Shown piece after piece: positions 1-64,000 of a stretch of DNA of 64,000 bases. The stretch's first letter is position 1. The number at the start of each line of letters is the position of its first letter. The notes beneath the pieces were generated by a model. The model had not been told where the DNA came from. It did no database searches and was given only the letters and a program-made list of their open reading frames with translations. The position numbers and the translations under genes are program-made. Source of the stretch: Myxococcaceae bacterium (lineage in GTDB: Bacteria; Myxococcota_A; Polyangia; Polyangiales; Ga0077539); the NCBI GenBank assembly GCA_004297725.1, contig SCUS01000151.1, forward strand, positions 62,001 to 126,000, given 5' to 3'.

Positions 1-316
1 TGTTGTTGGTGCCGTTGGCGCCCTGCACCGCGAGCTCGCGCATGCGGGTGAGCAGCTCGTGGATCTGCTCGGCGGCGCCGTCCGCGGTCTGCGACATCGA
101 GATGGCGTCGCTCGCGTTGCGCGAGGCCACGATCACCGAGCGCGCCGAGGCGTTCATGAGCTTGCTGATGCCGAGGCCGGCGGCGTCGTCCGCGGCGCCG
201 TTGATGCGGAAGCCGCTCGAGAGCTTGTTGAAGTTCTCGCTCAGCCCGGCCGAGGTCTTGTTCAGGTTGCTCTGAGCGATCATCGAGGAGACGTTGGTTT
301 GGATGAACAGGCCCAT
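1..316 (-). CDS. fliC: Flagellin, N-terminal part (cut by window edge)
   Basis: Filament subunit. The visible 105 residues start MGLFIQTNVSSM and contain the classical D0/D1 flagellin N-terminus: a helical segment with NKTSAGLSENFNKLSSGFRING followed by DDAAGLGISKLM and QTADGAAEQIHELLTRMRELAVQGANG. The ATG at 316 follows an AAAGGA Shine-Dalgarno in the right place. The gene continues past base 1, so the variable domain and C-terminal helix are not visible. A candidate sigma-28 promoter lies about 80 bases upstream. The divergent neighbour is a glycosyltransferase-methyltransferase fusion that may modify this protein. Confidence 0.95.
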   Translation of the reverse strand, partial: MGLFIQTNVSSMIAQSNLNKTSAGLSENFNKLSSGFRINGAADDAAGLGISKLMNASARSVIVASRNASDAISMSQTADGAAEQIHELLTRMRELAVQGANGTNN

Positions 317-395
317 TGGAGTTCCTTTGTGCGTCTTGACGCGCGCCCCTGTGACGCCCGTCCGTGGGATCGCGGTGGATCCCTCAGCACCTTCC

Positions 396-422
396 TGTAC
401 GGCCACCCCTCCGAGGCCTTGA
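396..422 (-). promoter_or_regulatory. Candidate sigma-28 (FliA) promoter of the flagellin gene
   Basis: On the minus strand TCAAGGCC (422-415) is followed after exactly 11 bases by GCCGTACA (403-396). The enterobacterial FliA consensus is TAAAGTTT-N11-GCCGATAA, so the -35 core matches 4 of 5 and the -10 keeps GCCG and the final A. Transcription would start near 389 and leave a leader of about 70 bases before the ATG at 316. The presence of fliA and flgM in the window fits sigma-28 control, but the match is imperfect. Confidence 0.45.
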
Positions 423-518
423 ATCGATTTTTCCGGAGCCCTCTCCGAGCCCCCCCTCGGGGCCCTCCCTCACTGCCATTCCGTTGTGTGCCCGCGGGCG
501 CTCTGCCATGGTCGCGCG

Positions 519-3500
519 ATGGCGCACGAATCCGCTCTCCCGCCGCACCTTTCTGAACTCTTCCAGGACGCCGTGGAGCACCACCAGGCGGGGCGTGCGG
601 CGGAGGCCGAGGCGGCCTACCGCGCCTTGCTCCAGCAGGAGCCCGACTTCCCCGGCGCGCTCGCCAACCTCGGCGACCTCGTCCATGCCCGCGGCCTCAC
701 CGGGGAGGCCTTCGCCCTCTTCGACCGCGCCATCGCGCTGGCCCCCCACGACCCGGTGGCCCACATCAATCGCGGCCGCGCGCTGCTGCTCGAGGGGAGC
801 ACCGCCGAGGCCGAAGCGGCATTTCGCGCCGCCCTCGCCATCGATCCCGACGACGCCCGGGCGCTCAACAACCTGGGCGAGCTCCTGCTGAGGCGCAGCG
901 CCTTCGAGGAGGCCCACACCCTGCTCGCGCGCGCCGTACGCGTGGCGCCGGACTCCGCGTCGGCGCACACGACCTTCGGCAAGCTCCTGCTGCTGGGCGG
1001 GCGCATCAGCGACGCCCTCGTGCTGCTCGAGCGCGCCGTGGCCCTCGCGCCGGCGAGCGCCGCGGCCCGCTCCGTCCTCGCGGGCGCCCTATGGACCGAA
1101 GGGCGCATCGAGGAGTCCCTCCGTCAGCACCGGGAGGCGCTGCGGCTGAGCCCCGGCCTCTTCGAGACCTGGTCGCTGCTGCTCTTCACCATGCACTGCG
1201 GCGCCGGCCGCTCCCCCGATGAGCTCTTCGCCGAGCACCTCCGCTTCGGCCGGGCCCTGGAGCGCAGCGTCGCCGCCGAGCGCCGCGAGCTCATCGCCGA
1301 CCCGACGCCCGGCCGACGGCTGCGGGTAGGCCTCCTCTCGCCGGACCTGCGTCGGCACCCCGTCGGGCTCTTCGTGGCGCCGGTGCTCGAGGCCCGCTCG
1401 CGCGAGGCGTTCGAGCTCTTCGCCTACAGCAGCAAGGCCTCCGCGGACGACGTGCAGGCCCGGCTCCGCGCGGCCGTCGACCACTGGATCGACGCCTCCG
1501 ACCTCACCGACAAGGCCCTCACCGCCCGCATCCGGGAGGACCGCATCGACCTGCTGGTCGACCTCGCCGGCCACACCACCAACGGGCGCATGGGCGTGCT
1601 CGCCCGCCGGGCCGCCCCGGTGCAGCTCTCCTGGCTGGGCTACCCCGACACCACCGGGCTAGGCACCGTGGACTACCGCATCACCGACGCCGTGGCCGAC
1701 CCGCCCGGAGAGAGCGACGCGCGGCACACCGAGGAGCTCCTGCGGTTGCCTGGAGGCTTCATGGCCTGGAGGGCGACCTCCGCCCCGGCCGACCCGGAGC
1801 CGCCCTGCGTGAGCGCGGGTCACGTGACCTTCGCGAGCTTCAACAACGCCTCGAAGCTCTCCCCCGAGCTGGCCCGGTGCTGGGCGGAGATCCTTCGGGC
1901 GGTGCCCGGGTCGAGGATGATCCTGAAGCACCAGGCCTTCGAGCGGGAGGCCAACCGGGCGAGGGTGAGGGCGTGGTTCGAGGAGGGGGGCATCACCCCC
2001 GATCGGCTCGAATTCGTGGGCTTCGCGGCGCGCTGGCAGGACGCCTACGCGCTCTACGCCAGGGTCGACGTGGCGCTCGACTCCTTCCCCTACAACGGCG
2101 CGACCACCACCTGCGAGACGCTCTCGCACGGGGTTCCGGTCGTGGCGCTCCGGGGGGAGACGCACGCCGGGAGGGTGAGCGCCTCGATGCTCACCGCCCT
2201 GGGAGAGACCTCGCTCCTCGCCGAGACCGAGGCGGAGTACGTGGCCCTGGCGACCGCCCTGGCCCGCGACCCCGCGCGCCTCGCGACGCTGCGCGCCTCG
2301 CTGCCGAAGCGCTGGAGCGAGAGCACCGTGGGCTCGCCCGAGCGCCTGGCGAGGGAGCTCGAGGACGCGTACCGCACGGCCTGGAAGCGCACGCTCGAAG
2401 GGGCGCCTCGCAAGGTCGTACCCGCCACGGACGAGGCCACCCTCGGCGCGCACGACTACGACCTGGTCGAGTGCGAGGACGGGGTGATGGTGGCGGTCGC
2501 GCCCTCGCTGGAGAGCCCCACCGCCTATGTGCTTCGCGAGCAGGGCGGGTGGTTCGAGGAGGAGCGAGCCTTCGTCAGCGCGTTGACGCAGCCCGGGGCG
2601 AGGGTGCTCGACGTGGGCGCCAGCTACGGCCAGTACGCCCTTCCGCTGGCCAGGGCGGTCGGCGCCTCCGGGCGGGTGTGGGCCATCGAGCCCTCGGCGC
2701 GCACGGCGGCCTTCCTGCGGGCGAGCGTCGCCCGCAACGACTTCGCGCAGGTGACGGTGGTGCAGTCCGCGATCTCCGACCAGGTCGGCGAGGCCTCGCT
2801 CCACGTGGGGGCGTCGAGCGAGCTGGCGAGCCTCACGGCCGAGGCCGCGCTGCACTCCTCGACCGAGCGGGTGGCCGTGCAGACCCTCGACGCGCTCCGA
2901 GGGCCGCTCGACCTCCGCGGGGTCGATCTGGTGAAGCTCGACGCCGAGGGCGAGGAGGCCGCCATCGTCCGCGGAGGGGCCCGCTTCTTCGCCGAGGAGT
3001 CGCCGCTGGTGCTCGCCGCCCTCCGGCGCGATGGAGGCCTGCGACACGCCTTCCTGCTCCTCGGATACGACTGCTTCCGGCTGGTTCCGGGGCTTCAGGT
3101 GCTCGCGCCCGCGCCCTCCGACGACGGGCTCGATCGCTTCTCGCTCAACGTGTTCTTCTGCAAGCCCGACCGGGCCGAGGCGCTCGCCGCGAGGGGCCTC
3201 CTCGTGCTGCCGGGGCCGTCCCTCGACGCCCGAGGCGCGGCCGGCCGGTGGCGGGGCGACCTCGCCGACCGCCCCTACGTCAGCCAGATGCTCCCCTACT
3301 GGGAGGCCCGCCACGCCGGGCGCGACGCGCTCGAAGACGCGCTCGACCGCTGGTGCGACGCGCACGACACCGCGCTCCCGGTCGCGTCGCGGCTGCGCTC
3401 TCTGGAGACCTCGCTCGAGCTGCTCTCCGCCGCGCTCGACCAGCACCCCACGCTGCCCCGGCTGGTCACGGTGGCCCGCGTCGCGTGGGAGCTCGGGCTG

Positions 3501-3809
3501 CGCGAGACCGCCGTCGGGGCGCTGCGCACCGCGGTCGAGTGGTTCACCCACGGGGAGGGCATCTCCCTCGATGAGCCCTTCCTCGTGCCCTGTCCCCGCT
3601 TCGACGCGATCCGCATCCCGAGCAACGAGGTGACCTGGTGCTTCGCGGCGGTGCTGGAGCAGTTCGAGCGGCTCCGCAGCTTCTCGTCGTACTACGAGGG
3701 CAAGGGCTCTCGCCCCATCCTCGACTCGCTCTCGCAGCTCGGCTTTATGGGGGAGGAGATGCTCCGGCGGCGGGAGCTCATCGACGCCCGCTTCGGCCCG
3801 GAGGAGTGA
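519..3809 (+). CDS. TPR - O-GlcNAc transferase (SPINDLY/GT41-like) - FkbM methyltransferase fusion
   Basis: A 1096-residue cytoplasmic protein. Residues about 15-215 are tandem TPRs. Residues about 265-625 are a GT41-type OGT domain with DLRRHPVG (His280), GYPDTTGL, SFNNASKLSP, ILKHQAF and DSFPYNGATTTCETL. Residues about 640-880 are an FkbM-family SAM methyltransferase with VLDVGASYGQY (696-706) and VKLDAEGEE (805 on). The last 200 residues are a helical region I do not recognise. The ATG at 519 was chosen because it begins right at the first TPR; an upstream GTG at 486 is possible. Adjacent to flagellin and the hook genes, it probably glycosylates flagellin on Ser/Thr and O-methylates the sugar. 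The target is inferred from position. Confidence 0.85.
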   Translation: MAHESALPPHLSELFQDAVEHHQAGRAAEAEAAYRALLQQEPDFPGALANLGDLVHARGLTGEAFALFDRAIALAPHDPVAHINRGRALLLEGSTAEAEAAFRAALAIDPDDARALNNLGELLLRRSAFEEAHTLLARAVRVAPDSASAHTTFGKLLLLGGRISDALVLLERAVALAPASAAARSVLAGALWTEGRIEESLRQHREALRLSPGLFETWSLLLFTMHCGAGRSPDELFAEHLRFGRALERSVAAERRELIADPTPGRRLRVGLLSPDLRRHPVGLFVAPVLEARSREAFELFAYSSKASADDVQARLRAAVDHWIDASDLTDKALTARIREDRIDLLVDLAGHTTNGRMGVLARRAAPVQLSWLGYPDTTGLGTVDYRITDAVADPPGESDARHTEELLRLPGGFMAWRATSAPADPEPPCVSAGHVTFASFNNASKLSPELARCWAEILRAVPGSRMILKHQAFEREANRARVRAWFEEGGITPDRLEFVGFAARWQDAYALYARVDVALDSFPYNGATTTCETLSHGVPVVALRGETHAGRVSASMLTALGETSLLAETEAEYVALATALARDPARLATLRASLPKRWSESTVGSPERLARELEDAYRTAWKRTLEGAPRKVVPATDEATLGAHDYDLVECEDGVMVAVAPSLESPTAYVLREQGGWFEEERAFVSALTQPGARVLDVGASYGQYALPLARAVGASGRVWAIEPSARTAAFLRASVARNDFAQVTVVQSAISDQVGEASLHVGASSELASLTAEAALHSSTERVAVQTLDALRGPLDLRGVDLVKLDAEGEEAAIVRGGARFFAEESPLVLAALRRDGGLRHAFLLLGYDCFRLVPGLQVLAPAPSDDGLDRFSLNVFFCKPDRAEALAARGLLVLPGPSLDARGAAGRWRGDLADRPYVSQMLPYWEARHAGRDALEDALDRWCDAHDTALPVASRLRSLETSLELLSAALDQHPTLPRLVTVARVAWELGLRETAVGALRTAVEWFTHGEGISLDEPFLVPCPRFDAIRIPSNEVTWCFAAVLEQFERLRSFSSYYEGKGSRPILDSLSQLGFMGEEMLRRRELIDARFGPEE

Positions 3810-4685
3810 TCAGCGCCTGACCGACGAGACCTGGAGCAGCTCGCGCGTCACGGCGATGGCGCGCTCGTAGCCCGCCCTGGTGACGGACAGCGCGGTGAAG
3901 GCCTCGGTGGCGTCGGCCTCGGTCTCCGAGGCGCGGGCGCTGCTCACCGAGATCAGCGCCGCGGCGGTGACGTCGACCGAGGAGTGCAGGCGCTCGGCGC
4001 CGATGCCGGTGTTGACCTGCGCGGTGACCAGCTGCCGGTGACCGGCCTCCATGTTGGCGATCGCCGTCTGGATGCCGCCGAGGTTGTTGCCCGTGAGGGC
4101 CGTCGCGAAGGCCTGCAGGTCGGCGAGGATGTCGCGTCCGCCCGCGACCGTGAAGGCCGTCGCGCCGCTGGCGTTGGAGCGCGCGGTGACGCCGTCGGCG
4201 ACCTCCACCGGCACCGCGGTGTCGTTGCCGGTGAAGACCCCGGCGGCGGTGAAGGGCGCGGTGGCGGTGGCGGTTCCGCCGAAGAGGTAGCCGGTGGCGC
4301 CGCGGGTGTTGGCGAAGCCCAGCAGGGCGTCGCGGAGCGAGGTGATCTGGCCGGCCATGTTGGCGCGCGTCTGCGCGTCGACGCTGCCGTTGGCCGCCTG
4401 CACCGCGAGCGATCGGGCCTCCTCCAGCAGGTCGCCCGCGCTCGCCAGGACGGACTCCGCCAGGTCGAGGTCTCCGCCCGCGCGGTTGAGGGTGTGCGAG
4501 CGGTTGTTCATTCGCTGGATCTGCGCGTCGTGGCGGACCTTCATCGACCACGCGACCGGGTCGTCGGAGGGGGCGTTGACCCGCAGCCCCGAGGAGGCGA
4601 CGCGGCTGGCGTCGGTGAACTGCTGCACCGCGCGGCTCTGCCCCACGCGGGCGGCGTCGAGGGCCATCTTGTCGGTGATGCGCAT
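3810..4685 (-). CDS. flgL: Flagellar hook-associated protein 3 (hook-filament junction)
   Basis: 291 residues. The N-terminus MRITDKMALDAARVGQSRAVQQFTDASRVASSGLRVN and the C-terminal coiled segment SARASETEADATEAFTALSVTRAGYERAIAVTRELL are the paired flagellin-like helices of FlgL. FlgL caps the FlgK ring and carries the filament. The ATG at 4685 overlaps the flgK stop, and the gene is last of the minus-strand flbD-flgL operon. It converges, with no gap, on the end of the OGT-methyltransferase gene. Length is normal for the family. Confidence 0.93.
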   Translation of the reverse strand: MRITDKMALDAARVGQSRAVQQFTDASRVASSGLRVNAPSDDPVAWSMKVRHDAQIQRMNNRSHTLNRAGGDLDLAESVLASAGDLLEEARSLAVQAANGSVDAQTRANMAGQITSLRDALLGFANTRGATGYLFGGTATATAPFTAAGVFTGNDTAVPVEVADGVTARSNASGATAFTVAGGRDILADLQAFATALTGNNLGGIQTAIANMEAGHRQLVTAQVNTGIGAERLHSSVDVTAAALISVSSARASETEADATEAFTALSVTRAGYERAIAVTRELLQVSSVRR

Positions 4686-6067
4686 CAGAAGGACTTCATC
4701 AGGGTGTCGAGGAGCTCGTCGGCCACCCGCAGCACGCGGGTCGAAGCCTCGAAGGCCCTCTGGAACTTCGACAGGTTGACCATCTCCTCGTCGAGCGAGA
4801 CGCCCGAGGCGCTCTCCCGCAGGGTCTCGGCCTGCTGCACGGTCTCGTCGCGGAGCTGCTCCTCCGCGTTGGCCGCCTGAAGCCGCACCCCGAGGTCGGA
4901 GGCCACGGCGCCGAAGCGCTCGGCCGGCGGCGTGGTCCCGCCCGCGAGGGCGCGGCTGGAGAGGCCCGCGAGCTGGAGCGCGACGGTGTTGCCGCCCGGC
5001 AGGTCGGTCGCAGCGCCCGCGGCGCCGACCCGGTCGGGCTGGCCCGCGAGGGCGGGGTTGAGGGCCATCGCCCGGGCGGCGCCGACCGCCACCGCGGGGG
5101 CCGAGAAGAGGTTGCGGCCGGTCACCCCGTCGAGCCCGAAGCCCGAGGCGTGCGCGGTGTTGACCGCGGTGGAGAGGTCGAAGGCGAAGCGGTCGAGGGC
5201 GGCCTGCACGCTGGGGACGTCCACGTCGCGGGCCTCGCGCAGCCCGCCGAGGGTGCCCTGGTTCATCGCGGCCGTGGCGTCGGTGGTCGCGCCGCCGGGC
5301 TGCTGCACCTGGAGCCGGAGGTTGTTGGCCGGGTCGAGGGTCACCGAGACCGACGAGGCGTTGCCGCCCTCGACCAGCACCGTGCCCGCGGAGAAGAGCG
5401 TGACCTGGCCGCTGGCGTCCTCGACCGCGCGAGCGCCGAGGCGGTCGCCGACCTCCTGCACAAGCTGGTCGCGCTGGTCTCGCAGGTCGGCCCCGGCGTC
5501 TCCGAGCGAGGTCGCCTCGGCGATGGAGCGGTTGAGCGTCGCGATGCGGGCGAGGCGCTCGTTGACCTCTCCGGCCACGCCGCGCGCCTGGTCGAAGAGG
5601 CCGTCGCGCTGCGCCGCGAGGTCGCTGGCGGTGGTCGAGACCTGCTGCGCGAGGGCGCCTGCGCGCTGGAGCACCGCGAGCCGGGCGGAGGTGTCCGAGG
5701 GGGCGCCGCTCAGGGTGTCGAGGCTCTGGAAGAAGCTGTTGACCCGGTCGGAGATGGTGCCGCTGCTCGGGGCGATGGCGGCCTCGGTGGCCGAGAGCGC
5801 CGAGGCGCGCGCGGAGGCGGCGCCGCGGCGGCCGTGCTCCTCGACGACGCGGCCGTGGGCGAAGCGGCTGAAGGTGCGGGAGATGCCGTTCACCGAGACG
5901 CCGCCGTTGCTGTCCCGGCCGAAGGGGCGCGCGGAGAGCAGCACGCCGCGGCGGACGTAGCCGGGCGTGTTGACGTTGGCGATGTTCTGGCCGGTGACGG
6001 AGACGCCGGAGGACTGCGCCTGCATCCCGTCGCGGGCTACGCCGAGGAGGGAGAAGAGGGAGCTCAT
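4685..6067 (-). CDS. flgK: Flagellar hook-associated protein 1
   Basis: 460 residues, first hook-filament junction ring. The N-terminus has LLGVARDGMQAQSSGVSVTGQNIANVNTPGYVRR, the rod/hook family signature with the NxxNxxTPGY motif. The C-terminus EEMVNLSKFQRAFEASTRVLRVADELLDTLM is the matching FlgK helix. It follows flgN (export chaperone for FlgK/FlgL) and precedes flgL, the usual order. It is shorter than the enterobacterial protein (about 550), mainly in the variable middle domain. Confidence 0.95.
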   Translation of the reverse strand: MSSLFSLLGVARDGMQAQSSGVSVTGQNIANVNTPGYVRRGVLLSARPFGRDSNGGVSVNGISRTFSRFAHGRVVEEHGRRGAASARASALSATEAAIAPSSGTISDRVNSFFQSLDTLSGAPSDTSARLAVLQRAGALAQQVSTTASDLAAQRDGLFDQARGVAGEVNERLARIATLNRSIAEATSLGDAGADLRDQRDQLVQEVGDRLGARAVEDASGQVTLFSAGTVLVEGGNASSVSVTLDPANNLRLQVQQPGGATTDATAAMNQGTLGGLREARDVDVPSVQAALDRFAFDLSTAVNTAHASGFGLDGVTGRNLFSAPAVAVGAARAMALNPALAGQPDRVGAAGAATDLPGGNTVALQLAGLSSRALAGGTTPPAERFGAVASDLGVRLQAANAEEQLRDETVQQAETLRESASGVSLDEEMVNLSKFQRAFEASTRVLRVADELLDTLMKSF

Positions 6068-6083
6068 GGTGGGTCCTAAGGTC

Positions 6084-6407
6084 TCAGCCGCGGACGGAGA
6101 GGCCCGCGGAGGAGGGCGCTGGGGCGTAGGGGGTGGCGGGAGACCCGTCGTGGAAGGCCGAGAGGACGTCGCGGAGGCAGTCGCGGGCGTGGGCGAGGAG
6201 CACGGCGTTTCGGCGGAGCCCGGCGGCCAGGTCGCGGAAGCGAGGCGCGAGCTCGGTGCGGCCGCGGGTGCTCTCGCGAATCGCCAGGAAGAGGTCGGCC
6301 TTCTCCGCGGCGATGTCGTGCACGCGGGCGCCGTCGAGGCGGCGGATGGCCCCCCGCTCTTCCTCCAGGAGACGATCGAACTGTCCGAACATCTGCTCCG
6401 GGTCCAT
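6084..6407 (-). CDS. flgN: FlgN-like flagellar export chaperone
   Basis: A 107-residue, mostly helical protein beginning MDPEQMFGQFDRLLEEERGAIRRLDGARVHDIAAEKADLF, which resembles the FlgN fold (LxxLLxxExxALxxxD...L..K..L). FlgN chaperones FlgK and FlgL to the export gate. An upstream ATG at 6479 would add 24 low-complexity residues and run into flgM, so the ATG at 6407, preceded by a purine-rich stretch, is preferred. Assignment rests on this weak helical pattern plus position between flgM and flgK. Confidence 0.75.
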   Translation of the reverse strand: MDPEQMFGQFDRLLEEERGAIRRLDGARVHDIAAEKADLFLAIRESTRGRTELAPRFRDLAAGLRRNAVLLAHARDCLRDVLSAFHDGSPATPYAPAPSSAGLSVRG

Positions 6408-6438
6408 CAGAACCTTTGACTCCCCTCTTCGTTGCGGT

Positions 6439-6705
6439 TCAGCCGCCGCGGGCGATGCGCTCCGCGATCTCCCTCGCATCGACGCGGAAGGTGCCCGCTT
6501 CGATGGAGGCCTTCAGCCGCGAGACCTTCGCGGCGTCGATGTCACCGTCGGCCGCGAGCGAGAGCGCTCGGCTCTCGGCGGACACCCGGACGTGGACGCT
6601 CTCGTCCGCGGAGGCCGTCGGCTCGTCGGCGCGGCCGGAGGCGGGGCGAGCGGGGCCCTTCGCGGGTTCGAGGCCGGGGGTCGGGGTTACGAAGGGGATG
6701 CGCAT
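6439..6705 (-). CDS. flgM: Anti-sigma-28 factor FlgM
   Basis: 88 residues. The C-terminal half, VSAESRALSLAADGDIDAAKVSRLKASIEAGTFRVDAREIAERIARG, is the sigma-28 binding region of FlgM, including the characteristic R(V)xxLKxxIxxGxYxVDxxxIAxxI pattern. The first 40 residues are Pro/Ala-rich and probably disordered. FlgM holds FliA inactive until it is exported through the finished hook. The cognate sigma gene fliA lies at the end of the other operon in this window. Confidence 0.9.
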   Translation of the reverse strand: MRIPFVTPTPGLEPAKGPARPASGRADEPTASADESVHVRVSAESRALSLAADGDIDAAKVSRLKASIEAGTFRVDAREIAERIARGG

Positions 6706-6723
6706 GGTTCGATCCTCAGAGGC

Positions 6724-7080
6724 TCAGGGAGTGTCCTGTCCCCCACCAGAACGCCCACCCCCGGCGGAACTTGAACGAGAAATCGCCCCGTCCTCCCCGG
6801 AGGCCGCGATGCGCCCGATCTGTCCCGCCAGCACGGCCTCGAGCTGCCGCGTGAGCCCGATGCCCCCGGCCTGGCTGACCCCGGTGGCCAGGGCGTCGAC
6901 CGCCATGTCCCCGTAGCTCCCCGCCGCGCTGCCCATCTTCGCCGTGTGGAGGAGCTGCCGCAGCAGCATCGCCTCGAACTCGCTGGCCACCCGATGCAGG
7001 TCGCTGGGAGCCGTGGCGGGGCGGGTCGCCGCGCTCGCTGGAGTCGCCGTCGGGCCCACCGGGTTGATCGCGTCGCTCAT
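6724..7080 (-). CDS. flgJ: Rod-binding protein, FlgJ N-terminal type
   Basis: 118 residues. A short Pro/Thr/Ala-rich head is followed by LHRVASEFEAMLLRQLLHTAKMG and the Gly-rich GLTRQLEAVLAGQIG, the rod-binding (Rod-binding/FlgJ N) domain that scaffolds rod assembly in the periplasm. No muramidase domain is attached; a glucosaminidase-domain protein at 32431-33117 probably supplies it. The ATG at 7080 overlaps the flgI stop in an ATGA. Confidence 0.88.
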   Translation of the reverse strand: MSDAINPVGPTATPASAATRPATAPSDLHRVASEFEAMLLRQLLHTAKMGSAAGSYGDMAVDALATGVSQAGGIGLTRQLEAVLAGQIGRIAASGEDGAISRSSSAGGGRSGGGQDTP

Positions 7081-8180
7081 TGGATCTCCACGTCGGCCTC
7101 GATGGCGTTGGCGCCCCGGAGGGCCTCGAGCACGCTGGCGAGCTCCCTCGGAGGGAGGCCGAGACGGCCCAGCGCGGCCGAGACGTCGGCCAGGGTCGGC
7201 GCCCCGGAGAGGTAGGTCACGCTCGGCGTCGGGTCCGTCGCGGTGACGGTGCTGTTGGGCACCACCGCGGTCGTGCCCGCGGCCAGGGCGTTGGGCTGCA
7301 CCACCGTCGGCGTCTCCCGGATCACCACGGTCATGTTGCCGTGCACCACCACCGCGGGGGAGATGCGCACGTCGCCGCCGGCCACGATGGTCCCGGTGCG
7401 CTCGTTGATGATCACGCGGGCCTGCCGCACCGGGGCGACGTCGAGGTCTTCGAGGGCGGCGATGAAGTCCACGAGCTCGGTCCCCTCGGGGACGCGCACC
7501 GAGACCGCGCCGCTGTCCCGGGTGCTGGCCGTCCCGGCGCCGTAGCGCTGGTTGACCGCCGCGGCGATGCGCGAGGCCACGGTGAACCCGGGGCGACGGA
7601 GGTTGAGCCGCAGCGATCCGTCGGTGACCAGCGTGGCCGGGATCTCGTGCTCGACGGTGCCGCCCTCGGCGATGCGACCGACGGTGATGGTCCCGCTGCG
7701 GACGGTGGTGCCCGAGAAGCCCTGCGCGAAGAAGCCGCCGGTGGTGATGGCCCCCTGGGCGAGCGCGTAGGCCCGCTGGTCGGCGCCGCGGAGGATCGTC
7801 TGCAGCAGCACGCCCCCGGCGAGGGAGCGGGCGTTGCCGATGGACGAGACGGTCACGTCGAGGGTGGTGCCCTGGCGGGCGAAGGCCGGGATGGACGCGG
7901 TCACCATCACCGCCGCCACGTTGCGCAGCCTGAACTGGCTCGGGTCGGCCTGGACCCCGAGGCGTCGCAGCATGGCGATCACCGACTGCGCGGTGAAGGG
8001 CGCGTTGAGGTCGTCGCCGGTGTTGGCGAGGCCGGTGACGAGGCCGTAGCCGAGGAGCTGGTTGCCGCGCGCTCCGGAGACGTCCGCGAGGTCGCGGAGG
8101 TGCTCGGCGCCCGCGGCGCCGGGGCGGGCGAGCAGCGCGAGGGCGAGGAGGGCGATCGTGAGGAGGGGGGTGGTTCGCAC
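7077..8180 (-). CDS. flgI: Flagellar P-ring protein
   Basis: 367 residues with a signal peptide (residues 1 to about 25, ending AGAAG-AEHLRDLADVSGARGNQLLGYGLVTGL). The mature protein contains the family blocks GNARSLAGGVLLQTILRGADQ and a C-terminal PTLADVSAALGRLGLPPRELASVLEALRGANAI. FlgI forms the P ring around the rod in the peptidoglycan layer. Start is GTG at 8180. It sits between flgH (L ring) and flgJ, normal order and length. Confidence 0.95.
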   Translation of the reverse strand: MRTTPLLTIALLALALLARPGAAGAEHLRDLADVSGARGNQLLGYGLVTGLANTGDDLNAPFTAQSVIAMLRRLGVQADPSQFRLRNVAAVMVTASIPAFARQGTTLDVTVSSIGNARSLAGGVLLQTILRGADQRAYALAQGAITTGGFFAQGFSGTTVRSGTITVGRIAEGGTVEHEIPATLVTDGSLRLNLRRPGFTVASRIAAAVNQRYGAGTASTRDSGAVSVRVPEGTELVDFIAALEDLDVAPVRQARVIINERTGTIVAGGDVRISPAVVVHGNMTVVIRETPTVVQPNALAAGTTAVVPNSTVTATDPTPSVTYLSGAPTLADVSAALGRLGLPPRELASVLEALRGANAIEADVEIQ

Positions 8181-8187
8181 GGCGCGC

Positions 8188-8886
8188 TCAGAAGGGGTTG
8201 ATGATGTCGAGCAGGCGCATCAGCCAGCCGCGGTGCTGGGTGTCGGCCACCTCGCCCTCGCCGCTGAACTCCACCTGGGCGTCGGCGATGCGCGACGAGG
8301 CCACGGTGTTGTCGCGGGCGATGTCCGCGCGACGAACGAGCCCGGAGATGTACAGGTGGTACTGCTCGTTGTTGACCCGAACGGTCTTGGTCCCTTCGAG
8401 GAAGAGGTCGCCGTTGGGCATCTCGCGAACGATGCGCACCGCGACGTTGCCGTCGAGCGCTCCGGTGCGGGCGGTGTTGCCGTCGGCGTTGAAGCTGGTG
8501 CGGCTCGCGAAGGCCAGCAGCTGCGAGGGATCGAGCTCGGGGTAGGCCGTGCGGAGCGCGGGGATCAGCCCCAGCACGTTGGTGAGCCCGCTCTCGTGGC
8601 TCGACTCCCGGAGCGTGCGCGTCGTGGCGCCGCCCCGGGCGTTGGCCTGCTCGTCGATGACCACCACCACGAGGTCGCCCACCCGCACCGCGCGGGTGTC
8701 CTCCATGTAGCCCGCGACGGCGTCGCTGAAGAGCGATCCGTTGGCCGGGCGCGAGGCCGGGTCGGCCTGGGCGTAGGCGCCGCCCGAGTAGTCGCGGTGC
8801 CGCGCGGGGGGCATCGTGAGGGCGCGCGTCGCGCAGGCGCTGCTGAGGCTTACCCAGGCGGCAAGGCAGAGGGTCGATCGACGCAT
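8188..8886 (-). CDS. flgH: Flagellar L-ring lipoprotein
   Basis: 232 residues. The N-terminus MRRSTLCLAAWVSLSSAC is a lipoprotein signal with its Cys near residue 18. The body has GSLFSDAVAGYMEDTRAVRVGDLVVVVIDEQANARGGATT and a C-terminus ending WLMRLLDIINPF, typical of FlgH. It forms the L ring in the outer membrane, so the organism is a diderm. The ATG at 8886 forms TGATG with the flgA stop; a GTG at 8889 is the alternative start. Confidence 0.94.
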   Translation of the reverse strand: MRRSTLCLAAWVSLSSACATRALTMPPARHRDYSGGAYAQADPASRPANGSLFSDAVAGYMEDTRAVRVGDLVVVVIDEQANARGGATTRTLRESSHESGLTNVLGLIPALRTAYPELDPSQLLAFASRTSFNADGNTARTGALDGNVAVRIVREMPNGDLFLEGTKTVRVNNEQYHLYISGLVRRADIARDNTVASSRIADAQVEFSGEGEVADTQHRGWLMRLLDIINPF

Positions 8887-9644
8887 CACGGCCCGTCCTC
8901 CGCGAGGGCCGTCTCGCGCTCGATGAGCCTCGCCCTCAGCACCCGCCCGGAGGGCCGGAGGATCACCGGGAGGGTGTCGCCCACGTCGGCGTCGGCACCG
9001 GCGCTCGCCCCGACGCGGATCTCCACGAGGCCCTGGCGCACCACCAGGGTCACCGCGGCGCCGCGGGCGAGCTCAGGGGCGGCCGCGGAGGGAGGGAGCA
9101 TCAGGTCGACCTGCACCGAGGCGCGGCCGAGGACGTCGGCGCCCGCGCGGAAGGTGACCAGCGCGGTGGTGGAAAGCGCCCCGGCCCGTCGGGGCAGCCG
9201 GGGGAGCTCGGCGGTGACGGCGTCCCAGCCCGCGGGCACGTCGAGCCCTCGGGAGGCGCGCACCCCCGTCAGCGCGGCGCCCCGGGGGAGGGGGCGCTGA
9301 GAGAGCCCGGCGCGGGTGAGGCGCTCGAGCTCGGTGGCCGAGACGGTGCGGGAGAGGCGCACCACGCGGACGGCCTCGGGAATCTGCGAGGGCTCCGTCG
9401 CGGCGTGCTCCCTGAGCGCGCGGAGGATGGTGGCGCGGTCGATGAGCCGCGAACCCCCGACGGAGGGGGAGGGGCCGAGGTCGATCGAGGCCGAGTCCGA
9501 GGGGGCGCCGCGCACCACGTCGCCGACGAGCACCCGCGCGCCCGTCACGGTGACGAGCGAAGGCGGAGAGGCCTCGGCGCTCGCCACGCCCAGCGAGAGC
9601 GCCAGGGCGGCGAGCAGGGTGGGTCGGCTGCGCCCGCGGCTCAT
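8886..9644 (-). CDS. flgA: P-ring assembly chaperone FlgA
   Basis: 252 residues, periplasmic. A signal peptide (LLAALALSLGVASAEA) is followed by a two-part domain. The C-terminal SAF-like region has LPRGAALTGVRASRGLDVPAGWD, then AAVTLVVRQGLVEIRVGASAGADADVGDTLPV and RPSGRVLRARLIERETAL, typical of FlgA. The ATG at 9644 overlaps the flgG stop (ATGA). FlgA helps FlgI polymerise into the P ring, whose gene is two places downstream. Confidence 0.9.
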   Translation of the reverse strand: MSRGRSRPTLLAALALSLGVASAEASPPSLVTVTGARVLVGDVVRGAPSDSASIDLGPSPSVGGSRLIDRATILRALREHAATEPSQIPEAVRVVRLSRTVSATELERLTRAGLSQRPLPRGAALTGVRASRGLDVPAGWDAVTAELPRLPRRAGALSTTALVTFRAGADVLGRASVQVDLMLPPSAAAPELARGAAVTLVVRQGLVEIRVGASAGADADVGDTLPVILRPSGRVLRARLIERETALAEDGP

Positions 9645-10420
9645 CGCATCTGCGTCGCGTTGCGGAGCATCTCGTCGGCGGCCTGCACGACCTTGGAGTT
9701 GACCTCGTAGGCGCGCTGGGTGCGGATGAGCCCGATCATCTCCTGCACCACCTCGACGTTGGAGCCCTCGAGGGAGCCCTGCATCAGGCTGCCGAGGCCG
9801 TTCTGCCCGGGGGTGCCGCTGGTGGCCTCGCCGCTCGCGCCGGTGGCGGTGAAGAGGTTGTGCCCCACCGGCTGGAGCCCCGCGGGGTTGGGGAAGGCCA
9901 CGAGCTGGATCTGCCCGAGCTGCGTGGGGACGTGCTGCCCCGCCTGGGTGGCGCTGACGGTGCCGTCTGCGCCGATGGTGACCCGGGTCGCGTCGATGGG
10001 GATGTTGATCGCGGGCTCGATGGGGAGGCCCTCGACGTTGACGAGGCGCCCCTGGGAGTCGAGCCGAAGGGCGCCCGCGCGGGTGTAGGCGACGTCGCCG
10101 TTGACCCGGTTGACCGCGAGGAAGCCAGCGCCCTCGATGGCCACGTCGAGGGGGTTGTCGGTCTGCTGGATGGACCCCTGGGAGAACTGCCGCGAGGTGG
10201 CGACGACGCGCGCTCCCGAGCCGAGCTGCACCCCCGCCGGGGCCCCGACGCCGCCGCCCGGACCCGCGGGGCGGACGGTCTGGTAGATCAGGTCCTCGAA
10301 CTGCGACTCCTGGCGCTTGTAGCCAGAGGTGTTGGCGTTCGCGAGGTTGTTGGAGATCGTGTCGAGGTTCGTCTCCTGCGCGACCATCCCCGTAGCAGCG
10401 ACGTGTAGCGATCGGAACAT
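9641..10420 (-). CDS. flgG: Distal rod protein FlgG
   Basis: 259 residues. MFRSLHVAATGMVAQETNLDTISNNLANANTSGYKR is the family N-terminus (usual form MIRSLWTAATGM) and MQGSLEGSNVEVVQEMIGLIRTQRAYEVNSKVVQAADEML the paired C-terminal helix. I placed the start at the ATG at 10420 because it aligns exactly with the family; an ATG at 10450 would add ten residues and has a weak, distant GGAG. It encodes the distal rod through the P and L rings. Confidence 0.93.
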   Translation of the reverse strand: MFRSLHVAATGMVAQETNLDTISNNLANANTSGYKRQESQFEDLIYQTVRPAGPGGGVGAPAGVQLGSGARVVATSRQFSQGSIQQTDNPLDVAIEGAGFLAVNRVNGDVAYTRAGALRLDSQGRLVNVEGLPIEPAINIPIDATRVTIGADGTVSATQAGQHVPTQLGQIQLVAFPNPAGLQPVGHNLFTATGASGEATSGTPGQNGLGSLMQGSLEGSNVEVVQEMIGLIRTQRAYEVNSKVVQAADEMLRNATQMR

Positions 10421-10539
10421 GGCGGACTGCCGTTGCGAGTTGGATGCCATGGGCTCGCACCGTCTCCGCGAGGCCGCGCCGGGGGTGTTTGGTAGAGAGG
10501 GCAGCGCGGTGAGGGGGCCGCCACGCCCTTGGCGGGCCG

Positions 10540-11430
10540 TCAGTCGGCTGGCGCCGCGGCCGCGTCGTCCATGACGGCGGCGTCGGTGCCGGCGGCGCTG
10601 GCGTCGCCCGCGGTGTCGGGGCTCGCGGCGCTGGCGTCACCCACCTCGGCGCGGATCGCGGCGACCGGGTCGACGGCGGCGTCGGCGTCGAGGGCGGAGT
10701 CGTTGGCCGGGTCGTGGATCGAGACCACGATGTCGACCCGACGGTTCTGCTGGCGGCCGTCGTCGGTGGTGTTGGGAGCGATGGGGTGAAACTCCCCGTA
10801 GCCCGAGGCGGAGAGGTGATCCGGGGGGAAGGCCGCGCCCGCGATCACCTGGAGCACCGAGACGGCGCGGGCGGTCGAGAGCTCCCAGTTGGAGCGGTAG
10901 CGCGAGGTGCGGATGGGGTTGCCGTCGGTGTGCCCCTCGACGCGCATGTTGACGGGAAACTCCTTGAGCGAACGGGCGAGGTTGGTGAGGATCGTCAGGG
11001 CGGCGTCCTTCACCGAGGCGTCGCCGCTCTCGAAGAAGACGTGGTCGGGCATGCGCAGGACGAAGTCGTTGCGGCGGCGGATCACCCGGACGGACTCCAT
11101 CCCCGTGTTGTGGGTGATGGCCCCGTTGAGGGCCTCGGCGAGGTTCTCCAGGCTGAACACCACGTGGGGGTCGGTGACCTCGCGGCGCTCCGCGCGCCGG
11201 GGGGGCGTGTTGGTGTTGGCCATCATCAGCCCGTCGCTGCCGCGAGGGACGATCGTCACGCCGGTGGCGCCCGCGAAGCTCTCGGAGAAGGCCCCGAGGC
11301 GGCGCTGGTCGACCTGCGACGTCGAGAACATCACCACGAAGAACGCGAACAACAGCGTGATGAAGTCGGCGTAGCTGATGAGCCAGCGCTCGTGGTTGAC
11401 GTGCTCCGCGTGCTTCTTGCGCCTGCCCAT
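10540..11430 (-). CDS. motB: Flagellar stator protein MotB
   Basis: 296 residues. One N-terminal membrane segment, WLISYADFITLLFAFFVVMFS, carries the proton-binding Asp22. A periplasmic OmpA/MotB peptidoglycan-binding domain follows, with VEGHTDGNPIRTSRYRSNWELSTARA and GEFHPIAPNTTDDGRQQNRRVDIVV. The last 45 residues are an Asp/Ala-rich acidic tail not usual in MotB, resembling the DA-rich tails of other exported proteins in this window. It lies directly downstream of motA. Confidence 0.95.
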   Translation of the reverse strand: MGRRKKHAEHVNHERWLISYADFITLLFAFFVVMFSTSQVDQRRLGAFSESFAGATGVTIVPRGSDGLMMANTNTPPRRAERREVTDPHVVFSLENLAEALNGAITHNTGMESVRVIRRRNDFVLRMPDHVFFESGDASVKDAALTILTNLARSLKEFPVNMRVEGHTDGNPIRTSRYRSNWELSTARAVSVLQVIAGAAFPPDHLSASGYGEFHPIAPNTTDDGRQQNRRVDIVVSIHDPANDSALDADAAVDPVAAIRAEVGDASAASPDTAGDASAAGTDAAVMDDAAAAPAD

Positions 11431-11470
11431 TGAGAGGTCCTGAGTCGGTCTCCCCGCCCGCGGCGGGGGG

Positions 11471-12241
11471 TTACGCGCGCGCGGCCTTCGCCGGGCTGTG
11501 GTCGTGGAGGAAGGCCGAGAGGCGCTCGCGCACCAGCTTGGGGTTCATCCCCTCCTGGATCGCGAGCACGCCCACCAGGGTGAGCTGGCGGAGGTTGGAC
11601 TCGTCCCGCACCTGCAGCTTGATGCGCCCCCCCAGCGGCAGGAAGACGATGTTCGCCACGCCCACCCCGTAGATGGTCGCCACGAAGGCCGCCGCGATGC
11701 CGTGGCCCACGGCGTTGATGTCCGAGAGGTTGCTCATCACGTGGATGAGCCCGAGCACCGCGCCGATGATCCCCACCGTCGGGGCGTAGCCGCCGCCGGC
11801 CTCGAAGACCTTGGCGGCCTCCTCGCCGTGCTCCTCCTGCTTGTCGATGATGATCTCCATCGTCTCGCGCAGCGCGTTGGAGTCGGCCCCGTCGATGGCC
11901 ATCATCAGCGCCTTCGAGAGGAAGGGGTCCGACGCGTTGGAGGCCACCTTCTCCAGCGCCAGGATGCCCTCGAGGCGCGCCTGGTTGGCGTACCCGACGA
12001 TCTCCTCGATGAGGGCCCGCGCGTCCTGCGTGGGCTTCTTGAAGGTCTTGCCCGCGGCCTGGAGCGCGGCCTTCAAGGTCGCGAGGGGGTACTGCACGAT
12101 GACGGCGCCGATGGTTCCGCCGAGCACGATGAGCGCGGCGGGGCCGCCGAGCACCGAGCTCATGTGGCCGCCCTCCAGCGCGTTGCCGAAGAGGATCGCC
12201 ACGAAGGCGACCACCATCCCGATGATGGGTCCGGGCTGCAT
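11471..12241 (-). CDS. motA: Flagellar stator protein MotA
   Basis: 256 residues with four predicted membrane segments, including IIGMVVAFVAILFGNALEGG and the conserved PTVGIIGAVLGLIHVM. The cytoplasmic loop (residues about 60-145) contacts FliG. Start is the ATG at 12241, which overlaps the flbD stop as TGATG, so an upstream extension in this frame would run into flbD and is rejected. With MotB it forms the ion-driven stator. Confidence 0.95.
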   Translation of the reverse strand: MQPGPIIGMVVAFVAILFGNALEGGHMSSVLGGPAALIVLGGTIGAVIVQYPLATLKAALQAAGKTFKKPTQDARALIEEIVGYANQARLEGILALEKVASNASDPFLSKALMMAIDGADSNALRETMEIIIDKQEEHGEEAAKVFEAGGGYAPTVGIIGAVLGLIHVMSNLSDINAVGHGIAAAFVATIYGVGVANIVFLPLGGRIKLQVRDESNLRQLTLVGVLAIQEGMNPKLVRERLSAFLHDHSPAKAARA

Positions 12242-12516
12242 CAGCGCTCGTCCCGCCGCCGCTGCAGGTCCGCCGGCCTGCCCACCCTCGGGGGATCGCC
12301 CTCGATGGGCCCGAGGGGCACGCCCGCCGGGTCGACCATCCTCACCAGGCGCCGGTACTCCAGCACCGTCTGGATCAGCTCGTCGAGCGTCTCCCTCACC
12401 ATCAGCTTCTCGCCGTTGATGAGGAAGAGCGTCGTGTCGGGCGTCGCCTCCACCCACGAGATGTGGTCGGGGTTGATCGCGATGGTGTGGTGGTTGAGCC
12501 GGGTGAGTTTCAACAT
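12241..12516 (-). CDS. swrD: FlbD/SwrD family flagellar protein
   Basis: A 91-residue protein starting MLKLTRLNHHTIAINPDHISWVEATPDTTLFLINGEKLMVRETLDELI, the FlbD (EndoFlbD/SwrD) family signature. This small cytoplasmic protein usually lies just before motAB; in Bacillus SwrD it raises motor torque. It is not the Caulobacter NtrC-like FlbD. The last 25 residues are a Pro/Arg-rich extension beyond the usual 60-70 residue core. First gene of the minus-strand operon, with a sigma-54 type promoter about 30 bases upstream. Confidence 0.88.
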   Translation of the reverse strand: MLKLTRLNHHTIAINPDHISWVEATPDTTLFLINGEKLMVRETLDELIQTVLEYRRLVRMVDPAGVPLGPIEGDPPRVGRPADLQRRRDER

Positions 12517-12544
12517 GCGCGGAGGTCCATCTCCCGCCATCGCA

Positions 12545-12561
12545 GGGCAACCCTCGGGCCA
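12545..12561 (-). promoter_or_regulatory. Sigma-54 (RpoN) promoter of the flbD-motAB-flg operon
   Basis: The minus strand reads TGGCCCGAGGGTTGCCC, with GG and GC separated by exactly 10 bases. The RpoN consensus is TGGCAC-N5-TTGCW; only the A of the -24 box and the final W differ. The -12 GC lies about 30 bases before the flbD ATG, leaving a short leader of about 20 bases. The activator gene is not in the window. Confidence 0.7.
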
Positions 12562-12618
12562 CCCGCCGCGCTCCCCTCGCGGCACGCTTCGTGTAGCCGC
12601 TCCGATCGAGGTTCTCCC

Positions 12619-13008
12619 ATGAGCGGCATCCTGGACACCACAGAGCGCATCCGTAGCGGGCTCGACTACCACCTCCAACGCCACAACCTGCTGACGGCCA
12701 ACCTCACGCAGATCGACACCCCGGGCTTCCGCCCGCTCGACCTGGTGCGGCGCGCGTCCTTCGAGGCCGAGCTCGACACGGCCATCTCCGCCAGCACCGA
12801 GGGGCACATCCCCCTCGCTCGCGGCGCGGGCAACCGCTTCGACGTGGTGCAGGACCCCAACGCCACCGTCGGCTTCGACGGCAACGGCGTGAGCGTCGAC
12901 CGCGAGGCCGTGAAGATCGCGGCCAACCAGATCCGGTACGACTCGCTCACGGTGCTCGCGACACAACAACTCACCGGCCTGCAGTGGGCCGCCAGCGACG
13001 GACGGTAA
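12619..13008 (+). CDS. flgB: Proximal rod protein FlgB
   Basis: 129 residues. MSGILDTTERIRSGLDYHLQRHNLLTANLTQIDTPGFRP contains the rod-family NLxxxDTPGF motif, and the C-terminus REAVKIAANQIRYDSLTVLATQQLTGL is the paired FlgB helix. It is the first gene of the 20.5-kb plus-strand flagellar operon. The ATG at 12619 was taken because the open frame upstream crosses the divergent promoter region. Together with FlgC, FlgF and FliE it builds the proximal rod. Confidence 0.93.
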   Translation: MSGILDTTERIRSGLDYHLQRHNLLTANLTQIDTPGFRPLDLVRRASFEAELDTAISASTEGHIPLARGAGNRFDVVQDPNATVGFDGNGVSVDREAVKIAANQIRYDSLTVLATQQLTGLQWAASDGR

Positions 13009-13014
13009 CCACCC

Positions 13015-13461
13015 ATGAGCGGACACTTCTCCGTGGCGGGCGTCTTCAGCGCCCTCGAGGTCGCGGGCTCGGGGCTCACGGCCGAGCGCGGGCGCATGAA
13101 CATCATCGCCGGCAACCTCGCCAACGTGCGCACCACCCGCGACGCCAACGGCGCGCCCTACCGCCGCCTCGACCCGGTGTTCTCCGCCGAGATGGTGGCG
13201 CCCAACGCGCATGACCCGGTGCTGCGAGAGGTGCAGGGCGTCCGGCTGTCGGACGTGCGGCCCGACCCCACCCCCGGCCAGCGGATGTACGAGCCCGGCC
13301 ACCCCGACGCCGACGCGCAGGGCTACGTCGAGTACCCGAACGTCAACGTGGTGACGGAGATGGTCAACCTCATGACTGCCTCCCGCGCCTACGAGGCCGG
13401 GGTGACCAGCATCGAGTCGGTGAAGTCCATGGCCCGCGCGGCCCTTCGCATCGGGCAGTAG
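13015..13461 (+). CDS. flgC: Proximal rod protein FlgC
   Basis: 148 residues. FSALEVAGSGLTAERGRMNIIAGNLANVRTTRDANGAPYRR and the C-terminal VNVVTEMVNLMTASRAYEAGVTSIESVKSMARAALRIGQ are the FlgC signature ends. It follows flgB by six bases and precedes fliE by two, the standard flgBC-fliE order. It sits in the periplasmic rod on the MS ring. Confidence 0.95.
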   Translation: MSGHFSVAGVFSALEVAGSGLTAERGRMNIIAGNLANVRTTRDANGAPYRRLDPVFSAEMVAPNAHDPVLREVQGVRLSDVRPDPTPGQRMYEPGHPDADAQGYVEYPNVNVVTEMVNLMTASRAYEAGVTSIESVKSMARAALRIGQ

Positions 13462-13463
13462 CG

Positions 13464-13781
13464 GTGAGCGCCATCGCGTCGATCGCGGACGTGTCGAGGG
13501 TCTACCCCACGGCCGAGGTGGGCATGGGGTCCATGGGCCCGGCTCCGGCGAGCACCGCCCCGGTGGACTTCGGCGACGTGCTCCACGACGCCGTCAACCG
13601 GGTGAACGCCATGAGCGAGCGCTCCACGCGCCAGGTCGAGGCGCTGGCCGCGGGCGCCTCGGACGACATCCACGGCACCATGATCTCCGTGCAGGAGGCC
13701 ACCATCGGGGTGAGGCTGCTGGGGTCGGTGCGCAACAAGCTGCTCGACGCGTTCCACGAGGTCTGGCGCACCGGTGTCTGA
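13464..13781 (+). CDS. fliE: Hook-basal body protein FliE
   Basis: 105 residues. The C-terminal two thirds, DFGDVLHDAVNRVNAMSERSTRQVEALAAGASDDIHGTMISVQEATIGVRLLGSVRNKLLDAFHEVWR, matches FliE, which links the MS ring to the rod. Start is GTG at 13464. It overlaps the start of fliF by eight bases, which suggests translational coupling. Confidence 0.92.
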   Translation: MSAIASIADVSRVYPTAEVGMGSMGPAPASTAPVDFGDVLHDAVNRVNAMSERSTRQVEALAAGASDDIHGTMISVQEATIGVRLLGSVRNKLLDAFHEVWRTGV

Positions 13782-15390
13782 AGAAGCCTCAACGTTCGCA
13801 CCCCTCATGGCGCGGGTGGCGCCAGCGCAGCGATGGATCACCTCGCTGTCTCGCCCGGCGAGGGTGCTGCTGGCCTCGACGCTCATCGTCGCGGCGCTGC
13901 TGGGCGCGTGGCTCACCTGGCGGAGCAGCGTCGCCAACTGGGGCGTGCTGTACACGCAGCTCGACCGTGACGACGCCGCCGCCCTGGTGAACAAGCTCAA
14001 GGAGCTCAAGGTCCCGTACCGGGTGCGGGGCGAGGGGACCGCCATCGAGGTGCCCGAGGAGAAGGTGCACGAGCTGCGGCTGGAGCTCGCCAGCGCGGGC
14101 CTGCCTCGCGGCGGCGGCGTGGGCTTCGAGGCCTTCGACCGGATGCGCCTCGGGGCGACTGAGTTCGAGCAGCGGGTGATGTTCCGTCGGGCGCTGGAGG
14201 GCGAGCTGGGGCGCACCATCGGCTCGCTGGGCGCCGTGCAGTCCGCGAGGGTGCACCTGGTGATGACCGAGCGGAGCGTGTTCGTGTCGCGCAACGACCC
14301 GGCGAGCGCCTCGGTGGTGGTGCGGCTCCGGCCGGGGCGCCACCTCGGGCCCGCGGAGGTCTCGGGCATCGTGCACATGGTCGCCTCGTCGGTGCCGTCG
14401 CTCAACGCGTCGAGGGTCGCCCTGGTGACCACCGACGGCGAGATGCTCCACCGCCCTCGGGCCCCTGGCGACGAGGAGGGCGCCGAGGACGAGCGCGGCT
14501 CCGGCGGGCGCTCCCTCGAGTCCTCGCTGGAGGAGCGCACCCGCGCCCTGCTGTCGAGGCTCGTGGGCGAGGGCCACGTCGACGTGCGCGCCTCCGTCGA
14601 GATGGACCACGCCCGCGTCGAGCGCACCGAGGACCACTACGACCGCGCCCGCACCGCGCTCCGCAGCGAGGAGCAGAGCCAGGAGTTCGTCACCGCCGCG
14701 GGCAACATCACCGTGGCCGGGGTTCCGGGCGCGGAGAGCAACATCGGGTCTGCCGCCGAGCCGGTGGACCCCGCCCAGGCCGACGGCGGCGTGCTCCGGG
14801 AGCAGCACACGCGCAACTTCGAGGTCGACCACGTGAGCGAGCGTCGGCTCACCACCCGCGGCGTCGTCAAGCGCATCACCGTGGCGGTCGTCGTCGACGG
14901 CGTGACCCGCACCGAGGGCGGCCAGACCCGGGTGGTCCCCCGGGACGCCGCGGAGCTCGCCCACCTGACCGCGCTGGTGCGGGGCGCCATCGGCGCCAAC
15001 ACCGAGCGCGGCGACGTGGTGACGGTGGAGTCGATCCCCTTCCAGGAGACCCTCGACGCCCCGGTGGCGACGGCCTCGAGGCGCGCCGTGGCGAGGCCCT
15101 CGCGCACCCCGCGCGGGTACATCATCGCCGGGGTGGTGGCCGCCGCGGCGGTGCTCCTGGGCGTCGCCCTGCTGGCGCTCCGTCGTCGCTCGCCGAAGGA
15201 GAACCCCACGGGCATCCAGCTCGCCGGGCTGCCTCCGCAGGAGCCCGTCCCCCAGCTCGACCCCGAGGTGGTGCGGGAGAGCCTCCGGGCGCAGGTGCAC
15301 TCCCGGGTGCTCGCCGACCCGGCCACCGCGGCCCTGGTGCTGCGCTTCTGGCTGGGCACCGACGCCCCCGACCGCAACGCCAAGAACTGA
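13774..15390 (+). CDS. fliF: MS-ring protein FliF
   Basis: 538 residues. Two membrane segments, VLLASTLIVAALLGAWLTW (about 30-50) and IIAGVVAAAAVLLGVALLALRR (about 450-471), flank a periplasmic part with NKLKELKVPYRVRGEGTAIEVP, GVGFEAFDRMRLGATEFEQRVMFRRALEGELGRTI and SARVHLV. The cytoplasmic tail should bind FliG, encoded next. GTG start at 13774 inside fliE. FliF forms the inner-membrane ring housing the export gate. Confidence 0.96.
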   Translation: MSEEASTFAPLMARVAPAQRWITSLSRPARVLLASTLIVAALLGAWLTWRSSVANWGVLYTQLDRDDAAALVNKLKELKVPYRVRGEGTAIEVPEEKVHELRLELASAGLPRGGGVGFEAFDRMRLGATEFEQRVMFRRALEGELGRTIGSLGAVQSARVHLVMTERSVFVSRNDPASASVVVRLRPGRHLGPAEVSGIVHMVASSVPSLNASRVALVTTDGEMLHRPRAPGDEEGAEDERGSGGRSLESSLEERTRALLSRLVGEGHVDVRASVEMDHARVERTEDHYDRARTALRSEEQSQEFVTAAGNITVAGVPGAESNIGSAAEPVDPAQADGGVLREQHTRNFEVDHVSERRLTTRGVVKRITVAVVVDGVTRTEGGQTRVVPRDAAELAHLTALVRGAIGANTERGDVVTVESIPFQETLDAPVATASRRAVARPSRTPRGYIIAGVVAAAAVLLGVALLALRRRSPKENPTGIQLAGLPPQEPVPQLDPEVVRESLRAQVHSRVLADPATAALVLRFWLGTDAPDRNAKN

Positions 15391-15423
15391 GCGCCACCCG
15401 CAGCGGGTACGCCCGTTGCTCCG

Positions 15424-16401
15424 ATGGGCGGGCAGATGCCTACCGGAGCCGAGAAGGCCGTCCTCTTCCTGCTCTCGCTCGACGAGGAGATCGCTCGCCC
15501 CATCGTGAGCGAGCTGGGGGTCGCCGAGCTCCACAAGCTGCGCGCCGTGGCCTCCACGATGCGAGAGGTCCCCGCCGGGGCCATCGAGGAGACCTGGCGG
15601 GAGTTTCTCGAGCGCTCCCGCAGCGCCGTGGCCGTGCCCCGAGGCGGCCTGCCCTACCTGCGCCGGCTCTCGGTGGTGGCGCTCGGCGAGGAGCAGACCA
15701 ACGCCGTCTTCGAGGACGGCATCACCAGCCCCTTCTCCCGGCTGGAGAGCGCGCCCCCGGACGCCGTGGTGGCCCTGCTCAGCCGGGAGTCGCCCCAGAT
15801 GGCGGCGGCCATCCTCACCCGGCTCGATCCGGCGGCGGCCGCGGCCATCCTCTCGGCCATGCCGCCGGAGCGCCAGATCGCCGTCGTCGAGAACGTCAGC
15901 CGCTTGACGGAGCTTCCCGCCAAGGTGCTCGAAGACGTCGCCGTCGCGCTGGTCGAGGAGCTCCCCACCGCCGACGCCAACACCCTGGTGACCGTCGACG
16001 GCGTGGCCCGCGCGGCCGCCATGCTCAACGCCATCGGGCCGTCGGCCTCCAACATCCTCAAGGACTTCGACGCCTCCGACGCAGCCCTCGCGGGCCGGGT
16101 GCGCCAGGCGATGTTCACCTTCGACGACCTGCGCCGGGTCGACGCCCGCGCCATGCGGGAGATCCTGATCGAGCTGCCCTCCGAGCGCCTCGTCATCGCC
16201 CTGAAGGGAGCGTCGCCGGAGGTCACCGCGGCGATCTTCGCGGGCCTCTCCGAGCGCGCCGCCGAGCTGGCCCGCGACGACCTGGAGGTGCTCGGCAAGG
16301 TGCGCCGCGCCGACGTCGAGGCCGCCCGGAGAGAGCTCGTCGAGGTGGCCCTGCGGCTCGCCGCCGACGGGCGCATCGACCTCGGCCGTGAGGAGGCGTA
16401 G
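15424..16401 (+). CDS. fliG: Flagellar motor switch protein FliG
   Basis: 325 residues. The N-terminal domain (TGAEKAVLFLLSLDEEIARPIVSEL) binds FliF. The middle part has SPQMAAAILTRLDPAAAAAILSAMP with the EHPQ-like region replaced by ESPQ, and the C-domain has MFTFDDLRRVDARAMREILIELPSERLVIALKGASPEV, the charged torque helix region. Length is normal. It forms the C-ring top where MotA acts. Confidence 0.95.
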   Translation: MGGQMPTGAEKAVLFLLSLDEEIARPIVSELGVAELHKLRAVASTMREVPAGAIEETWREFLERSRSAVAVPRGGLPYLRRLSVVALGEEQTNAVFEDGITSPFSRLESAPPDAVVALLSRESPQMAAAILTRLDPAAAAAILSAMPPERQIAVVENVSRLTELPAKVLEDVAVALVEELPTADANTLVTVDGVARAAAMLNAIGPSASNILKDFDASDAALAGRVRQAMFTFDDLRRVDARAMREILIELPSERLVIALKGASPEVTAAIFAGLSERAAELARDDLEVLGKVRRADVEAARRELVEVALRLAADGRIDLGREEA

Positions 16402-16409
16402 CGCACCCG

Positions 16410-17090
16410 ATGGCCCGCCCCGACGAGACCCCCTCCATCGCTCCCTGGTGCCTGCGGCCTGACGACGCGCCCCGCAACTCGCGCCCCCCGTGGATGGAGA
16501 GCGCTCCCTCCGCCGCGGCCCATGCGACCCACGAGGGGGCCGTCGACGAGGCGCCCTCGGAGGCCGCCGAGCCGACGGTGCCGGCCTCGGTCCACCTCGC
16601 GCTGGTCGAGGCGCACGCCGCGCTGCTGGCGCGCCACGAGGCGCTCGTGGCCGAGAACGCGGCCCTCCACGACCGTCGCCAGCAGCTCGTCGCGGCCAAC
16701 GACGCCCTCGCCCGAGACGCCGAGACGGCGAGGGAGCGGCTGCTGGTGGAGAGCGTCCCGGAGATGGTGCGCCTCGCCTGCGCCGTCGCGAGCAGGGTGG
16801 TCGGCGGCGAGCTGCTCACCGACCCGGCCATCGTGGTGGGCTGGGTGCGCGAGGCCGTGGCCGCGCTGGGCGACCGCGAGTCGGTGGCCGTCTCCGTGGC
16901 GCCGGACATCGCCGCGAGCATCCCCTCGGAGGAGTGGAGCGACGCCCTCGGCAGCCAGCAGTCCCCCGCGGTCGACGCCTCGCTGGCGCCCGGCGCGATC
17001 TCGGTGCGCTCCGGGGCCTCCACGGTGCACGTGAGCGCCGCGGCCCGCTTCGCCGCCGTGGCCGCCGACCTCCACGCGGACGCCTCGTGA
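16410..17090 (+). CDS. fliH: Flagellar export stator FliH
   Basis: 226 residues. A disordered N-terminus is followed by an Ala-rich coiled coil (about 60-115) and the FliH/HrpE C-domain, LLVESVPEMVRLACAVASRVVGGELLTDPAIVVGWVREAVAALGDRESVAVSVAPDIA. FliH holds FliI and corresponds to the peripheral stalk of F-type ATPases. Its stop overlaps the fliI GTG (GTGA). Identified by C-domain pattern and by position between fliG and fliI. Confidence 0.88.
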   Translation: MARPDETPSIAPWCLRPDDAPRNSRPPWMESAPSAAAHATHEGAVDEAPSEAAEPTVPASVHLALVEAHAALLARHEALVAENAALHDRRQQLVAANDALARDAETARERLLVESVPEMVRLACAVASRVVGGELLTDPAIVVGWVREAVAALGDRESVAVSVAPDIAASIPSEEWSDALGSQQSPAVDASLAPGAISVRSGASTVHVSAAARFAAVAADLHADAS

Positions 17091-18412
17091 GCCCGGCGCG
17101 CGGGGCCGATCTCTCGCGCTACGTCGAGCGCGCCCGCGCGGCGAGGACCCTCCTGGTCGAGGGTCGGGTGCGCGACGTCGTCGGGGTGATCGTCGGGGTC
17201 GAGGGGATCATGGCCCCGGTGGGGGCGCAGCTCGAGCTCGACCTCGGCGGGCGCAAGCTGCGGCTGGAGGTGCTGGGCTTCCGGGAGGGGAGGCTGCTCA
17301 CCGCGCCGCTCGGCGACACCACGGGCATCGCGCCGGGGATGCCGGTGCGCCCTCGCGAGGACGGCGCCCTGGCGCCCGTCGGCGACGCGCTGCTGGGCCA
17401 CGTCGTCGACGCCTTCGGCAACCCGACGGACTCGGAGATCCTGGGTCCCACGGAGCGCTCTCCGGTGCGGTGCGCGCCGCCTCCCGCGCTCTCCCGCCGG
17501 CCCATCACCGAGGCGCTGGGGACGGGCGTGCGCGCCCTCGACGCGCTGCTCCCGCTCGGGCTCGGACAGCGCGTGGGGCTCTTCGCGGGCACCGGCGTGG
17601 GCAAGAGCACGCTCCTCGGGATGCTCTGCCGGCACGCCTCGGCGGACGTGATCGTGGTGGGGCTCATCGGGGAGCGCGGCCGCGAGGTGGGCGACTTCGT
17701 GCGGCAGGTGCTCGGCGAGGAGGGCCTCGCCCGCTCGGTGGTGGTGGCCGCGACCAGCGACGAGCCGCCGCTGGTGCGCGCCCGCGGCGCCCTCTACGCC
17801 ACCACCCTGGCCGAGCACTTCCGGGCGCAGGGCAAGCAGGTGCTGCTGGTGATGGACTCGGTCACCCGCTACGCCATGGCGCTGCGCGAGGCGACGCTGG
17901 CCGCGGGCGAGCCGCCGCTCACCAAGGGCTACACGCCGACGGTGTTCGCGTCGCTGCCCTCGCTGATGGAGCGCGCGGGCACCTGCGACGGACCGGGCTC
18001 GATCACCGCGGTGTACACGGTGCTGGTGGAGGGCGACGACCTCAACGACCCCATCGCCGACGCGGTGCGAGGCGTGCTCGACGGGCACATCGTGCTGACC
18101 CGAAAGCTGGCCGACAAGGGCCTCTTCCCCGCCATCGACGTGCTGCGCAGCGTGTCGCGACTCGCCCAGGATCTCTGCCCCCGGCAGCACCTCGACGAGA
18201 TCGCCAGGGTGCGGGAGATGCTCGGCACCTACGAGGACGCCGCCGACCTCATCCAGATCGGGGCCTACGTGGCCGGGTCGGACCCTCGCGTCGACCGGGC
18301 CCGCGCCGCCATGCCTCGCATCGAGGCGCTGATCCGTCAGCCGCTCGCCGAGGGGGTTCCTCGCGCGGAGGCCCTCAACGCGCTGCGCCTCACCGCAGGG
18401 GTCGCCCGATGA
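17087..18412 (+). CDS. fliI: Flagellum-specific ATPase FliI
   Basis: 441 residues, F1-beta-like ATPase that unfolds and feeds substrates to the export gate. Walker A is GTGVGKST (168-175); GLIGERGREVGDFV, VLLVMDSVTRYAMALREA (Walker B) and YTPTVFASLPSLMERAG follow, with VLTRKLADKGLFPAIDVLRSVSR near the C-terminus. Start is GTG at 17087 overlapping the fliH stop. The open frame extends upstream inside fliH, but that part has no FliI similarity. Confidence 0.96.
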   Translation: MSPARGADLSRYVERARAARTLLVEGRVRDVVGVIVGVEGIMAPVGAQLELDLGGRKLRLEVLGFREGRLLTAPLGDTTGIAPGMPVRPREDGALAPVGDALLGHVVDAFGNPTDSEILGPTERSPVRCAPPPALSRRPITEALGTGVRALDALLPLGLGQRVGLFAGTGVGKSTLLGMLCRHASADVIVVGLIGERGREVGDFVRQVLGEEGLARSVVVAATSDEPPLVRARGALYATTLAEHFRAQGKQVLLVMDSVTRYAMALREATLAAGEPPLTKGYTPTVFASLPSLMERAGTCDGPGSITAVYTVLVEGDDLNDPIADAVRGVLDGHIVLTRKLADKGLFPAIDVLRSVSRLAQDLCPRQHLDEIARVREMLGTYEDAADLIQIGAYVAGSDPRVDRARAAMPRIEALIRQPLAEGVPRAEALNALRLTAGVAR

Positions 18413-18846
18413 GCGTCGACCGGCTGCAGCGCGCGGGGATGCTGGTCGAGCTGCGGCAGCGCGCGGTCGAGCTGGCGCAGACCCTGAGCGCCGAGGCGGC
18501 GCGCCGCGCCCTCGAGGCGGACGAGGCCTCGAAGCGGGCCGCGGAGGCCTGGGAGGAGTCGACGTGGACGACCCCCGGGGAGCGCATCTCGAGCGTCGAC
18601 CTGGCCGAGCTCTGCGCGTGGCAGGGCACGCTCCGTCAGCGCGCCGACGCGGCGGCGGCGGCGGCGGTCGCGGCGCACGCGGAGGCCGAGCGGCAGCGGG
18701 CGGCGCTGGTCGCGGCGCGATCGGAGCTGCGGAAGATCGAGGTGTGGCGCGACGGGCTCGCGGCCACGCTGCGCTCGGCGGCGCTGCGGGGCGAGCGGAT
18801 CGCCTCGGACGAGGTCGCGGCTCGGACGGCGAGGAGGCTGGGATGA
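18409..18846 (+). CDS. fliJ: FliJ-like flagellar export coiled-coil protein
   Basis: 145 residues, almost entirely a long Ala/Glu/Arg coiled-coil hairpin (LVELRQRAVELAQTLSAEAARRALEADEASKRAAEAW ... ERQRAALVAARSELRKIEVWRDGLAATLR). FliJ is the gamma-like central stalk of the FliI ring and contacts FlhA. Sequence conservation is low; the call rests on the coiled coil, the length and the place after fliI. Start ATG at 18409 overlaps the fliI stop (ATGA). Confidence 0.8.
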   Translation: MSVDRLQRAGMLVELRQRAVELAQTLSAEAARRALEADEASKRAAEAWEESTWTTPGERISSVDLAELCAWQGTLRQRADAAAAAAVAAHAEAERQRAALVAARSELRKIEVWRDGLAATLRSAALRGERIASDEVAARTARRLG

Positions 18847-20081
18847 GGATCACTCAGGGCACGGGGATCGATCTGGCGGCGGCCCGGCTCGACGCCATGC
18901 GCACCGCAGGGGCGGACAGGGAGCTGGTGTTCACGGTCCCGGAGGAGGAGCCCGAGCCGAGGGCGAGGAGGGCGAGAGAGGAGCGCGACCGGGAGCGGGA
19001 GACCGCGAGAGAGGCCCCCTCCGTCGAGCGTAGCGTGGAGGCCGCCATGTGGGCCGCGCCCGCCGTCGCGCCAGCCAGGATGGAGTCGGCCGAGGCGCCG
19101 CCCGCCGCGCTCGATCGCGAGCCTCGCAAGGCGCCCGCCTCGGGGAGTGCGCCTCGCGAGACCGCGCGGTCCGAGGGCAGGGAGAGCGCCCCGGCGGCGG
19201 TGAAGCGCGCCGAGCCCGCGGCCTCCGAGGGACAAGCGGAGGGGCGCGCAGAGGGGCGCCCCGAGGCCGGGCGATCGACGCACGGGGCCGACGGGGCGAA
19301 GGCCCGCAGCGTCGATCCATTGCCCGACGTCGAGGGCGCGACGCCTGCGCCCGAAGGGGCGTCCTCGGCGGCCGGACAGAGGCCCGCGGAGGCCGTCGCC
19401 AGCGCCTCGGCGCAGGTCGCCGTGGAGACCGTGACGCTGCCCGCTGCGGCTCCGGCCGTGTCGTCAGCCGCCGCGTCGGCCTCCGTGGCGGTGGCGCCCA
19501 AGGGGTCGCCCTCGGACCCGGCGCTCCCGGAGGCTCGCGCGAAGGGCGCAGCCCCGGCGGCGAGCTCGCTCCCTACGGTGACGGGCGCGCTTCCCACCGA
19601 GTCGCAGCGCCAGAGCGACAACGGCCTGACGCCCGTCAAGGGCTCGGCGCCCGCGGCCCTCCCCGAGGGGGAGAGCCCGCTGCGATCGAGGCTCCAGGAC
19701 GCCCTGCGCTCTTCGGTGCACCAGCGGGTGCTGCAGCAGCCGGCGAGCGGCGAGGTGGTGCTGCCCGGCCTCGGTCGGGTGGCGGTGACCGCCCGCGCCG
19801 CGGACTCGGCCGTCGCCGTCGAGGTGCACGCCGCGCAGTCCGCGACCGCGCAGCTCCTCCACGCCAGCGCCGGGGACATCGCGGCCGACGTGCTCGCGGC
19901 GGAGATTCCCCTCTCCACGCTGACCTTCTCGGGCGCCGGAACCTGGACGCGCTCCGACGGTCACGCCCCACCCTCCGAGCGCGATCCCTCGGCTCGCGGA
20001 GCCGCCACGGACGAGCCCGCCGCCACGCCCTCGGGGAGCGCCCTCCCGGTAGCTCCGGGTCGGGTCCGGATCGTGCTCTGA
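18843..20081 (+). CDS. fliK: Flagellar hook-length control protein FliK
   Basis: 412 residues. The first 280 or so residues are extremely Ala/Pro/Glu/Ser-rich and disordered. The C-terminal part, LRSRLQDALRSSVHQRVLQQPASGEVVLPGLGRVAVTARAADSAVAVEVHAAQSATAQLLHASAGDIAADVLAAEIPLSTLTF, matches the FliK C-domain that switches FlhB specificity. The ATG at 18843 overlaps the fliJ stop. It directly precedes flgD-flgE, as expected for hook control. Confidence 0.82.
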   Translation: MRITQGTGIDLAAARLDAMRTAGADRELVFTVPEEEPEPRARRAREERDRERETAREAPSVERSVEAAMWAAPAVAPARMESAEAPPAALDREPRKAPASGSAPRETARSEGRESAPAAVKRAEPAASEGQAEGRAEGRPEAGRSTHGADGAKARSVDPLPDVEGATPAPEGASSAAGQRPAEAVASASAQVAVETVTLPAAAPAVSSAAASASVAVAPKGSPSDPALPEARAKGAAPAASSLPTVTGALPTESQRQSDNGLTPVKGSAPAALPEGESPLRSRLQDALRSSVHQRVLQQPASGEVVLPGLGRVAVTARAADSAVAVEVHAAQSATAQLLHASAGDIAADVLAAEIPLSTLTFSGAGTWTRSDGHAPPSERDPSARGAATDEPAATPSGSALPVAPGRVRIVL

Positions 20082-20093
20082 ACCGACGCCGCC

Positions 20094-20777
20094 ATGCCCA
20101 ACCCGATCAGCGCGCTCACGACGACCCCGGGCTCAGCCCGCACGTCCGAGACGGCCTCGCCCACCATGGACCGTGACGGCTTCCTCAAGCTCCTGGTCGC
20201 GCAGCTCTCCAACCAGGACCCGCTGCAGCCCGCCGAGGGCATGGAGTTCGTCACGCAGCTCTCGCAGTTCGCGCTGGTCGAGCAGTCGCTCTCCCAGACC
20301 AACCAGCTCGGGGTGATCTCCACCCAGATGCGCGGGCTCTCCCACAACGAGGCCGCCGGGCTGGTCGGCCAGTCGGTCACCGTGCGCGGCCGGAGCGTCG
20401 CCTTCGACGGCGCCGCCGCCACCACCTCCAACGTCACCCTCGGCGCGCCCGCGGCCCGCGTGTCCGTGTCCTTCCGCGACGCCAACGGCCGCGTCGTCCG
20501 CACGATGGAGCTCGGCGCCCACCAGGCCGGCCCCCTCGCGGTGCGCTGGGACGGCCGAGACGACCAGGGCCAGTCCGTCGCCCGGGGGAGCTACTCCGTC
20601 GCGGTCACGGCCACCACCGAGGACGAGCGCGCGGTGACCGTCACCCACGACGTGTCGGGCACCGTCACCCGCGTCTCCTACGACCAGGGCTACCCCCAGC
20701 TCACCCTCGACTCCGGGGCCTCGGCCCCCATCTCCGACCTCGTCAGCGTCGGCGGCAGCGCGCCCCGCACCCCCTGA
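20094..20777 (+). CDS. flgD: Hook cap / hook assembly protein FlgD
   Basis: 227 residues. MDRDGFLKLLVAQLSNQDPLQPAEGMEFVTQLSQFALVEQSLSQTNQL is the FlgD N-domain. Residues about 110-200 hold the Ig-like/tudor part (VSVSFRDANGRVVRTMELGAHQAGPLAVRWDGRDDQGQSVARGSYSVAV). It caps the growing hook and directs FlgE polymerisation; flgE follows 35 bases downstream. Confidence 0.94.
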   Translation: MPNPISALTTTPGSARTSETASPTMDRDGFLKLLVAQLSNQDPLQPAEGMEFVTQLSQFALVEQSLSQTNQLGVISTQMRGLSHNEAAGLVGQSVTVRGRSVAFDGAAATTSNVTLGAPAARVSVSFRDANGRVVRTMELGAHQAGPLAVRWDGRDDQGQSVARGSYSVAVTATTEDERAVTVTHDVSGTVTRVSYDQGYPQLTLDSGASAPISDLVSVGGSAPRTP

Positions 20778-20812
20778 GCCGCAGCGAAACACCCCCGCAC
20801 GGAGCCATCGAC

Positions 20813-22102
20813 ATGACCCTTCGCAACGCCTTGAACACCGGCGTCTCCGGACTCATCACCGAGGGCCGCGCGCTCGGCGTCGTCGGCGACAACGTGGCCA
20901 ACCTCAACACCGTCGGCTTCAAGCAGTCGCGCGCCATCTTCGAGGACGTCCTCGGCGGCGCGGTGGGCGCGGGCGACGCCGCGGGCTTCGGCGTGCGCAT
21001 GGCGCGCACCCAGCAGATCTTCGCGCAGGGCACGCTGCTCAACACCGACGTGCCCACCGACGTGGCGCTCTCCGGCGACGGCTTCTTCATCGTGCGGGGC
21101 TCCGTCGGCGGCGTCGACGGCAGCTTCTACACCCGGGCCGGGCAGTGCACCGTGCGCAACGACGGCACCCTGGTGAACCCCAACGGCCTCGCGCTCCAGG
21201 GCTACCGCGCCAACCCCGACGGCACCTTCTCCTCGCTGCTCGGCGACATCGAGGTGCCCACCACCAGCCTTCCTCCCCGGGCGACCACCCGGCTCAACGT
21301 GACGGCCAACCTGGACTCGACCTCCGCCACCCCCGCGGCGGCCTTCGATCCGCTCAACCCGGGGCCCACGTCCAACTTCTCCACCGCCATGACGGTGTAC
21401 GACTCGCTCGGAACGCCCCACACGGTGAGCATCTACTACCGCCGCACCGCCGCCAACTCGTGGGAGTACCACGCGCTCGCCAACGGCGGAGAGCTCGCGG
21501 GCGGCGTCGCCGGGCGCAACACCGAGATCGCCGCGGGCACGCTCGCCTTCAACGCCAGCGGGGCGCTCCAGACCAACACCGTCACCGCCGGCGGCACCGT
21601 GAGCTTCACCGGCGCGGTCGCGGCGCAGCCCCTGGCCTTCAACTTCGGGACGCCCATCGCGGCCGGCGGAACCGGCCTCGACGGCATCAGCCAGTTCGGC
21701 TCGCCCAGCAGCGTCGGCGCCCAGAGCCAGGACGGCTACGCGCCCGGCGACCTCAACAACGTGCGCATCGACGGAGACGGCACCGTCAACGGCATCTTCA
21801 CCAACGGCGAGACCATCCCCATCGGCCGGATGGCGGTCGCGCGCTTCCGCTCCAACGACGGCCTCGACCGCGCCGGGCACAACCTCTGGACGGACACCCG
21901 CGAGTCGGGCGAGCCCGCCATCGGCACCGCGGGCACCGGCGGCCGGGGGTCCATCGTCGCGGGCTCGCTGGAGCAGAGCAACGTCGAGGTCACCGAGCAG
22001 TTCGTGGAGCTCATCGCGCACCAGCGGTCGTTTCAGGCCAACTCCAAGACCATCACCACCGCCGACCAGATGCTCCAGGAGCTGATGAACATCAGCCGAT
22101 GA
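20813..22102 (+). CDS. flgE: Flagellar hook protein FlgE
   Basis: 429 residues. LRNALNTGVSGLITEGRALGVVGDNVANLNTVGFKQSRAIFEDVLGG and LEQSNVEVTEQFVELIAHQRSFQANSKTITTADQMLQELMNIS are the paired FlgE ends. The FlgE D2 region (YDSLGTPHTVSIYYRR) lies in the middle. It polymerises into the hook. Position after fliK-flgD and normal length support the call. Confidence 0.95.
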   Translation: MTLRNALNTGVSGLITEGRALGVVGDNVANLNTVGFKQSRAIFEDVLGGAVGAGDAAGFGVRMARTQQIFAQGTLLNTDVPTDVALSGDGFFIVRGSVGGVDGSFYTRAGQCTVRNDGTLVNPNGLALQGYRANPDGTFSSLLGDIEVPTTSLPPRATTRLNVTANLDSTSATPAAAFDPLNPGPTSNFSTAMTVYDSLGTPHTVSIYYRRTAANSWEYHALANGGELAGGVAGRNTEIAAGTLAFNASGALQTNTVTAGGTVSFTGAVAAQPLAFNFGTPIAAGGTGLDGISQFGSPSSVGAQSQDGYAPGDLNNVRIDGDGTVNGIFTNGETIPIGRMAVARFRSNDGLDRAGHNLWTDTRESGEPAIGTAGTGGRGSIVAGSLEQSNVEVTEQFVELIAHQRSFQANSKTITTADQMLQELMNISR

Positions 22103-22124
22103 GCCCCTCGAATCGCACCGCACC

Positions 22125-22640
22125 ATGAGCGACGACAAGAACGACAAGGCCCGCAAGGGCGACGCCCCCGCTCCCTCCCCGAAGGGCGTGAGCGTGGTGG
22201 CCCTCATCCTCACGGCGCTCGTGTCCGCCGGAGCCGCCGGCGGGGCCTCGCTCTATGTGAGCAAGCGCACCGCCCACCCGGCTCCCTCGGCGCACGCCGC
22301 CCAGGCCGCCGCGCACGCGCCCGCCGCGCACGCGCCCCCCGGCTTCACCCTGCCGCTCGATCCCTTCGTGCTGATGTCCGCCGACAGCCATCGCGCCTTC
22401 CACGCGATGCGCACCACCCTGGCGCTGGAGTTCGCCCCCGCCACCCGCGAGGAGGACGTCCGCCCCTACGTCGCCCGCATCCGCGACGCGGCGCTCTCGA
22501 TGCTCCGCGCCATCCCCTACGAGGTCGCCTCCGACCCCGCCCAGATGGACCACCTCCGCGCCGAGCTCCAGACCCGCTTCCAGGCCACCGGCGTGCGGGG
22601 CATCGCGCGGGTGCTCATCACCGACCTCGTGGTCCAATGA
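22125..22640 (+). CDS. fliL: Flagellar basal body-associated protein FliL
   Basis: 171 residues. One N-terminal membrane segment (VALILTALVSAGAAGGASLYV), a short Ala/His/Pro linker, and a periplasmic FliL domain (FTLPLDPFVLMSADSHRAFHAMRTTLALEFAPA ... GVRGIARVLITDLVVQ). FliL surrounds the stator and raises torque. Its stop overlaps the start of fliM, the usual arrangement. Confidence 0.9.
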   Translation: MSDDKNDKARKGDAPAPSPKGVSVVALILTALVSAGAAGGASLYVSKRTAHPAPSAHAAQAAAHAPAAHAPPGFTLPLDPFVLMSADSHRAFHAMRTTLALEFAPATREEDVRPYVARIRDAALSMLRAIPYEVASDPAQMDHLRAELQTRFQATGVRGIARVLITDLVVQ

Positions 22641-23482
22641 GCGCCGACGAGCCCGTCGCCACCGGACCGCTGCGCTTCGCCCTGGAGGGCCAGGGGTTTC
22701 GTCGCGCGGTGGCGATGATCGAGGGGGAGAGCACCCGCCTCGCCACGGCGCTGCGCCGCGCGCTCCCCTTCCTCGCCCGCCGCGAGGTGCCCATCACCCT
22801 CGGCTGGGCCCGGGCGCTCCCCATGAGCGACGCGCTGCGCGACCTTCCCCGGCCCGTCCATGTCTCGGCCCTCACGGTCGAGCCGGGCCGCGCCCCCGGC
22901 GCCCTCGTGCTCGACACCAACGCCCTGCGGCTGCTGCTCGACGGGGTGCTGGGCGGCGACGGCCGGGCGCTCCCCACGCTCGACGCCGCCGGGCTCACGG
23001 CCCCGCAGCGGGCCCTCGTGGGCCGCACCGTCGAGGGCATCGTGCGCGCCGTCGGCGAGGTGCTCGCCTCCCGCATCGGCGTGAACATCGCCCTCGCCTC
23101 CGACCGCCCGGACCCCAACGCCAGCGATGGGACCTCCATCGTCTGCGCCTTCATGCTCGGGGCCGACCTGGGGCGCGTGCTGCTGGTGCTCCCCAAGAAC
23201 GCCCTGCTGGGCCCTGGCGCCGCCATCACCTCCGCGCTCCCGGCCCCGGAGAACTACAACCCGCACGTGCTGCGCGCCCTCGACGGCGTCGACCTCGAGC
23301 TGGTGGTCGAGCTCGCGAGGGTGCCCGCGCGCCTCGACGTGGTGCTCGGGCTGAAGGTGGGCGACACGCTGCCGCTGGGCATCCCGGTGAGCGATCCGGT
23401 GAGCGTGCGCATCGACGACAAGCCGATGTTCCGAGGCAGGCCGACCACCGTCGCGGGCTGCATCGCCGTCCGCATCGAGTGA
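22637..23482 (+). CDS. fliM: Flagellar motor switch protein FliM, N-terminally short
   Basis: 281 residues against the usual 320-340. The middle CheC-like domain is present, with LLLDGVLGGDGRALPTL (the GGxGxP-like motif) and LTAPQRALVGRTVEGIVRAVGEVLASRIG, as is a SpoA-like C-domain (VELARVPARLDVVLGLKVGDTLPLGIPVSDPVSVRIDDKPMFRGRP). It begins MSADEPVATGPLRFALEGQGF and has no EIDALL-type CheY-P binding segment. The ATG overlaps the fliL stop, so an extension would have to run inside fliL in another frame. It builds the C-ring with FliG and FliN. Confidence 0.88.
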   Translation: MSADEPVATGPLRFALEGQGFRRAVAMIEGESTRLATALRRALPFLARREVPITLGWARALPMSDALRDLPRPVHVSALTVEPGRAPGALVLDTNALRLLLDGVLGGDGRALPTLDAAGLTAPQRALVGRTVEGIVRAVGEVLASRIGVNIALASDRPDPNASDGTSIVCAFMLGADLGRVLLVLPKNALLGPGAAITSALPAPENYNPHVLRALDGVDLELVVELARVPARLDVVLGLKVGDTLPLGIPVSDPVSVRIDDKPMFRGRPTTVAGCIAVRIE

Positions 23483-23488
23483 CAGGCA

Positions 23489-23538
23489 CGATCGTTGATT
23501 AGGTGATCGATCGCCCGGGGGTTTCGCTTCGCCCGGGG
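23489..23538. repeat. Paired direct repeats in the fliM-fliN gap
   Basis: The 75-base gap between fliM and fliN is the widest gap inside the plus-strand flagellar operon. It holds the palindrome CGATCG twice (23489-23494, 23508-23513) and the decamer TCGCCCGGGG twice (23511-23520, 23529-23538). The copies are 18-19 bases apart, close to two helical turns. The second decamer overlaps the purine-rich fliN ribosome-binding site, and its CCCGGG core could pair with the first copy. Function is unknown; an operator or an RBS-occluding hairpin is possible. Confidence 0.4.
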
Positions 23539-23557
23539 AGGAGATCCATCGCCCGCC

Positions 23558-23887
23558 ATGAGCCTGCAGGTACCTGCCATCAACCCCGAGACGGGCCTCC
23601 CCATCGAGGTCGCGGCGCCTTCCGCCGACGCGCCGCCCGCCTACCACCTGCTGCGAGACGTCGAGGTCGAGATCACCGTCGAGATCGGGCGCCGCCAGAT
23701 GCGCATCGCCGACGTGCTGAAGCTCTCCCCCGGCCAGACCCTCTCGCTCTCCAAGGCCGCGGGCGAGCCGCTCGACCTCTACGTCAACGGCCGCCTCCTC
23801 GGCCGCGGCGAGGCCGTCGTCATCGGCGACCAGTACGGCGTGCGCATCACCGAGCTCATCTCCGCCGAACCCGGAGGCCGCCCATGA
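23558..23887 (+). CDS. fliN: Flagellar motor switch protein FliN
   Basis: 109 residues. The SpoA/FliN domain covers residues about 30-100: LLRDVEVEITVEIGRRQMRIADVLKLSPGQTLSLSKAAGEPLDLYVNGRLLGRGEAVVIGDQYGVRITELI. A GGAGGAG ribosome-binding site precedes the ATG. It forms the base of the C-ring. Its stop overlaps the fliO ATG (ATGA). Confidence 0.94.
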   Translation: MSLQVPAINPETGLPIEVAAPSADAPPAYHLLRDVEVEITVEIGRRQMRIADVLKLSPGQTLSLSKAAGEPLDLYVNGRLLGRGEAVVIGDQYGVRITELISAEPGGRP

Positions 23888-24807
23888 ACAAGACCCCCCG
23901 CATCCTGAGCGCCATCGCGTTGACGGCCCTGGTTGGCGTCTTGACGGCGCCCGCCGCGCAGGCCCAGCAGGTCGACGCCACCACCGACTACCAGCAGGTG
24001 GCCCGGCGCTACTACCGCACGCGCCGCTCTCATCGCCACGCCCCGCCCGCTCCGCCCCCCGTAGCCGCCGCCCCCGCAGCCGCCGCCCACGCGCCGGTCG
24101 TCGCATCGCCTGCGCGCGTTCCCGCTCCGGCCCCCGTGGTCGCGGCCCCCGTGGTCGCGGCCCCCGCCCGGGCTCCCGCGGTCGCGGCTCCCGCCCCTGC
24201 GCCGGCCCCCGTGCTCGCGGCGCCCGCGCCTGCGCCCGTGGTCGAGGCGCCTGCCCCTGCGCCCGCCGCGACGCCGCTGCCGGTGCGCCACGGTCGCCCG
24301 CTGGTGATGGCCGCCCGCCAGACCTATCCCAGCGGCGGATGGAAGATCCTCGTGGGCTTCGGCGGCCTCGGGCTCGCGCTCTTCCTCTGGAAGCGCCGGG
24401 TCCCGGTGTCGACGCTCAGCCTCGGCTGCGAGATCCAGGTGGTGAACCGCACCTCCATCGGAGGGAAGTGCGAGCTGATCGTGGTCGACGTCGGGGGACA
24501 GCGCATGCTCCTCGGCGCCACCAGCGGATCGGTGCAGTACCTCGCCGCCATCGACGCCCCTGAGCTCGCGAGCGCCGCCGCCCCCGACAAGACCGCGGGC
24601 TTCGAGTCGATGTTCGCCGCGGCCCGCTCCCGCACCCGGGAGAGGGGCATCGAGCCCCGCCCTCGCGAGATGGCCGCCGAGCGCCCTCGCGACACCTCGC
24701 GCTCCCCGCTCAACCCGCAGCCCCTGCGCAGCGAGGCTCCCGCCCGCAGGAGCTCCGCCCCGGAGGGCCAGGTCGCCGGCCTGCTCGCGCTCGGGGTCCT
24801 TCGTTGA
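23884..24807 (+). CDS. fliO: Flagellar biosynthesis protein FliO with long exported linker
   Basis: 307 residues, over twice the enterobacterial length. A signal peptide (LSAIALTALVGVLTAPAAQA) is followed by about 110 residues of Ala/Pro/Val-rich linker (residues about 45-140). One membrane segment, ILVGFGGLGLALFLWKRR, then leads to the FliO cytoplasmic domain (LGCEIQVVNRTSIGGKCELIVVDVGGQRMLLGATSGSVQYLAAI) and a disordered tail. FliO assists assembly of the FliPQR gate. Overlaps fliN by 4 and fliP by 4. The open frame upstream of 23884 is inside fliN and rejected. Confidence 0.87.
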   Translation: MNKTPRILSAIALTALVGVLTAPAAQAQQVDATTDYQQVARRYYRTRRSHRHAPPAPPPVAAAPAAAAHAPVVASPARVPAPAPVVAAPVVAAPARAPAVAAPAPAPAPVLAAPAPAPVVEAPAPAPAATPLPVRHGRPLVMAARQTYPSGGWKILVGFGGLGLALFLWKRRVPVSTLSLGCEIQVVNRTSIGGKCELIVVDVGGQRMLLGATSGSVQYLAAIDAPELASAAAPDKTAGFESMFAAARSRTRERGIEPRPREMAAERPRDTSRSPLNPQPLRSEAPARRSSAPEGQVAGLLALGVLR

Positions 24808-25544
24808 TCGCGCCCCGCCGCCTCCTCGCCCTCGCGACGGCGGCGGCCGCCTCGCTCCTCCCGGCGCTCTCCTGGGCCGACCCGCTGCCCTCCCCGGGCA
24901 ACGTGCTCACCGACCCCGGGCTCACGCCCCAGCTCAAGATCCTCGCGCTCCTCACGCTGCTCTCGCTGCTCCCGGCCATCGTGCTGACGATGACCTCCTT
25001 CACCCGCGTGGTGGTGGTGCTGGGCTTCGTGCGCCACGGCATCGGAACCCAGCAGTCGCCCCCCACGCAGGTCATCGTCGGGCTCGCGATCTTCCTCACG
25101 GCCTTCACCATGGCGCCGGTGACCACGGCCATCGCCCGTGACGCCTGGGAGCCCTACGCCTCGGGTCGCATCACCGCCGAGCAGGCCGTCGCCAGGGCCA
25201 CCACGCCGCTCCGCAGCTTCATGCTCCGGCAGACCCGCGAGGCCGACCTCGCCCTCTTCTACGAGGCCTCCCGCCAGGCGCTCCCGCAGACCGAGGAGGA
25301 GGTGCCGCTGCGCATCGCCGCCCCGGCCTTCGTGGTGAGCGAGCTCACGACGGCCTTCCAGATGGGCGTGATGGTGCTGCTTCCCTTCCTGGTCATCGAC
25401 CTGGTGGTCTCGGCGCTGCTGATGTCGATGGGCATGATGATGGTCCCGCCCTCGACGCTCAGCCTGCCCGTCAAGCTGCTGCTCTTCGTGGTCGCCGACG
25501 GCTGGCACCTGCTCGTCGGATCGCTCCTGCGGAGCTTCGCGTGA
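24804..25544 (+). CDS. fliP: Flagellar export gate protein FliP
   Basis: 246 residues. A signal peptide (LLPALSWA) then LKILALLTLLSLLPAIVLTMTSFTRVVVVLGFVRHGIGTQQSPPTQVIVGLAIFLTAFTM, the FliP signature, and C-terminal segments VSELTTAFQMGVMVLLPFLVIDLVVSALLMSMGMMMVPP. Start is an unusual TTG at 24804, whose TTGA overlaps the fliO stop; no ATG exists before the signal peptide. FliP with FliQ and FliR forms the export channel in the inner membrane. Confidence 0.96.
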   Translation: MIAPRRLLALATAAAASLLPALSWADPLPSPGNVLTDPGLTPQLKILALLTLLSLLPAIVLTMTSFTRVVVVLGFVRHGIGTQQSPPTQVIVGLAIFLTAFTMAPVTTAIARDAWEPYASGRITAEQAVARATTPLRSFMLRQTREADLALFYEASRQALPQTEEEVPLRIAAPAFVVSELTTAFQMGVMVLLPFLVIDLVVSALLMSMGMMMVPPSTLSLPVKLLLFVVADGWHLLVGSLLRSFA

Positions 25545-25813
25545 CCACCGACGGCGCCCTCGCGCTGATGTTCGACCTCTTCGTCACCTGCGCTCGGGTG
25601 GGCGGCCCGCTGCTGCTCATCGCCCTCGTGGCGGGCCTCGTCGTCGGCGTCGCGCAGGCCGCCACGCAGCTCAACGAGAGCAGCGTGAGCTTCGTGGTGA
25701 AGGCCACCGCCATGGTCGTCACGCTGCTGCTGCTCGGTCCCACGATCGGCGGCTTCGCGGTGCAGTACACCCGCACCAGCCTGCAGGCCATCGAGCACGT
25801 CGTCCGGGGATGA
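25541..25813 (+). CDS. fliQ: Flagellar export gate protein FliQ
   Basis: 90 residues, two membrane segments (GPLLLIALVAGLVVGVAQAATQLNE and FVVKATAMVVTLLLLGPTIGGF), exactly the FliQ build and length. Start is GTG at 25541 in a GTGA overlap with the fliP stop; the fliR ATG overlaps its own stop. Part of the FliPQR channel. Confidence 0.95.
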   Translation: MTTDGALALMFDLFVTCARVGGPLLLIALVAGLVVGVAQAATQLNESSVSFVVKATAMVVTLLLLGPTIGGFAVQYTRTSLQAIEHVVRG

Positions 25814-26583
25814 ACCTCCCGCACGAGCTCATGGCGCAGGCCCTGGGCGCGGCCCTGGCCTTCTCGCGCACCGCGGGCTTCGTGGTCACCTCGCCCTTCC
25901 CCGGCCCGTACACCGGGCCCACCCAGCGCCTCGGGCTCGCGCTGATGCTCGCCTGGGTCGCCAGCGCCTGCGCCCCGGCGACCCCCTTCACCCACCTCGA
26001 CATCCGCCTCTTCGGCCACGTCGCCTCCGAGCTCGCGGTGGGCCTGCTCCTGGGCGCCGCCTTCCGCTTCGTGCTCTCCGCCGCCGAGGTGCTGGCGCAG
26101 ACCGTCTCGCTCTCCACGGCGCTCTCCTCGCCGTCGATCTTCAACCCCACCATCGAGTCGACCGAGGCGCCGCTCGCCTTCGCGGTCTCGCTCATGGGCG
26201 TGCTGGTCGCCCTCGCCGTGGGCGCCCACCGGGTGGCCATCCTCTGGCTGCTGGAGTCCTTCCGGGCGCTGCCCGTCGGGGTCACGGTCCCCTTCGACGC
26301 CGCCGCCGGAACCTTCGTCGACCTCGCCGCCGAGGCGATGGTGGTCGGGGTCAACCAGGCGCTGCCCGTCGTGGTGGTGACCCTCGTCACGCAGGTGACG
26401 CTGGCGATGATCGCCCGCGCCGCCCCGGCGCTGCAGCTCTTCAACGTCGGCATCGGGATCATCGTCGCCGCGGGCACGGCCGTCTTCATGTCCTCGCTGA
26501 GGGACGTCACCTCCGGCCTCGGCCAGCACTTCCTCACCCTCTCCGCGCGCATCGAGCACCTGCTCTCGGTGCTCGGAACCTGA
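25810..26583 (+). CDS. fliR: Flagellar export gate protein FliR
   Basis: 257 residues, about six membrane segments. ALAFSRTAGFVVTSPFPGPYTGPTQRLGLALMLAW, VASELAVGLLLGAAFRFVLSAAEVLAQTVSLSTALS and LPVVVVTLVTQVTLAMIARAAPALQLFNVGIGI are recognisable FliR blocks. Lies between fliQ and flhB in the invariant export-gate order. Confidence 0.95.
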   Translation: MNLPHELMAQALGAALAFSRTAGFVVTSPFPGPYTGPTQRLGLALMLAWVASACAPATPFTHLDIRLFGHVASELAVGLLLGAAFRFVLSAAEVLAQTVSLSTALSSPSIFNPTIESTEAPLAFAVSLMGVLVALAVGAHRVAILWLLESFRALPVGVTVPFDAAAGTFVDLAAEAMVVGVNQALPVVVVTLVTQVTLAMIARAAPALQLFNVGIGIIVAAGTAVFMSSLRDVTSGLGQHFLTLSARIEHLLSVLGT

Positions 26584-26590
26584 TCCTCCG

Positions 26591-27673
26591 ATGAGCGACG
26601 CAGACCAGGGCGAGAGAGAGTTCGACCCGACCCCGCAGCGGAGGGAGCAGTTTCGCAAGGACGGCCGCTACGCCAAGGCGCGCGACGCGGGCGGGGTCGC
26701 GGCGACCATCGCCGTGGTGGCGGTGCTCCTCGGCTCCCGGCCCATCATGTCGCGCGCGGCGGGGCTGCTCTTCGCCAACAGCCTGGGCGACCTCGGGGCC
26801 CTGGAGCGGGTGGGCATCGGCCGAACGCTCGCGCTGCTGGGCGGGCTGATGCTCTCCCTCGTCGGCCCGGCGGTCCTCGCGGCGGCGGCGGCGGCGATGG
26901 CGGTGGGCCTCGCCCAGACGGGCCTCGAGGTGAGCTCCGAAGGCATCGGGTTCAAGCTCGAGCGGCTCAACCCCATCGAGGGGCTCAAGCGGCTGTTCTC
27001 GTTCAAGCAGGGCGCCGCGGAGGTGGCGCTGGGGATGCTGCGGGTGTGGGTGGTGGGCTGGGTGGCGTGGCGGGCGCTCGCGCGCGACCTGCCGTCGCTC
27101 GTGGGCCTCTCCCGGCTGCCGACGGACGCGGCCATGGGGCGAGGGGCGGAGGTGATCGTGCGGGTGGTGCTGCACGCCCTGCTGGCGCTCTCCCTGGTCG
27201 CGGCCGTCGATTACGGCTGGAGCTGGTGGAAGCTGGAGCGGGACATGAAGATGACCCGCCGCGAGATGATGGACGAGAACCGCTCGCAGGAGGGCGATCC
27301 CAAGGCCAAGGGGCGCATGAAGGCCCGGGCGAGGGCGATGGCGCGCAAGCGCTCGCTGGCCAACGTCAAGCAGGCCGACGTGGTGGTGACCAACCCGACG
27401 CACGTCGCGGTGGCGCTGCGCTACGCCGAGGGCGACGCCGCGCCGGTGGTGGTCGCCAAGGGGCACGACGCGATGGCGCTGCAGATCCGCACCGAGGCCC
27501 GGAGGCACGGGGTCCCCATCCTGGAGAACCGCAAGCTCGCCCGCGCCCTCGACGCCGAGGTGCCGCTGGGGAAGATGGTCCCCGGCAAGCACTTCGCGGC
27601 CGTGGCCCGGGTGCTGGCCTGGGTCTACAAGATCCGGCCCTCGGCCCGGCGTGTGCGTAGCGCCCGGCCATGA
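26591..27673 (+). CDS. flhB: Flagellar export switch protein FlhB
   Basis: 360 residues. The N-terminus has DPTPQRREQFRKDGRYAKARD, then four membrane segments, and a cytoplasmic domain with the autocleavage motif NPTH at residues 268-271 followed by VAVALRYAEGDAAPVVVAKGHDAMALQIR. Cleavage there switches export from hook to filament substrates, with FliK as the ruler. The stop overlaps the flhA ATG. Confidence 0.96.
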   Translation: MSDADQGEREFDPTPQRREQFRKDGRYAKARDAGGVAATIAVVAVLLGSRPIMSRAAGLLFANSLGDLGALERVGIGRTLALLGGLMLSLVGPAVLAAAAAAMAVGLAQTGLEVSSEGIGFKLERLNPIEGLKRLFSFKQGAAEVALGMLRVWVVGWVAWRALARDLPSLVGLSRLPTDAAMGRGAEVIVRVVLHALLALSLVAAVDYGWSWWKLERDMKMTRREMMDENRSQEGDPKAKGRMKARARAMARKRSLANVKQADVVVTNPTHVAVALRYAEGDAAPVVVAKGHDAMALQIRTEARRHGVPILENRKLARALDAEVPLGKMVPGKHFAAVARVLAWVYKIRPSARRVRSARP

Positions 27674-29751
27674 GCGCGCAGGCCCCCACCCGAAGCAGCG
27701 ACCGCTGGGACATGGTGGTGCCGCTCGGCATCATCGGCGTCGTCCTGATGATGGTGCTGCCGGTGCCGGCGCCGCTCCTCGACGTGCTGCTCTCCTTCTC
27801 CGTCGCCCTGGCGGTGGGGGTCTTCCTCACGGCGCTCTTCATCGAGGAGGCCCTGGAGTTCAGCGCCTTCCCGGCCTTCGTGCTCATCGCCACGTTGCTG
27901 CGCCTCAGCCTCAACGTGGCCACCACCCGGCGCATCCTGCTGCACGGCGCCGAGGGTCCGAGCGCCGCGGGGCACGTCGTCGAGGCCTTCGGCCGCTTCG
28001 TGGTCGAGGGCAACGTGCTGGTCGGGCTCGTGGTCTTCCTCATCCTGGCGGTGATCAACTTCGTGGTGATCACCAAGGGCGCCGGGCGCGTCGCGGAGGT
28101 GGCCGCGCGCTTCACCCTCGACGCGATGCCCGGCAAGCAGATGGCCATCGACGCCGACCTGGCCTCCGGCGCCCTCGACGGCGAGGGCGCCCGCAGCCGC
28201 CGCAAGAACCTGGAGCGCGAGGCCGACTTCTTCGGCGCCATGGACGGCGCCAGCAAGTTCGTCCACGGCGACGCCATCGCGGGCCTTCTCATCACGGCCA
28301 TCAACCTCGTCGGCGGCCTCGTCATGGGCCTCTCCTCGGGGATGGACCTCGCCCAGGCCGGCGAGACCTTCTCGGTGCTGAGCGTGGGCGACGCGCTCTC
28401 CACGCAGATCCCCGCGCTGCTGATCTCCGCCGCGGCGGGCATCGTGGTGACCCGGAGCGCCACCCGAGAGCCCATCGGCCGGGCCTTCAGCGACCAGCTC
28501 CTCGGCCGACCGAGGCCCGTGCTGATGACCGCCGGAATCATGACGCTCCTGGCCCTGGTGCCCGGGATGCCCGCCTTCCCGTGCCTGCTGATGGCGGGCG
28601 GCCTGGTGCTGGCCTCCCGCTCCCGCACCCGCAGGACCGAGGCCGCCACCGCCGCCGCGGGGGCCTCCTCCGAGCCGAGGCGCTCGGCCTCCGAGGAGGT
28701 CGACGCCGCCCTCGGGCTGGAGACGCTCACCCTGGAGGTCGGCTACGAGCTCGTCGGCGTGGTCGACACCGCCCGCGGAGGAACCCTCCTCGACCGCGTG
28801 GCCGCCCTTCGCCAGCAGCTCGCGCGCGACCTCGGCCTGGTGATGCCGCCGGTGCACGTGGGCGACAACCTGTCGCTCCAGCCCGGCGGGTACCGGGTGC
28901 TCATCCTGGGCAACGAGATCGGCCGGGGGCTCTGCCGCGCGGGCCGGCTGCTGGCGGTCGACCCCAGCGGGATGTCCCCCGCGCTCGACGGGGAGCGCAC
29001 CACCGACCCGACCTTCAACATGCCCGCGTGGTGGATCGCCCAGCGCGACAAGGAGCTCGCCGAGGCCCTCGGGTACACGGTGGTCGACCACGCGACGATC
29101 CTCGCGACGCACCTGGGCGAGCTGCTCCGCACCAACGCCCACCGTCTGCTGGGTCGCCAGGAGGTGCAGCACCTGCTGGAGGTGCTGGCGCGCACGGCGC
29201 CGAAGCTGGTCGACGACGTGGTGCCGGCGCTCATCTCCCTGGGCGACCTGCTGCGCGTGCTGCGCAACCTGGTCCGCGAGTCGGTCTCCATCCGGGACAT
29301 GCGCACCATCCTGGAGTCGCTGGCGGAGTTCAGCGCGCAGACCAAGGACGTCGAGCAGCTCACCGAGCTGGTGAGGGAGCGCCTCGCGCCGCAGATCACG
29401 TCGCGCTTCAAGGGCGGGGACAGCAGCGTCGCCGCCATGACGCTCGACGCCTCGCTCGAGGACATCCTCCGCCGCTCGCTCCGGGACATCGCCGCGGGCA
29501 CCGGCGGCGCCCTCGACCCTGCGCTGCTCCGAGGCGTGGTGCAGTCCGCCGAGCGCGCGGTGGGAACCTTCAACGCCCAGGGCGTCACACCGCTGCTGGT
29601 GTCTCCGCCGGACCTTCGCCGCTACGTGAGGGCGATCTTCGAGTGGAAGCTCCCTCAGCTCGCGATCGTGTCCTTCCGGGAGATCGAGCCGAGCGCCCAG
29701 CTCCGGGTGATCGAGCGCCTCGGCCCGACCCATGCACTGGACGGCCGCTGA
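27670..29751 (+). CDS. flhA: Flagellar export gate protein FlhA
   Basis: 693 residues. About eight N-terminal membrane segments include the FHIPEP-family block FIEEALEFSAFPAFVLIATLLRLSLNVATTRRILLHG and VINFVVITKGAGRVAEVAARFTLDAMPGKQMAIDADL. The cytoplasmic ring domain (about 330-690) has PPVHVGDNLSLQPGGYRVLILGNEIGRG and the C-terminal LVSPPDLRRYVRAIFEWKLPQLAIVSFREI. It is the export engine and docking ring. The flhF reading frame begins near its 3' end. Confidence 0.97.
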   Translation: MSAQAPTRSSDRWDMVVPLGIIGVVLMMVLPVPAPLLDVLLSFSVALAVGVFLTALFIEEALEFSAFPAFVLIATLLRLSLNVATTRRILLHGAEGPSAAGHVVEAFGRFVVEGNVLVGLVVFLILAVINFVVITKGAGRVAEVAARFTLDAMPGKQMAIDADLASGALDGEGARSRRKNLEREADFFGAMDGASKFVHGDAIAGLLITAINLVGGLVMGLSSGMDLAQAGETFSVLSVGDALSTQIPALLISAAAGIVVTRSATREPIGRAFSDQLLGRPRPVLMTAGIMTLLALVPGMPAFPCLLMAGGLVLASRSRTRRTEAATAAAGASSEPRRSASEEVDAALGLETLTLEVGYELVGVVDTARGGTLLDRVAALRQQLARDLGLVMPPVHVGDNLSLQPGGYRVLILGNEIGRGLCRAGRLLAVDPSGMSPALDGERTTDPTFNMPAWWIAQRDKELAEALGYTVVDHATILATHLGELLRTNAHRLLGRQEVQHLLEVLARTAPKLVDDVVPALISLGDLLRVLRNLVRESVSIRDMRTILESLAEFSAQTKDVEQLTELVRERLAPQITSRFKGGDSSVAAMTLDASLEDILRRSLRDIAAGTGGALDPALLRGVVQSAERAVGTFNAQGVTPLLVSPPDLRRYVRAIFEWKLPQLAIVSFREIEPSAQLRVIERLGPTHALDGR

Positions 29752-29764
29752 GGTTGAGAGCGAG

Positions 29765-30970
29765 ATGATGAGACGTCAGGTCTTTCGCGGGCGCACGCTG
29801 GCCTCGGCCCGTCAGGCCGCCGAGCAGGTGTTCGGCAGCGGCGCCGTGCTGCTGACGACCCGCGAGGTTCGCCGCCCCGGGCTCGCTGGAATGCTCGGCA
29901 CCACGGAGATCGAGGTGGTCGCCGCCGCCCCGGAGGCCGAAGCCCCGCCCTCCGTCCCTCCGCCTCCACCGTCGCGCCCGTCGACGCAGCTCTTCGCCCA
30001 GGAGGCCTACGCCCCCGAGCGTCGGCCCGACGTGGCCGCGGTCGCCACCCTCCGCAACGAGCTCCGCTCCGAGCTCCGCTCGCTCAAGGCCTCCTCGCTC
30101 CAGTCCGATCGCGGCGCCCCCGACCTCCTGGCCGAGCTCGCCGCGCTGCGCGTCGCCATCGAAGACGCGACGCCCGCGCTCCGCCTCGGCGACGAGGCCG
30201 CCGCGATGCTCCGCCGGCTGGGCATCGAGGGCTCCGCGGCCGCCGGCGTGGCCCGCTGGCTCAAGGGCCCGGAAGACGGCCGCGCCCTCTCCGAGCGGAT
30301 GCGCGACGCGCTCTCCGAGGCGATCAAGGTGACCGCCTGGCCGATCGCGACCCCGGGGCGCGCGGTGATCGCCCTCGCCGGGCCGACCGGCGTCGGCAAG
30401 ACGACGACCATCGCCAAGCTGGCGGCGCACGCCACCATCGACCGGCGCTCGGTGACCCTGGTGACCTGCGACGGCTTCCGCGTGGGCGCGGTCGAGCAGC
30501 TCCAGCGCTACGCCACGCTGCTGGGCGCCCAGTTCGTCTCGGTGGGCACCGCCGAGGAGCTGGCGCGCTGCCTCGACGAGGCCACCACCGACCTGGTCTT
30601 CGTCGACACCGCGGGCCGCCGACCGACCGCCGACGGCGCCGAGAGCCTGCTCTCCGCGCAGTCCTTCGGGGAGCGCGACCGCGGCTACGCGCGCCACGTG
30701 CTGCTCTGCCTCCCGGCCGCGCTCCGGGCGCAGGACGCGGCCTCGGCGCTCAAGACCTTCGGCTCGCTCGACCCGACGGCCCTGGCGATCACCAAGATCG
30801 ACGAGACCTCGGCGCCGTCGGGGCTGCTCCACGGGACGGCCGCCTCGGGGCTCCCGCTCTCGGTGCTCTGCGCGGGGCAGGAGGTGCCCGAGCACATCGC
30901 CCAGGCGACCGTCGCGGCGATCCTCGACCAGCTCGTGCCGCGCACCGGCGCCCGGGGATCGGCGGCATGA
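29765..30970 (+). CDS. flhF: SRP-type GTPase FlhF
   Basis: 401 residues from the ATG at 29765. The N-terminus RRQVFRGRTLASARQAAEQVFGSGAVLLTTREVRR is the FlhF B-domain start. A Pro-rich linker and an NG domain follow, with Walker A GPTGVGKT (206-213), VTLVTCDGFRVGAVEQLQRYA, VFVDTAGRRP and ITKIDE. FlhF fixes the site and number of flagella, usually polar. An ATG at 29732 inside flhA is an alternative start; the chosen one aligns better and has a GAGAG upstream. Its usual partner flhG does not follow. Confidence 0.92.
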   Translation: MMRRQVFRGRTLASARQAAEQVFGSGAVLLTTREVRRPGLAGMLGTTEIEVVAAAPEAEAPPSVPPPPPSRPSTQLFAQEAYAPERRPDVAAVATLRNELRSELRSLKASSLQSDRGAPDLLAELAALRVAIEDATPALRLGDEAAAMLRRLGIEGSAAAGVARWLKGPEDGRALSERMRDALSEAIKVTAWPIATPGRAVIALAGPTGVGKTTTIAKLAAHATIDRRSVTLVTCDGFRVGAVEQLQRYATLLGAQFVSVGTAEELARCLDEATTDLVFVDTAGRRPTADGAESLLSAQSFGERDRGYARHVLLCLPAALRAQDAASALKTFGSLDPTALAITKIDETSAPSGLLHGTAASGLPLSVLCAGQEVPEHIAQATVAAILDQLVPRTGARGSAA

Positions 30971-31686
30971 ACGTCCCTGCGCTCGGCGTGGTGGAGGGCG
31001 ACGCCCGCAGGGCGCTCGACAAGGCGCAGTACGACCGGTTTCTCCCGATCGTGCGGCGCATCGCCATGCGCGCGGCGCGGCGGGTCCCGCGGCACATCGC
31101 GGTGGCCGACCTGGTGAGCTGCGGCTGGCTCGGGCTGATGGAGGCCTTTCACCGAGCGACCCCGGGCATGGCCCCGGAGGAGTTCGAGGCCTACGCGTCG
31201 TACCGCATCCGCGGCGCGATGCTCGACTACCTCCGCAGCCTCGACACGGGCTCGAAGCACATGCGCCGCGCCTCGCGCGACCTCTCCCGCACCATCAAGA
31301 ACCTCGGTCAGTCCCTCGGCCGCGCCCCGACGGAGCAGGAGATCGCCCAGTCGCTGGGCATGACCGAGCCCGGCTACCAGGAGCACCTGGCCCGGCTCTC
31401 CGAAGCCGGGATGACCCGGCTGGAGCTGTTCGACTTCGACCACGACAAGGTCGACTCCGGGGTCGAGCCCGCCGACGACGCCCTCGCGCACCGCCAGCTC
31501 GCTGACGCGCTCGCCGACGCGGTGACGCAGCTCCCGGCGCGGCTCCAGATGGTGCTGGCGCTCTACTACCAGGAGGAGTGCACCCTCAAGGAGATCGGGG
31601 CGGTGCTCAACCTCAGCGAGTCGATGATCTCCCGTCTCCACACCGAGGCGGTGCACCGCCTCCGCGCAGCGATCGGAAGGGAATGA
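30967..31686 (+). CDS. fliA: Flagellar sigma factor sigma-28
   Basis: 239 residues. Region 2 is AVADLVSCGWLGLMEAFHRATPGMAPEEFEAYASYRIRGAMLDYLRSLD. Region 3 has RTIKNLGQSLGRAPTEQEIAQSLGM, and region 4 has LYYQEECTLKEIGAVLNLSESMISRLHTEAVHRLRA. It directs late flagellar genes such as flagellin. The ATG overlaps the flhF stop; flgF follows four bases after the stop. FlgM at 6439-6705 is the antagonist. Confidence 0.96.
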   Translation: MNVPALGVVEGDARRALDKAQYDRFLPIVRRIAMRAARRVPRHIAVADLVSCGWLGLMEAFHRATPGMAPEEFEAYASYRIRGAMLDYLRSLDTGSKHMRRASRDLSRTIKNLGQSLGRAPTEQEIAQSLGMTEPGYQEHLARLSEAGMTRLELFDFDHDKVDSGVEPADDALAHRQLADALADAVTQLPARLQMVLALYYQEECTLKEIGAVLNLSESMISRLHTEAVHRLRAAIGRE

Positions 31687-31690
31687 ACCC

Positions 31691-32422
31691 ATGAGCGATG
31701 GCATCTACGTGGCCCTGAGCGGGGCCCTCGGGCAGTCGACGCTGCTCGAGTCGACCGCCAACAACCTGGCCAACGCCTCGACGGACGGCTACCACCGGGT
31801 GCATCCGGTGTTTCAGCAGGTGCTCTCCGCGGCGGGCGGCGCGGCCTCGCGTCGCACCCCGGGGGTCACCGTGGCGAGGCTGCAGGTCGACCAGAGCGCG
31901 GGGGCGTTTCGTCCCACCGGGCGCGCGCTGGACGCGTCGCTGCCCGACGACACCTGGCTGGCGGTGTCGACCCCTCGGGGAGAGCGCTACACGCGCGCGG
32001 TCTCGCTGACCATCGACCCCACCGGGGCGGTGCGCACCGCGCAGGGCCACGCGGTGATGGGCGAGACGGGTCGGCCGCTGCAGGTCCCTCCGGGCACGAT
32101 CGACGTGGGGCTCACCGCGACCGGCGAGCTCCGCAACGTCGACACCCTGGTGGGCAGGCTACGGCTGGTGCGCTTCAACCAGCCGCAGCAGCTTCTCCAG
32201 GAGGGCGCGACGCTGGTGGCCGCGGGCGGCGCCGTGCCCACGCTGGCGGTCAACCCCTCGCTGACGGTGGGCTCGCTCGAGGGATCCAACGCGACCACGG
32301 TCACGTCGATGACCGAGATGGTGACGGCGACGCGCACCTTCGAGGCCTTTCAGCGGGTGATCGACGCCTTCCGCGAGGCCGACCGCCGCGTGGTGTCCTC
32401 GGTGCCGGGCTCCCTGGGCTGA
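31691..32422 (+). CDS. flgF: Proximal rod protein FlgF
   Basis: 243 residues. MSDGIYVALSGALGQSTLLESTANNLANASTDGYHRV is the FlgF-type N-terminus (FlgF rather than FlgG because of the SDGIYVALSGA start and length). SLEGSNATTVTSMTEMVTATRTFEAFQRVIDAFREADRR is the C-terminal helix. It is separated from the other rod genes, sitting after fliA and before the glucosaminidase gene, while flgG is in the opposite operon. Confidence 0.9.
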   Translation: MSDGIYVALSGALGQSTLLESTANNLANASTDGYHRVHPVFQQVLSAAGGAASRRTPGVTVARLQVDQSAGAFRPTGRALDASLPDDTWLAVSTPRGERYTRAVSLTIDPTGAVRTAQGHAVMGETGRPLQVPPGTIDVGLTATGELRNVDTLVGRLRLVRFNQPQQLLQEGATLVAAGGAVPTLAVNPSLTVGSLEGSNATTVTSMTEMVTATRTFEAFQRVIDAFREADRRVVSSVPGSLG

Positions 32423-32430
32423 GCGCAGCG

Positions 32431-33117
32431 ATGCGCGTCGACGCCGTCTCCCCGCTCGGCTCCGCAGCCTCCGAGGCGCCTCGCGCGAGGTCCTCGCAGG
32501 AGGTCCCGCTCGCCCGCACGGTGACGTCGCGGGAGGAGATCCGCGAGGCGCTCGGCCGCTCCTTCGAGGCGGTGATGGGCGAGGCCCCGACGCCCGCGGC
32601 GCTCGACCTGCTCAGCGCCCAGGCGAGCCTCGAGACCGGCCGCGGCCGCAGCATGTACAACTTCAATTTCGGGGGCATCAAGGGCACGAGCCCGGGCGGC
32701 CTCACCACCGTCGCTCGCACCCACGAGTGGGAGGGCGGGGCTCGCTACGAGACCCACGCGCACTTCCGCGCGTACGGCTCCCTCGACGAGGGCGCCCAGG
32801 ACTTCCTCTCGCTGCTTCACCGCCGCTACGCGGGCGCCGTGGAGGCCGCGACCCGCGGCGACGTCGACGGCTACGCGCACGCCCTCAAGCAGGGCGGCTA
32901 CTTCACCGGCCCCGAGGATCGCTACGCCAACGACCTCCGCGGCCTGCTGGGCCTCCCCCGAGGCCCCGAGGCGCTGAGCCCGTCCGCGCCCTCGCCGGCC
33001 CTCGACGGGGGCGCTGGCCTCGGCGACTTCTCCTCGTCGAGCCAGGTGGCGCTGATGCTCAACGCGGTGTCGATGAGCATCGCGCGCATCGCCGACCCTC
33101 GACCCGAGCGGGACTGA
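32431..33117 (+). CDS. Glucosaminidase-domain flagellar muramidase (separate FlgJ C-domain)
   Basis: 228 residues. The GH73 glucosaminidase domain covers about 35-175: AALDLLSAQASLETGRGRSMYNFNFGGIKG, with Glu68 as the likely catalytic acid, then YETHAHFRAYGSLDEGAQDFLSLLHRRY and YAHALKQGGYFTGPEDRYANDLRGLL. The N-terminus is a short disordered head without a signal peptide, as in FlgJ, which is exported through the rod. Last gene of the flgB operon. It would open peptidoglycan for the rod and complements the rod-only FlgJ at 6724-7080. Confidence 0.88.
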   Translation: MRVDAVSPLGSAASEAPRARSSQEVPLARTVTSREEIREALGRSFEAVMGEAPTPAALDLLSAQASLETGRGRSMYNFNFGGIKGTSPGGLTTVARTHEWEGGARYETHAHFRAYGSLDEGAQDFLSLLHRRYAGAVEAATRGDVDGYAHALKQGGYFTGPEDRYANDLRGLLGLPRGPEALSPSAPSPALDGGAGLGDFSSSSQVALMLNAVSMSIARIADPRPERD

Positions 33118-33129
33118 ACCCCCGCTCGG
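33104..33129. terminator. Stem-loop between convergent flagellar operon and lipoprotein gene
   Basis: A perfect 9-base inverted repeat, CCGAGCGGG (33104-33112) and CCCGCTCGG (33121-33129), with an 8-base loop. It starts inside the last codons of the glucosaminidase gene and ends 12 bases before the convergent lipoprotein stop. It could end transcription from both sides, but neither strand shows a T-tract right after the stem. Confidence 0.45.
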
Positions 33130-33141
33130 TCCGCTCCCTCT

Positions 33142-33483
33142 TCAGTCCCCGGTCGCGTCCATCGCGGCATCCGCCGCCGCGGCGTCCTCCGCGGCGTCCG
33201 TCGACGCGCCGCCGTCGGCCACGACATCCGCCACCACCGTGTCGGCCACCGTCGTATCGGTCCCCAGCGGCGCATCCACGACCACGGCGGTGTCCACCAC
33301 GGCGGTGTCGGCCACGCCGGTGTCGGCGTCCGTCGGCGGGATGGCGCACCTCGTCGCGAGGCAGCTCAGGGGCTGCGCGCAGTCGCTGTGGCGCACGCAG
33401 CGACCGTCCTCGCAGCCGAGGGCGAGCGCAGCGAGCAGGGCGAGCGCGGCGAGGCCGCGTCGATCAGAGGTGGATCGCGACAC
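33142..33483 (-). CDS. Small lipoprotein with Asp/Ala-rich tail, function unknown
   Basis: 113 residues from the GTG at 33483. SRSTSDRRGLAALALLAALALGC is a lipoprotein signal with Cys24. A small Cys-containing segment (EDGRCVRHSDCAQPLSCLATRC) follows, then about 60 residues rich in Asp, Ala, Thr and Val (DTGVADTAVVDTAVVVDAP...). The GTG overlaps the upstream gene by 20 bases; an in-frame ATG at 33549 lies deeper in that gene. Probably anchored to a membrane. No function can be assigned. Confidence 0.6.
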   Translation of the reverse strand: MSRSTSDRRGLAALALLAALALGCEDGRCVRHSDCAQPLSCLATRCAIPPTDADTGVADTAVVDTAVVVDAPLGTDTTVADTVVADVVADGGASTDAAEDAAAADAAMDATGD

Positions 33484-34006
33484 CGAGCGCTCCGTTGGTG
33501 GCGAAGAGGACCGACCGAGCGGGCACGTCGTTGCCGAGGAAGAAGACATCCACGGAGAGCGCGCCGATGAGGGACACGACGCTGCCGAGGCGCAGGTCGA
33601 AGGTGACCGAGGCCTCCGGTCCGGCGAGCACGTAGGGCGCGAAGAAGATCGCCGCCGCGACGCCAGGGCGCAGCGTCAGCCTCCCCACGCTGCGAGAGAA
33701 CTCGAAGCGCGGAACCACCCCGACGCTGGTGCGCCCGTCCACCTCGGCGCGCAGCGAGAAGCCGGTGACCCACTGAGGGGTCGTGCTGTGCCAGGTGCGC
33801 CAGGCGACGTCGACGTAGACCGGCGTGTGGGTCGCGTACGAGTTGCCGCCGCCGCTGCTGCCCAGCGACAGCCCCGAGGCGCCGCTCAGGGCGATGGAGT
33901 GGAACTGCGTCGGAGCCTGCGTCTGCGCTTCCGAGACAGCGGCCGCCAGGAGGATCTCCGCCGCGACGAGCGCTCCGAAGGCGAAGGGAGAAGCGAGGGA
34001 CGACAC
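33464..34006 (-). CDS. Exported barrel-like protein, function unknown
   Basis: 180 residues from a GTG at 34006. A signal peptide (FGALVAAEILLAAAVSEA-QTQ) is followed by alternating hydrophobic/polar strands with many Gly and aromatic residues (SYATHTPVYVDVAWRTWHSTTPQWVTGFSLRAEVDGRTSVGVVPRFEF ... ARSVLFATNGALGVAIHL), as in small outer-membrane beta-barrels. No family signature was recognised. It is divergent from the CBS gene and overlaps the next lipoprotein gene, so the two are probably co-transcribed. Confidence 0.6.
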   Translation of the reverse strand: MSSLASPFAFGALVAAEILLAAAVSEAQTQAPTQFHSIALSGASGLSLGSSGGGNSYATHTPVYVDVAWRTWHSTTPQWVTGFSLRAEVDGRTSVGVVPRFEFSRSVGRLTLRPGVAAAIFFAPYVLAGPEASVTFDLRLGSVVSLIGALSVDVFFLGNDVPARSVLFATNGALGVAIHL

Positions 34007-34019
34007 GGTGGCTGCGGCG

Positions 34020-34049
34020 ATTGGGCAGCGCTTCGATGCCTATTGTCAA
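34020..34049 (-). promoter_or_regulatory. Weak candidate sigma-70 promoter of the barrel-like gene
   Basis: On the minus strand a perfect TTGACA (34049-34044) is followed after 18 bases by CCCAAT (34025-34020), which keeps only the last three bases of TATAAT. Transcription would start about 7 bases before the GTG at 34006. The -35 is convincing, the -10 is not. Confidence 0.3.
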
Positions 34050-34071
34050 GAAAGTCGGAGACCGGCTATCC

Positions 34072-34758
34072 ATGCCCTCGGAGCGGACGACGATGTTCTA
34101 CGTGCATGGGGTGCAGGGGAGGCTGTTCGAGGGCCCCCTGGAAGACCTGCGTCGGGTCGAGTCGGTGCAGCGGGCTTCGGCGGCCCGCGCGGTCTCTCCC
34201 ATCGGCATCGATGCGGGAGAGCGCGACCCGGTCGAGGCGATGCTCGCACGACGGGCCGACGCTCCGCCCCGCAACGCGCTGTCGGCCTATTCGCAGAGCG
34301 CTCCGGTGTCGGCGCCCCGTCACGCGGTGACCCGGGTGGAGGAGCTCATGAGCCGCTCGGTGGTGACCGTGCGCGCCGAGGCCTCGGTGCTCGACGCGTG
34401 GACGCTGCTGGCCGCGCGCTCCTTCGGGCAGGCGCCGGTCGTCGATGGGCGGGGCGCCCTCGTGGGGCTGCTGACCCGCGCCGACCTGCTGCGCTCCGAT
34501 CGCCTCCCTGCTCCGGGCATCGACGTGCGGGTGTGGGCGGCCTTCCTCGCGCGTCGTGTGGCCGACGTCATGTGGACCCCGGTGCCCGGCGTCTCGCCCG
34601 AGACGGACATCCGCCGGGCTGCGAGCGCGCTGCTGGACACCGGGCTGCCGGGGCTCCCGGTGGTCGACGAGGCGGGCGCCCTCACCGGCTTCCTGTCCCG
34701 CACGGACATCCTCCGCGCGGTGGCCCACGACCCGCCGCTCGACCTCTGGCTTCGCTGA
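34072..34758 (+). CDS. CBS-domain-pair protein
   Basis: 228 residues. The first 95 residues are not recognised (MFYVHGVQGRLFEGPLEDLRRV...). Two CBS motifs follow: VEELMSRSVVTVRAEASVLDAWTLLAARSFGQAPVVDGRGALVGLLTRADLL (about 93-150) and VADVMWTPVPGVSPETDIRRAASALLDTGLPGLPVVDEAGALTGFLSRTDILRAV (about 165-220). Such a Bateman module binds adenosyl nucleotides and acts as a sensor. I chose the ATG at 34072 because GGAG precedes it; an ATG at 34036 lacks one. Its stop forms TGATG with the next gene. Confidence 0.8.
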   Translation: MPSERTTMFYVHGVQGRLFEGPLEDLRRVESVQRASAARAVSPIGIDAGERDPVEAMLARRADAPPRNALSAYSQSAPVSAPRHAVTRVEELMSRSVVTVRAEASVLDAWTLLAARSFGQAPVVDGRGALVGLLTRADLLRSDRLPAPGIDVRVWAAFLARRVADVMWTPVPGVSPETDIRRAASALLDTGLPGLPVVDEAGALTGFLSRTDILRAVAHDPPLDLWLR

Positions 34759-35201
34759 TGGATACTTTCCCCAACACCGCCATGAGATCCACCGCGCTGG
34801 CCTGCCTCGTGGGATCGCTCGTCTCCACAACCTCGGTCGCGTGGGCGCAGGAGCTCGTCGACGGCACCGGGTACTTCCGCGGCCCCGCGTCCGGGGTCGT
34901 CACCGGCGACGGCACGGGGTACTTCCGCGGGGTGGCGCCCTCCGCGCCGCCTCCGCCGCGTAGCCCGGTCGCGACCGTGCCCCCGGCTCTCACGCCCTAT
35001 GGCCAGGGCGCCTGGTGGTCCTGGGGATTCCCCTCCTGGGGATGGTTCGGCAGTCCGCTGTTGGGCAGTCGCCTCTTCCCATATGGATATGGGACACCGC
35101 GCGCTCTCTTCCCTACAACGGGCCGTCTTCTTGACGCCTCGATGCATCGACGCTCTCCTCGCTCGCCGATGCCTCTCGTCAACGAATACCGTCCCTGGTG
35201 A
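34758..35201 (+). CDS. Exported protein with DGTGYFRG repeats, function unknown
   Basis: 147 residues. A signal peptide (MRSTALACLVGSLVSTTSVAWA) is followed by two copies of DGTGYFRG (VDGTGYFRGPASGVV and GDGTGYFRGVAPSA), a Pro-rich stretch, a Gly/Trp-rich segment (GAWWSWGFPSWGWFG) and a basic C-terminus. The ATG at 34758 overlaps the CBS-gene stop; an ATG at 34782 begins exactly at the signal peptide. It is read with the CBS and PilZ genes, the latter starting at a GTG in its stop codon. Surface location is inferred. Confidence 0.55.
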   Translation: MDTFPNTAMRSTALACLVGSLVSTTSVAWAQELVDGTGYFRGPASGVVTGDGTGYFRGVAPSAPPPPRSPVATVPPALTPYGQGAWWSWGFPSWGWFGSPLLGSRLFPYGYGTPRALFPTTGRLLDASMHRRSPRSPMPLVNEYRPW

Positions 35202-35854
35202 GCTCCATGCTGAAGGTCGACCCGTTCGAGCACCTGGGCCCCGGCGAGGTGGTGTCCATCGACGTCGGCGACAACATCTCGCTCTCCTTCCGCGTCGAGC
35301 GCACCGACCCCGAGCAGCGCCGGGTGCACCTGCACCTGGAGGGGGACGAGCGCTCGGCCGACGGCGTGGAGTTCGTCGACTGGCGCGTGTTCATGCTGCT
35401 GGGCCAGCACCGGTCGAGCAGCTCCGGCCCCGTGGCGGTGAGCGTCCCCACCGAGCTCCGCGGTCTGTCTCGAAGCCCGCTGCGGCTGGAGCTCGAGGTG
35501 CTCGAAGGCACCGCGCTCATGCAGCGCCGCAGCCTGTACCGCACCACGCGCCCAGGCATCCGGGCGAGGGTGCGGGTCGACGGTGCGACCGAGACCGTGC
35601 AAGGAGACGTCCTCGACCTGAGCGCGTCGGGCCTCGCGCTGAGCACCTACGTCTCTCCTCCCTCGACGGGCACCGGGCTCGACCTCGAGGTGCTGCTCCC
35701 GACGGGTGAGACCTTGCCCGCGCGCGGTCGCCTGGTCGGCGCGATGGCCCGGGGCTCCGGGGGCGACGACTGGCGCTGGAACGTCCAGTTCGACGACCTC
35801 CCCGCGGCGGTGCGCGACGCGCTGCGGTCCTACATCCACCGCGCGCAGCCGTAG
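35198..35854 (+). CDS. PilZ-domain protein, YcgR-like (1)
   Basis: 218 residues. An N-terminal YcgR-N-like beta domain (about 10-105) is followed by a PilZ domain. Its c-di-GMP motifs are intact: RxxxR at Arg111-Arg115 in QRRSLYR, and DxSxxG at Asp140-Gly145 in DLSASG. YcgR-type proteins bind c-di-GMP and slow the flagellar motor; the nearby motor genes fit such a role. GTG start at 35198 overlaps the previous stop; an ATG lies three codons later. Confidence 0.85.
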   Translation: MSSMLKVDPFEHLGPGEVVSIDVGDNISLSFRVERTDPEQRRVHLHLEGDERSADGVEFVDWRVFMLLGQHRSSSSGPVAVSVPTELRGLSRSPLRLELEVLEGTALMQRRSLYRTTRPGIRARVRVDGATETVQGDVLDLSASGLALSTYVSPPSTGTGLDLEVLLPTGETLPARGRLVGAMARGSGGDDWRWNVQFDDLPAAVRDALRSYIHRAQP

Positions 35855-35859
35855 CGGCG

Positions 35860-36516
35860 ATGGACGCGCCCGATCCCTTCACCCTGATCAGCGCCGGCAT
35901 GCGGGTGCAGCTCGAGCTGGCTCCCGAGCAGCGGGTGCGCCTCGTGGTGGACTTCGTCCGCAAGGGCCTCTCGACCATCTGGTGCCATCGCGGACCCGAG
36001 CGCGAGCTGCCCGAGCTCGCCGCCGGATCGCGGGTGCTCACCCTGGAGGCCGGTGACATGAGCGGGCTGCTGAAGGTCCCCGTGATGCCGACCGCCGTGG
36101 CCGTCGCCGATCGCTCCGACGGCAGGGTGCTCACGGTCAGCCTGAAGGTCCTGTCGGGCACGATCTGGGTACAGCGGCGCAGGTACATCCGTCTCCGCAA
36201 CCCGCCCATGGCGCTGGACCTCCGGCTCGCGGGGGCGACCCTCGGGGTCGAAGCGCGAGCGCTCAACCTCGGCGGCGGCGGCCTTGCGGTGGCGGTGCCG
36301 ACCGACGGCTTCCGCCCCGGCGACCAGGTGGAGCTGCAGTTCAGGATCGCGAACGTCGCCCCGCTCCCGGCGCGAGGAACGGTGCTGCGTGTGGAGCCTC
36401 TGCTCGGCGGCGACTCGGTGCTGGCGATCCAGCTCACCGAGATCCGGGAGAGCCACCGTGACCGCCTGGTGAGCCTGATCTTCCGAGAGCAGACGCGACG
36501 TCGCATCGCGGAGTGA
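35860..36516 (+). CDS. PilZ-domain protein, YcgR-like (2)
   Basis: 218 residues, same architecture and length as the preceding PilZ protein, so probably an old tandem duplicate. RxxxR is at Arg107-Arg111 (QRRRYIRLR). The second motif is NLGGGG (Asn136-Gly141), where Gly replaces the usual Ser of (D/N)xSxxG, so c-di-GMP affinity may differ. It follows the first by five bases and would be co-expressed. Confidence 0.82.
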   Translation: MDAPDPFTLISAGMRVQLELAPEQRVRLVVDFVRKGLSTIWCHRGPERELPELAAGSRVLTLEAGDMSGLLKVPVMPTAVAVADRSDGRVLTVSLKVLSGTIWVQRRRYIRLRNPPMALDLRLAGATLGVEARALNLGGGGLAVAVPTDGFRPGDQVELQFRIANVAPLPARGTVLRVEPLLGGDSVLAIQLTEIRESHRDRLVSLIFREQTRRRIAE

Positions 36517-36856
36517 CGCCCCCTCCCTGACCGTGTCGCCCGGTCGAGGCGCTAAGCCACAGCTGAGGAACGCTGCCACGGAGGGTCGAGCCCGACGCGA
36601 CGGGGGAATGCGCTCGGGCGATGAGCCAACACCTCGTCACGACGCAGGTAATCCAGCATCGCGTCGGCAGGGCATGGGCGCTGCAATGCTCGCAGACTGT
36701 CGTAGTTCGCGAGATGAAGTGCACGACCGGATGGGGCCCGTCTTTCTTCTCCTCGCGGGGCCTTTCGACCGCAATCGCGAAGCGAGGTGTCACCGTGAAC
36801 ACGCTGCATCTGGGGTATCTCCCTGTCCTCCACTCCTACGTGACCGCAGGGCCGAA
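36517..36856. other. 340-base gap without a supported gene
   Basis: Between the second PilZ gene and the SGNH lipoprotein gene lies the longest non-coding stretch in the window. It is visibly less GC-rich than its surroundings. Short open frames exist on both strands, but none has a recognisable domain, start or neighbour logic. A GACCG/CGGTC hairpin at 36529-36545 could end the PilZ transcript weakly. It may hold the promoter of the next gene or the remains of a decayed gene; no motif is clear. Confidence 0.5.
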
Positions 36857-38092
36857 ATGAGCCCCGCGGCCATCGCTCGCATCGCCGCGATCGCCGGCGC
36901 ATTCCTGCTCTCGGGCTGCTCCCAGGAGCTCGCGACCTCGCCGGGCGCGGACGCCTCGGAGCACGACGCGCCTCGACTGCCTGAGGTCGATGGTCGCCAG
37001 CCGATCCTGCCCCTGCTCTTCGTCGACGCCGGGGCCGCGAGCCCGCATGACGCGCCCCGCACGGACGCTCCGAGCGTCACGCCCGATGCGGTGGGCGTCT
37101 CCGATGCGGTGGGCGTCCCCGATGTGGTGGGCGTCCCCGATGTGTCGATGCTCGTGGATGCAGCCCCGATCGACGCGGGCGCCCCGGTGGACGTCGGCGG
37201 TCGTGACGCCTCGCTCCCCGTCGACACGGGCGCCCCGACGGACACCGGTCCTCGCGGGGGCCCGGCTACGGCCGATCGGCCTGTCCCCGTCGATGTGCCC
37301 GCCATGGTCGATGCAGGCACGCTGCCGGGCTCCAGCCCCGCCATCCCCGCGTGGGACGGAGCGACCGTGGCGCACGTGCGTGAGCTGCGCGCCCGCGGCG
37401 TGGCGATGGGCAACCGCCTCGGGGTCTTCGCCAAGATCGGCGACTCCATCACCGAGAGCGGGAGCTTCCTCTTCGACATCGGCTTCGGCTGGGCCGAGCT
37501 GGGCGGCTACGGAGCCCTCAACACCACGATCCAGTACTTCCGCGCGACGACGCTCGACGGCGGGGTGAGCTCCTTCAACCGACCGAGCGCCTGCGCCACC
37601 GCCGGGTGGACCACCGACGACGCGCTGGCCGGCGGCAACGACGCCCCCATCTGGCGTGAGCTCCGCGCGATCCGCCCCTCCTGGGCGATCGTGATGTACG
37701 GCACCAACGACGTCGATCGAAGCACCGTCGCGGCCTTCACCGTCAACCTGAACCGCATCGTCGACATCATCGAGTCGGTCGGGACGGTGCCCGCGCTCAG
37801 CACCATCCCCGACCGCTACGACGGCGCCGACCGCGCAGCCCGGGCGCTGCAGATCTCCGCGGCGATCCGCAGCGTGGCGGCGGCGAGGCACGTCCCGCTG
37901 CTCGACTACTGGGCCGCGCTCCAGGGGCTCCCCATGCACGGCGTCTCCGACGACGGCATCCACCCCAGCGTGTACCTCTCCGGAGGCAGCACGGCCTCGG
38001 CCAGCTTCACCCCGGAGGGCCTGCAGTACGGCTACAACGTCCGCAACCTCACCGCGCTGCTGATGCTCGACCGCATGCGCTCTCTCCCCTGA
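36857..38092 (+). CDS. SGNH/GDSL-hydrolase lipoprotein
   Basis: 411 residues. The lipobox LLSGC puts the lipidated Cys at 21. Residues about 30-160 are an Asp/Ala/Pro/Val-rich linker containing an 18-base tandem repeat at DNA level. The SGNH hydrolase domain follows: block I GDSIT (195-199), a MYGTNDV Gly-Asn block, and DGIHP with the catalytic Asp-x-x-His near the C-terminus. Family members are esterases/lipases or carbohydrate acetylesterases acting outside the cell; the substrate is unknown. The ATG at 36857 is the only start that gives the signal peptide. Confidence 0.82.
   Translation: MSPAAIARIAAIAGAFLLSGCSQELATSPGADASEHDAPRLPEVDGRQPILPLLFVDAGAASPHDAPRTDAPSVTPDAVGVSDAVGVPDVVGVPDVSMLVDAAPIDAGAPVDVGGRDASLPVDTGAPTDTGPRGGPATADRPVPVDVPAMVDAGTLPGSSPAIPAWDGATVAHVRELRARGVAMGNRLGVFAKIGDSITESGSFLFDIGFGWAELGGYGALNTTIQYFRATTLDGGVSSFNRPSACATAGWTTDDALAGGNDAPIWRELRAIRPSWAIVMYGTNDVDRSTVAAFTVNLNRIVDIIESVGTVPALSTIPDRYDGADRAARALQISAAIRSVAAARHVPLLDYWAALQGLPMHGVSDDGIHPSVYLSGGSTASASFTPEGLQYGYNVRNLTALLMLDRMRSLP
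37085..37138 (+). repeat. Three 18-base tandem repeats in the SGNH-lipoprotein linker
   Basis: Three near-identical units of gatgcggtgggcgtctcc (the later copies differ by one or two bases) encode DAVGVS, DAVGVP and DVVGVP, followed by a partial fourth. They lie in the Asp-rich linker, so copy number could change without breaking the frame. Confidence 0.85.
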
Positions 38093-38136
38093 TCGCGACG
38101 CCTGCTCCGTCCCCGTGGTGGGTGTGACCACACCCC

Positions 38137-38664
38137 ATGGGTGAGAGGCGCAGCCCAACGCTCCCTCCGACCACCGCCGTGTACGCCGACCTCCTCGACC
38201 TCCTCGTCGCCCTCGACCGCATCCCGCAGGACCCGCGGTACCACCCCGAGGGCGACGCCCTCTACCACTCCCTCCAGGTGTTCCAGCACGCCCGCCGGGA
38301 GTCCCGCGACCCGGCCCTCGTCGCGGCCGCGCTGCTGCACGACGTCGGCAAGGCCCTCCGCTCCGGCGACCACGCCGTCGAGGGCGCCGACCTCCTCGAA
38401 GGACTCGTCGCGCCCCGGGTGGTCTGGCTCGTCCGCCACCACCTCGACCTGCTCCACAGCCCCGGCGCGACCCGTCGCCACTTACGGGGTACAGTAAAAC
38501 TCCATGACCTCGAACTGCTCCGCCGCTGGGACCTGGCGGGCCGCTCGCCCCGAGCGAGCGTGTGCTCCCCTGAAGAAGCCGTGACCCACCTCGCCCTCGA
38601 CCCTGCTGCCCTCGGCCCCGACGCCGACGAGGCCCGCCATGGAAAGGACCCCTCCTCCCGCTGA
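38137..38664 (+). CDS. HD-domain phosphohydrolase-like protein
   Basis: 175 residues. HD-domain metal ligands are visible: His44 in YHSLQVFQHA, His68-Asp69 in ALLHDVGKAL, and His101/102 in VRHHLDLL. HD proteins hydrolyse nucleotides or phosphodiesters; the ALLHDVGK block resembles the HD partner found with tRNA nucleotidyltransferases. It overlaps the next HTH gene by 26 bases, and a nucleotidyltransferase gene follows, so the three look like one functional unit. Exact substrate unknown. Confidence 0.78.
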   Translation: MGERRSPTLPPTTAVYADLLDLLVALDRIPQDPRYHPEGDALYHSLQVFQHARRESRDPALVAAALLHDVGKALRSGDHAVEGADLLEGLVAPRVVWLVRHHLDLLHSPGATRRHLRGTVKLHDLELLRRWDLAGRSPRASVCSPEEAVTHLALDPAALGPDADEARHGKDPSSR

Positions 38665-38986
38665 CCGTCTCTGTCTCCGCGCGACCTTCGACCGGGTCCC
38701 CGCCGAGGCCGCGCTCTGGGCGCCGCCGGACGCCGCCCTCGACGAGCTCCGGGACGCCGTCCGCCGCGCCGTCGAGGCCGTGCTCTCCGAGCGTCAGCGA
38801 GCCATCGTCGAGTGGCACTTCTTCGAGGGCATCTCCCAGGGGGAGATCGCCCGCCGGCTGGGGGTGAGCCAGCAGGTGGTGCAGAAGTCCATCTACGGCG
38901 TCACCCGCCGGGGCCGCCCGGTCGGCGGGTCGCTTCGCCGGCTCCGCGAGGCCCTCACCGCCCCTCCTGGGAGCACGGACCGCTGA
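38639..38986 (+). CDS. Sigma-region-4-like helix-turn-helix protein
   Basis: 115 residues. Residues about 45-90 (VLSERQRAIVEWHFFEGISQGEIARRLGVSQQVVQKSIYGVTR) are a sigma-70 region 4 type HTH. No region 2 is present, so it is not a complete sigma factor; it may be a DNA-binding regulator. The start lies inside the HD gene and the stop overlaps the nucleotidyltransferase ATG (TGATG), which implies co-translation. Confidence 0.75.
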   Translation: MERTPPPADRLCLRATFDRVPAEAALWAPPDAALDELRDAVRRAVEAVLSERQRAIVEWHFFEGISQGEIARRLGVSQQVVQKSIYGVTRRGRPVGGSLRRLREALTAPPGSTDR

Positions 38987-39816
38987 TGGCGCGCATGGGA
39001 CCAGGCGGGCTTCGCGGAGCGATCGCGGGCGAGGCCGCGAGGCTCATGTACGAGGAGGGCGTGAAGCAGTACTTCACCGCCAAGCGGCTGGCGGCCAAGC
39101 GCCTCCTCGGCCGGGTCGGAGGTCGTCGGACGCGCTACCACCCGCAGGACCTGCCCTCCAACGGCGAGATCCGAGACGCGCTGCTGGCGATCGCGGAGTA
39201 CGCCGAGGGCTCCGGCCGCACGAAGCGGCTCTTCGCGATGCGGGTGGTGGCGCTGCGGGCGATGAGGGCCCTCGAGCCCTTCGAGCCGAGGCTCATCGGG
39301 AGCGTCAGCACCGGGCACATCCGTCGAGGGAGCGACATCGACCTGCACGTCTTCACCGACGACGAGGACGCGCTCATGGAGCACCTCAAGGCCCTCGGCT
39401 GGCGCTGGGAGACCGAGCGGGTGTCGATCATGAAGGGCGGCGCGATGCGGGACTTCCTCCACGTCCATGTGCAGGACGCCTTCGAGTTGGAGCTCACGGT
39501 CTACCCCCGCCGCGACCTCCGCTTCCGCCCTCGCAGCAGCACCGACGGCAAGCCCATCGTCCGGGTGAAGGCCCACGCGCTGGAGGCGCTCATCGCCGAG
39601 GAGCACCCGGTTGAGTGGCAGCGCTACCTCACCGACGGAAGCCTGCCGGAGCTCGACGACGACGACGAGGACGAGGGGATGAGGGACCTCTCCTCCTGGG
39701 ACGGGCTGCTGTGCCCCGACGACGAGGACGACGACCCGGAGATGGCGCCGACCGCGGAGGAGCTGGCGCTGGACGAAGGTCCCTACGACCCGCTGCCGGG
39801 CTTCGAGAAGACGTAG
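38986..39816 (+). CDS. MNT-type nucleotidyltransferase-domain protein
   Basis: 276 residues. The polymerase-beta-like nucleotidyltransferase signature is complete: LIGSVSTGHIRRGSDIDLHVF with GS at 105-106 and Asp117/Asp119, and a possible third carboxylate in AFELELTVYP (about Glu168/Glu170). A helical N-terminus precedes it. The C-terminal 50 residues are very acidic (DDDDEDEG...DDEDDDPE). It could be a nucleotidyl- or AMP-transferase acting on protein, RNA or antibiotic. The frame is open upstream of 38986 but overlaps the HTH gene. Confidence 0.75.
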   Translation: MARMGPGGLRGAIAGEAARLMYEEGVKQYFTAKRLAAKRLLGRVGGRRTRYHPQDLPSNGEIRDALLAIAEYAEGSGRTKRLFAMRVVALRAMRALEPFEPRLIGSVSTGHIRRGSDIDLHVFTDDEDALMEHLKALGWRWETERVSIMKGGAMRDFLHVHVQDAFELELTVYPRRDLRFRPRSSTDGKPIVRVKAHALEALIAEEHPVEWQRYLTDGSLPELDDDDEDEGMRDLSSWDGLLCPDDEDDDPEMAPTAEELALDEGPYDPLPGFEKT

Positions 39817-39822
39817 CGACGG

Positions 39823-40851
39823 TCAGTCGAGCGGGAGCGCCGCGATCTCCGCGCCCTCGGCGATGCCCAGGAACTCGAAGGCCGCGCGAGGGATCAGCAC
39901 GGCGCCGTCGTCGTCGAAGCGCACGGCGCAGCTCGTCGCCCGGAAGAAGGGCGCCTTGTGGAGGTCGGTGGCGACCAGGGCGCGGGTGCCGTCGAACTCG
40001 TCCACCGGGCGCGCCGGGCCCCGGTGGGTGCGGCGCAGCAGCAGGATCTCGTCGGTGGCCGCCCGGAAGTGCGGACCCCCGTCGAAGGGGTCGATGCGGT
40101 GGCAGTACTGGAAGCCGATGCGCCGGAGCATCTTCTCGACCCCGCGGGTCTCGCGTCCGACCTTGCCGATGACCTCCTGGGCGTCGGGGGGCAGCAGCGA
40201 GGCGTAGATGTCTCCGGTGGGGAAGAGCGACTTGATGAACTCCTTGTTGCCCTTGGAGAGCCGGTCGGCCTCGGAGTAGCTCATGTCGGTGAACTTCCGG
40301 CCGAGCGCCTCCCAGAGGTGGCTGGTGCCGTCGGGCAGCAGCGGCGGGAGCAGCTCGGCGACCACGTCGTTGCGGAAGAGCCCGCGGTGCATCGCCATGA
40401 ACAGGAAGCGCACGTACGAGATCATCATCCCCACGCGCTCTGGCACCAGGCGAAACTCCGGCAGCACGATGAGCCCGCCGATCTCCGTGGGCCCCTCGTA
40501 GGAGTGCCCGAGGCGCAGCAGCGTGTGGACGAAGTGCCGGTCGAGGGTCTGGCTGTATTTCTCCTCCACGATCACGTCGAGGAAGATGTACGGCGCGTCG
40601 CGGCGGCCGAGCTGCGCGAGGATCTTGCTGGTGCCGATGATCCGCTGCGCCAGGAGGTCTTCGATGACGAAGACGAACTCCCTCCGGCGCGGGTCTTTGA
40701 CGGCGCCCGAGAACGACCGCATCGAGAGGTCGAGGATCTCCGCGACGGCCTCCGGGTCATCGGGGAGGTTCACCGTGTTGAGGTGCCGCGCCAGCTCCAT
40801 CATCTGCGGCGCATCGTCCGGCGTCGCCCCTCGGATCACGTAGCGGAACAT
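39823..40851 (-). CDS. astA: Arginine N-succinyltransferase (AstA/AruF family)
   Basis: 342 residues. FRYVIRGATPDDAPQMMELARHLNTVNLPDDP, IGTSKILAQLGRRDAPYIFLDVIVEEKYSQTL, EIGGLIVLPEFR and VAELLPPLLPDGTSHLWEALGRKFTDMSYSEADRLSKGNKEFI are AstA-family blocks. The family transfers succinate from succinyl-CoA to arginine, first step of the AST catabolic pathway. The other ast genes are not nearby; the neighbours are dtd and tsaB, so the physiological role here is uncertain. It converges on the nucleotidyltransferase gene with a six-base gap. Confidence 0.85.
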   Translation of the reverse strand: MFRYVIRGATPDDAPQMMELARHLNTVNLPDDPEAVAEILDLSMRSFSGAVKDPRRREFVFVIEDLLAQRIIGTSKILAQLGRRDAPYIFLDVIVEEKYSQTLDRHFVHTLLRLGHSYEGPTEIGGLIVLPEFRLVPERVGMMISYVRFLFMAMHRGLFRNDVVAELLPPLLPDGTSHLWEALGRKFTDMSYSEADRLSKGNKEFIKSLFPTGDIYASLLPPDAQEVIGKVGRETRGVEKMLRRIGFQYCHRIDPFDGGPHFRAATDEILLLRRTHRGPARPVDEFDGTRALVATDLHKAPFFRATSCAVRFDDDGAVLIPRAAFEFLGIAEGAEIAALPLD

Positions 40852-40867
40852 CCCCTGAACGCTCCCT

Positions 40868-41317
40868 TCAAAACTCCCGGGCGCTGTCGACGAGGATGGT
40901 CACCGGCCCCTCGTTGACGCTCTCCACCAGCATCTCCGCCCGGAACACCCCCGTCTCTACCACGACCCCGCGCGCCCGGATGAGCTCCCCCACCCGGCGG
41001 TAGAGGGCCTCCGCGGCCACGGGCTCCATCGCCCGATCGAAGGACGGCCGCCGCCCCCGGCGCATGTCGCCATAGAGCGTGAACTGCGACACCAGCAGCA
41101 CCGCGCCGCCCACCGTCGACACGTCGAGGCTCATCTTCCCCGCGGCGTCCTCGAAGACCCTCATCCCGACGATCTTGTCGGCCATGAAGACCGCCGCGGC
41201 CTCGTCGTCGCCGGCCCCGACGCCCAGGAAGACCAGCAGTCCCCTGGCGATCTCTCCGACCACCTGGCCGCCGACCCGCACCCGCGCCTCGGCCACCCGC
41301 TGCGCGACCGCCCTCAT
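40868..41317 (-). CDS. dtd: D-aminoacyl-tRNA deacylase
   Basis: 149 residues, a normal Dtd length. It starts MRAVAQRVAEARVRVGG and carries the two active-site motifs LVSQFTLYGD (SQxTL, with the catalytic Thr) and NEGPVTILVDS (NxGPxT type). It removes D-amino acids and glycine from mischarged tRNA in the cytoplasm. The ATG at 41317 overlaps the tsaB stop (ATGA), so the two are coupled. Confidence 0.95.
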   Translation of the reverse strand: MRAVAQRVAEARVRVGGQVVGEIARGLLVFLGVGAGDDEAAAVFMADKIVGMRVFEDAAGKMSLDVSTVGGAVLLVSQFTLYGDMRRGRRPSFDRAMEPVAAEALYRRVGELIRARGVVVETGVFRAEMLVESVNEGPVTILVDSAREF

Positions 41318-42003
41318 CGCCCGAGGTCCTGCGCCACCTTCGGGAGCTTCGCGTCCGGCGGTCGCACGTAGGTGGGCTCCATGCTCCCGTCGTCGAGGGT
41401 GGCCCTGCCCGCGAGCACCTCGAGGGCCACGGTGCGCCCGGTGGGCGATCCCAGGGCGCGGGGCCTCACGACGAAGCGATCGATACCGACCGAGGTAAGC
41501 CGGGTGACCGCGTGGGGAGCGAGGTCGCCGTAGACCACGACGAGGTGATGGCCCGCGGCCGCGAGGGCACGCTCTCCGATCTCCTCCGGGGGCAGGTGCA
41601 GCAGCGGCAGCCACTCGTGCTCGCCGAAGCCCTCGGCGAAGAGCTCGTCGCGGCGCCCGTCGATGCAGGCGAGGGTGCGCGACCCGGGCGTGATGACCCC
41701 GCTCGCGATCGCCTGGAGCGACCCGACGCCCCAGAGGGGGAGGCCCGTGGCCAGCTCCAGGCCGCGGATGGTGGCGAAGCCCGCGCGCAGCCCGGTGAAC
41801 GACCCGGGGCCCCTGCCGATGGCCAGGGCGTCGAGCTCGTCGAGCCGGAGCCCCGAGAGGGTGAGGGCCTGCTCGATGAGCCCGAGCAGGTGGGTGGCGT
41901 GGCCCGTGGCGATGCGACGGTTGATCTCCGAGAGGACGCAGCCGTCGTCGACGACGGCGACGGAGGCGGTGGCGGTGCTGGTGTCGAGGGCGAGCAGGCG
42001 CAT
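41314..42003 (-). CDS. tsaB: tRNA threonylcarbamoyladenosine biosynthesis protein TsaB
   Basis: 229 residues. MRLLALDTSTATASVAVVDDG, then GHATHLLGLIEQAL and LAIGRGPGSFTGLRAGFATIRGLELATGLPLWGVGSLQAI are the TsaB signature. TsaB partners TsaD and TsaE in making t6A37 of tRNA. The ATG at 42003 begins exactly at the conserved MRLLALDTS; an in-frame start at 42039 would overlap the upstream gene. Confidence 0.95.
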   Translation of the reverse strand: MRLLALDTSTATASVAVVDDGCVLSEINRRIATGHATHLLGLIEQALTLSGLRLDELDALAIGRGPGSFTGLRAGFATIRGLELATGLPLWGVGSLQAIASGVITPGSRTLACIDGRRDELFAEGFGEHEWLPLLHLPPEEIGERALAAAGHHLVVVYGDLAPHAVTRLTSVGIDRFVVRPRALGSPTGRTVALEVLAGRATLDDGSMEPTYVRPPDAKLPKVAQDLGR

Positions 42004-42016
42004 CAGGCCGAGCAGA

Positions 42017-43471
42017 CTACCGCGGCCGACCGGGCGCATCGCGCCACGAAATCACCCGCGGGTCGGCGGCGTGCTCCGAGGCGAAGCGCTGGAGCTCGGC
42101 GCGGCGGAGCCGCTGCGGGCCGCCGAGCCAGGCGGCGTCGCGCAGGTCGAGCACGACGGGCCTGCCCTGGCGGAGGGCCTCGTCGAGGCGGGCCGAAGGG
42201 TCCGCGGGCCACGACCAGCCGGGGCAGAGGGTGGTCCAGCGAGGGGGGGGAGCGCCCCAGGAGGCGCGGTGGTCGCGGGCGATGCGCGCGGTGAGGCGCA
42301 CCGCGGGGCAGGGCTGACCCGTGACGATGACCGAGTCCGGGGGCACGCGCTGGAGGTCGCGGGGGAGGGCGGCGACGAGCTCTCGCAGCGGCCGCTGACG
42401 GGCGTCGAGGAGGTGGCCTGCGAGCGGGAGCAATACCAGGGAGGGTAAGATCCAGAGGAGCCAGGCGCGGCGGGGGAGCGAGCGGTCGAGCCAGGCCGCG
42501 GCGGGGAGCGTGGTCGCGACGACGAACTCCGTCAGCAGGTAGCGAGGCGAGAAGGCGATGTCCTGGTAGCGGGAGAGGGCGAGCAGCCCGAGGCTGGCGG
42601 GCAGCACCATGGGCCACCAGCGATCGCGGGAGCGGGCCCACCACGCGGCGGCGGCGGGGAGCGCGACGGGGGAGAGCGCGACCAGCCAGAGGAGGTAGCG
42701 GGAGAGGGCCTCGCCGGGGGGGCGAGGCTCCCGGCGCTCGGCGGCCATGCCGTGCATCCAGCGGGCGATGGAGGCGAGGTAGTCGGGGTTGGTCGCGCGG
42801 GCCAGGAGCAGGAGAGAGCCCGCGGAGAGCGCGAAGCCCGCGCCGAGGAGCAGCGGGTCTCGCAGCGGGCGGCGGGTCGCACCCACCGGCACGAGGAGCG
42901 CGGTGAGGAGGTGTATCGCGGCCTGCTCGCGGAGCCCGAAGGCGAGCCCCACGAGGGCCCCGGAGCCGAGCACCGCGGCGGCGCCCGCCCCTCCGGCGCG
43001 GACCACCAGCGCCAGCAGGACCATCGCGGCGGCGGCGCCGTCGGTGAGCACGGCGTCGCGGGTGTGGGCCCCGGCGGGGGAGAGGGCGACGAGGAGGCCG
43101 GCGGTCCAGGCGGCGCGGGTGGAGAGGCCGACGCGGCGGGCGAGCGAGGCGGCGAGGGGAGCGGCGAGGGCGGCGAAGGCGAGCCAGCTGTGGCGCAGCA
43201 GCGGCTCGACGGACCACGGGGAGGCGCCGAGGGAGAGGGCCACCCGGGTCGCGAGGTGCGAGGCAAGCACGAAGAGGGGACGGCCCAGCAGGAGGCCGCC
43301 GACGCGGCCGGTGAGCGCCTGCTCGACGTAGTTGAGGCTGTCCCAATAGAGCGGCGCGCGAGGCCCGATCGCGAGCGAGGCGGCCACGGCGATGGACCAG
43401 AGCGCGAGGTGCCGGGTGTGCGCGGAGGTTGACGCATCGTCCGCCGCGCTGGCACGATCGAATCGGATCAC
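42017..43471 (-). CDS. Polytopic membrane protein, GT-C glycosyltransferase-like
   Basis: 484 residues from a GTG at 43471, with about nine to ten membrane segments and a C-terminal extracytoplasmic domain of about 130 residues. After the first segment comes PLYWDSLNYVEQALTG, with an acidic residue (Asp44) where GT-C transferases such as the PMT/ArnT group carry a catalytic Asp. GRPLFVLASHLA and RYLLTEFVVATTLPAAAW are further recognisable features. Likely a lipid-linked-sugar transferase, but the family is not certain. Upstream of tsaB by 13 bases. Confidence 0.6.
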   Translation of the reverse strand: MIRFDRASAADDASTSAHTRHLALWSIAVAASLAIGPRAPLYWDSLNYVEQALTGRVGGLLLGRPLFVLASHLATRVALSLGASPWSVEPLLRHSWLAFAALAAPLAASLARRVGLSTRAAWTAGLLVALSPAGAHTRDAVLTDGAAAAMVLLALVVRAGGAGAAAVLGSGALVGLAFGLREQAAIHLLTALLVPVGATRRPLRDPLLLGAGFALSAGSLLLLARATNPDYLASIARWMHGMAAERREPRPPGEALSRYLLWLVALSPVALPAAAAWWARSRDRWWPMVLPASLGLLALSRYQDIAFSPRYLLTEFVVATTLPAAAWLDRSLPRRAWLLWILPSLVLLPLAGHLLDARQRPLRELVAALPRDLQRVPPDSVIVTGQPCPAVRLTARIARDHRASWGAPPPRWTTLCPGWSWPADPSARLDEALRQGRPVVLDLRDAAWLGGPQRLRRAELQRFASEHAADPRVISWRDAPGRPR

Positions 43472-43492
43472 CGGAAACGCGAGGCTGATGCG

Positions 43493-43852
43493 ATGTTCAA
43501 TGAGACCCTGCGGGAAATCGTCGAGGGAACCGAAGGCGGAGTCGCCGGGCTGCTCATGGGGTTCGACGGTATCGCCGTCGACAGCTGGACGCGAGAGGAC
43601 AGCGAGCTCGACATCACCACCGTGGGCATGGAGCTCTCGATGGTCTTGAAGGACATCCAGCGCGCGGCCGAGCAGCTCGAGGCGGGCGGCGCGCGCGAGG
43701 TGGCGATCCAGGCGGAGAAGCTCACCACGGTGGTGCGCATGCTCAACGGCGACTACTTCGTGGCGCTCGCGCTCACGCCGGAGGGCAACCTCGGCAAGGG
43801 TCGCTTCCTGCTGCGCATCGCCGCGCCGAAGTTCGTCGCCGCCCTCAGCTGA
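43493..43852 (+). CDS. Roadblock/LC7-domain protein (MglB-like)
   Basis: 119 residues, single Roadblock/LC7 fold: LREIVEGTEGGVAGLLMGFDGIAVDSWTRED, a long helix (MELSMVLKDIQRAAEQLEAGGAREVAIQAEKLTTVVRML) and NGDYFVALALTPEGNLGKGRFLLRIAAPKF. Bacterial Roadblock proteins such as MglB regulate small Ras-like GTPases in polarity and motility. No mglA-like GTPase is adjacent. A GAGG ribosome-binding site lies just upstream. Confidence 0.85.
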   Translation: MFNETLREIVEGTEGGVAGLLMGFDGIAVDSWTREDSELDITTVGMELSMVLKDIQRAAEQLEAGGAREVAIQAEKLTTVVRMLNGDYFVALALTPEGNLGKGRFLLRIAAPKFVAALS

Positions 43853-43860
43853 GCCCCCTC

Positions 43861-44343
43861 GTGTCCGCTGCCCGCTGGAGCGTGCTGGTGCTGCACGGTC
43901 CCAACCTCAACCTGCTCGGCGTGCGAGAGCCGGAGATCTACGGCGACGCCACCCTCGCCGACATCGACGCCGCGGTGGTGCGCGACGGCGCGGCGCTGGG
44001 CGCGAGCGTCGCCTGCTTCCAGTCCAACCACGAGGGCGCCCTCATCGACCGGCTGCACGCCGCGCGCGGAGCGGTCGACGGCGTGGTGCTCAACGCGGGC
44101 GGGCTCACCCACACCAGCGTGGCGCTCCTCGACGCGCTGCGCGCCTGCGCGATCCCGACGGTCGAGTGTCACCTGAGCAACACCGCGGCGCGCGAGCCGT
44201 TTCGACGCCGCTCCCGGGTGGCCCCGGCGTGCGTCGGTTCGGTCTCCGGCTTCGGAGCGATGAGCTACACCCTGGCGATCCGAGGACTGATCGCGCACCT
44301 CGAGCGGCGCCGCCTGAGCGGTGACCGAGAGAGCACCCCATGA
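43861..44343 (+). CDS. aroQ: 3-Dehydroquinate dehydratase, type II
   Basis: 160 residues from a GTG at 43861. VLVLHGPNLNLLGVREPEIYGDATL contains the active-site Arg/Tyr region. CFQSNHEGALIDRLHAARG, VLNAGGLTHTSVALLDAL and VECHLSNTAAREPFRRRS follow the family pattern, though the common NPGA(Y/F)THTS is here NAGGLTHTS. It dehydrates 3-dehydroquinate in the shikimate pathway. Its stop overlaps accB. Confidence 0.93.
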   Translation: MSAARWSVLVLHGPNLNLLGVREPEIYGDATLADIDAAVVRDGAALGASVACFQSNHEGALIDRLHAARGAVDGVVLNAGGLTHTSVALLDALRACAIPTVECHLSNTAAREPFRRRSRVAPACVGSVSGFGAMSYTLAIRGLIAHLERRRLSGDRESTP

Positions 44344-44825
44344 ACATCGACCTGATCCAGTTGAAGCGCCTCATGCGCGCGATGCGTCGGTACGACCTCG
44401 ACGAGGTGGAGCTCCGCGAGGGCGACGGAGCCATCGTGCTTCGCCGCGCGCCCCGCGGAGAGGCCGCCGTCCCCGGGGCGGTGCTCCCGGTGACCGTCGC
44501 CAGGCCGAGCCATTTCCCGATGGACACCGGCGAGCGCGCGGCGGCCTCCGGGGTCCCCGCCGCGGCCCCGGTCGACGCCAGCCTGGTAACCGTCACCGCC
44601 CCGCTCATCGGAACCTTCTACCGGGCGGCCTCCCCCCAGTCGCGCCCCTTCGTGGAGGTCGGGTCCACGGTGCAGACCGGCGCGGTGCTCTGCATCATCG
44701 AGGCGATGAAGCTCATGAACGAGATCGAGTCCGAGCTCTCCGGCACGGTCGTCGAGGTGCTCGTGGAGAACGGCCGCGCGGTGGAGTTCGGCGAAGCCCT
44801 CTTCCGCATCCGGCCGTCGAGGTGA
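44340..44825 (+). CDS. accB: Biotin carboxyl carrier protein of acetyl-CoA carboxylase
   Basis: 161 residues. MNIDLIQLKRLMRAMRRYDLDEVELREGDGAIVLRR is the BCCP N-domain, an Ala/Pro linker follows, and the biotinyl domain has the EAMKLMNEIE motif with biotin-carrying Lys124 and the BCCP thumb region (TFYRAASPQSRPFVEVG). Functions with AccC in the first step of fatty-acid synthesis. The aroQ-accB-accC order is common. Confidence 0.96.
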   Translation: MNIDLIQLKRLMRAMRRYDLDEVELREGDGAIVLRRAPRGEAAVPGAVLPVTVARPSHFPMDTGERAAASGVPAAAPVDASLVTVTAPLIGTFYRAASPQSRPFVEVGSTVQTGAVLCIIEAMKLMNEIESELSGTVVEVLVENGRAVEFGEALFRIRPSR

Positions 44826-44826
44826 T

Positions 44827-46184
<1,358 letters not shown>

Positions 46185-46188
<4 letters not shown>

Positions 46189-46214
46189 CGCTGCGGCCGC
46201 GCGCCCACTACGCT
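46185..46214 (+). promoter_or_regulatory. Sigma-70 type promoter of the TPR gene
   Basis: TTGACG (46185-46190) and TACGCT (46209-46214) are 18 bases apart. The -35 matches 5 of 6; the GC-rich -10 keeps TA and the final T. The -35 overlaps the last accC codons. Transcription would begin near 46221, about 50 bases before the GTG at 46271. Confidence 0.5.
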
Positions 46215-46251
46215 AGCGGCGGCTTCACGGCCGCTCCTTCCTGCCTTTTTT
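46215..46251 (+). terminator. Stem-loop with T-run after accC
   Basis: AGCGGC (46215-46220) pairs with GCCGCT (46230-46235) across a 9-base loop; ten bases later comes TTTTTT (46246-46251). It could terminate the aroQ-accB-accC transcript, though the stem is short and the T-run is displaced. It begins where the next gene's transcript would start, so it might instead be a leader hairpin. Confidence 0.35.
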
Positions 46252-46270
46252 GCCGAGGTTTGCAACCGCA

Positions 46271-48766
46271 GTGAGCATCGATCGCCAGAAGGTCATCGAC
46301 GCGGCGCAGAAGTTCGCTGCCAAGAACCAGTTCGACAAGGCCGTCGCGGAGTACCAGCGCGTGCTCCGCGAAGACCCGTCGGACGTACGCATCCTGTTGA
46401 AGGTCGGCGACCTCCAGGTGCGCATGAACGCCCGGGCCGCCGCGGTGGAGACGTACACCCGGGTCGCCCAGACCTACGACCAGCAGGGCTTCTTCCTGAA
46501 GGCCGTCGCGGTCTACAAGCAGATCCTGCAGATCGACCCGGCGCGCATCGACCTCTACGGGCGGCTGAGCGAGCTCTACCTGAAGCTCGGCCTCACCTCC
46601 GACGCGCTGCAGAGCCTCGAGCTCCTCGGGCAGCGGCACGCCAAGGCGGGCGAAGACGAGGCGCTCGGCGAGGTGTACCGCCGGATGCTGGGCGTCGACC
46701 CCAACTCCGTGGGCACGCGCATCCGCCTCGCGGAGCTTCACAGCCGGCTCGGGCGGGGCGACGACGCGGCGCGGGAGTTCGAGGCGGGCGCCTCGCTGCT
46801 GGAGAAGGCCGGCCGCCTCGATGAGTGGTCGAGGGTGGCCGAGCGGCTCTTCTTCCACCGGCCCGACGACGTGCCGATGGCGCTGCGGCTCGCGGCCTAC
46901 TACCTCGATCGCGACGACGCCCGGCGAGCGCTCCCGAAGCTGCAGATCGCCTACAAGGCCAACGCCAAGGACGTCCAGACGCTGGAGCTGCTGGCGAGCG
47001 CGTTCCGCGGCCTCGGGCAGATCCAGAAGACGCTCTCGGTGCTGAAGGAGGTCGCGCGCCTGCACGGCGACGCCGGCCGCGGTCGAGAGCGCAACGAGGT
47101 CTACCAGCGGGTGCTGGAGCTGGCCCCCACCGACCAGGAGGCGCGCGAGGCGCTACGGGTCGCGGGCAGGGCCCCGGGGCGCCGCACCTCCTCGCCGCCG
47201 CCGCCGAAGAAGACCGAGAGCGCCGCCCCCGCGGGGCGAGGCGCCCCGATGCCCTCGGAGGAGCCCGACGAGGTCGACGCCGAGCTGCTCGTGGTCGAAG
47301 ACGACGGGGCGATCTTCGACCTCAAGCCCACGGTGCCTCCCGGGACGGAGTCCGAGGCGCCCAGCTCCGGGGTGCACCTCCCGGCCGAGGCCAACGACGC
47401 CTCCCGGGGCAAGCCGCGCTTCCAGGTGCCCCCGCCGGGCCCCCCCGCGAGGCCCTTCGCAGCCCCGACCGCGCCCGCCGCCCCGATGCCCGCGCCGATG
47501 GACCGTGGGCCGAGCGCGGAGGCGCTTCGGCTGGTCAACGAGGCGGAGATCTTCCTCAAGTACGGCCTGCGCTCGAAGGTGTCCGATCACCTCACGCGGG
47601 CCTCGCGCCTCGACCCCGTCGCGGCCGACCTGCACCTTCGCATCCGCGACCTCTACGTGGCGATGAACGACCCCGCCGGGGTGCTCCAGGAGTCCCTGGT
47701 GCTGGCGGGAATCTTCCAGGAGACCGATCCGCCGGCGGCGGTGGCGGCGGTGCGGCGGGCGCTGGAGATCGACCCCGCCAACCCCATCGCCCGGCAGCTC
47801 CTCTCGATGTTCGGCGAGGACGAGCCCTCGTCTCCGGAGATCGAGGAGACCTCGGTGACGGCGATGGTCGAGCCCCCGGAGACGGAGGTCTATGCGCACT
47901 CCGATCACTTCCGGGAGTACCTCCCGGACATCGGCGGCTACGACGGCGCCGAGGCCCCGGTCGAGGAGGCGATGGCCGAGCCCGAGGAGCCCGCGGTGCC
48001 CCGGCGGGAGATCGAAGACGGCCTCGACGAGGCGGAGTTCTTCGTCACCCAGGGGCTCTACGACGACGCGCGAGACATCCTGCTCCAGCTCCTGGAGATC
48101 TATCCCAACCATCCCCTGGTGATGGATCGATGGTCGGAGATCGAGCAGATCCTCCAGGCGCAGGAGGAGGGCGACGAGGCGGTTCCGCTCGCCGACGAGA
48201 TCGGCGTCGCGCCGGAGCCCCTCTGGGCAGACCTCGCGCCGGAGCCCGGCGTCTCGGAGATGCACGCCGTGTTCGACGCGGCGGACGGCTCCGGCCCCTC
48301 GGCGCTCTCCCTCGAGGACTGCGACACCCACTACGACCTGGGCATCGCCTACAAGGAGATGGGCCTGCTCGACGACGCGATCGCGGAGTTTCGCGTGGCC
48401 ACCGCGAGCCCTGCTCGTCGCTGCATCGGCGAGCTGATGCTGGGCATCTGCCACGTCGAGAAGGGCGACCCCGCGACGGCGATCGAGCACTTTCGCGAGG
48501 GGCTCCAGTCGCCGCAGCGCAACGAGCACGAGGAGCTCGGCCTCTACTTCGAGATCGGCAACGCGTACGAGCTGCTCGGAGACATCGGCGAGGCGCTCTA
48601 CTACCTGCAGAAGGTGGAGAAGCACGACCCGACCTTCCGCAACGTGAGGGCGCGGGTGCAGTCGATCCAGCTCCACGGGGCGTCGGGGCCGATGCGATCG
48701 AACATCTCCATCGCGCCGGGCGCCGAGGAGGTCGATCAGGCCTTCGACGACCTCTTGAAGGACTGA
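46271..48766 (+). CDS. Large TPR-repeat protein
   Basis: 831 residues from the GTG at 46271 (SIDRQKVIDAAQKFAAKNQFDKAVAEYQRVLREDPSDVRILLKVGDLQ). TPRs fill about 1-310. A Pro-rich acidic linker (about 310-420) separates them from further TPRs (about 420-530, 570-640 and 690-820, the last with YDLGIAYKEMGLLDDAIAEFRVATASPARRCIGELMLGICHVEKGD). No signal peptide, so cytoplasmic. Probably a scaffold. A TTG at 46250 is an alternative start. Its last 31 bases overlap the convergent gene. Confidence 0.8.
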   Translation: MSIDRQKVIDAAQKFAAKNQFDKAVAEYQRVLREDPSDVRILLKVGDLQVRMNARAAAVETYTRVAQTYDQQGFFLKAVAVYKQILQIDPARIDLYGRLSELYLKLGLTSDALQSLELLGQRHAKAGEDEALGEVYRRMLGVDPNSVGTRIRLAELHSRLGRGDDAAREFEAGASLLEKAGRLDEWSRVAERLFFHRPDDVPMALRLAAYYLDRDDARRALPKLQIAYKANAKDVQTLELLASAFRGLGQIQKTLSVLKEVARLHGDAGRGRERNEVYQRVLELAPTDQEAREALRVAGRAPGRRTSSPPPPKKTESAAPAGRGAPMPSEEPDEVDAELLVVEDDGAIFDLKPTVPPGTESEAPSSGVHLPAEANDASRGKPRFQVPPPGPPARPFAAPTAPAAPMPAPMDRGPSAEALRLVNEAEIFLKYGLRSKVSDHLTRASRLDPVAADLHLRIRDLYVAMNDPAGVLQESLVLAGIFQETDPPAAVAAVRRALEIDPANPIARQLLSMFGEDEPSSPEIEETSVTAMVEPPETEVYAHSDHFREYLPDIGGYDGAEAPVEEAMAEPEEPAVPRREIEDGLDEAEFFVTQGLYDDARDILLQLLEIYPNHPLVMDRWSEIEQILQAQEEGDEAVPLADEIGVAPEPLWADLAPEPGVSEMHAVFDAADGSGPSALSLEDCDTHYDLGIAYKEMGLLDDAIAEFRVATASPARRCIGELMLGICHVEKGDPATAIEHFREGLQSPQRNEHEELGLYFEIGNAYELLGDIGEALYYLQKVEKHDPTFRNVRARVQSIQLHGASGPMRSNISIAPGAEEVDQAFDDLLKD

Positions 48767-49830
48767 CGCTTCGCCGTTGGGGCGCTGGTCTCGACCGGCG
48801 CCGAGGAAACGGCGATGGTGATGCTGGGAGGCGGCGGCGGCCACTGGCCGATGGCCGAGACCGGCTGAGGGCGGACCGCCGACGGGGGAGGTGGCGCCGG
48901 GGGGGGCTTCGCCTCGCGCGCGGGCGGAGGCGTGGTGGAGAGCACCCGGGCGAGGTCTTCGAAGCCCTTGAGCGCGCTTCGGAATCGGGCCTCGGAGCCC
49001 TCTCCCGCGCGGTCGGGGTGCAGCGCGATGAGCACCGAGCGCCTCGACCGGGTGAGCACCTTCGCGCTGCACGGCCACACGGTGAGCCGCGCGCTCTCCA
49101 GGAAGAACTCCGCGTCGAGCGTGAGACCCCGAGGGCTCAGCGGCGTCTCCGGCGCGACGGGCGGCGAGGTCGCGTCGTCAGGCAGCCCCCCGAAGGATCC
49201 GCCGAACGAACCCGCCGGGGGCTTCGGCTCTGGCGGAGCGACCCTCTTCGCCGTCGGAGCCTTCGCCTGCGGTGCAGGCGCCGGGGGAGTGGGCTTCGTC
49301 GGGGGCTGCGCCGCGCCCGGCGTCACCCGCGCGAAGAGCTTCGGGACCACCGACTCGTCGCGCAGCGCCGTCTCGCGGCAGGCGCCCTCGATGGCGCGCA
49401 GGAGGGCGCGCGTGGTGTCGGCCTGGCGCCCCAGCACGACCCCGTCGATGGACAGCAGCTCGGCCTCGCGCACCGACCTCACCAGCGAGCGGATGCAATA
49501 CAGGTCGGTGTAAGCCCTGCCGTCGACGCGCGTCCCCTGGGCCAGGGCCGCGGCGACCATGGCGCGCAGGTCGAAGGTCACCGTGGTCTCGGCCGCGATG
49601 GAAGCCGCGTGGACGTAGCCCGAGGTGCGGGCGAGGCCGCGGCGGGTGAGCCACCGCAGCAGCTCGGGCACCGGGTCGAGCGTGCGCGCCGCGGACTCGA
49701 GCGCCAGCAGCACCTCGCGCTCAAGCCGATCGCCGAGGCCGCTGCGGTGCGTCCTCGTGGACTGCGCGAAGGACAGCAGCGCCCCCAGCGCAGGCGTCGG
49801 GCGGACGATGAAGGTGACCTTCCGGACCAT
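48736..49830 (-). CDS. Protein with C-terminal J-like (HPD) motif, function unknown
   Basis: 364 residues. The N-terminal 170 residues are helical and unrecognised (RPTPALGALLSFAQSTRTHRSGLGDRLEREVLLALESAARTLDPVPELLRWL...). A Pro/Ala/Lys-rich linker (about 172-225) follows, then a domain with RRSVLIALHPDRAGEGSEARFRSALKGFEDLARVL, which has the HPD and following helix of a J-domain, and a second Pro-rich tail. It could recruit an Hsp70. ATG at 49830 preferred over GTG at 49833. Follows the duplicated-domain gene by ten bases. Confidence 0.6.
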   Translation of the reverse strand: MVRKVTFIVRPTPALGALLSFAQSTRTHRSGLGDRLEREVLLALESAARTLDPVPELLRWLTRRGLARTSGYVHAASIAAETTVTFDLRAMVAAALAQGTRVDGRAYTDLYCIRSLVRSVREAELLSIDGVVLGRQADTTRALLRAIEGACRETALRDESVVPKLFARVTPGAAQPPTKPTPPAPAPQAKAPTAKRVAPPEPKPPAGSFGGSFGGLPDDATSPPVAPETPLSPRGLTLDAEFFLESARLTVWPCSAKVLTRSRRSVLIALHPDRAGEGSEARFRSALKGFEDLARVLSTTPPPAREAKPPPAPPPPSAVRPQPVSAIGQWPPPPPSITIAVSSAPVETSAPTAKRQSFKRSSKA

Positions 49831-49840
49831 CACAGGGCCC

Positions 49841-50518
49841 TCAGGCGACCTTCGCGGGAGCCGGGAGGAGGTTGCCGGCGAAGACCCGGTCGAGGTCGAG
49901 GCTCTCGATGCCTCGCTCCCAGTTGCGGGCCCGCGACTGGAGCCACAGCGCCAGCGCGGCGAGGTTGGCCTCGCAGGACTTCTGCGTCCGGGAGGTCTTG
50001 TCGACGATGGCCCCGGAGGGCAGCCGCATGCGCAGCCGGGCCCAGTTGGCGGCCGTGTCCCAGGTGACCTTCACGTCGCGCTCGGCCACCGACAGCCGAG
50101 CGAGGCTGGAGCGAAACACCTCGATGCACTCCTCGATGCTGCGCTGGCCCTCGTAGTGGTTGACCCGCCAGGCGCCCTTCGCGGCGTCGTTGTCGTCGTT
50201 GGCGGCCAGCACCAGGCAGTCGGCGAAGGCCTCCTCGAAGGACTCGATGCCTCGCTCGAGGTTGCGCGCCCGGTCTTCGAGCCAGAGCGCGAGGCACGCG
50301 GAGTTGGCCGCGGGCGTGGGCTGCGTCGCGCAGGTGCGCTCGACCCGGCGGCCCAGCACCTGGAAGCGCAGGCTCACGCTCCCGGCGTCGAGGCCGACGC
50401 CCTCGGTGAAGGTCACGTCCTCCAACCCGAGTCGCTCTCGAAGTCGGGCGACCTTCGCCTCGATGTCCTCGGGAGACATCTGTCCACGGTACTGGCTGCG
50501 TGCTGTGCTTCGGTTCAT
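49841..50518 (-). CDS. Protein with internally duplicated domain, function unknown
   Basis: 225 residues from the ATG at 50518. Two similar halves of about 95 residues are visible. Each ends in a tryptophan helix, ALWLEDRARNLERGIESFEEAFADCL and ALWLQSRARNWERGIESLDLDRVFAG, preceded by beta segments and a Cys-Ala-(T/N) block (TCATQPTPAANSACL, TQKSCEANLA). No signal peptide or membrane segment. The frame continues upstream of 50518 but reads low-quality sequence overlapping the next gene. I do not recognise the fold. Confidence 0.6.
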   Translation of the reverse strand: MNRSTARSQYRGQMSPEDIEAKVARLRERLGLEDVTFTEGVGLDAGSVSLRFQVLGRRVERTCATQPTPAANSACLALWLEDRARNLERGIESFEEAFADCLVLAANDDNDAAKGAWRVNHYEGQRSIEECIEVFRSSLARLSVAERDVKVTWDTAANWARLRMRLPSGAIVDKTSRTQKSCEANLAALALWLQSRARNWERGIESLDLDRVFAGNLLPAPAKVA

Positions 50519-50611
50519 GGCGCTTCTCCGGTGGCTCGCGATGCCCTCGCGACCCGACGGAGAAGGTACTACCCGATCACTGAACCGATGGCCAGTGGAT
50601 GCGCCGGAGCA

Positions 50612-50628
50612 GGGACATTCCCCGTCCC
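50612..50628 (-). terminator. Small stem-loop after the regulatory-domain lipoprotein gene
   Basis: GGGAC (50612-50616) and GTCCC (50624-50628) form a 5-base stem with a 7-base loop, three bases after the minus-strand stop at 50631. No T-run follows. It could mark the end of the Tad transcript. Confidence 0.25.
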
Positions 50629-50630
50629 GA

Positions 50631-51338
50631 TCAGAAGAACCCGCCGGGCCTCCGAGCGGGGATGCGCTGCGGCCCACGGATGACCGGGGCGGAGCGCGGC
50701 CGCGGGGCGCGCGGGGGCGCGGCCTCCTCGAAGCCCTGGGTGCTCACGTACACGTTGTCGGCGTCGGTGGTGTGCACCACCAGCTCGGGGTTGGCGGGCC
50801 GGAGCAGCGGCTGCTCCCGCGTGTCGACGCGCAGGCGCAGCGTGTCGCCCCCGCCGACGCGGAAGATCATGTGCGCGATGCCCTGGAGGTCGGTGCGGGT
50901 GATCTCGCGGTTTTCGTAGAGGATGGGGAGGTTGGGGCGCCCCGGGACGCGCACCACCACGGCGGCGATGCGCTGCGTGGGCGGGCACTGGGCGGTGGTC
51001 TCGATGCCTTGTCCGCGCTGGGCCTGGTCGAGCTGCACCGTCGAGCGCAGCACCACGGAGAGGGGCTGCGCGGGCGAGCGGAAGCCGGCGGGGCAGCGCA
51101 CCACGACCTCGACGGAGGTGCCCTCGACCCCGACGGTCTCCATGCGGAAGCGGCCCTGCGCGTCGGTGGCGCCGAGCTCCCTCCCAGCGATGACCACGGC
51201 GGCGCCGGGGAGGGGACGGCTGTCGGACATCACCCGGAGGGTGATGGGATAGAGCGGCGGGGGCGCGGTGTTGCCGCAGCCTGGCGCGGCCCCGAGGAGG
51301 CTCAGGGCGACGAGGGCGCGGGCGTAGCGGGAGAGCAT
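50631..51338 (-). CDS. Lipoprotein with carboxypeptidase-regulatory-like domain, Tad locus
   Basis: 235 residues. MLSRYARALVALSLLGAAPGC gives a lipobox with Cys21. The next 80 residues, ITLRVMSDSRPLPGAAVVIAGRELGATDAQGRFRMETVG, have the G-x-P-x-x-G-A-x-V...TDAxGxF pattern of carboxypeptidase-regulatory-like/PEGA-type beta sandwiches. A second such unit (RPNLPILYENREITRTDLQGIAHMIFRV) and an Arg/Pro-rich tail follow. Start overlaps the preceding FHA gene by 37 bases. A periplasmic or surface accessory of the Tad apparatus is inferred from context. Confidence 0.65.
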   Translation of the reverse strand: MLSRYARALVALSLLGAAPGCGNTAPPPLYPITLRVMSDSRPLPGAAVVIAGRELGATDAQGRFRMETVGVEGTSVEVVVRCPAGFRSPAQPLSVVLRSTVQLDQAQRGQGIETTAQCPPTQRIAAVVVRVPGRPNLPILYENREITRTDLQGIAHMIFRVGGGDTLRLRVDTREQPLLRPANPELVVHTTDADNVYVSTQGFEEAAPPRAPRPRSAPVIRGPQRIPARRPGGFF

Positions 51339-52768
51339 CCGGCGGCTCCTGGGGTGCAGGTGGGTTGGGCGGCGCGAGCACGGAGGACGAGCGCGAAGTG
51401 GCGGAAGAGCGGGGCCTCGCGGTGCTGTGCGGCGAGGTTCTCGTAGAGCGCGGCGGCGGCGTCGTAGCGGTGCGCGGCGACCATGTCGGCGGCGAGCTTG
51501 ATCGGGTCTTGCTGGTTGGGCGGCGGGAAGCGCGGCCGGCCGTCGGGGCCCTGGGAGGCGACGATGGGCGCCGGGACGATCACCCCGAGGAGCTGGTTGG
51601 GACCCGTCGGGAGCCCGAGGAGGTTGTTGCTGAGGGGCGCCGGGGCGGCGGTGGTGCGCACGATCTGCCGGACCACGCGGCGTCCGCCTCCGGCCGCGCC
51701 GGGGCGGGGGGCGTTGTTGAAGGTCATCCCCAGGGCGGCGACGCCGAGGGTGAGCGCCGCGAGCAGCCAGGTGCGCATCGGCACGCCGCCGGGGCCGGGC
51801 GTCGCGGTGCTCGCGGGAGCCGGCGGAGGGGGCGGAAGCTCCATCGGGCCGAAGGGGTCGTCGAAGCCCGCGGGGGGCTGTGGTGGACCCCCGTTCATCA
51901 TCATCGGCGGCGGAGGCGGGGCCGACATCGGGGACGGGCCCACCAGCGGGCCGAAGGCTCCCGGGACGAAGCCCGGCGCCATCGGCGGGGCGAGCGTGCC
52001 CGGTCGCGGCGCGCTCGGGAGGTTGACCGAGGGCTGCTGCACCACGGCCGCGGGAGGCGCCGACATCCGGGCCGCGGAGGAGCCCGCGAGCGGCGTGAAC
52101 GACTGCTGGTTGAGCAGGCCCGCGGCCTCCATGGCGGCGTAGGGAGAGGCCCGGATCACCGTCGCCTCGGAGTTCGCCGGAGGCAGTCCCAGGTCGGGGG
52201 TCATGCCCCGCGACGGCGACGGCGAGGCCTGGCGCGCGTGGTTGGTCGGGAGCGAGGGGAGCTGCCCCGTGGCGCTCGCCGCCGAGCGCTGCGGCGCGGG
52301 GGCCTGGGCGGGCGGCGGGTTCGACTGGAGCGCTGCGGCGATGCCCTCGGCGGAGAACACCATGGTGCTCTCCTCCTCGTCGATGAAGGCCGCGGCCTTC
52401 GGGTTGACCGGCCCGGTGGCGCTCTTCTCCCGGGCGTCGGGCCCGCTCACCGTCGCGCGGATCACCGCCTGGCCGAAGTACACCTCGGCGCCGTCGAAGA
52501 TCTGCCGCCAGTCCTCGGCGCGGTCGACGCCCACGTACACGCCCGAGAGGCTGCCGCCGTCGCGCACCCAGAGCACCTTGCCGTCCCAGTAGAGCTCGAG
52601 GTGCGAGGCCTCGACGCCGTGCCCTCGGACCTTCCAGTGCGCGGCCGGCCCCGAGCCGAGGATCACCTGGCGTGCGGCCATGGCGCTGGTGAAGGTGGCC
52701 GTGGGGTTGGGGCTCTCGCCCTGCGACAGCGACAGCGTGACGACGTTGGTGTTCGCCGGTTGCGTCAT
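51302..52768 (-). CDS. FHA-like membrane protein, Tad locus
   Basis: 488 residues. The N-terminus (about 10-110) has a degenerate FHA fold: RQVILGSGPAAHWKVRGHGVEASHLELYWDGKVLWVRDGGSLSGVYVG, lacking the usual GR and Asn of the phosphothreonine pocket. A long Pro/Ala/Met-rich linker (about 140-345) leads to a membrane segment (WLLAALTLGVAALGMTF). A short periplasmic part with a TPR-like helix pair (DMVAAHRYDAAAALYENLAAQ) follows. The ATG overlaps the second TadA stop (ATGA). Likely a cytoplasmic-side scaffold of the Tad machine. Confidence 0.65.
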   Translation of the reverse strand: MTQPANTNVVTLSLSQGESPNPTATFTSAMAARQVILGSGPAAHWKVRGHGVEASHLELYWDGKVLWVRDGGSLSGVYVGVDRAEDWRQIFDGAEVYFGQAVIRATVSGPDAREKSATGPVNPKAAAFIDEEESTMVFSAEGIAAALQSNPPPAQAPAPQRSAASATGQLPSLPTNHARQASPSPSRGMTPDLGLPPANSEATVIRASPYAAMEAAGLLNQQSFTPLAGSSAARMSAPPAAVVQQPSVNLPSAPRPGTLAPPMAPGFVPGAFGPLVGPSPMSAPPPPPMMMNGGPPQPPAGFDDPFGPMELPPPPPAPASTATPGPGGVPMRTWLLAALTLGVAALGMTFNNAPRPGAAGGGRRVVRQIVRTTAAPAPLSNNLLGLPTGPNQLLGVIVPAPIVASQGPDGRPRFPPPNQQDPIKLAADMVAAHRYDAAAALYENLAAQHREAPLFRHFALVLRARAAQPTCTPGAAGCSPATPAPSSP

Positions 52769-53931
52769 CCGTGGTGCCCCCCGCCCTGACCGTAGCCCGA
52801 CTGCGCCTCGGGGCCCTGCTCGGCGCGTACCCGCGCGGCCTCGTAGACGGCCTCGGGGAAGGCCATGCCGTAGGAGTGCACCATGTCGGTGCAGAGCGGG
52901 AGCTCGCCGGTGGGCTCGAAGGTGCTGATGAGGTTGCCCTCCTCGTCGCGGCCGTGGAAGCGCCGCGCGAAGATGTCGACGATCTCGAAGCCCTTCTCCG
53001 CGGAGTACCCGCGCACCTCGGAGACGTGGGTGACCCTGCGGCTGCCGTCCTGCAGGCGGGAGGTCTGCACCACGAGGTTGATGGCGCTCCCGAGCTGCAC
53101 CCGCAGCGCCGAGAGAGGCAGCTCGACATCGCTCATCAGGGACATGGTCTCCAGGCGGGTGAGTGTGTCGTGGGGATAGGTCGCGTGCACGGTGGTGATG
53201 CAACCGCCGTGGCCGGAGGTCATGGCCTGCACCAGGTCGAGCGCCTCGCCGCCGCGGATCTCGCCCACCACGATGCGGTCGGGCCGCATGCGGAGCGTCG
53301 CGCGGAACAGGTCGCGGATGCTCACCTTGCCGCGGCCCTTGGCGTCGCCGGGGCGGGCCTCGAGCTGCACCACGTGCTGCCGCTGGAGCTGCACCTCCCG
53401 GCTGTCCTCGATGATCACGATGCGCTCGCCGTCGGGGATGAACGAGCTCAGGGCGTTGAGCATCGAGGTCTTGCCGGAGCCCGTTCCGCCCGCCACCACG
53501 ATGTTCTGCTTCATCACCACGAGGCACTCGAGCACCTGCGCGGCCTCGGTGGTGAGCGAGCCGAAGTCCACGAGGCGCTGCACCGTCAGCGTCTCCTTGA
53601 AGAAGCGACGGATGGAGACGTCGGGCCCGTCGGGCGCCGCCGGGGGGATCACCGCCTCGATGCGCGACCCGTCCGGGAGCCGCGCCTCGAGGATGGGATT
53701 GTCTTCGTTGACCATCTTGCCCACGTACTGGGCGATGTTGCGCAGCGCGGCGTTCAGCGCCTCATGGCTGGGGAACCGCGCGTCCGTCAGGGTGAGCTTG
53801 CCCGCCTTCTCGATGAAGATCTGGTTGGGCCCGTTGATCATGATCTCCGACACCTTGGGGTCGTCCAGAAACGGCCGCACCGGCGCCAGGAACGACAGGA
53901 GCGTCTCCTCGTACACCTCTTTCGGGATCAT
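52765..53931 (-). CDS. tadA: Tad/CpaF secretion ATPase (second copy)
   Basis: 388 residues, CpaF family: FLDDPKVSEIMINGPNQIFIEKAGKLTLTDARF, LEARLPDGSRIEAVIPP, Walker A GGTGSGKT (148-155), the Asp box IVIIEDSREVQLQRQHVVQLEARP, Walker B RDLFRATLRMRPDRIVVGEIRGGEALDLVQAMTSGHGG and the His box CITTVHATYPHDTL. It powers pilus extension or secretion. The ATG at 53931 lies inside the long reading frame of the upstream TPR lipoprotein. A paralogue fused to FHA is at 57322-59154. Confidence 0.93.
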   Translation of the reverse strand: MIPKEVYEETLLSFLAPVRPFLDDPKVSEIMINGPNQIFIEKAGKLTLTDARFPSHEALNAALRNIAQYVGKMVNEDNPILEARLPDGSRIEAVIPPAAPDGPDVSIRRFFKETLTVQRLVDFGSLTTEAAQVLECLVVMKQNIVVAGGTGSGKTSMLNALSSFIPDGERIVIIEDSREVQLQRQHVVQLEARPGDAKGRGKVSIRDLFRATLRMRPDRIVVGEIRGGEALDLVQAMTSGHGGCITTVHATYPHDTLTRLETMSLMSDVELPLSALRVQLGSAINLVVQTSRLQDGSRRVTHVSEVRGYSAEKGFEIVDIFARRFHGRDEEGNLISTFEPTGELPLCTDMVHSYGMAFPEAVYEAARVRAEQGPEAQSGYGQGGGHHG

Positions 53932-54520
53932 TGGTCACCTGCTGTAGGAGCCCCGCGCGGGCTTCGTCCGCGTGCGCGCCCGAGGGCTCGATCGCGAGGT
54001 AGCGCCGGTAGTGCGGGTCGGCGCCCACCGGGTCGTTGAAGTGTTCTCGCAGCATCGTCGCGAGGGCGAAGTGCGCCTCGGCGTGGTCTTCCCTGGCGCG
54101 CAGCACCTCCTCCAGGTCGCGCCGCGCCGCGAGGCTGTCGTTGAGCCCCACGCGGATGGTCGCCACCAGATAGCGCAGCCGCCACGCCTGCGGGTGCCGC
54201 TGCAGGTAGGGCTCGGCGTAGGACACCGCCGCGCGGAAGCGCGAGGCCGCCACGCAGACCTCCAGCAGCAGCGGCAGCACGCGCTCCTCCCTCATGCCGC
54301 GGGTGATGCTCGACGCCAGGTACTGCTCGGCGCGCACCAGGTCGCCGCTGCGCGCGAGGGAGATGCCCTGGTCGAAGAGCTGCTGCCCCCGCACGTCGTT
54401 CATCGGGTCGTGGTCCGGGGGCGCTCGCAGCGAGTCGCGCGAGCCGGCGCAGCCCGCCAGGCAGAGGCTCAGAAGCAGCACCGTCGCAGGCCGTCGCGTC
54501 GATGAGGCTGTCCGGGTCAC
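53762..54520 (-). CDS. tadD: TadD-like TPR lipoprotein (3' end overlaps tadA)
   Basis: 252 residues as read, from a GTG at 54520. The lipobox LCLAGC gives Cys24. TPR-type helices fill about 45-190 (GQQLFDQGISLARSGDLVRAEQYLASSITRGM ... DHAEAHFALATMLREHFNDPVGADPHYRRYLAIEPSGAHADEARAGLLQQV). After residue 196 the frame runs 170 bases into the next gene and reads Gly/Pro/Arg-rich sequence with no TPR pattern. The natural end may be the TGA just before the tadA ATG, one frame over. TadD-type lipoproteins support secretin assembly. Confidence 0.7.
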   Translation of the reverse strand: MTRTASSTRRPATVLLLSLCLAGCAGSRDSLRAPPDHDPMNDVRGQQLFDQGISLARSGDLVRAEQYLASSITRGMREERVLPLLLEVCVAASRFRAAVSYAEPYLQRHPQAWRLRYLVATIRVGLNDSLAARRDLEEVLRAREDHAEAHFALATMLREHFNDPVGADPHYRRYLAIEPSGAHADEARAGLLQQVTNDPERGVRGDAPVVPGAGAAVSGRPQGVGDHDQRAQPDLHREGGQAHPDGRAVPQP

Positions 54521-54527
54521 GGCGGGC

Positions 54528-54535
54528 TTTATATA
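54528..54535 (-). promoter_or_regulatory. TATATAAA box upstream of the TadD-like gene
   Basis: The minus strand reads TATATAAA (54535-54528), a rare AT-rich patch in this DNA and a good -10 element. Transcription would begin at about 54521, immediately before the GTG at 54520, giving a leaderless message. No convincing -35 (best is CTACAC, 17 bases upstream). It would allow separate expression of the TadD-TadA-FHA-lipoprotein block. Confidence 0.35.
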
Positions 54536-54593
54536 CCGGGTGACCGCGGCGCGTGTAGCGTGTCGTGGCGATCGTGACGTCGATCGCCGCCGC

Positions 54594-55487
54594 TCAGCGC
54601 TGCGCGGCCTGGGCCTGATCGAGCCGCAGGGTGAGCTGGCGCTCGAGGGCCGCGAGCGCGTCGCGGTAGGGGCCTCGCCGGTGGCTCACCATGGCGGTGA
54701 TCATCCGCACCTCGAAGAGGGCGTCCTCGGTGCGCGACTGCTCGAGGGCGCGCTCCAGCCGGAAGCGGTGCGCGCGGTACTCGTCCTCCAGGCGGTTTCT
54801 GAGCGAGGCCGCGCGGCGGGTGGCCTGCTCGGCGGAGGCGGCGTCGCCCGTGGCCGTGTAGCAGCTCGCGGCCTGCGTGTAGTAGAGCACCGACTCGATG
54901 CCGTCCTGCATGCGGAAGGGCATGCGCTCGGCCTTCGACAGGGCCACGCGGGTGCTCTCCTCGGCGGACTGCCGGGTGAGCGCCGGGTCCGCCGCGGGGC
55001 ACGGGCGCACGAGGGGCTCGTCGAAGAGGCGCGGGGCGTCGGTGCCCATGCGCGACGGGGCGTTGTTGTGGTTGGGGCTGAACGACGTGTAGAGCGCGAA
55101 GGGGATGATGATCGCCGCGGCGATCAACAACACGGGAGAGACCTTCTCCTCCTTCTTGGCGCCGTCGCCGGCGGCCTTCTTGATGACCTTGGTGCCGTCG
55201 TTGAGGCCGAGGCGCACCGGGCCGATGGTGAGGGCGCGGCCCCAGCCCACCATGCCGCGCTCGAAGGGCTCGCCGTCGAGCAGCGTCGGGGTGGTCACGC
55301 CGCGCGCCACCGCCACCCAGACGCCGTCGGGGCGGGGCGAGAGAAGCAGGTGCTCCGGGGCGATCTCCGGGCGGTCGATCACCACGAGGCAGCGGGACGC
55401 GGTGCCCACCACCACGCGCTCGTCGGTCAGCGGGTACGACTGCACCGAGCCGTCGGGGAAGTACACATCGAGCTGCGGAGTCGCCAT
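54594..55487 (-). CDS. FHA-domain membrane protein, Tad locus
   Basis: 297 residues. Residues about 5-95 resemble an FHA domain (DERVVVGTASRCLVVIDRPEIAPEHLLLSPRPDGVWVAVARGVTTPTLLDGEPFERGMVGWGRALTIG), with GTASRC where GR is usual and a conserved His. One membrane segment (VSPVLLIAAAIIIPFALYTSF, about 115-136) separates it from a 160-residue helical periplasmic part. It lies between tadC and tadD and probably connects phospho-signalling to the secretion apparatus. Confidence 0.7.
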   Translation of the reverse strand: MATPQLDVYFPDGSVQSYPLTDERVVVGTASRCLVVIDRPEIAPEHLLLSPRPDGVWVAVARGVTTPTLLDGEPFERGMVGWGRALTIGPVRLGLNDGTKVIKKAAGDGAKKEEKVSPVLLIAAAIIIPFALYTSFSPNHNNAPSRMGTDAPRLFDEPLVRPCPAADPALTRQSAEESTRVALSKAERMPFRMQDGIESVLYYTQAASCYTATGDAASAEQATRRAASLRNRLEDEYRAHRFRLERALEQSRTEDALFEVRMITAMVSHRRGPYRDALAALERQLTLRLDQAQAAQR

Positions 55488-55500
55488 TCCCGTCGACCTT

Positions 55501-56409
55501 TCAGATTCCCTTGCCGGCCGCGATGTTCACCGCGAAGGGCCCGAGGATGATCAGCATGATGGTGCAGAAGATCAGCATCAGCGGCGCCATCATCAGCACG
55601 CCGGCGCGCGCTGCGCTCTCCTCCGCCGCGATGCTGCGACGCATGCGGAGCATGGTGGCCTGGATCTGCAGCACCTCCGCGAGGGGGTTGCCCTTCTCCT
55701 CGGCCTGCACGACCGCCGAGACGAAGTCGCGCACGGACTCCGTGGGGGCGCGCTCGGCGAAGGAGAGCAGCGCCTGCTTGCGGGTGCGGCCGAGCTCGAG
55801 CTCCTGGAGGATGCGGGTCAGCTCCTCGTAGAGGGCGTCGTGCTTGTCGGCGGTCTTCTCGGTGACCTGGCGCAGGGCGCCCGGGAAGTCGAGGCCCGCG
55901 CTCATGGTGAGCGCCACGAGGTCGATGGCGTGGGGCAGGCCGCGGTTGACCTGCGTGAAGCGCCGCTCGATCTCCCCGGAGACCTGCATGTGCGGGAGGA
56001 TCGATCCGAAGCCGGCGAACATCAGCACCACGATGCCGCCGACGCTGGAGAGCTTGTCGATGAGGACGCCCGCGCCGAGCAGCCCGAGGGAGGAGATGAC
56101 GCTGAGCGCGAGGTACTCGTCGGCGGTGAGCCCGAGGTACTCGCCCGCCTGCCGGAGCTGGTCGTTGATGCGGGTTCGGGTGTCCTCGATGGGCAGCGAC
56201 GCGATGCGCCGGGCGAGCCAGCGCATGAGCGGCTCGATGGTGTTGAAGAGCCCCTGCTCGTCGAGGATGGCCTTGCGCTTGAGGCCCTTCTGGCCGACGT
56301 CGGGCTGCAGCTCCGCGGGGCTCTTGGCGAACTGGTAGATCACCGTCGCGAGGGCGAGCACGAGCAGCGCCAGGGAGATGCCGCCGAGAATCTCTGTCGA
56401 GGGGGTCAT
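55501..56409 (-). CDS. tadC: Tad inner-membrane platform protein TadC
   Basis: 302 residues, type II secretion F domain. RRFTQVNRGLPHAIDLVALTMSAGLDFPGALRQVTEKTADKHDALYEELTRILQELELGRTRKQALLSFAERAPTESVRDFVSAVVQAEEKGNPLAEVLQIQATMLR is a classical T2SSF block. Membrane segments lie near residues 10-28, 100-140 and at the C-terminus. With TadB it forms the platform driven by TadA. Confidence 0.92.
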   Translation of the reverse strand: MTPSTEILGGISLALLVLALATVIYQFAKSPAELQPDVGQKGLKRKAILDEQGLFNTIEPLMRWLARRIASLPIEDTRTRINDQLRQAGEYLGLTADEYLALSVISSLGLLGAGVLIDKLSSVGGIVVLMFAGFGSILPHMQVSGEIERRFTQVNRGLPHAIDLVALTMSAGLDFPGALRQVTEKTADKHDALYEELTRILQELELGRTRKQALLSFAERAPTESVRDFVSAVVQAEEKGNPLAEVLQIQATMLRMRRSIAAEESAARAGVLMMAPLMLIFCTIMLIILGPFAVNIAAGKGI

Positions 56410-56431
56410 GCGGGTGCGTCCTTCCCTTCGC

Positions 56432-57325
56432 TCAGATGTCCACCGCGAGGATCTTCCGCGCGAGGAAGACCGCCACGACCCAGAAGAGCACGGCGATGGA
56501 GGAGATGATGTAGCCGATGAAGTTGGACGAGAGCGGCTTGAGCCACTCCGGGTCCATCCAGTTGAGCAGCGCCACGAGCAGCGGCGGGATCACCCCGAGC
56601 ACCCAGGCCTGCGCCCGCCCCTCGGCGGTCTTCGATCGCACGACGCCCTCGAGGCGGGCCATCTCTCGCAGCGTGCTGGCGCTGGTCTCCAGGATCTTCG
56701 GGAGGTCGCCGCCGGTCTGCCGCCCGATGAGCACGGTGGTGAGCGCGCCGGAGAAGGCCCGGGTGCCCACGCGCGTCGCCATGTTGAGCAGCGCGGTGTC
56801 GAGGGGCATCCCGAGCTGGTTCTCCTTCATGGTGAGCTCGAGCTCCTGCTTGATGGGGGCGCGCAGCAGCATGGTGCAGGCGCCGAGCGCGTCGCCGAGC
56901 GAGGGCGAGGCCTTGAGCGCGTTGGCGAGCGCGAGCAGGAAGGTGTCGAGCTGCGCCTCGATGGCCACCTTGCGCTTGGCCTTGGCGTCGGAGATCCAGA
57001 TGAGCGGCGCGGCGGCCACGATGGGGATGCCGATGAGGGCGATGGGGATGTTCGAGCTCTCGCCCATGATGGCGAGGTAGGCGGGCTCGAAGAGCAGCAG
57101 CGCGGCGATGAGCCCGAGCTGCCAGTTGGTGACGTACTTCCCGCTCGGGTCCTGGATGAACATCGCCCGGAGCTGCACGTCGAGGTGCTTGGCGTAGCGG
57201 TCGTAGGCGCGGTGCAGCGGGCTGTCCGGGAAGGTCAGCGTGACGTAGATGACCGCGGCGAGCCCCAGCGGGAAGAGCAGGAGCCCGATCCAGCCCATGA
57301 GCGTGGTCTGCGGGGCGGCGGTCAT
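56432..57325 (-). CDS. tadB: Tad inner-membrane platform protein TadB
   Basis: 297 residues, type II secretion F domain in the middle: QLDTFLLALANALKASPSLGDALGACTMLLRAPIKQELELTMKENQLGMPLDTALLNMATRVGTRAFSGALTTVLIGRQTGGDLPKILETSASTLREM. Membrane segments are near residues 10-30, 85-125 and 240-295. The ATG overlaps the FHA-TadA stop (ATGA); tadC follows, the usual tadA-tadB-tadC order. Confidence 0.93.
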   Translation of the reverse strand: MTAAPQTTLMGWIGLLLFPLGLAAVIYVTLTFPDSPLHRAYDRYAKHLDVQLRAMFIQDPSGKYVTNWQLGLIAALLLFEPAYLAIMGESSNIPIALIGIPIVAAAPLIWISDAKAKRKVAIEAQLDTFLLALANALKASPSLGDALGACTMLLRAPIKQELELTMKENQLGMPLDTALLNMATRVGTRAFSGALTTVLIGRQTGGDLPKILETSASTLREMARLEGVVRSKTAEGRAQAWVLGVIPPLLVALLNWMDPEWLKPLSSNFIGYIISSIAVLFWVVAVFLARKILAVDI

Positions 57326-59154
57326 AGGTAGTCCTTCCCTTGCACGAGCCCGTAGGAGATGAACGCGTCGAGGTAGGAGGGGAGGTAGCCCGTGGCGCGG
57401 TACTCGCCGAGCACCTTGCCGTCGCCCGCGATGCCCGAGCGCTGAAACTCGAAGATCGGCCTGAGCTGGATCTCGAAGTTGTCATCCATCCCGATGACCT
57501 CGGAGATGGCGGTGATGCGGCGGGTGCCGTCGGAGAAGCGCGACTGCTGCACGACGAGGTGCACGCTGTTGGCGATCTGCTCGCGGATGGCGCGCGCCGG
57601 CAGGTCGATGCCGCTCATGAGCGCGAGCACCTCCAGGCGGTTGATGGCCTCGCGGGGCGAGTTGGCGTGCGTGGTGGTGAGCGAGCCGTCGTGGCCGGTG
57701 TTCATCGCCTGGAGCATGTCGAGGCACTCGCCGCCGCGGCACTCCCCCACCACGATGCGGTCGGGGCGCATGCGCAGGGCGTTCTTCACCAGGTCGCGGA
57801 TGGTGTACTCGCCCTTCCCCTCCATGTTGGCGGGCCGGGACTCGAGCGACACCACGTGCGGCTGGTTGAGCTGCAGCTCCGCGGCGTCCTCGATGGTGAC
57901 GATGCGCTCCTCCTTGGGGATGGCCGAGGAGAGCACGTTGAGCGTGGTGGTCTTTCCGGAGCCCGTGCCCCCGGAGATCACGATGTTCTTCTTGGCGATC
58001 ACCGAGCGCGTGAGGAAGCGCGCCATCTGCTCGGTGAGCGCCCCGAACTCGATGAGGTTCTGGAGCGTGAGGGGGGTCTTGGAGAACTTCCGGATGGTGA
58101 TGCAGGCGCCCTTGATGGAGAGCGGCTTGATGACGGCGTTGACGCGCGAGCCGTCCTTCAGGCGCGCATCGACGAGCGGCGTGCTCTCGTCGATGCGCCG
58201 GCCGAGGGGGGTCACGATGCGCTCGATGCACGAGCGCACGGCCTCGTCGTCGGTGAAGCGCGCGTCGGCCCGCTGCAGCTTGCCGCGCCGCTCGACGAAG
58301 ATCGTCTGCGGGTCGACGACCATGATCTCCGAGATGGAGCCGTCGGCGAGAAACTGCTCCAGCGGCCCGAGCCCGAGGGCCTCGTCGGAGATCTCCTGGA
58401 TGAGCCGCTCGAGGTCGGTGCCCGGGGGAATCTCGCCGGAGAGCTGCCCCACGATGCGCTTGAGGGCGTCGCGCACCTTCGGGCGCATCTGCGAGTCGCC
58501 CATCTTCGAGCGGTCGAGCGCCGCGAGGTCGAGGTTGTCGAGGAGCATCCGGTGGATGCGCCGACGGAGCTCGACGGAGACGTGCATGGTCCCCGCGGTG
58601 CCGCCGCCGGCCTGGCGGTAGGCCGCGGGCGGAGCGGGCGGAGCGGGCGGGGCAGCGGCCGGCGGGGCCATCTGCTGCGTCGGCATCACCGTGCGCGGTC
58701 GGCCGTCCTGGGCGGCCGGTGCGGGGCCGCCGAGGCCCTGCGGCGCCGCGAGGGTCTGCATCCCGCCGTGGGCCGCTCGACCCGGCAGCGGAGGGAGCGA
58801 CGGGCCCTGGCCGGGGCTGATGGTCTGCGCGGGCACAGGGCCCGCGGCCGCGGGGCCCTGGCGGATCACCCGGATGACGTAGGGCCCGACCATGATGGGC
58901 GTGCCGAAGGGCACCGGGATCTCCGAGCGGAACACCCGCTGGGTGCCCACCTGGGTGCCGTTGCTGGACGAGTCGCGCACCACGATGGCCGACGACTGGA
59001 TCATCACCGAGACGTGGCGCCGGGAGATGTCCGGCGAGGCGAGCACCACGGTGCAGGTCTCGTCCCGCCCGATGGAGATCTCTCCCCCCGACGGGACCAT
59101 GTACGTCATCGGCGGCGCGTTCGGGGTCTCGATCGAAAGGAGCACCTGGTCCAT
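57322..59154 (-). CDS. tadA: FHA - TadA/CpaF ATPase fusion
   Basis: 610 residues. Residues 1-98 are an intact FHA domain: Gly29-Arg30, SRRH at 44-47 and SSNGT at 63-67, all phosphothreonine-binding residues. A Pro/Ala/Gln-rich linker spans about 99-188. The CpaF ATPase (about 195-610) has Walker A GGTGSGKT (395-402), TIEDAAELQLNQPHVVSLESRP, RMRPDRIVVGECRGGECLDMLQAMNTGHDGSLTTTHANSPREA. The fusion implies Ser/Thr-kinase control of the motor. Upstream of tadB and tadC. Confidence 0.94.
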   Translation of the reverse strand: MDQVLLSIETPNAPPMTYMVPSGGEISIGRDETCTVVLASPDISRRHVSVMIQSSAIVVRDSSSNGTQVGTQRVFRSEIPVPFGTPIMVGPYVIRVIRQGPAAAGPVPAQTISPGQGPSLPPLPGRAAHGGMQTLAAPQGLGGPAPAAQDGRPRTVMPTQQMAPPAAAPPAPPAPPAAYRQAGGGTAGTMHVSVELRRRIHRMLLDNLDLAALDRSKMGDSQMRPKVRDALKRIVGQLSGEIPPGTDLERLIQEISDEALGLGPLEQFLADGSISEIMVVDPQTIFVERRGKLQRADARFTDDEAVRSCIERIVTPLGRRIDESTPLVDARLKDGSRVNAVIKPLSIKGACITIRKFSKTPLTLQNLIEFGALTEQMARFLTRSVIAKKNIVISGGTGSGKTTTLNVLSSAIPKEERIVTIEDAAELQLNQPHVVSLESRPANMEGKGEYTIRDLVKNALRMRPDRIVVGECRGGECLDMLQAMNTGHDGSLTTTHANSPREAINRLEVLALMSGIDLPARAIREQIANSVHLVVQQSRFSDGTRRITAISEVIGMDDNFEIQLRPIFEFQRSGIAGDGKVLGEYRATGYLPSYLDAFISYGLVQGKDYL

Positions 59155-59186
59155 CGCGAGGCCCTCTTTACTCTCCCACCGCCACC

Positions 59187-60554
59187 TTAGCGGTACTGCG
59201 TCCCGGTCGGCTCGTAGAGCCGCACTTCATCGATGTCGCCGGAGAACTGCTCGTACTGCCGCAGCGCCTCGGCCACGCGGTCTTGTGCGCTACGAGAGAG
59301 CCCCTCGACCACCGTCGGCACGATGAAGATCATGCCCTCGTGCTCCTGCTCGCTGTTGCGCTCGGAGCCGAAGAGGTACCCGAGGATGGGGATCTGCCGC
59401 AGCCCAGGCAGGCCGCTGGAGCCCTGCGACTGCGAGCGCGACCGGAAGCCGCCCATCACGATCGACTGGCCGAGCTGGAGGTTCACCAGGGTGGTGACGT
59501 GGGCGATGTTGCGGCCGGGCATGTCGCCGCCGTTCTCGACGGGGTCGCTGATGTCCGCGTTGACCCGGATGTCGATGCGGGAGCTCTGCGGGTCGAAGCG
59601 CGGCGTGACCGTGAGGTTGGTGCCGTAGTTGATGGTCGCCAGCGAGGCCGACCCGTTGGACCCGATGAGCTTGTAGTTGAGCTCGCCGCCGTTGCGGTAG
59701 GTGGCCTCGTTGCCGTTGGCGGTGATCACCGTCGCCTGCCGCAGGATGCGCGCCCAGCCGCCGTTGCTGGCGATGTCCAGGCGCGGCAGCGGCTGGTTGC
59801 TGATGATGGCCTGGGCGAGCTGCACGCCCTCGCCGACGCCGCCCATGCCCATCGGGGCGACGAGGTTGATGGTCGCGGTGGCCTGCGAGCTCGGGGGGTT
59901 GCCGCCGATGTACGCGGGCCAGGCGATGCCCACCTGGCGACCGGAGTTGGTGGCGAAGTCGACGAAGTAGAGGTCGAGGCGGACGTTGATGCGGCGCTCG
60001 ACGATGGTGGCGTCGATGGAGACCAGCGACTCGACCTGGCCGGGGTAGAGCCCGGCGATCTGCTGCACCCGGTGCTGCTGCTGCTCCGAGGCGACGCCGC
60101 CCTCGAGGTAGAGCCGGGCGCCGATGCGCCGGATCTGCACGCCGTTGTAGCCCTCGAGGAGGTTCTCGATCTCCGCCTGCACGGCCTCGGGGCGGCGCGC
60201 GAAGACGGTGATCTGCAGGGTCTCCTGGGCGCCGCTGTTGCGGATGAGCAGCAGCGTGGTGGAGCCGGCGCGCTGGCCGACCACCACGAGGTTGCGCCCG
60301 TCGGCGGGGGTGCGCACGTCGACGACCCCGGGGGTGCCCTCGGAGAACTGCCGGATGCCTTCGGCGGGGACGAGCACCTGCTCGCCCACGGCGAGGGAGA
60401 GGTCACGCCCGGTGCCTCGCGGCGCGGCGGTGGTGGTGCCCGCGGCGGGCTGCTGGGCGAGGGCGGGGGCGGCGGCGAGGAAGCTCGCGCAGCCCACCGC
60501 GGCGAGCGTGACGATCGAGCGGAGTCGGAGGGAGATCATGGGTTGCGACCGCAT
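59187..60554 (-). CDS. cpaC: Tad outer-membrane secretin CpaC/RcpA
   Basis: 455 residues with a signal peptide (VTLAAVGCASFLAAAPALA). The N-terminal pilus/BON region has LSLAVGEQVLVPAEGIRQFSEGTPGVVDVRTPADGRNLVVVGQRAGSTTLLL. The secretin core near the C-terminus has LGQSIVMGGFRSRSQSQGSSGLPGLRQIPILGYLFGSERNSEQEHEGMIFIVPTVVE. It forms the outer-membrane channel. ATG at 60554; one at 60539 is possible. Three bases after cpaB. Confidence 0.94.
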   Translation of the reverse strand: MRSQPMISLRLRSIVTLAAVGCASFLAAAPALAQQPAAGTTTAAPRGTGRDLSLAVGEQVLVPAEGIRQFSEGTPGVVDVRTPADGRNLVVVGQRAGSTTLLLIRNSGAQETLQITVFARRPEAVQAEIENLLEGYNGVQIRRIGARLYLEGGVASEQQQHRVQQIAGLYPGQVESLVSIDATIVERRINVRLDLYFVDFATNSGRQVGIAWPAYIGGNPPSSQATATINLVAPMGMGGVGEGVQLAQAIISNQPLPRLDIASNGGWARILRQATVITANGNEATYRNGGELNYKLIGSNGSASLATINYGTNLTVTPRFDPQSSRIDIRVNADISDPVENGGDMPGRNIAHVTTLVNLQLGQSIVMGGFRSRSQSQGSSGLPGLRQIPILGYLFGSERNSEQEHEGMIFIVPTVVEGLSRSAQDRVAEALRQYEQFSGDIDEVRLYEPTGTQYR

Positions 60555-60557
60555 CGT

Positions 60558-61394
60558 TCAGAGGGCGTTGGGGTTCTGCGGGCCGATGCGCTCGATGACC
60601 TGACGGCGACGGCGCGAGACGTTGGCGCGGCGGGTGGGCTCGAAGATGTCCTCGATGTTGGTCTCCGGGACCCCCTCGAGGATCGCGATGTCCTCGGGGT
60701 TGCGGAGCACCAGCGTGAGGCCGGTGTGTCGCCCCCCGGCGCCGCCGCGGTCGGCGGCGTAGGTGAGGAGCTGGGCCTCTTCCATCGAGACGCTGAGGGT
60801 GATCTGGGAGATCTCCACGGGGGTGTTGCCGCCGGCGGTGCCGTTGACGGTCTGCCGCTGCGCCTCGCCGCCGGTGTCGCGCCCCGCGGCCAGCACGAGC
60901 ACGTTCTGAAGCAGGGGGATGGTCACGCGGTCGTTCTCGCCGCCGGTGCGGGAGAGCGTGCCGAGGACATCGACGCGGTCGCCCGGGCGGAGCAGTCCGC
61001 CGAAGGAGTTGGTGATGTCGGCGCGCACGGTGATGGCGCGCATCCCGGTGCTGACCAGCGAGGACAGGTCGCGGCGCGCGTCGGAGGCGGTGGCCAGGTC
61101 GGTCCACATCACGGTCTGGTTGGCGCGGAGTCCATTCGAGACCCGCACGCCGATGATGCGGCGGACGTCGGAGTATCGGATGAAGCGGTCTTCGAGGTAG
61201 GCCTGAGGGATCAACCGATATCCCATCATGTTCTCGGAGAGCGCGGCGCCGAGGGGGATGTCCTGCACCGCGATGAGCACCCTCACCGGAACGCCTCCGG
61301 ACGCCTCAGCCTCGAAGCGCTGCTTGTAGAGCAGCAGCAGCACCAGCCCGAGGGCCGCCGCACCGATTGCGATGATGAGCGCCTTGGTGTTCAT
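60558..61394 (-). CDS. cpaB: Tad pilus assembly protein CpaB/RcpC
   Basis: 278 residues. One N-terminal membrane segment (ALIIAIGAAALGLVLLLLY), then an SAF domain (PVRVLIAVQDIPLGAALSENMMGYRLIPQAYLEDRFIRYSDVRRIIGVRVSNGLRANQTVMWTDLAT) and the RcpC block (MRAITVRADITNSFGGLLRPGDRVDVLGTL). Sits in the periplasm and stabilises the secretin. First of the tight cpaB-cpaC-tadA-tadB-tadC run. Confidence 0.92.
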   Translation of the reverse strand: MNTKALIIAIGAAALGLVLLLLYKQRFEAEASGGVPVRVLIAVQDIPLGAALSENMMGYRLIPQAYLEDRFIRYSDVRRIIGVRVSNGLRANQTVMWTDLATASDARRDLSSLVSTGMRAITVRADITNSFGGLLRPGDRVDVLGTLSRTGGENDRVTIPLLQNVLVLAAGRDTGGEAQRQTVNGTAGGNTPVEISQITLSVSMEEAQLLTYAADRGGAGGRHTGLTLVLRNPEDIAILEGVPETNIEDIFEPTRRANVSRRRRQVIERIGPQNPNAL

Positions 61395-61464
61395 CCAAGT
61401 CTCCGGATGGGCATTTGAGGGGTCTGCAGAAACATCCGCCGAAGCCGACGAACCCGCGGGGCGC

Positions 61465-61494
61465 AGCCTACGCCGAAGCGCTCTCCCGACACAA
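61465..61494 (-). promoter_or_regulatory. Weak candidate promoter upstream of cpaB
   Basis: In the 151-base gap before cpaB, the minus strand has TTGTGT (61494-61489) and TAGGCT (61470-61465) 18 bases apart. Each matches three of six consensus bases. The -10 resembles the GC-rich TAnnnT boxes seen elsewhere here. Nothing else in the gap is recognisable. Confidence 0.25.
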
Positions 61495-61545
61495 CGGGAT
61501 CGATGGGGCGACGGCAGTTGGAGAGGGAGTGAGGAGGGGGGAGGA

Positions 61546-62487
61546 TCAGCGGGCGACGAGCGACATCATCGAGGTCACGCCGTCGGCGTGGTCGAAGACG
61601 AGGAAGAGCGTCTCGGGGCCCTTCTCGAAGGCCACCATGCGGTCGCGCCGGGCCTCGATCTCCGAGGGGAGCTGGCGGTCGCGGGGGAGGTCGAGGACGG
61701 TCCAGCCGCGGTGGGCCATCTGGTCGCGGTACCAGGAGCGCACCTGCGCGGCGGGGGCGCGCACGGTGTACACGCCGAGCTTGTTGGGTACGCCGTCTTC
61801 GTAGGCGGAGATCACCCGGCGCATCGAGGGGTAGCGCGCGAGCCCGGGGATGTCCGCGCCGGGCGCGTCGCCCTGCTCGGGGAAGAGCCGGAGGATGTTG
61901 AACTGTCCCTGCGTGGCGACGGTGAGGATGCGGGTGTTGCCGGTGCTGCCGCGGGTGACGTAGGCGTAGCGGAGCTCGCCGTAGCGGGAGAGGTCGCCGG
62001 AGGCGATCATCGACTCGGCGCGGCGCAGGATCTCCTGCGGGGTGAGGCGGGTCTCGCCGACGTCGAGGCAGGCGACGTAGCCGCCGGAGGCGTCGCCGAT
62101 GCGCACGGTCTCGATGGACGCCGCGCGGCGCGCGCCCGGGGCCCAGAGCTGGTTGAAGGCCGCGTGGTCGAGGGCGCGGAGGTTCTCTGAGAGGTGCCCC
62201 GAGGTGCGCGCGCAGCGGGCCTCGTAGTAGTCGAGCACGGCCTCGACGCCGTCGCGGGTGGTGCCCATCGAGAGGTAGAGCGACTCGCCGTTGAGCACCA
62301 CGCGCCGGGGAGCTTCCATCACTCCCTGCTCGGCGTAGGGCATGAGCTGGCGGGCGAGGTGGCGCATGCCCTCGTTCACCTGGGCGCGCGCGGAGCGGAC
62401 GCTCACGACGGCGGTGACGAGCATGCCCGTGGCGACGAAGGCCCCGAGTCGGGTGAGCTGCGGGAGATGCCGGGTGCGACGAAACAT
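61546..62487 (-). CDS. Exported protein of the Tad locus, function unknown
   Basis: 313 residues. An N-terminal membrane or signal segment (RLGAFVATGMLVTAVVSVRSARA) is followed by a soluble domain with two parts: VVLNGESLYLSMGTTRDGVEAVLDYYEARCA (about 63-95) and a similar block LGVYTVRAPAAQVRSWYRDQMAHRGWTVLDLP near the C-terminus. Both pair a strand with a helix ending in YY or WY. It lies between the tadE-like gene and cpaB. I do not recognise a family. Confidence 0.65.
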   Translation of the reverse strand: MFRRTRHLPQLTRLGAFVATGMLVTAVVSVRSARAQVNEGMRHLARQLMPYAEQGVMEAPRRVVLNGESLYLSMGTTRDGVEAVLDYYEARCARTSGHLSENLRALDHAAFNQLWAPGARRAASIETVRIGDASGGYVACLDVGETRLTPQEILRRAESMIASGDLSRYGELRYAYVTRGSTGNTRILTVATQGQFNILRLFPEQGDAPGADIPGLARYPSMRRVISAYEDGVPNKLGVYTVRAPAAQVRSWYRDQMAHRGWTVLDLPRDRQLPSEIEARRDRMVAFEKGPETLFLVFDHADGVTSMMSLVAR

Positions 62488-62511
62488 GGCGCGTCTCTTT
62501 CTCCCCTTACG

Positions 62512-63027
62512 TTACCGGCACACGGGGATGACCGTGCAGAACAACTGGCGGGCGACGTCCGCGGGCGACGAGCGCACGGTGTTGCAGGCCATGCTGTTGC
62601 CCGCGAGGGCGTTGAGCGACCCGCCGCCGAGGAGCGTCGGGCGGTTGACCGGGCGGGTCAGTCGCCCGGAGGCGGTCTGGCCGAAGAAGCCTCCGAGCAG
62701 CGCGGAGCCGGCGCCGCCGAGCATGCTCTGGAGGGAGTTGAGGGCGCCCGGCCGCTCGCCCGCGCCCGCGGCGGTGTCGGCGCCCACGCGCACCTGGCTG
62801 CACCCCGGGAGCGGGCGCTGGCAGGCCTCGAAGGCGTAGCTCACCACGCAGTGGCGGTTCTGCTGCATGGTGTAGAGCTTCGTGCTCCAGGCCTTGTGCA
62901 CGAACATCATGCAGGAGAACACGGCGACGAAGAAGGGGAGCATCACCACGGTCTCGGCGTAGGCCGCGCCTCGGGAGGCGTGGTGCCGACGTCGGCGTCG
63001 GGGCTGTCGGGTCGTTGGGGCGTTCAC
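62512..63027 (-). CDS. tadE: TadE-like minor pseudopilin
   Basis: 171 residues. A very basic N-terminus (RRRRRHHASRG) precedes AAYAETVVMLPFFVAVFSCMMFVHKAW, the TadE-family segment with Glu near the start of the membrane helix (G-x-x-x-x-E). A short periplasmic part has several Cys residues (CVVSYAFEACQRPLPGC; CNTV; CTVIPVC). TadE-type pseudopilins are processed by TadV and initiate Flp fibres. 17 bases downstream of the TadG-like gene. Confidence 0.75.
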   Translation of the reverse strand: MNAPTTRQPRRRRRHHASRGAAYAETVVMLPFFVAVFSCMMFVHKAWSTKLYTMQQNRHCVVSYAFEACQRPLPGCSQVRVGADTAAGAGERPGALNSLQSMLGGAGSALLGGFFGQTASGRLTRPVNRPTLLGGGSLNALAGNSMACNTVRSSPADVARQLFCTVIPVCR

Positions 63028-63043
63028 GGCGCTGCAGCTCCTC

Positions 63044-64000
63044 TCAGTGGATGATGACCCGGTCGATGAGGCTCAGGTCGATGCCCGGGCCGACGGCGCC
63101 GCTGATGCCGAGGAGGTTGGACGGCATGCGGAAGCGGCGGAAGCGCGCGCGCCAGTACATGTGCCAGGTCCACTCGTCGCGGTCTTCGTCGCCTTCGTAG
63201 TAGTACTCGGCCTGCGCGAGGCCGACCCGGGCGAGGTTGCCGACGGTGCCGAAGAGCCCGCCGCTGCCGGTGTTGCGACCCCAGGCGGCCATGGACACGC
63301 CGCGCTGGTTGGCCTCGAAGGGGGGCGTGCCGATCACGATGCCGCGGATCTGCACGTACTCGCAGTCCTGGCCGGGCATGCCGTCGTTGCAGCTGCCGTC
63401 GCCCGGGTCGATCTCGTGCGGCCGCATGTTGGCTTCGTTGCGGGGGCAGAAGAAGAGGGCCATCGCCTCGTCGAGGAGCCGCGTCGCCCAGCTCAGCACG
63501 CTGCCGCCCAGGAGGGCGAGCGGGAAGGTGAGGAAGCGCGAGAGCGGCTCGGCGGCGTGGAGGCAGGTGCTGCGGATGTTGACCGGGCGCACCGGGAGGG
63601 GATGGTCGATCATCGGGTGGATGAAGCCCGCGGTGACCGGCGGCTGGTAGGTTCCGGTGAGGGTGGTCACCACCACGCGGGTCTGCGCGAGGTAGGGCCA
63701 GGTCGTGCGGATGACGTCCTGCGCGCTGTGCCCGAGGCGGAGGGCGGGCTGAACGACGCCGTTCTCGTAGGAGTTGGCGAGGTTGCGGATCATGTTGCCC
63801 GCCTGACCGAGCGCGGCGGAGAGCGGCGGCGCCCAGATGGTGAGCGCGGCGGCCGCGAAGAGGGCCCACTGCACCAGGCGCATCGCGAAGAGGATCGAGA
63901 CCAGCAGCGCCATCACGATGTTGATCATCGCGATGAGGTTCATGCCGCGGGCGTGCATCACGGCTCCGGAGAAGGCCACGGCGTCGGCCGCGTCCTGCAT
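63044..64000 (-). CDS. tadG: TadG-like Flp-locus protein, partial (continues beyond window)
   Basis: At least 318 residues; the frame is open to the window edge, so the N-terminus may be missing. QDAADAVAFSGAVMHARGMN matches the region just after the TadE/TadG pseudopilin helix, where the Asp-Ala-Ala-(D/L)-A motif is typical. Hydrophobic segments IAMINIVMALLVSILFAM and LVQWALFAAAALTIWAP follow, then a long periplasmic part with several Cys. It may be a longer TadG-like fibre or tip component. Confidence 0.65.
   Translation of the reverse strand: MQDAADAVAFSGAVMHARGMNLIAMINIVMALLVSILFAMRLVQWALFAAAALTIWAPPLSAALGQAGNMIRNLANSYENGVVQPALRLGHSAQDVIRTTWPYLAQTRVVVTTLTGTYQPPVTAGFIHPMIDHPLPVRPVNIRSTCLHAAEPLSRFLTFPLALLGGSVLSWATRLLDEAMALFFCPRNEANMRPHEIDPGDGSCNDGMPGQDCEYVQIRGIVIGTPPFEANQRGVSMAAWGRNTGSGGLFGTVGNLARVGLAQAEYYYEGDEDRDEWTWHMYWRARFRRFRMPSNLLGISGAVGPGIDLSLIDRVIIH

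Follow-up and report, generated by a model that had tools for sequence, protein, structure and literature searches.

Composition of the motor locus

The stretch of DNA analysed here, referred to as the window, comprises 64,000 nucleotides (C197:62001-126000) of a 9.4 Mb assembly that is 94.6% complete. FliM, FliN, FliG, MotA, MotB, FlhA, FlhF and FliA are all encoded intact at its flagellar locus, and two adjacent PilZ proteins are encoded downstream of the flagellar genes (Table 1).

Table 1. Flagellar and neighbouring features of the window
Feature	Position	Strand	Evidence and remarks
1107-aa protein	486..3806		TPR repeats, family 41 (OGT-like) glycosyltransferase and FkbM-type methyltransferase domains
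motB, stator gene	10540..11430	-	MotB_plug and OmpA
motA, stator gene	11471..12562	-	MotA_ExbB; true start further inside the ORF
fliG, complete, with MFXF segment (MFTF)	15424..16401	+	Pfam FliG N, M and C domains; 3hjl alignment
fliL	22125..22640	+	Pfam FliL, 44.8 bits; stop overlaps fliM start (ATGA)
fliM without N-terminal docking peptide, 281 aa	22637..23482	+	Pfam, NCBIfam, PDB sequence match, AlphaFold model, Foldseek
fliN, 109 aa, SpoA domain	23558..23887	+	FliMN_C, 91.9 bits; TIGR02480 over cut-off
flhF	29732..30970	+	TIGR03499, 171.6 bits, E 4e-50, just below cut-off of 174.15
fliA (sigma-28)	30967..31686	+	FliA/WhiG, 190.6 bits, over cut-off; 4-base overlap with flhF end
Two PilZ proteins	35198..36516		PilZ domain in both

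FliM lacks its N-terminal docking peptide

In the FliM of the window, the C-terminal SpoA domain was recognised by Pfam (FliMN_C, 60.4 bits), as was, more weakly, the middle domain (PF02154, 24.7 bits, E 2.5e-5, cut-off 27). The full-length equivalog TIGR01397 scored 65.9 bits (cut-off 219.6), the protein being shorter and divergent. The FliM of Salmonella (8umd) was the top PDB sequence match, and Salmonella C-ring FliM chains ranked first when the AlphaFold model (pLDDT 80, computed from a 46-member family alignment) was searched with Foldseek. Like canonical FliM of Salmonella and E. coli, the protein has a middle domain, a GGxG segment and a SpoA domain, has FliG and FliN as partners, and is encoded in the order fliL-fliM-fliN. 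The FliG-binding GGxG segment reads GGDG at residues 106-109, opposite GGDGR of Salmonella, and its retention along with that of the SpoA domain agrees with the original prediction. Unlike the canonical protein, it has neither the N-terminal EIDALL peptide nor the linker.

Residue 26 pairs with Salmonella residue 52, which places the start near Salmonella residue 27; the protein thus begins at the edge of the middle domain, with the peptide and the preceding linker gone. In the model the first helix runs from residue 16, and residues 1-17 are predicted to be disordered. The protein, initially estimated to start about 40 residues late, is 30-40 residues short of most FliMs of the phylum and ~25 residues short of Salmonella FliM.

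CheY-P docks on the N-terminal peptide of FliM and thereby brings about switching of rotation; the EIDALL-type peptide is common in FliMs, but not universal. The absence of an EIDALL-like segment, claimed from the protein start at the outset, was borne out more widely, as no EIDALL-type CheY/FlhG peptide was present in FliM, in the upstream frame or in the flanking ORFs. The fliL stop overlaps the fliM ATG and therefore leaves no intergenic room for a peptide, and since the reading frame 5' of fliM is occupied by fliL in another frame, a misannotated start cannot hide one either. A search for an alternative upstream start likewise found no peptide-coding sequence: the best peptide score of the in-frame stretch 5' of fliM was -11 in a position-weight model built from the bearer sequences themselves, in which bearers reach at least 7.3 and mostly more than 18. 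On these results the protein is an ordinary C-ring FliM from which the docking peptide and its linker are missing.

The 94.6% complete genome yielded no second FliM, and its SpoA proteins number three: FliM, FliN and an orphan SctQ-like protein. The idea that CheY-P might dock on FliN instead, by way of a transplanted peptide, found no support, as FliN comprises no more than its SpoA domain preceded by a short N-terminus that has no EIDALL motif (the alignment starts at residue 29). A DNA pattern for the EIDALL peptide, covering one strict form of the motif only, gave eight matches genome-wide, and no switch or flagellar protein had one at its N-terminus.

Peptide-less FliMs across the phylum

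The FliM survey drew on 57 relatives and 379 genomes across the phylum, mostly MAGs, and the N-termini of the sequences were read. A peptide such as ILSQNEIDALLSAV or LSREELDALL was present in most FliMs of the phylum, even in those with a very divergent core. The peptide was missing from 22 FliMs, which belong to the family of the window (f1) and to families f7, f12, f57, f29, f33, f35, f42 and f59. Their upstream frames scored -3.3 or less in the position-weight model, and none of their neighbouring ORFs contained the peptide. A pan-genome scan with a four-sequence alignment named only two MAGs.

On the tree of the FliM core, five changes are required to account for the peptide label, and well-supported branches force four of these. 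Alignment across relatives, which had been suggested as a check on the original prediction, found the missing N-terminus to be common to eight FliMs of f1, f7 and f12, that of the window included, and these eight form one peptide-less clade (support 100/99). Families f2 and f3, which belong to the same order as the family of the window, retain the peptide. Peptide loss is an inherited state, and probably dates to the ancestor of these three Polyangiales-like families.

Peptide loss tracks flhG

FlhG binds FliM/FliN through the N-terminus of FliM, which links completion of the C-ring to FlhF (PMC11236974, PMC12826062), and its gene consistently sits immediately behind flhF (PMC12826062). In the window, flhG is absent from the position directly after flhF, where fliA overlaps the flhF end, and no FlhG-type P-loop ATPase was found within ~164 kb of contig around the locus.

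Reading the flhF neighbourhood in 53 genomes revealed that flhG directly follows flhF in 28/34 peptide-bearing genomes versus 0/16 peptide-less ones (Fisher p 1.5e-8, uncorrected for kinship), and in most peptide-bearing relatives it sits between flhF and fliA. The genes following flhF are FlhG-like, several of them with DQAxxLR, and two peptide bearers outside the tree (G112 and G044) also have flhG after flhF. In 15/16 peptide-less genomes fliA comes at once or within a few hundred bases after flhF, and flhG does not fit between the two where fliA overlaps flhF (f1) or follows it directly (f12 and f7); the remaining genome, G096, has neither flhG nor fliA after flhF. No FlhF-grade match was found in the peptide-less families f33, f35, f42 and f59, which therefore carry no information on adjacency. 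When kinship is taken into account, only two to three pairs are independent, of which the supported ones agree or tie and none opposes; a sign test cannot reach 0.05 here, because only about three independent peptide losses have flhF.

Six peptide bearers, three of f44, two of f50 and G122, have no flhG after flhF, and loss of flhG therefore does not force loss of the peptide. The relation is one-way: where there is no peptide there is no flhG next to flhF, but not the reverse, and the peptide was found missing only where flhG is also missing from its usual place. This pattern speaks for a loss of flagellum-number control more than for a mere absence of chemotaxis genes. In f44 (L146, L151 and L204), an HDOD-like gene follows flhF in the stead of flhG, and the FliM peptide is retained.

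Chemotaxis genes and CheY

No chemotaxis gene was seen in the window, as had been noted, but a che cluster begins 12.3 kb past its end on the same contig (L008:12255-20000 and L009:1-1523, G000:C197). The cluster encodes, in order, CheW, CheR, CheW, an MCP with CHASE3, CheA-REC, CheB and a receiver-GAF-like-histidine kinase; the identities of CheB and of the final gene come from inspection of their sequences. All three CheW domains of the genome lie within it. CheA carries the receiver, no single-domain receiver gene (free CheY) was seen in the cluster, and the genome had no match to CheD and no CheA detectable by PF02895. With a receiver on CheA, no free CheY in the cluster and no CheD, the system departs from flagellar-class (F) chemotaxis. 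It looks Wsp-like, with CheW, CheR, CheW, MCP, CheA-REC and CheB together in one cluster as in a Wsp-type system, but its output is a receiver-histidine kinase rather than a GGDEF response regulator; the likeness is one of layout.

CheD and CheA (PF02895) were then sought in 70 FliM-bearing genomes. CheD was present in 8/22 peptide-less versus 6/45 peptide-bearing tree rows (p 0.05), opposite to the expected direction, and CheA showed no association with the peptide (p 0.43), with the proviso that PF02895 misses receiver-fused CheAs like that of the window's genome and its zeros are not proof of absence. Loss of the peptide as a consequence of lost chemotaxis was rejected, as CheD and CheA were not rarer in peptide-less genomes.

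The rival explanation that fares best is that CheY-P still controls the motor by docking on the middle domain of FliM or on FliN, the peptide being dispensable. In f12, relatives whose FliM likewise lacks the peptide possess clusters that include CheA, CheD and a free CheY-like regulator, and in G054 a CheV-like gene (CheW domain, 312 aa; L094:4775-5713, G054:C322) lies on the flagellar contig ~6.5 kb downstream of the peptide-less fliM. FliG of the window keeps MFXF, and the reversal hardware thus appears intact. Judged by the CheD and free CheY-like genes, chemotaxis may still reach the peptide-less motor in f12. The chemosensory systems of f12 could, however, serve surface motility, and their CheY-like proteins do not have W58 and K91 of E. 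coli CheY. These two residues are listed as CheY residues for FliM binding (PMC9321776), but the comparison is weak for distant lineages, in which systems unlike that of E. coli may use other residues. As the only che cluster found in the genome of the window offers no free CheY, and CheD and PF02895 CheA are missing as well, I regard CheY-P control by another route as unlikely there. One che contig, in G003, was left out because its G+C (0.67 versus 0.73-0.75) raised the possibility of contamination.

Integrity of fliM and the PilZ pair

Flagella are patchy in the family of the window, most members of which gave no FliM match, and the FliM score under the Pfam cut-off could likewise suggest that fliM is degenerating, with the flagellum left as a relic or used solely for export. 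This is very unlikely, given that the motor genes are intact, that both congeners start fliM alike at 89% identity and in the same gene order, and that the peptide-less state persists across three families.

The original prediction had also pointed to the two PilZ proteins, described as YcgR-like, as possible controllers of the motor; on this reading they would act c-di-GMP-dependently in the place of CheY. Both contain PilZ domains, and there is precedent in the PilZ protein MotL of Shewanella putrefaciens, a regulator of that species' non-chemotactic lateral motor that pulls down with FliG2, FliM2 and FliN2 (PMC8203827). The N-terminal domain of YcgR was not recognised in either protein, and the pair does not resemble a YcgR-type motor brake in this respect. 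The second protein is not tied to the flagellum: its orthologue in G001 lies on a different contig from the flagellar genes, the congener G004 keeps it although no fliM was detected there, and no counterpart turned up in the flagellates of f12 or f7. The pair was consequently rejected as a dedicated motor regulator, a role that I consider very unlikely; given that G004 keeps the second protein, the two probably have a function unrelated to the flagellum.

FlhG as a second client of the peptide

The N-terminal peptide of FliM is usually discussed only in relation to CheY. The original prediction omitted it as a site for FlhG; flhG disappears together with the peptide. The explanation I favour, at a probability of roughly 0.55, is that the peptide may have decayed with neither FlhG nor CheY as its client, leaving a motor that is complete without the usual entry point for CheY. 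FlhG is the second known client of the peptide, loading FliM/FliN onto FlhF-bound FliG and acting on flagellar number. The peptide would have been retained for as long as FlhG or CheY used it, and would have decayed once neither did. FliM/FliN would then join the C-ring without the FlhG checkpoint, CheY-P would be unable to switch the motor by the N-terminal route of FliM, and the motor would either run in one default direction or be tuned by something other than CheY-FliM. The earlier proposal that CheY-P may not act through FliM is retained as far as the usual N-terminal site is gone, while FliN with a peptide and the PilZ proteins are unsupported as its substitutes.

More tentatively, and with the odds somewhat against it, it may have been FlhG and not CheY that maintained the peptide in the Myxococcota, such that loss of flhG behind flhF left the peptide free to decay. 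If FlhG did maintain it, the C-rings of several lineages assemble without the FlhG checkpoint, and their motor is CheY-blind at FliM. The recurrent loss of the peptide, which tracks flhG and not the tested chemotaxis genes, suggests that control of flagellar number contributed to its conservation. The loss also identifies lineages in which motor switching, if there is any, must enter elsewhere, and in which FlhF works without FlhG.

FliM2 of Shewanella putrefaciens reportedly has no CheY peptide either, as Bubendorfer et al. are said to have described in 2014. The likeness may extend to a switch outside chemotactic control in reports on the lateral motor, which is described as unresponsive to chemotaxis (PMC8203827) and is not affected by FlhF and FlhG (PMC11236974); lateral FliM and FliG of gamma-proteobacteria are divergent (PMC8042155). 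FliM2 differs in belonging to a second system beside a chemotactic polar one, whereas the FliM of the window is the only one found and flhF is retained.

Further observations

The 1107-aa protein adjoins the flagellar hook genes and is a candidate flagellin glycosyltransferase. The third SpoA protein of the genome, an orphan SctQ/FliN-like protein of 377 aa, is encoded at L013:8770-9903 (G000:C115), where no secretion genes were seen nearby. A gene like it, with similar neighbours, is present in G011, a member of the family of the window that gave no FliM middle-domain match.
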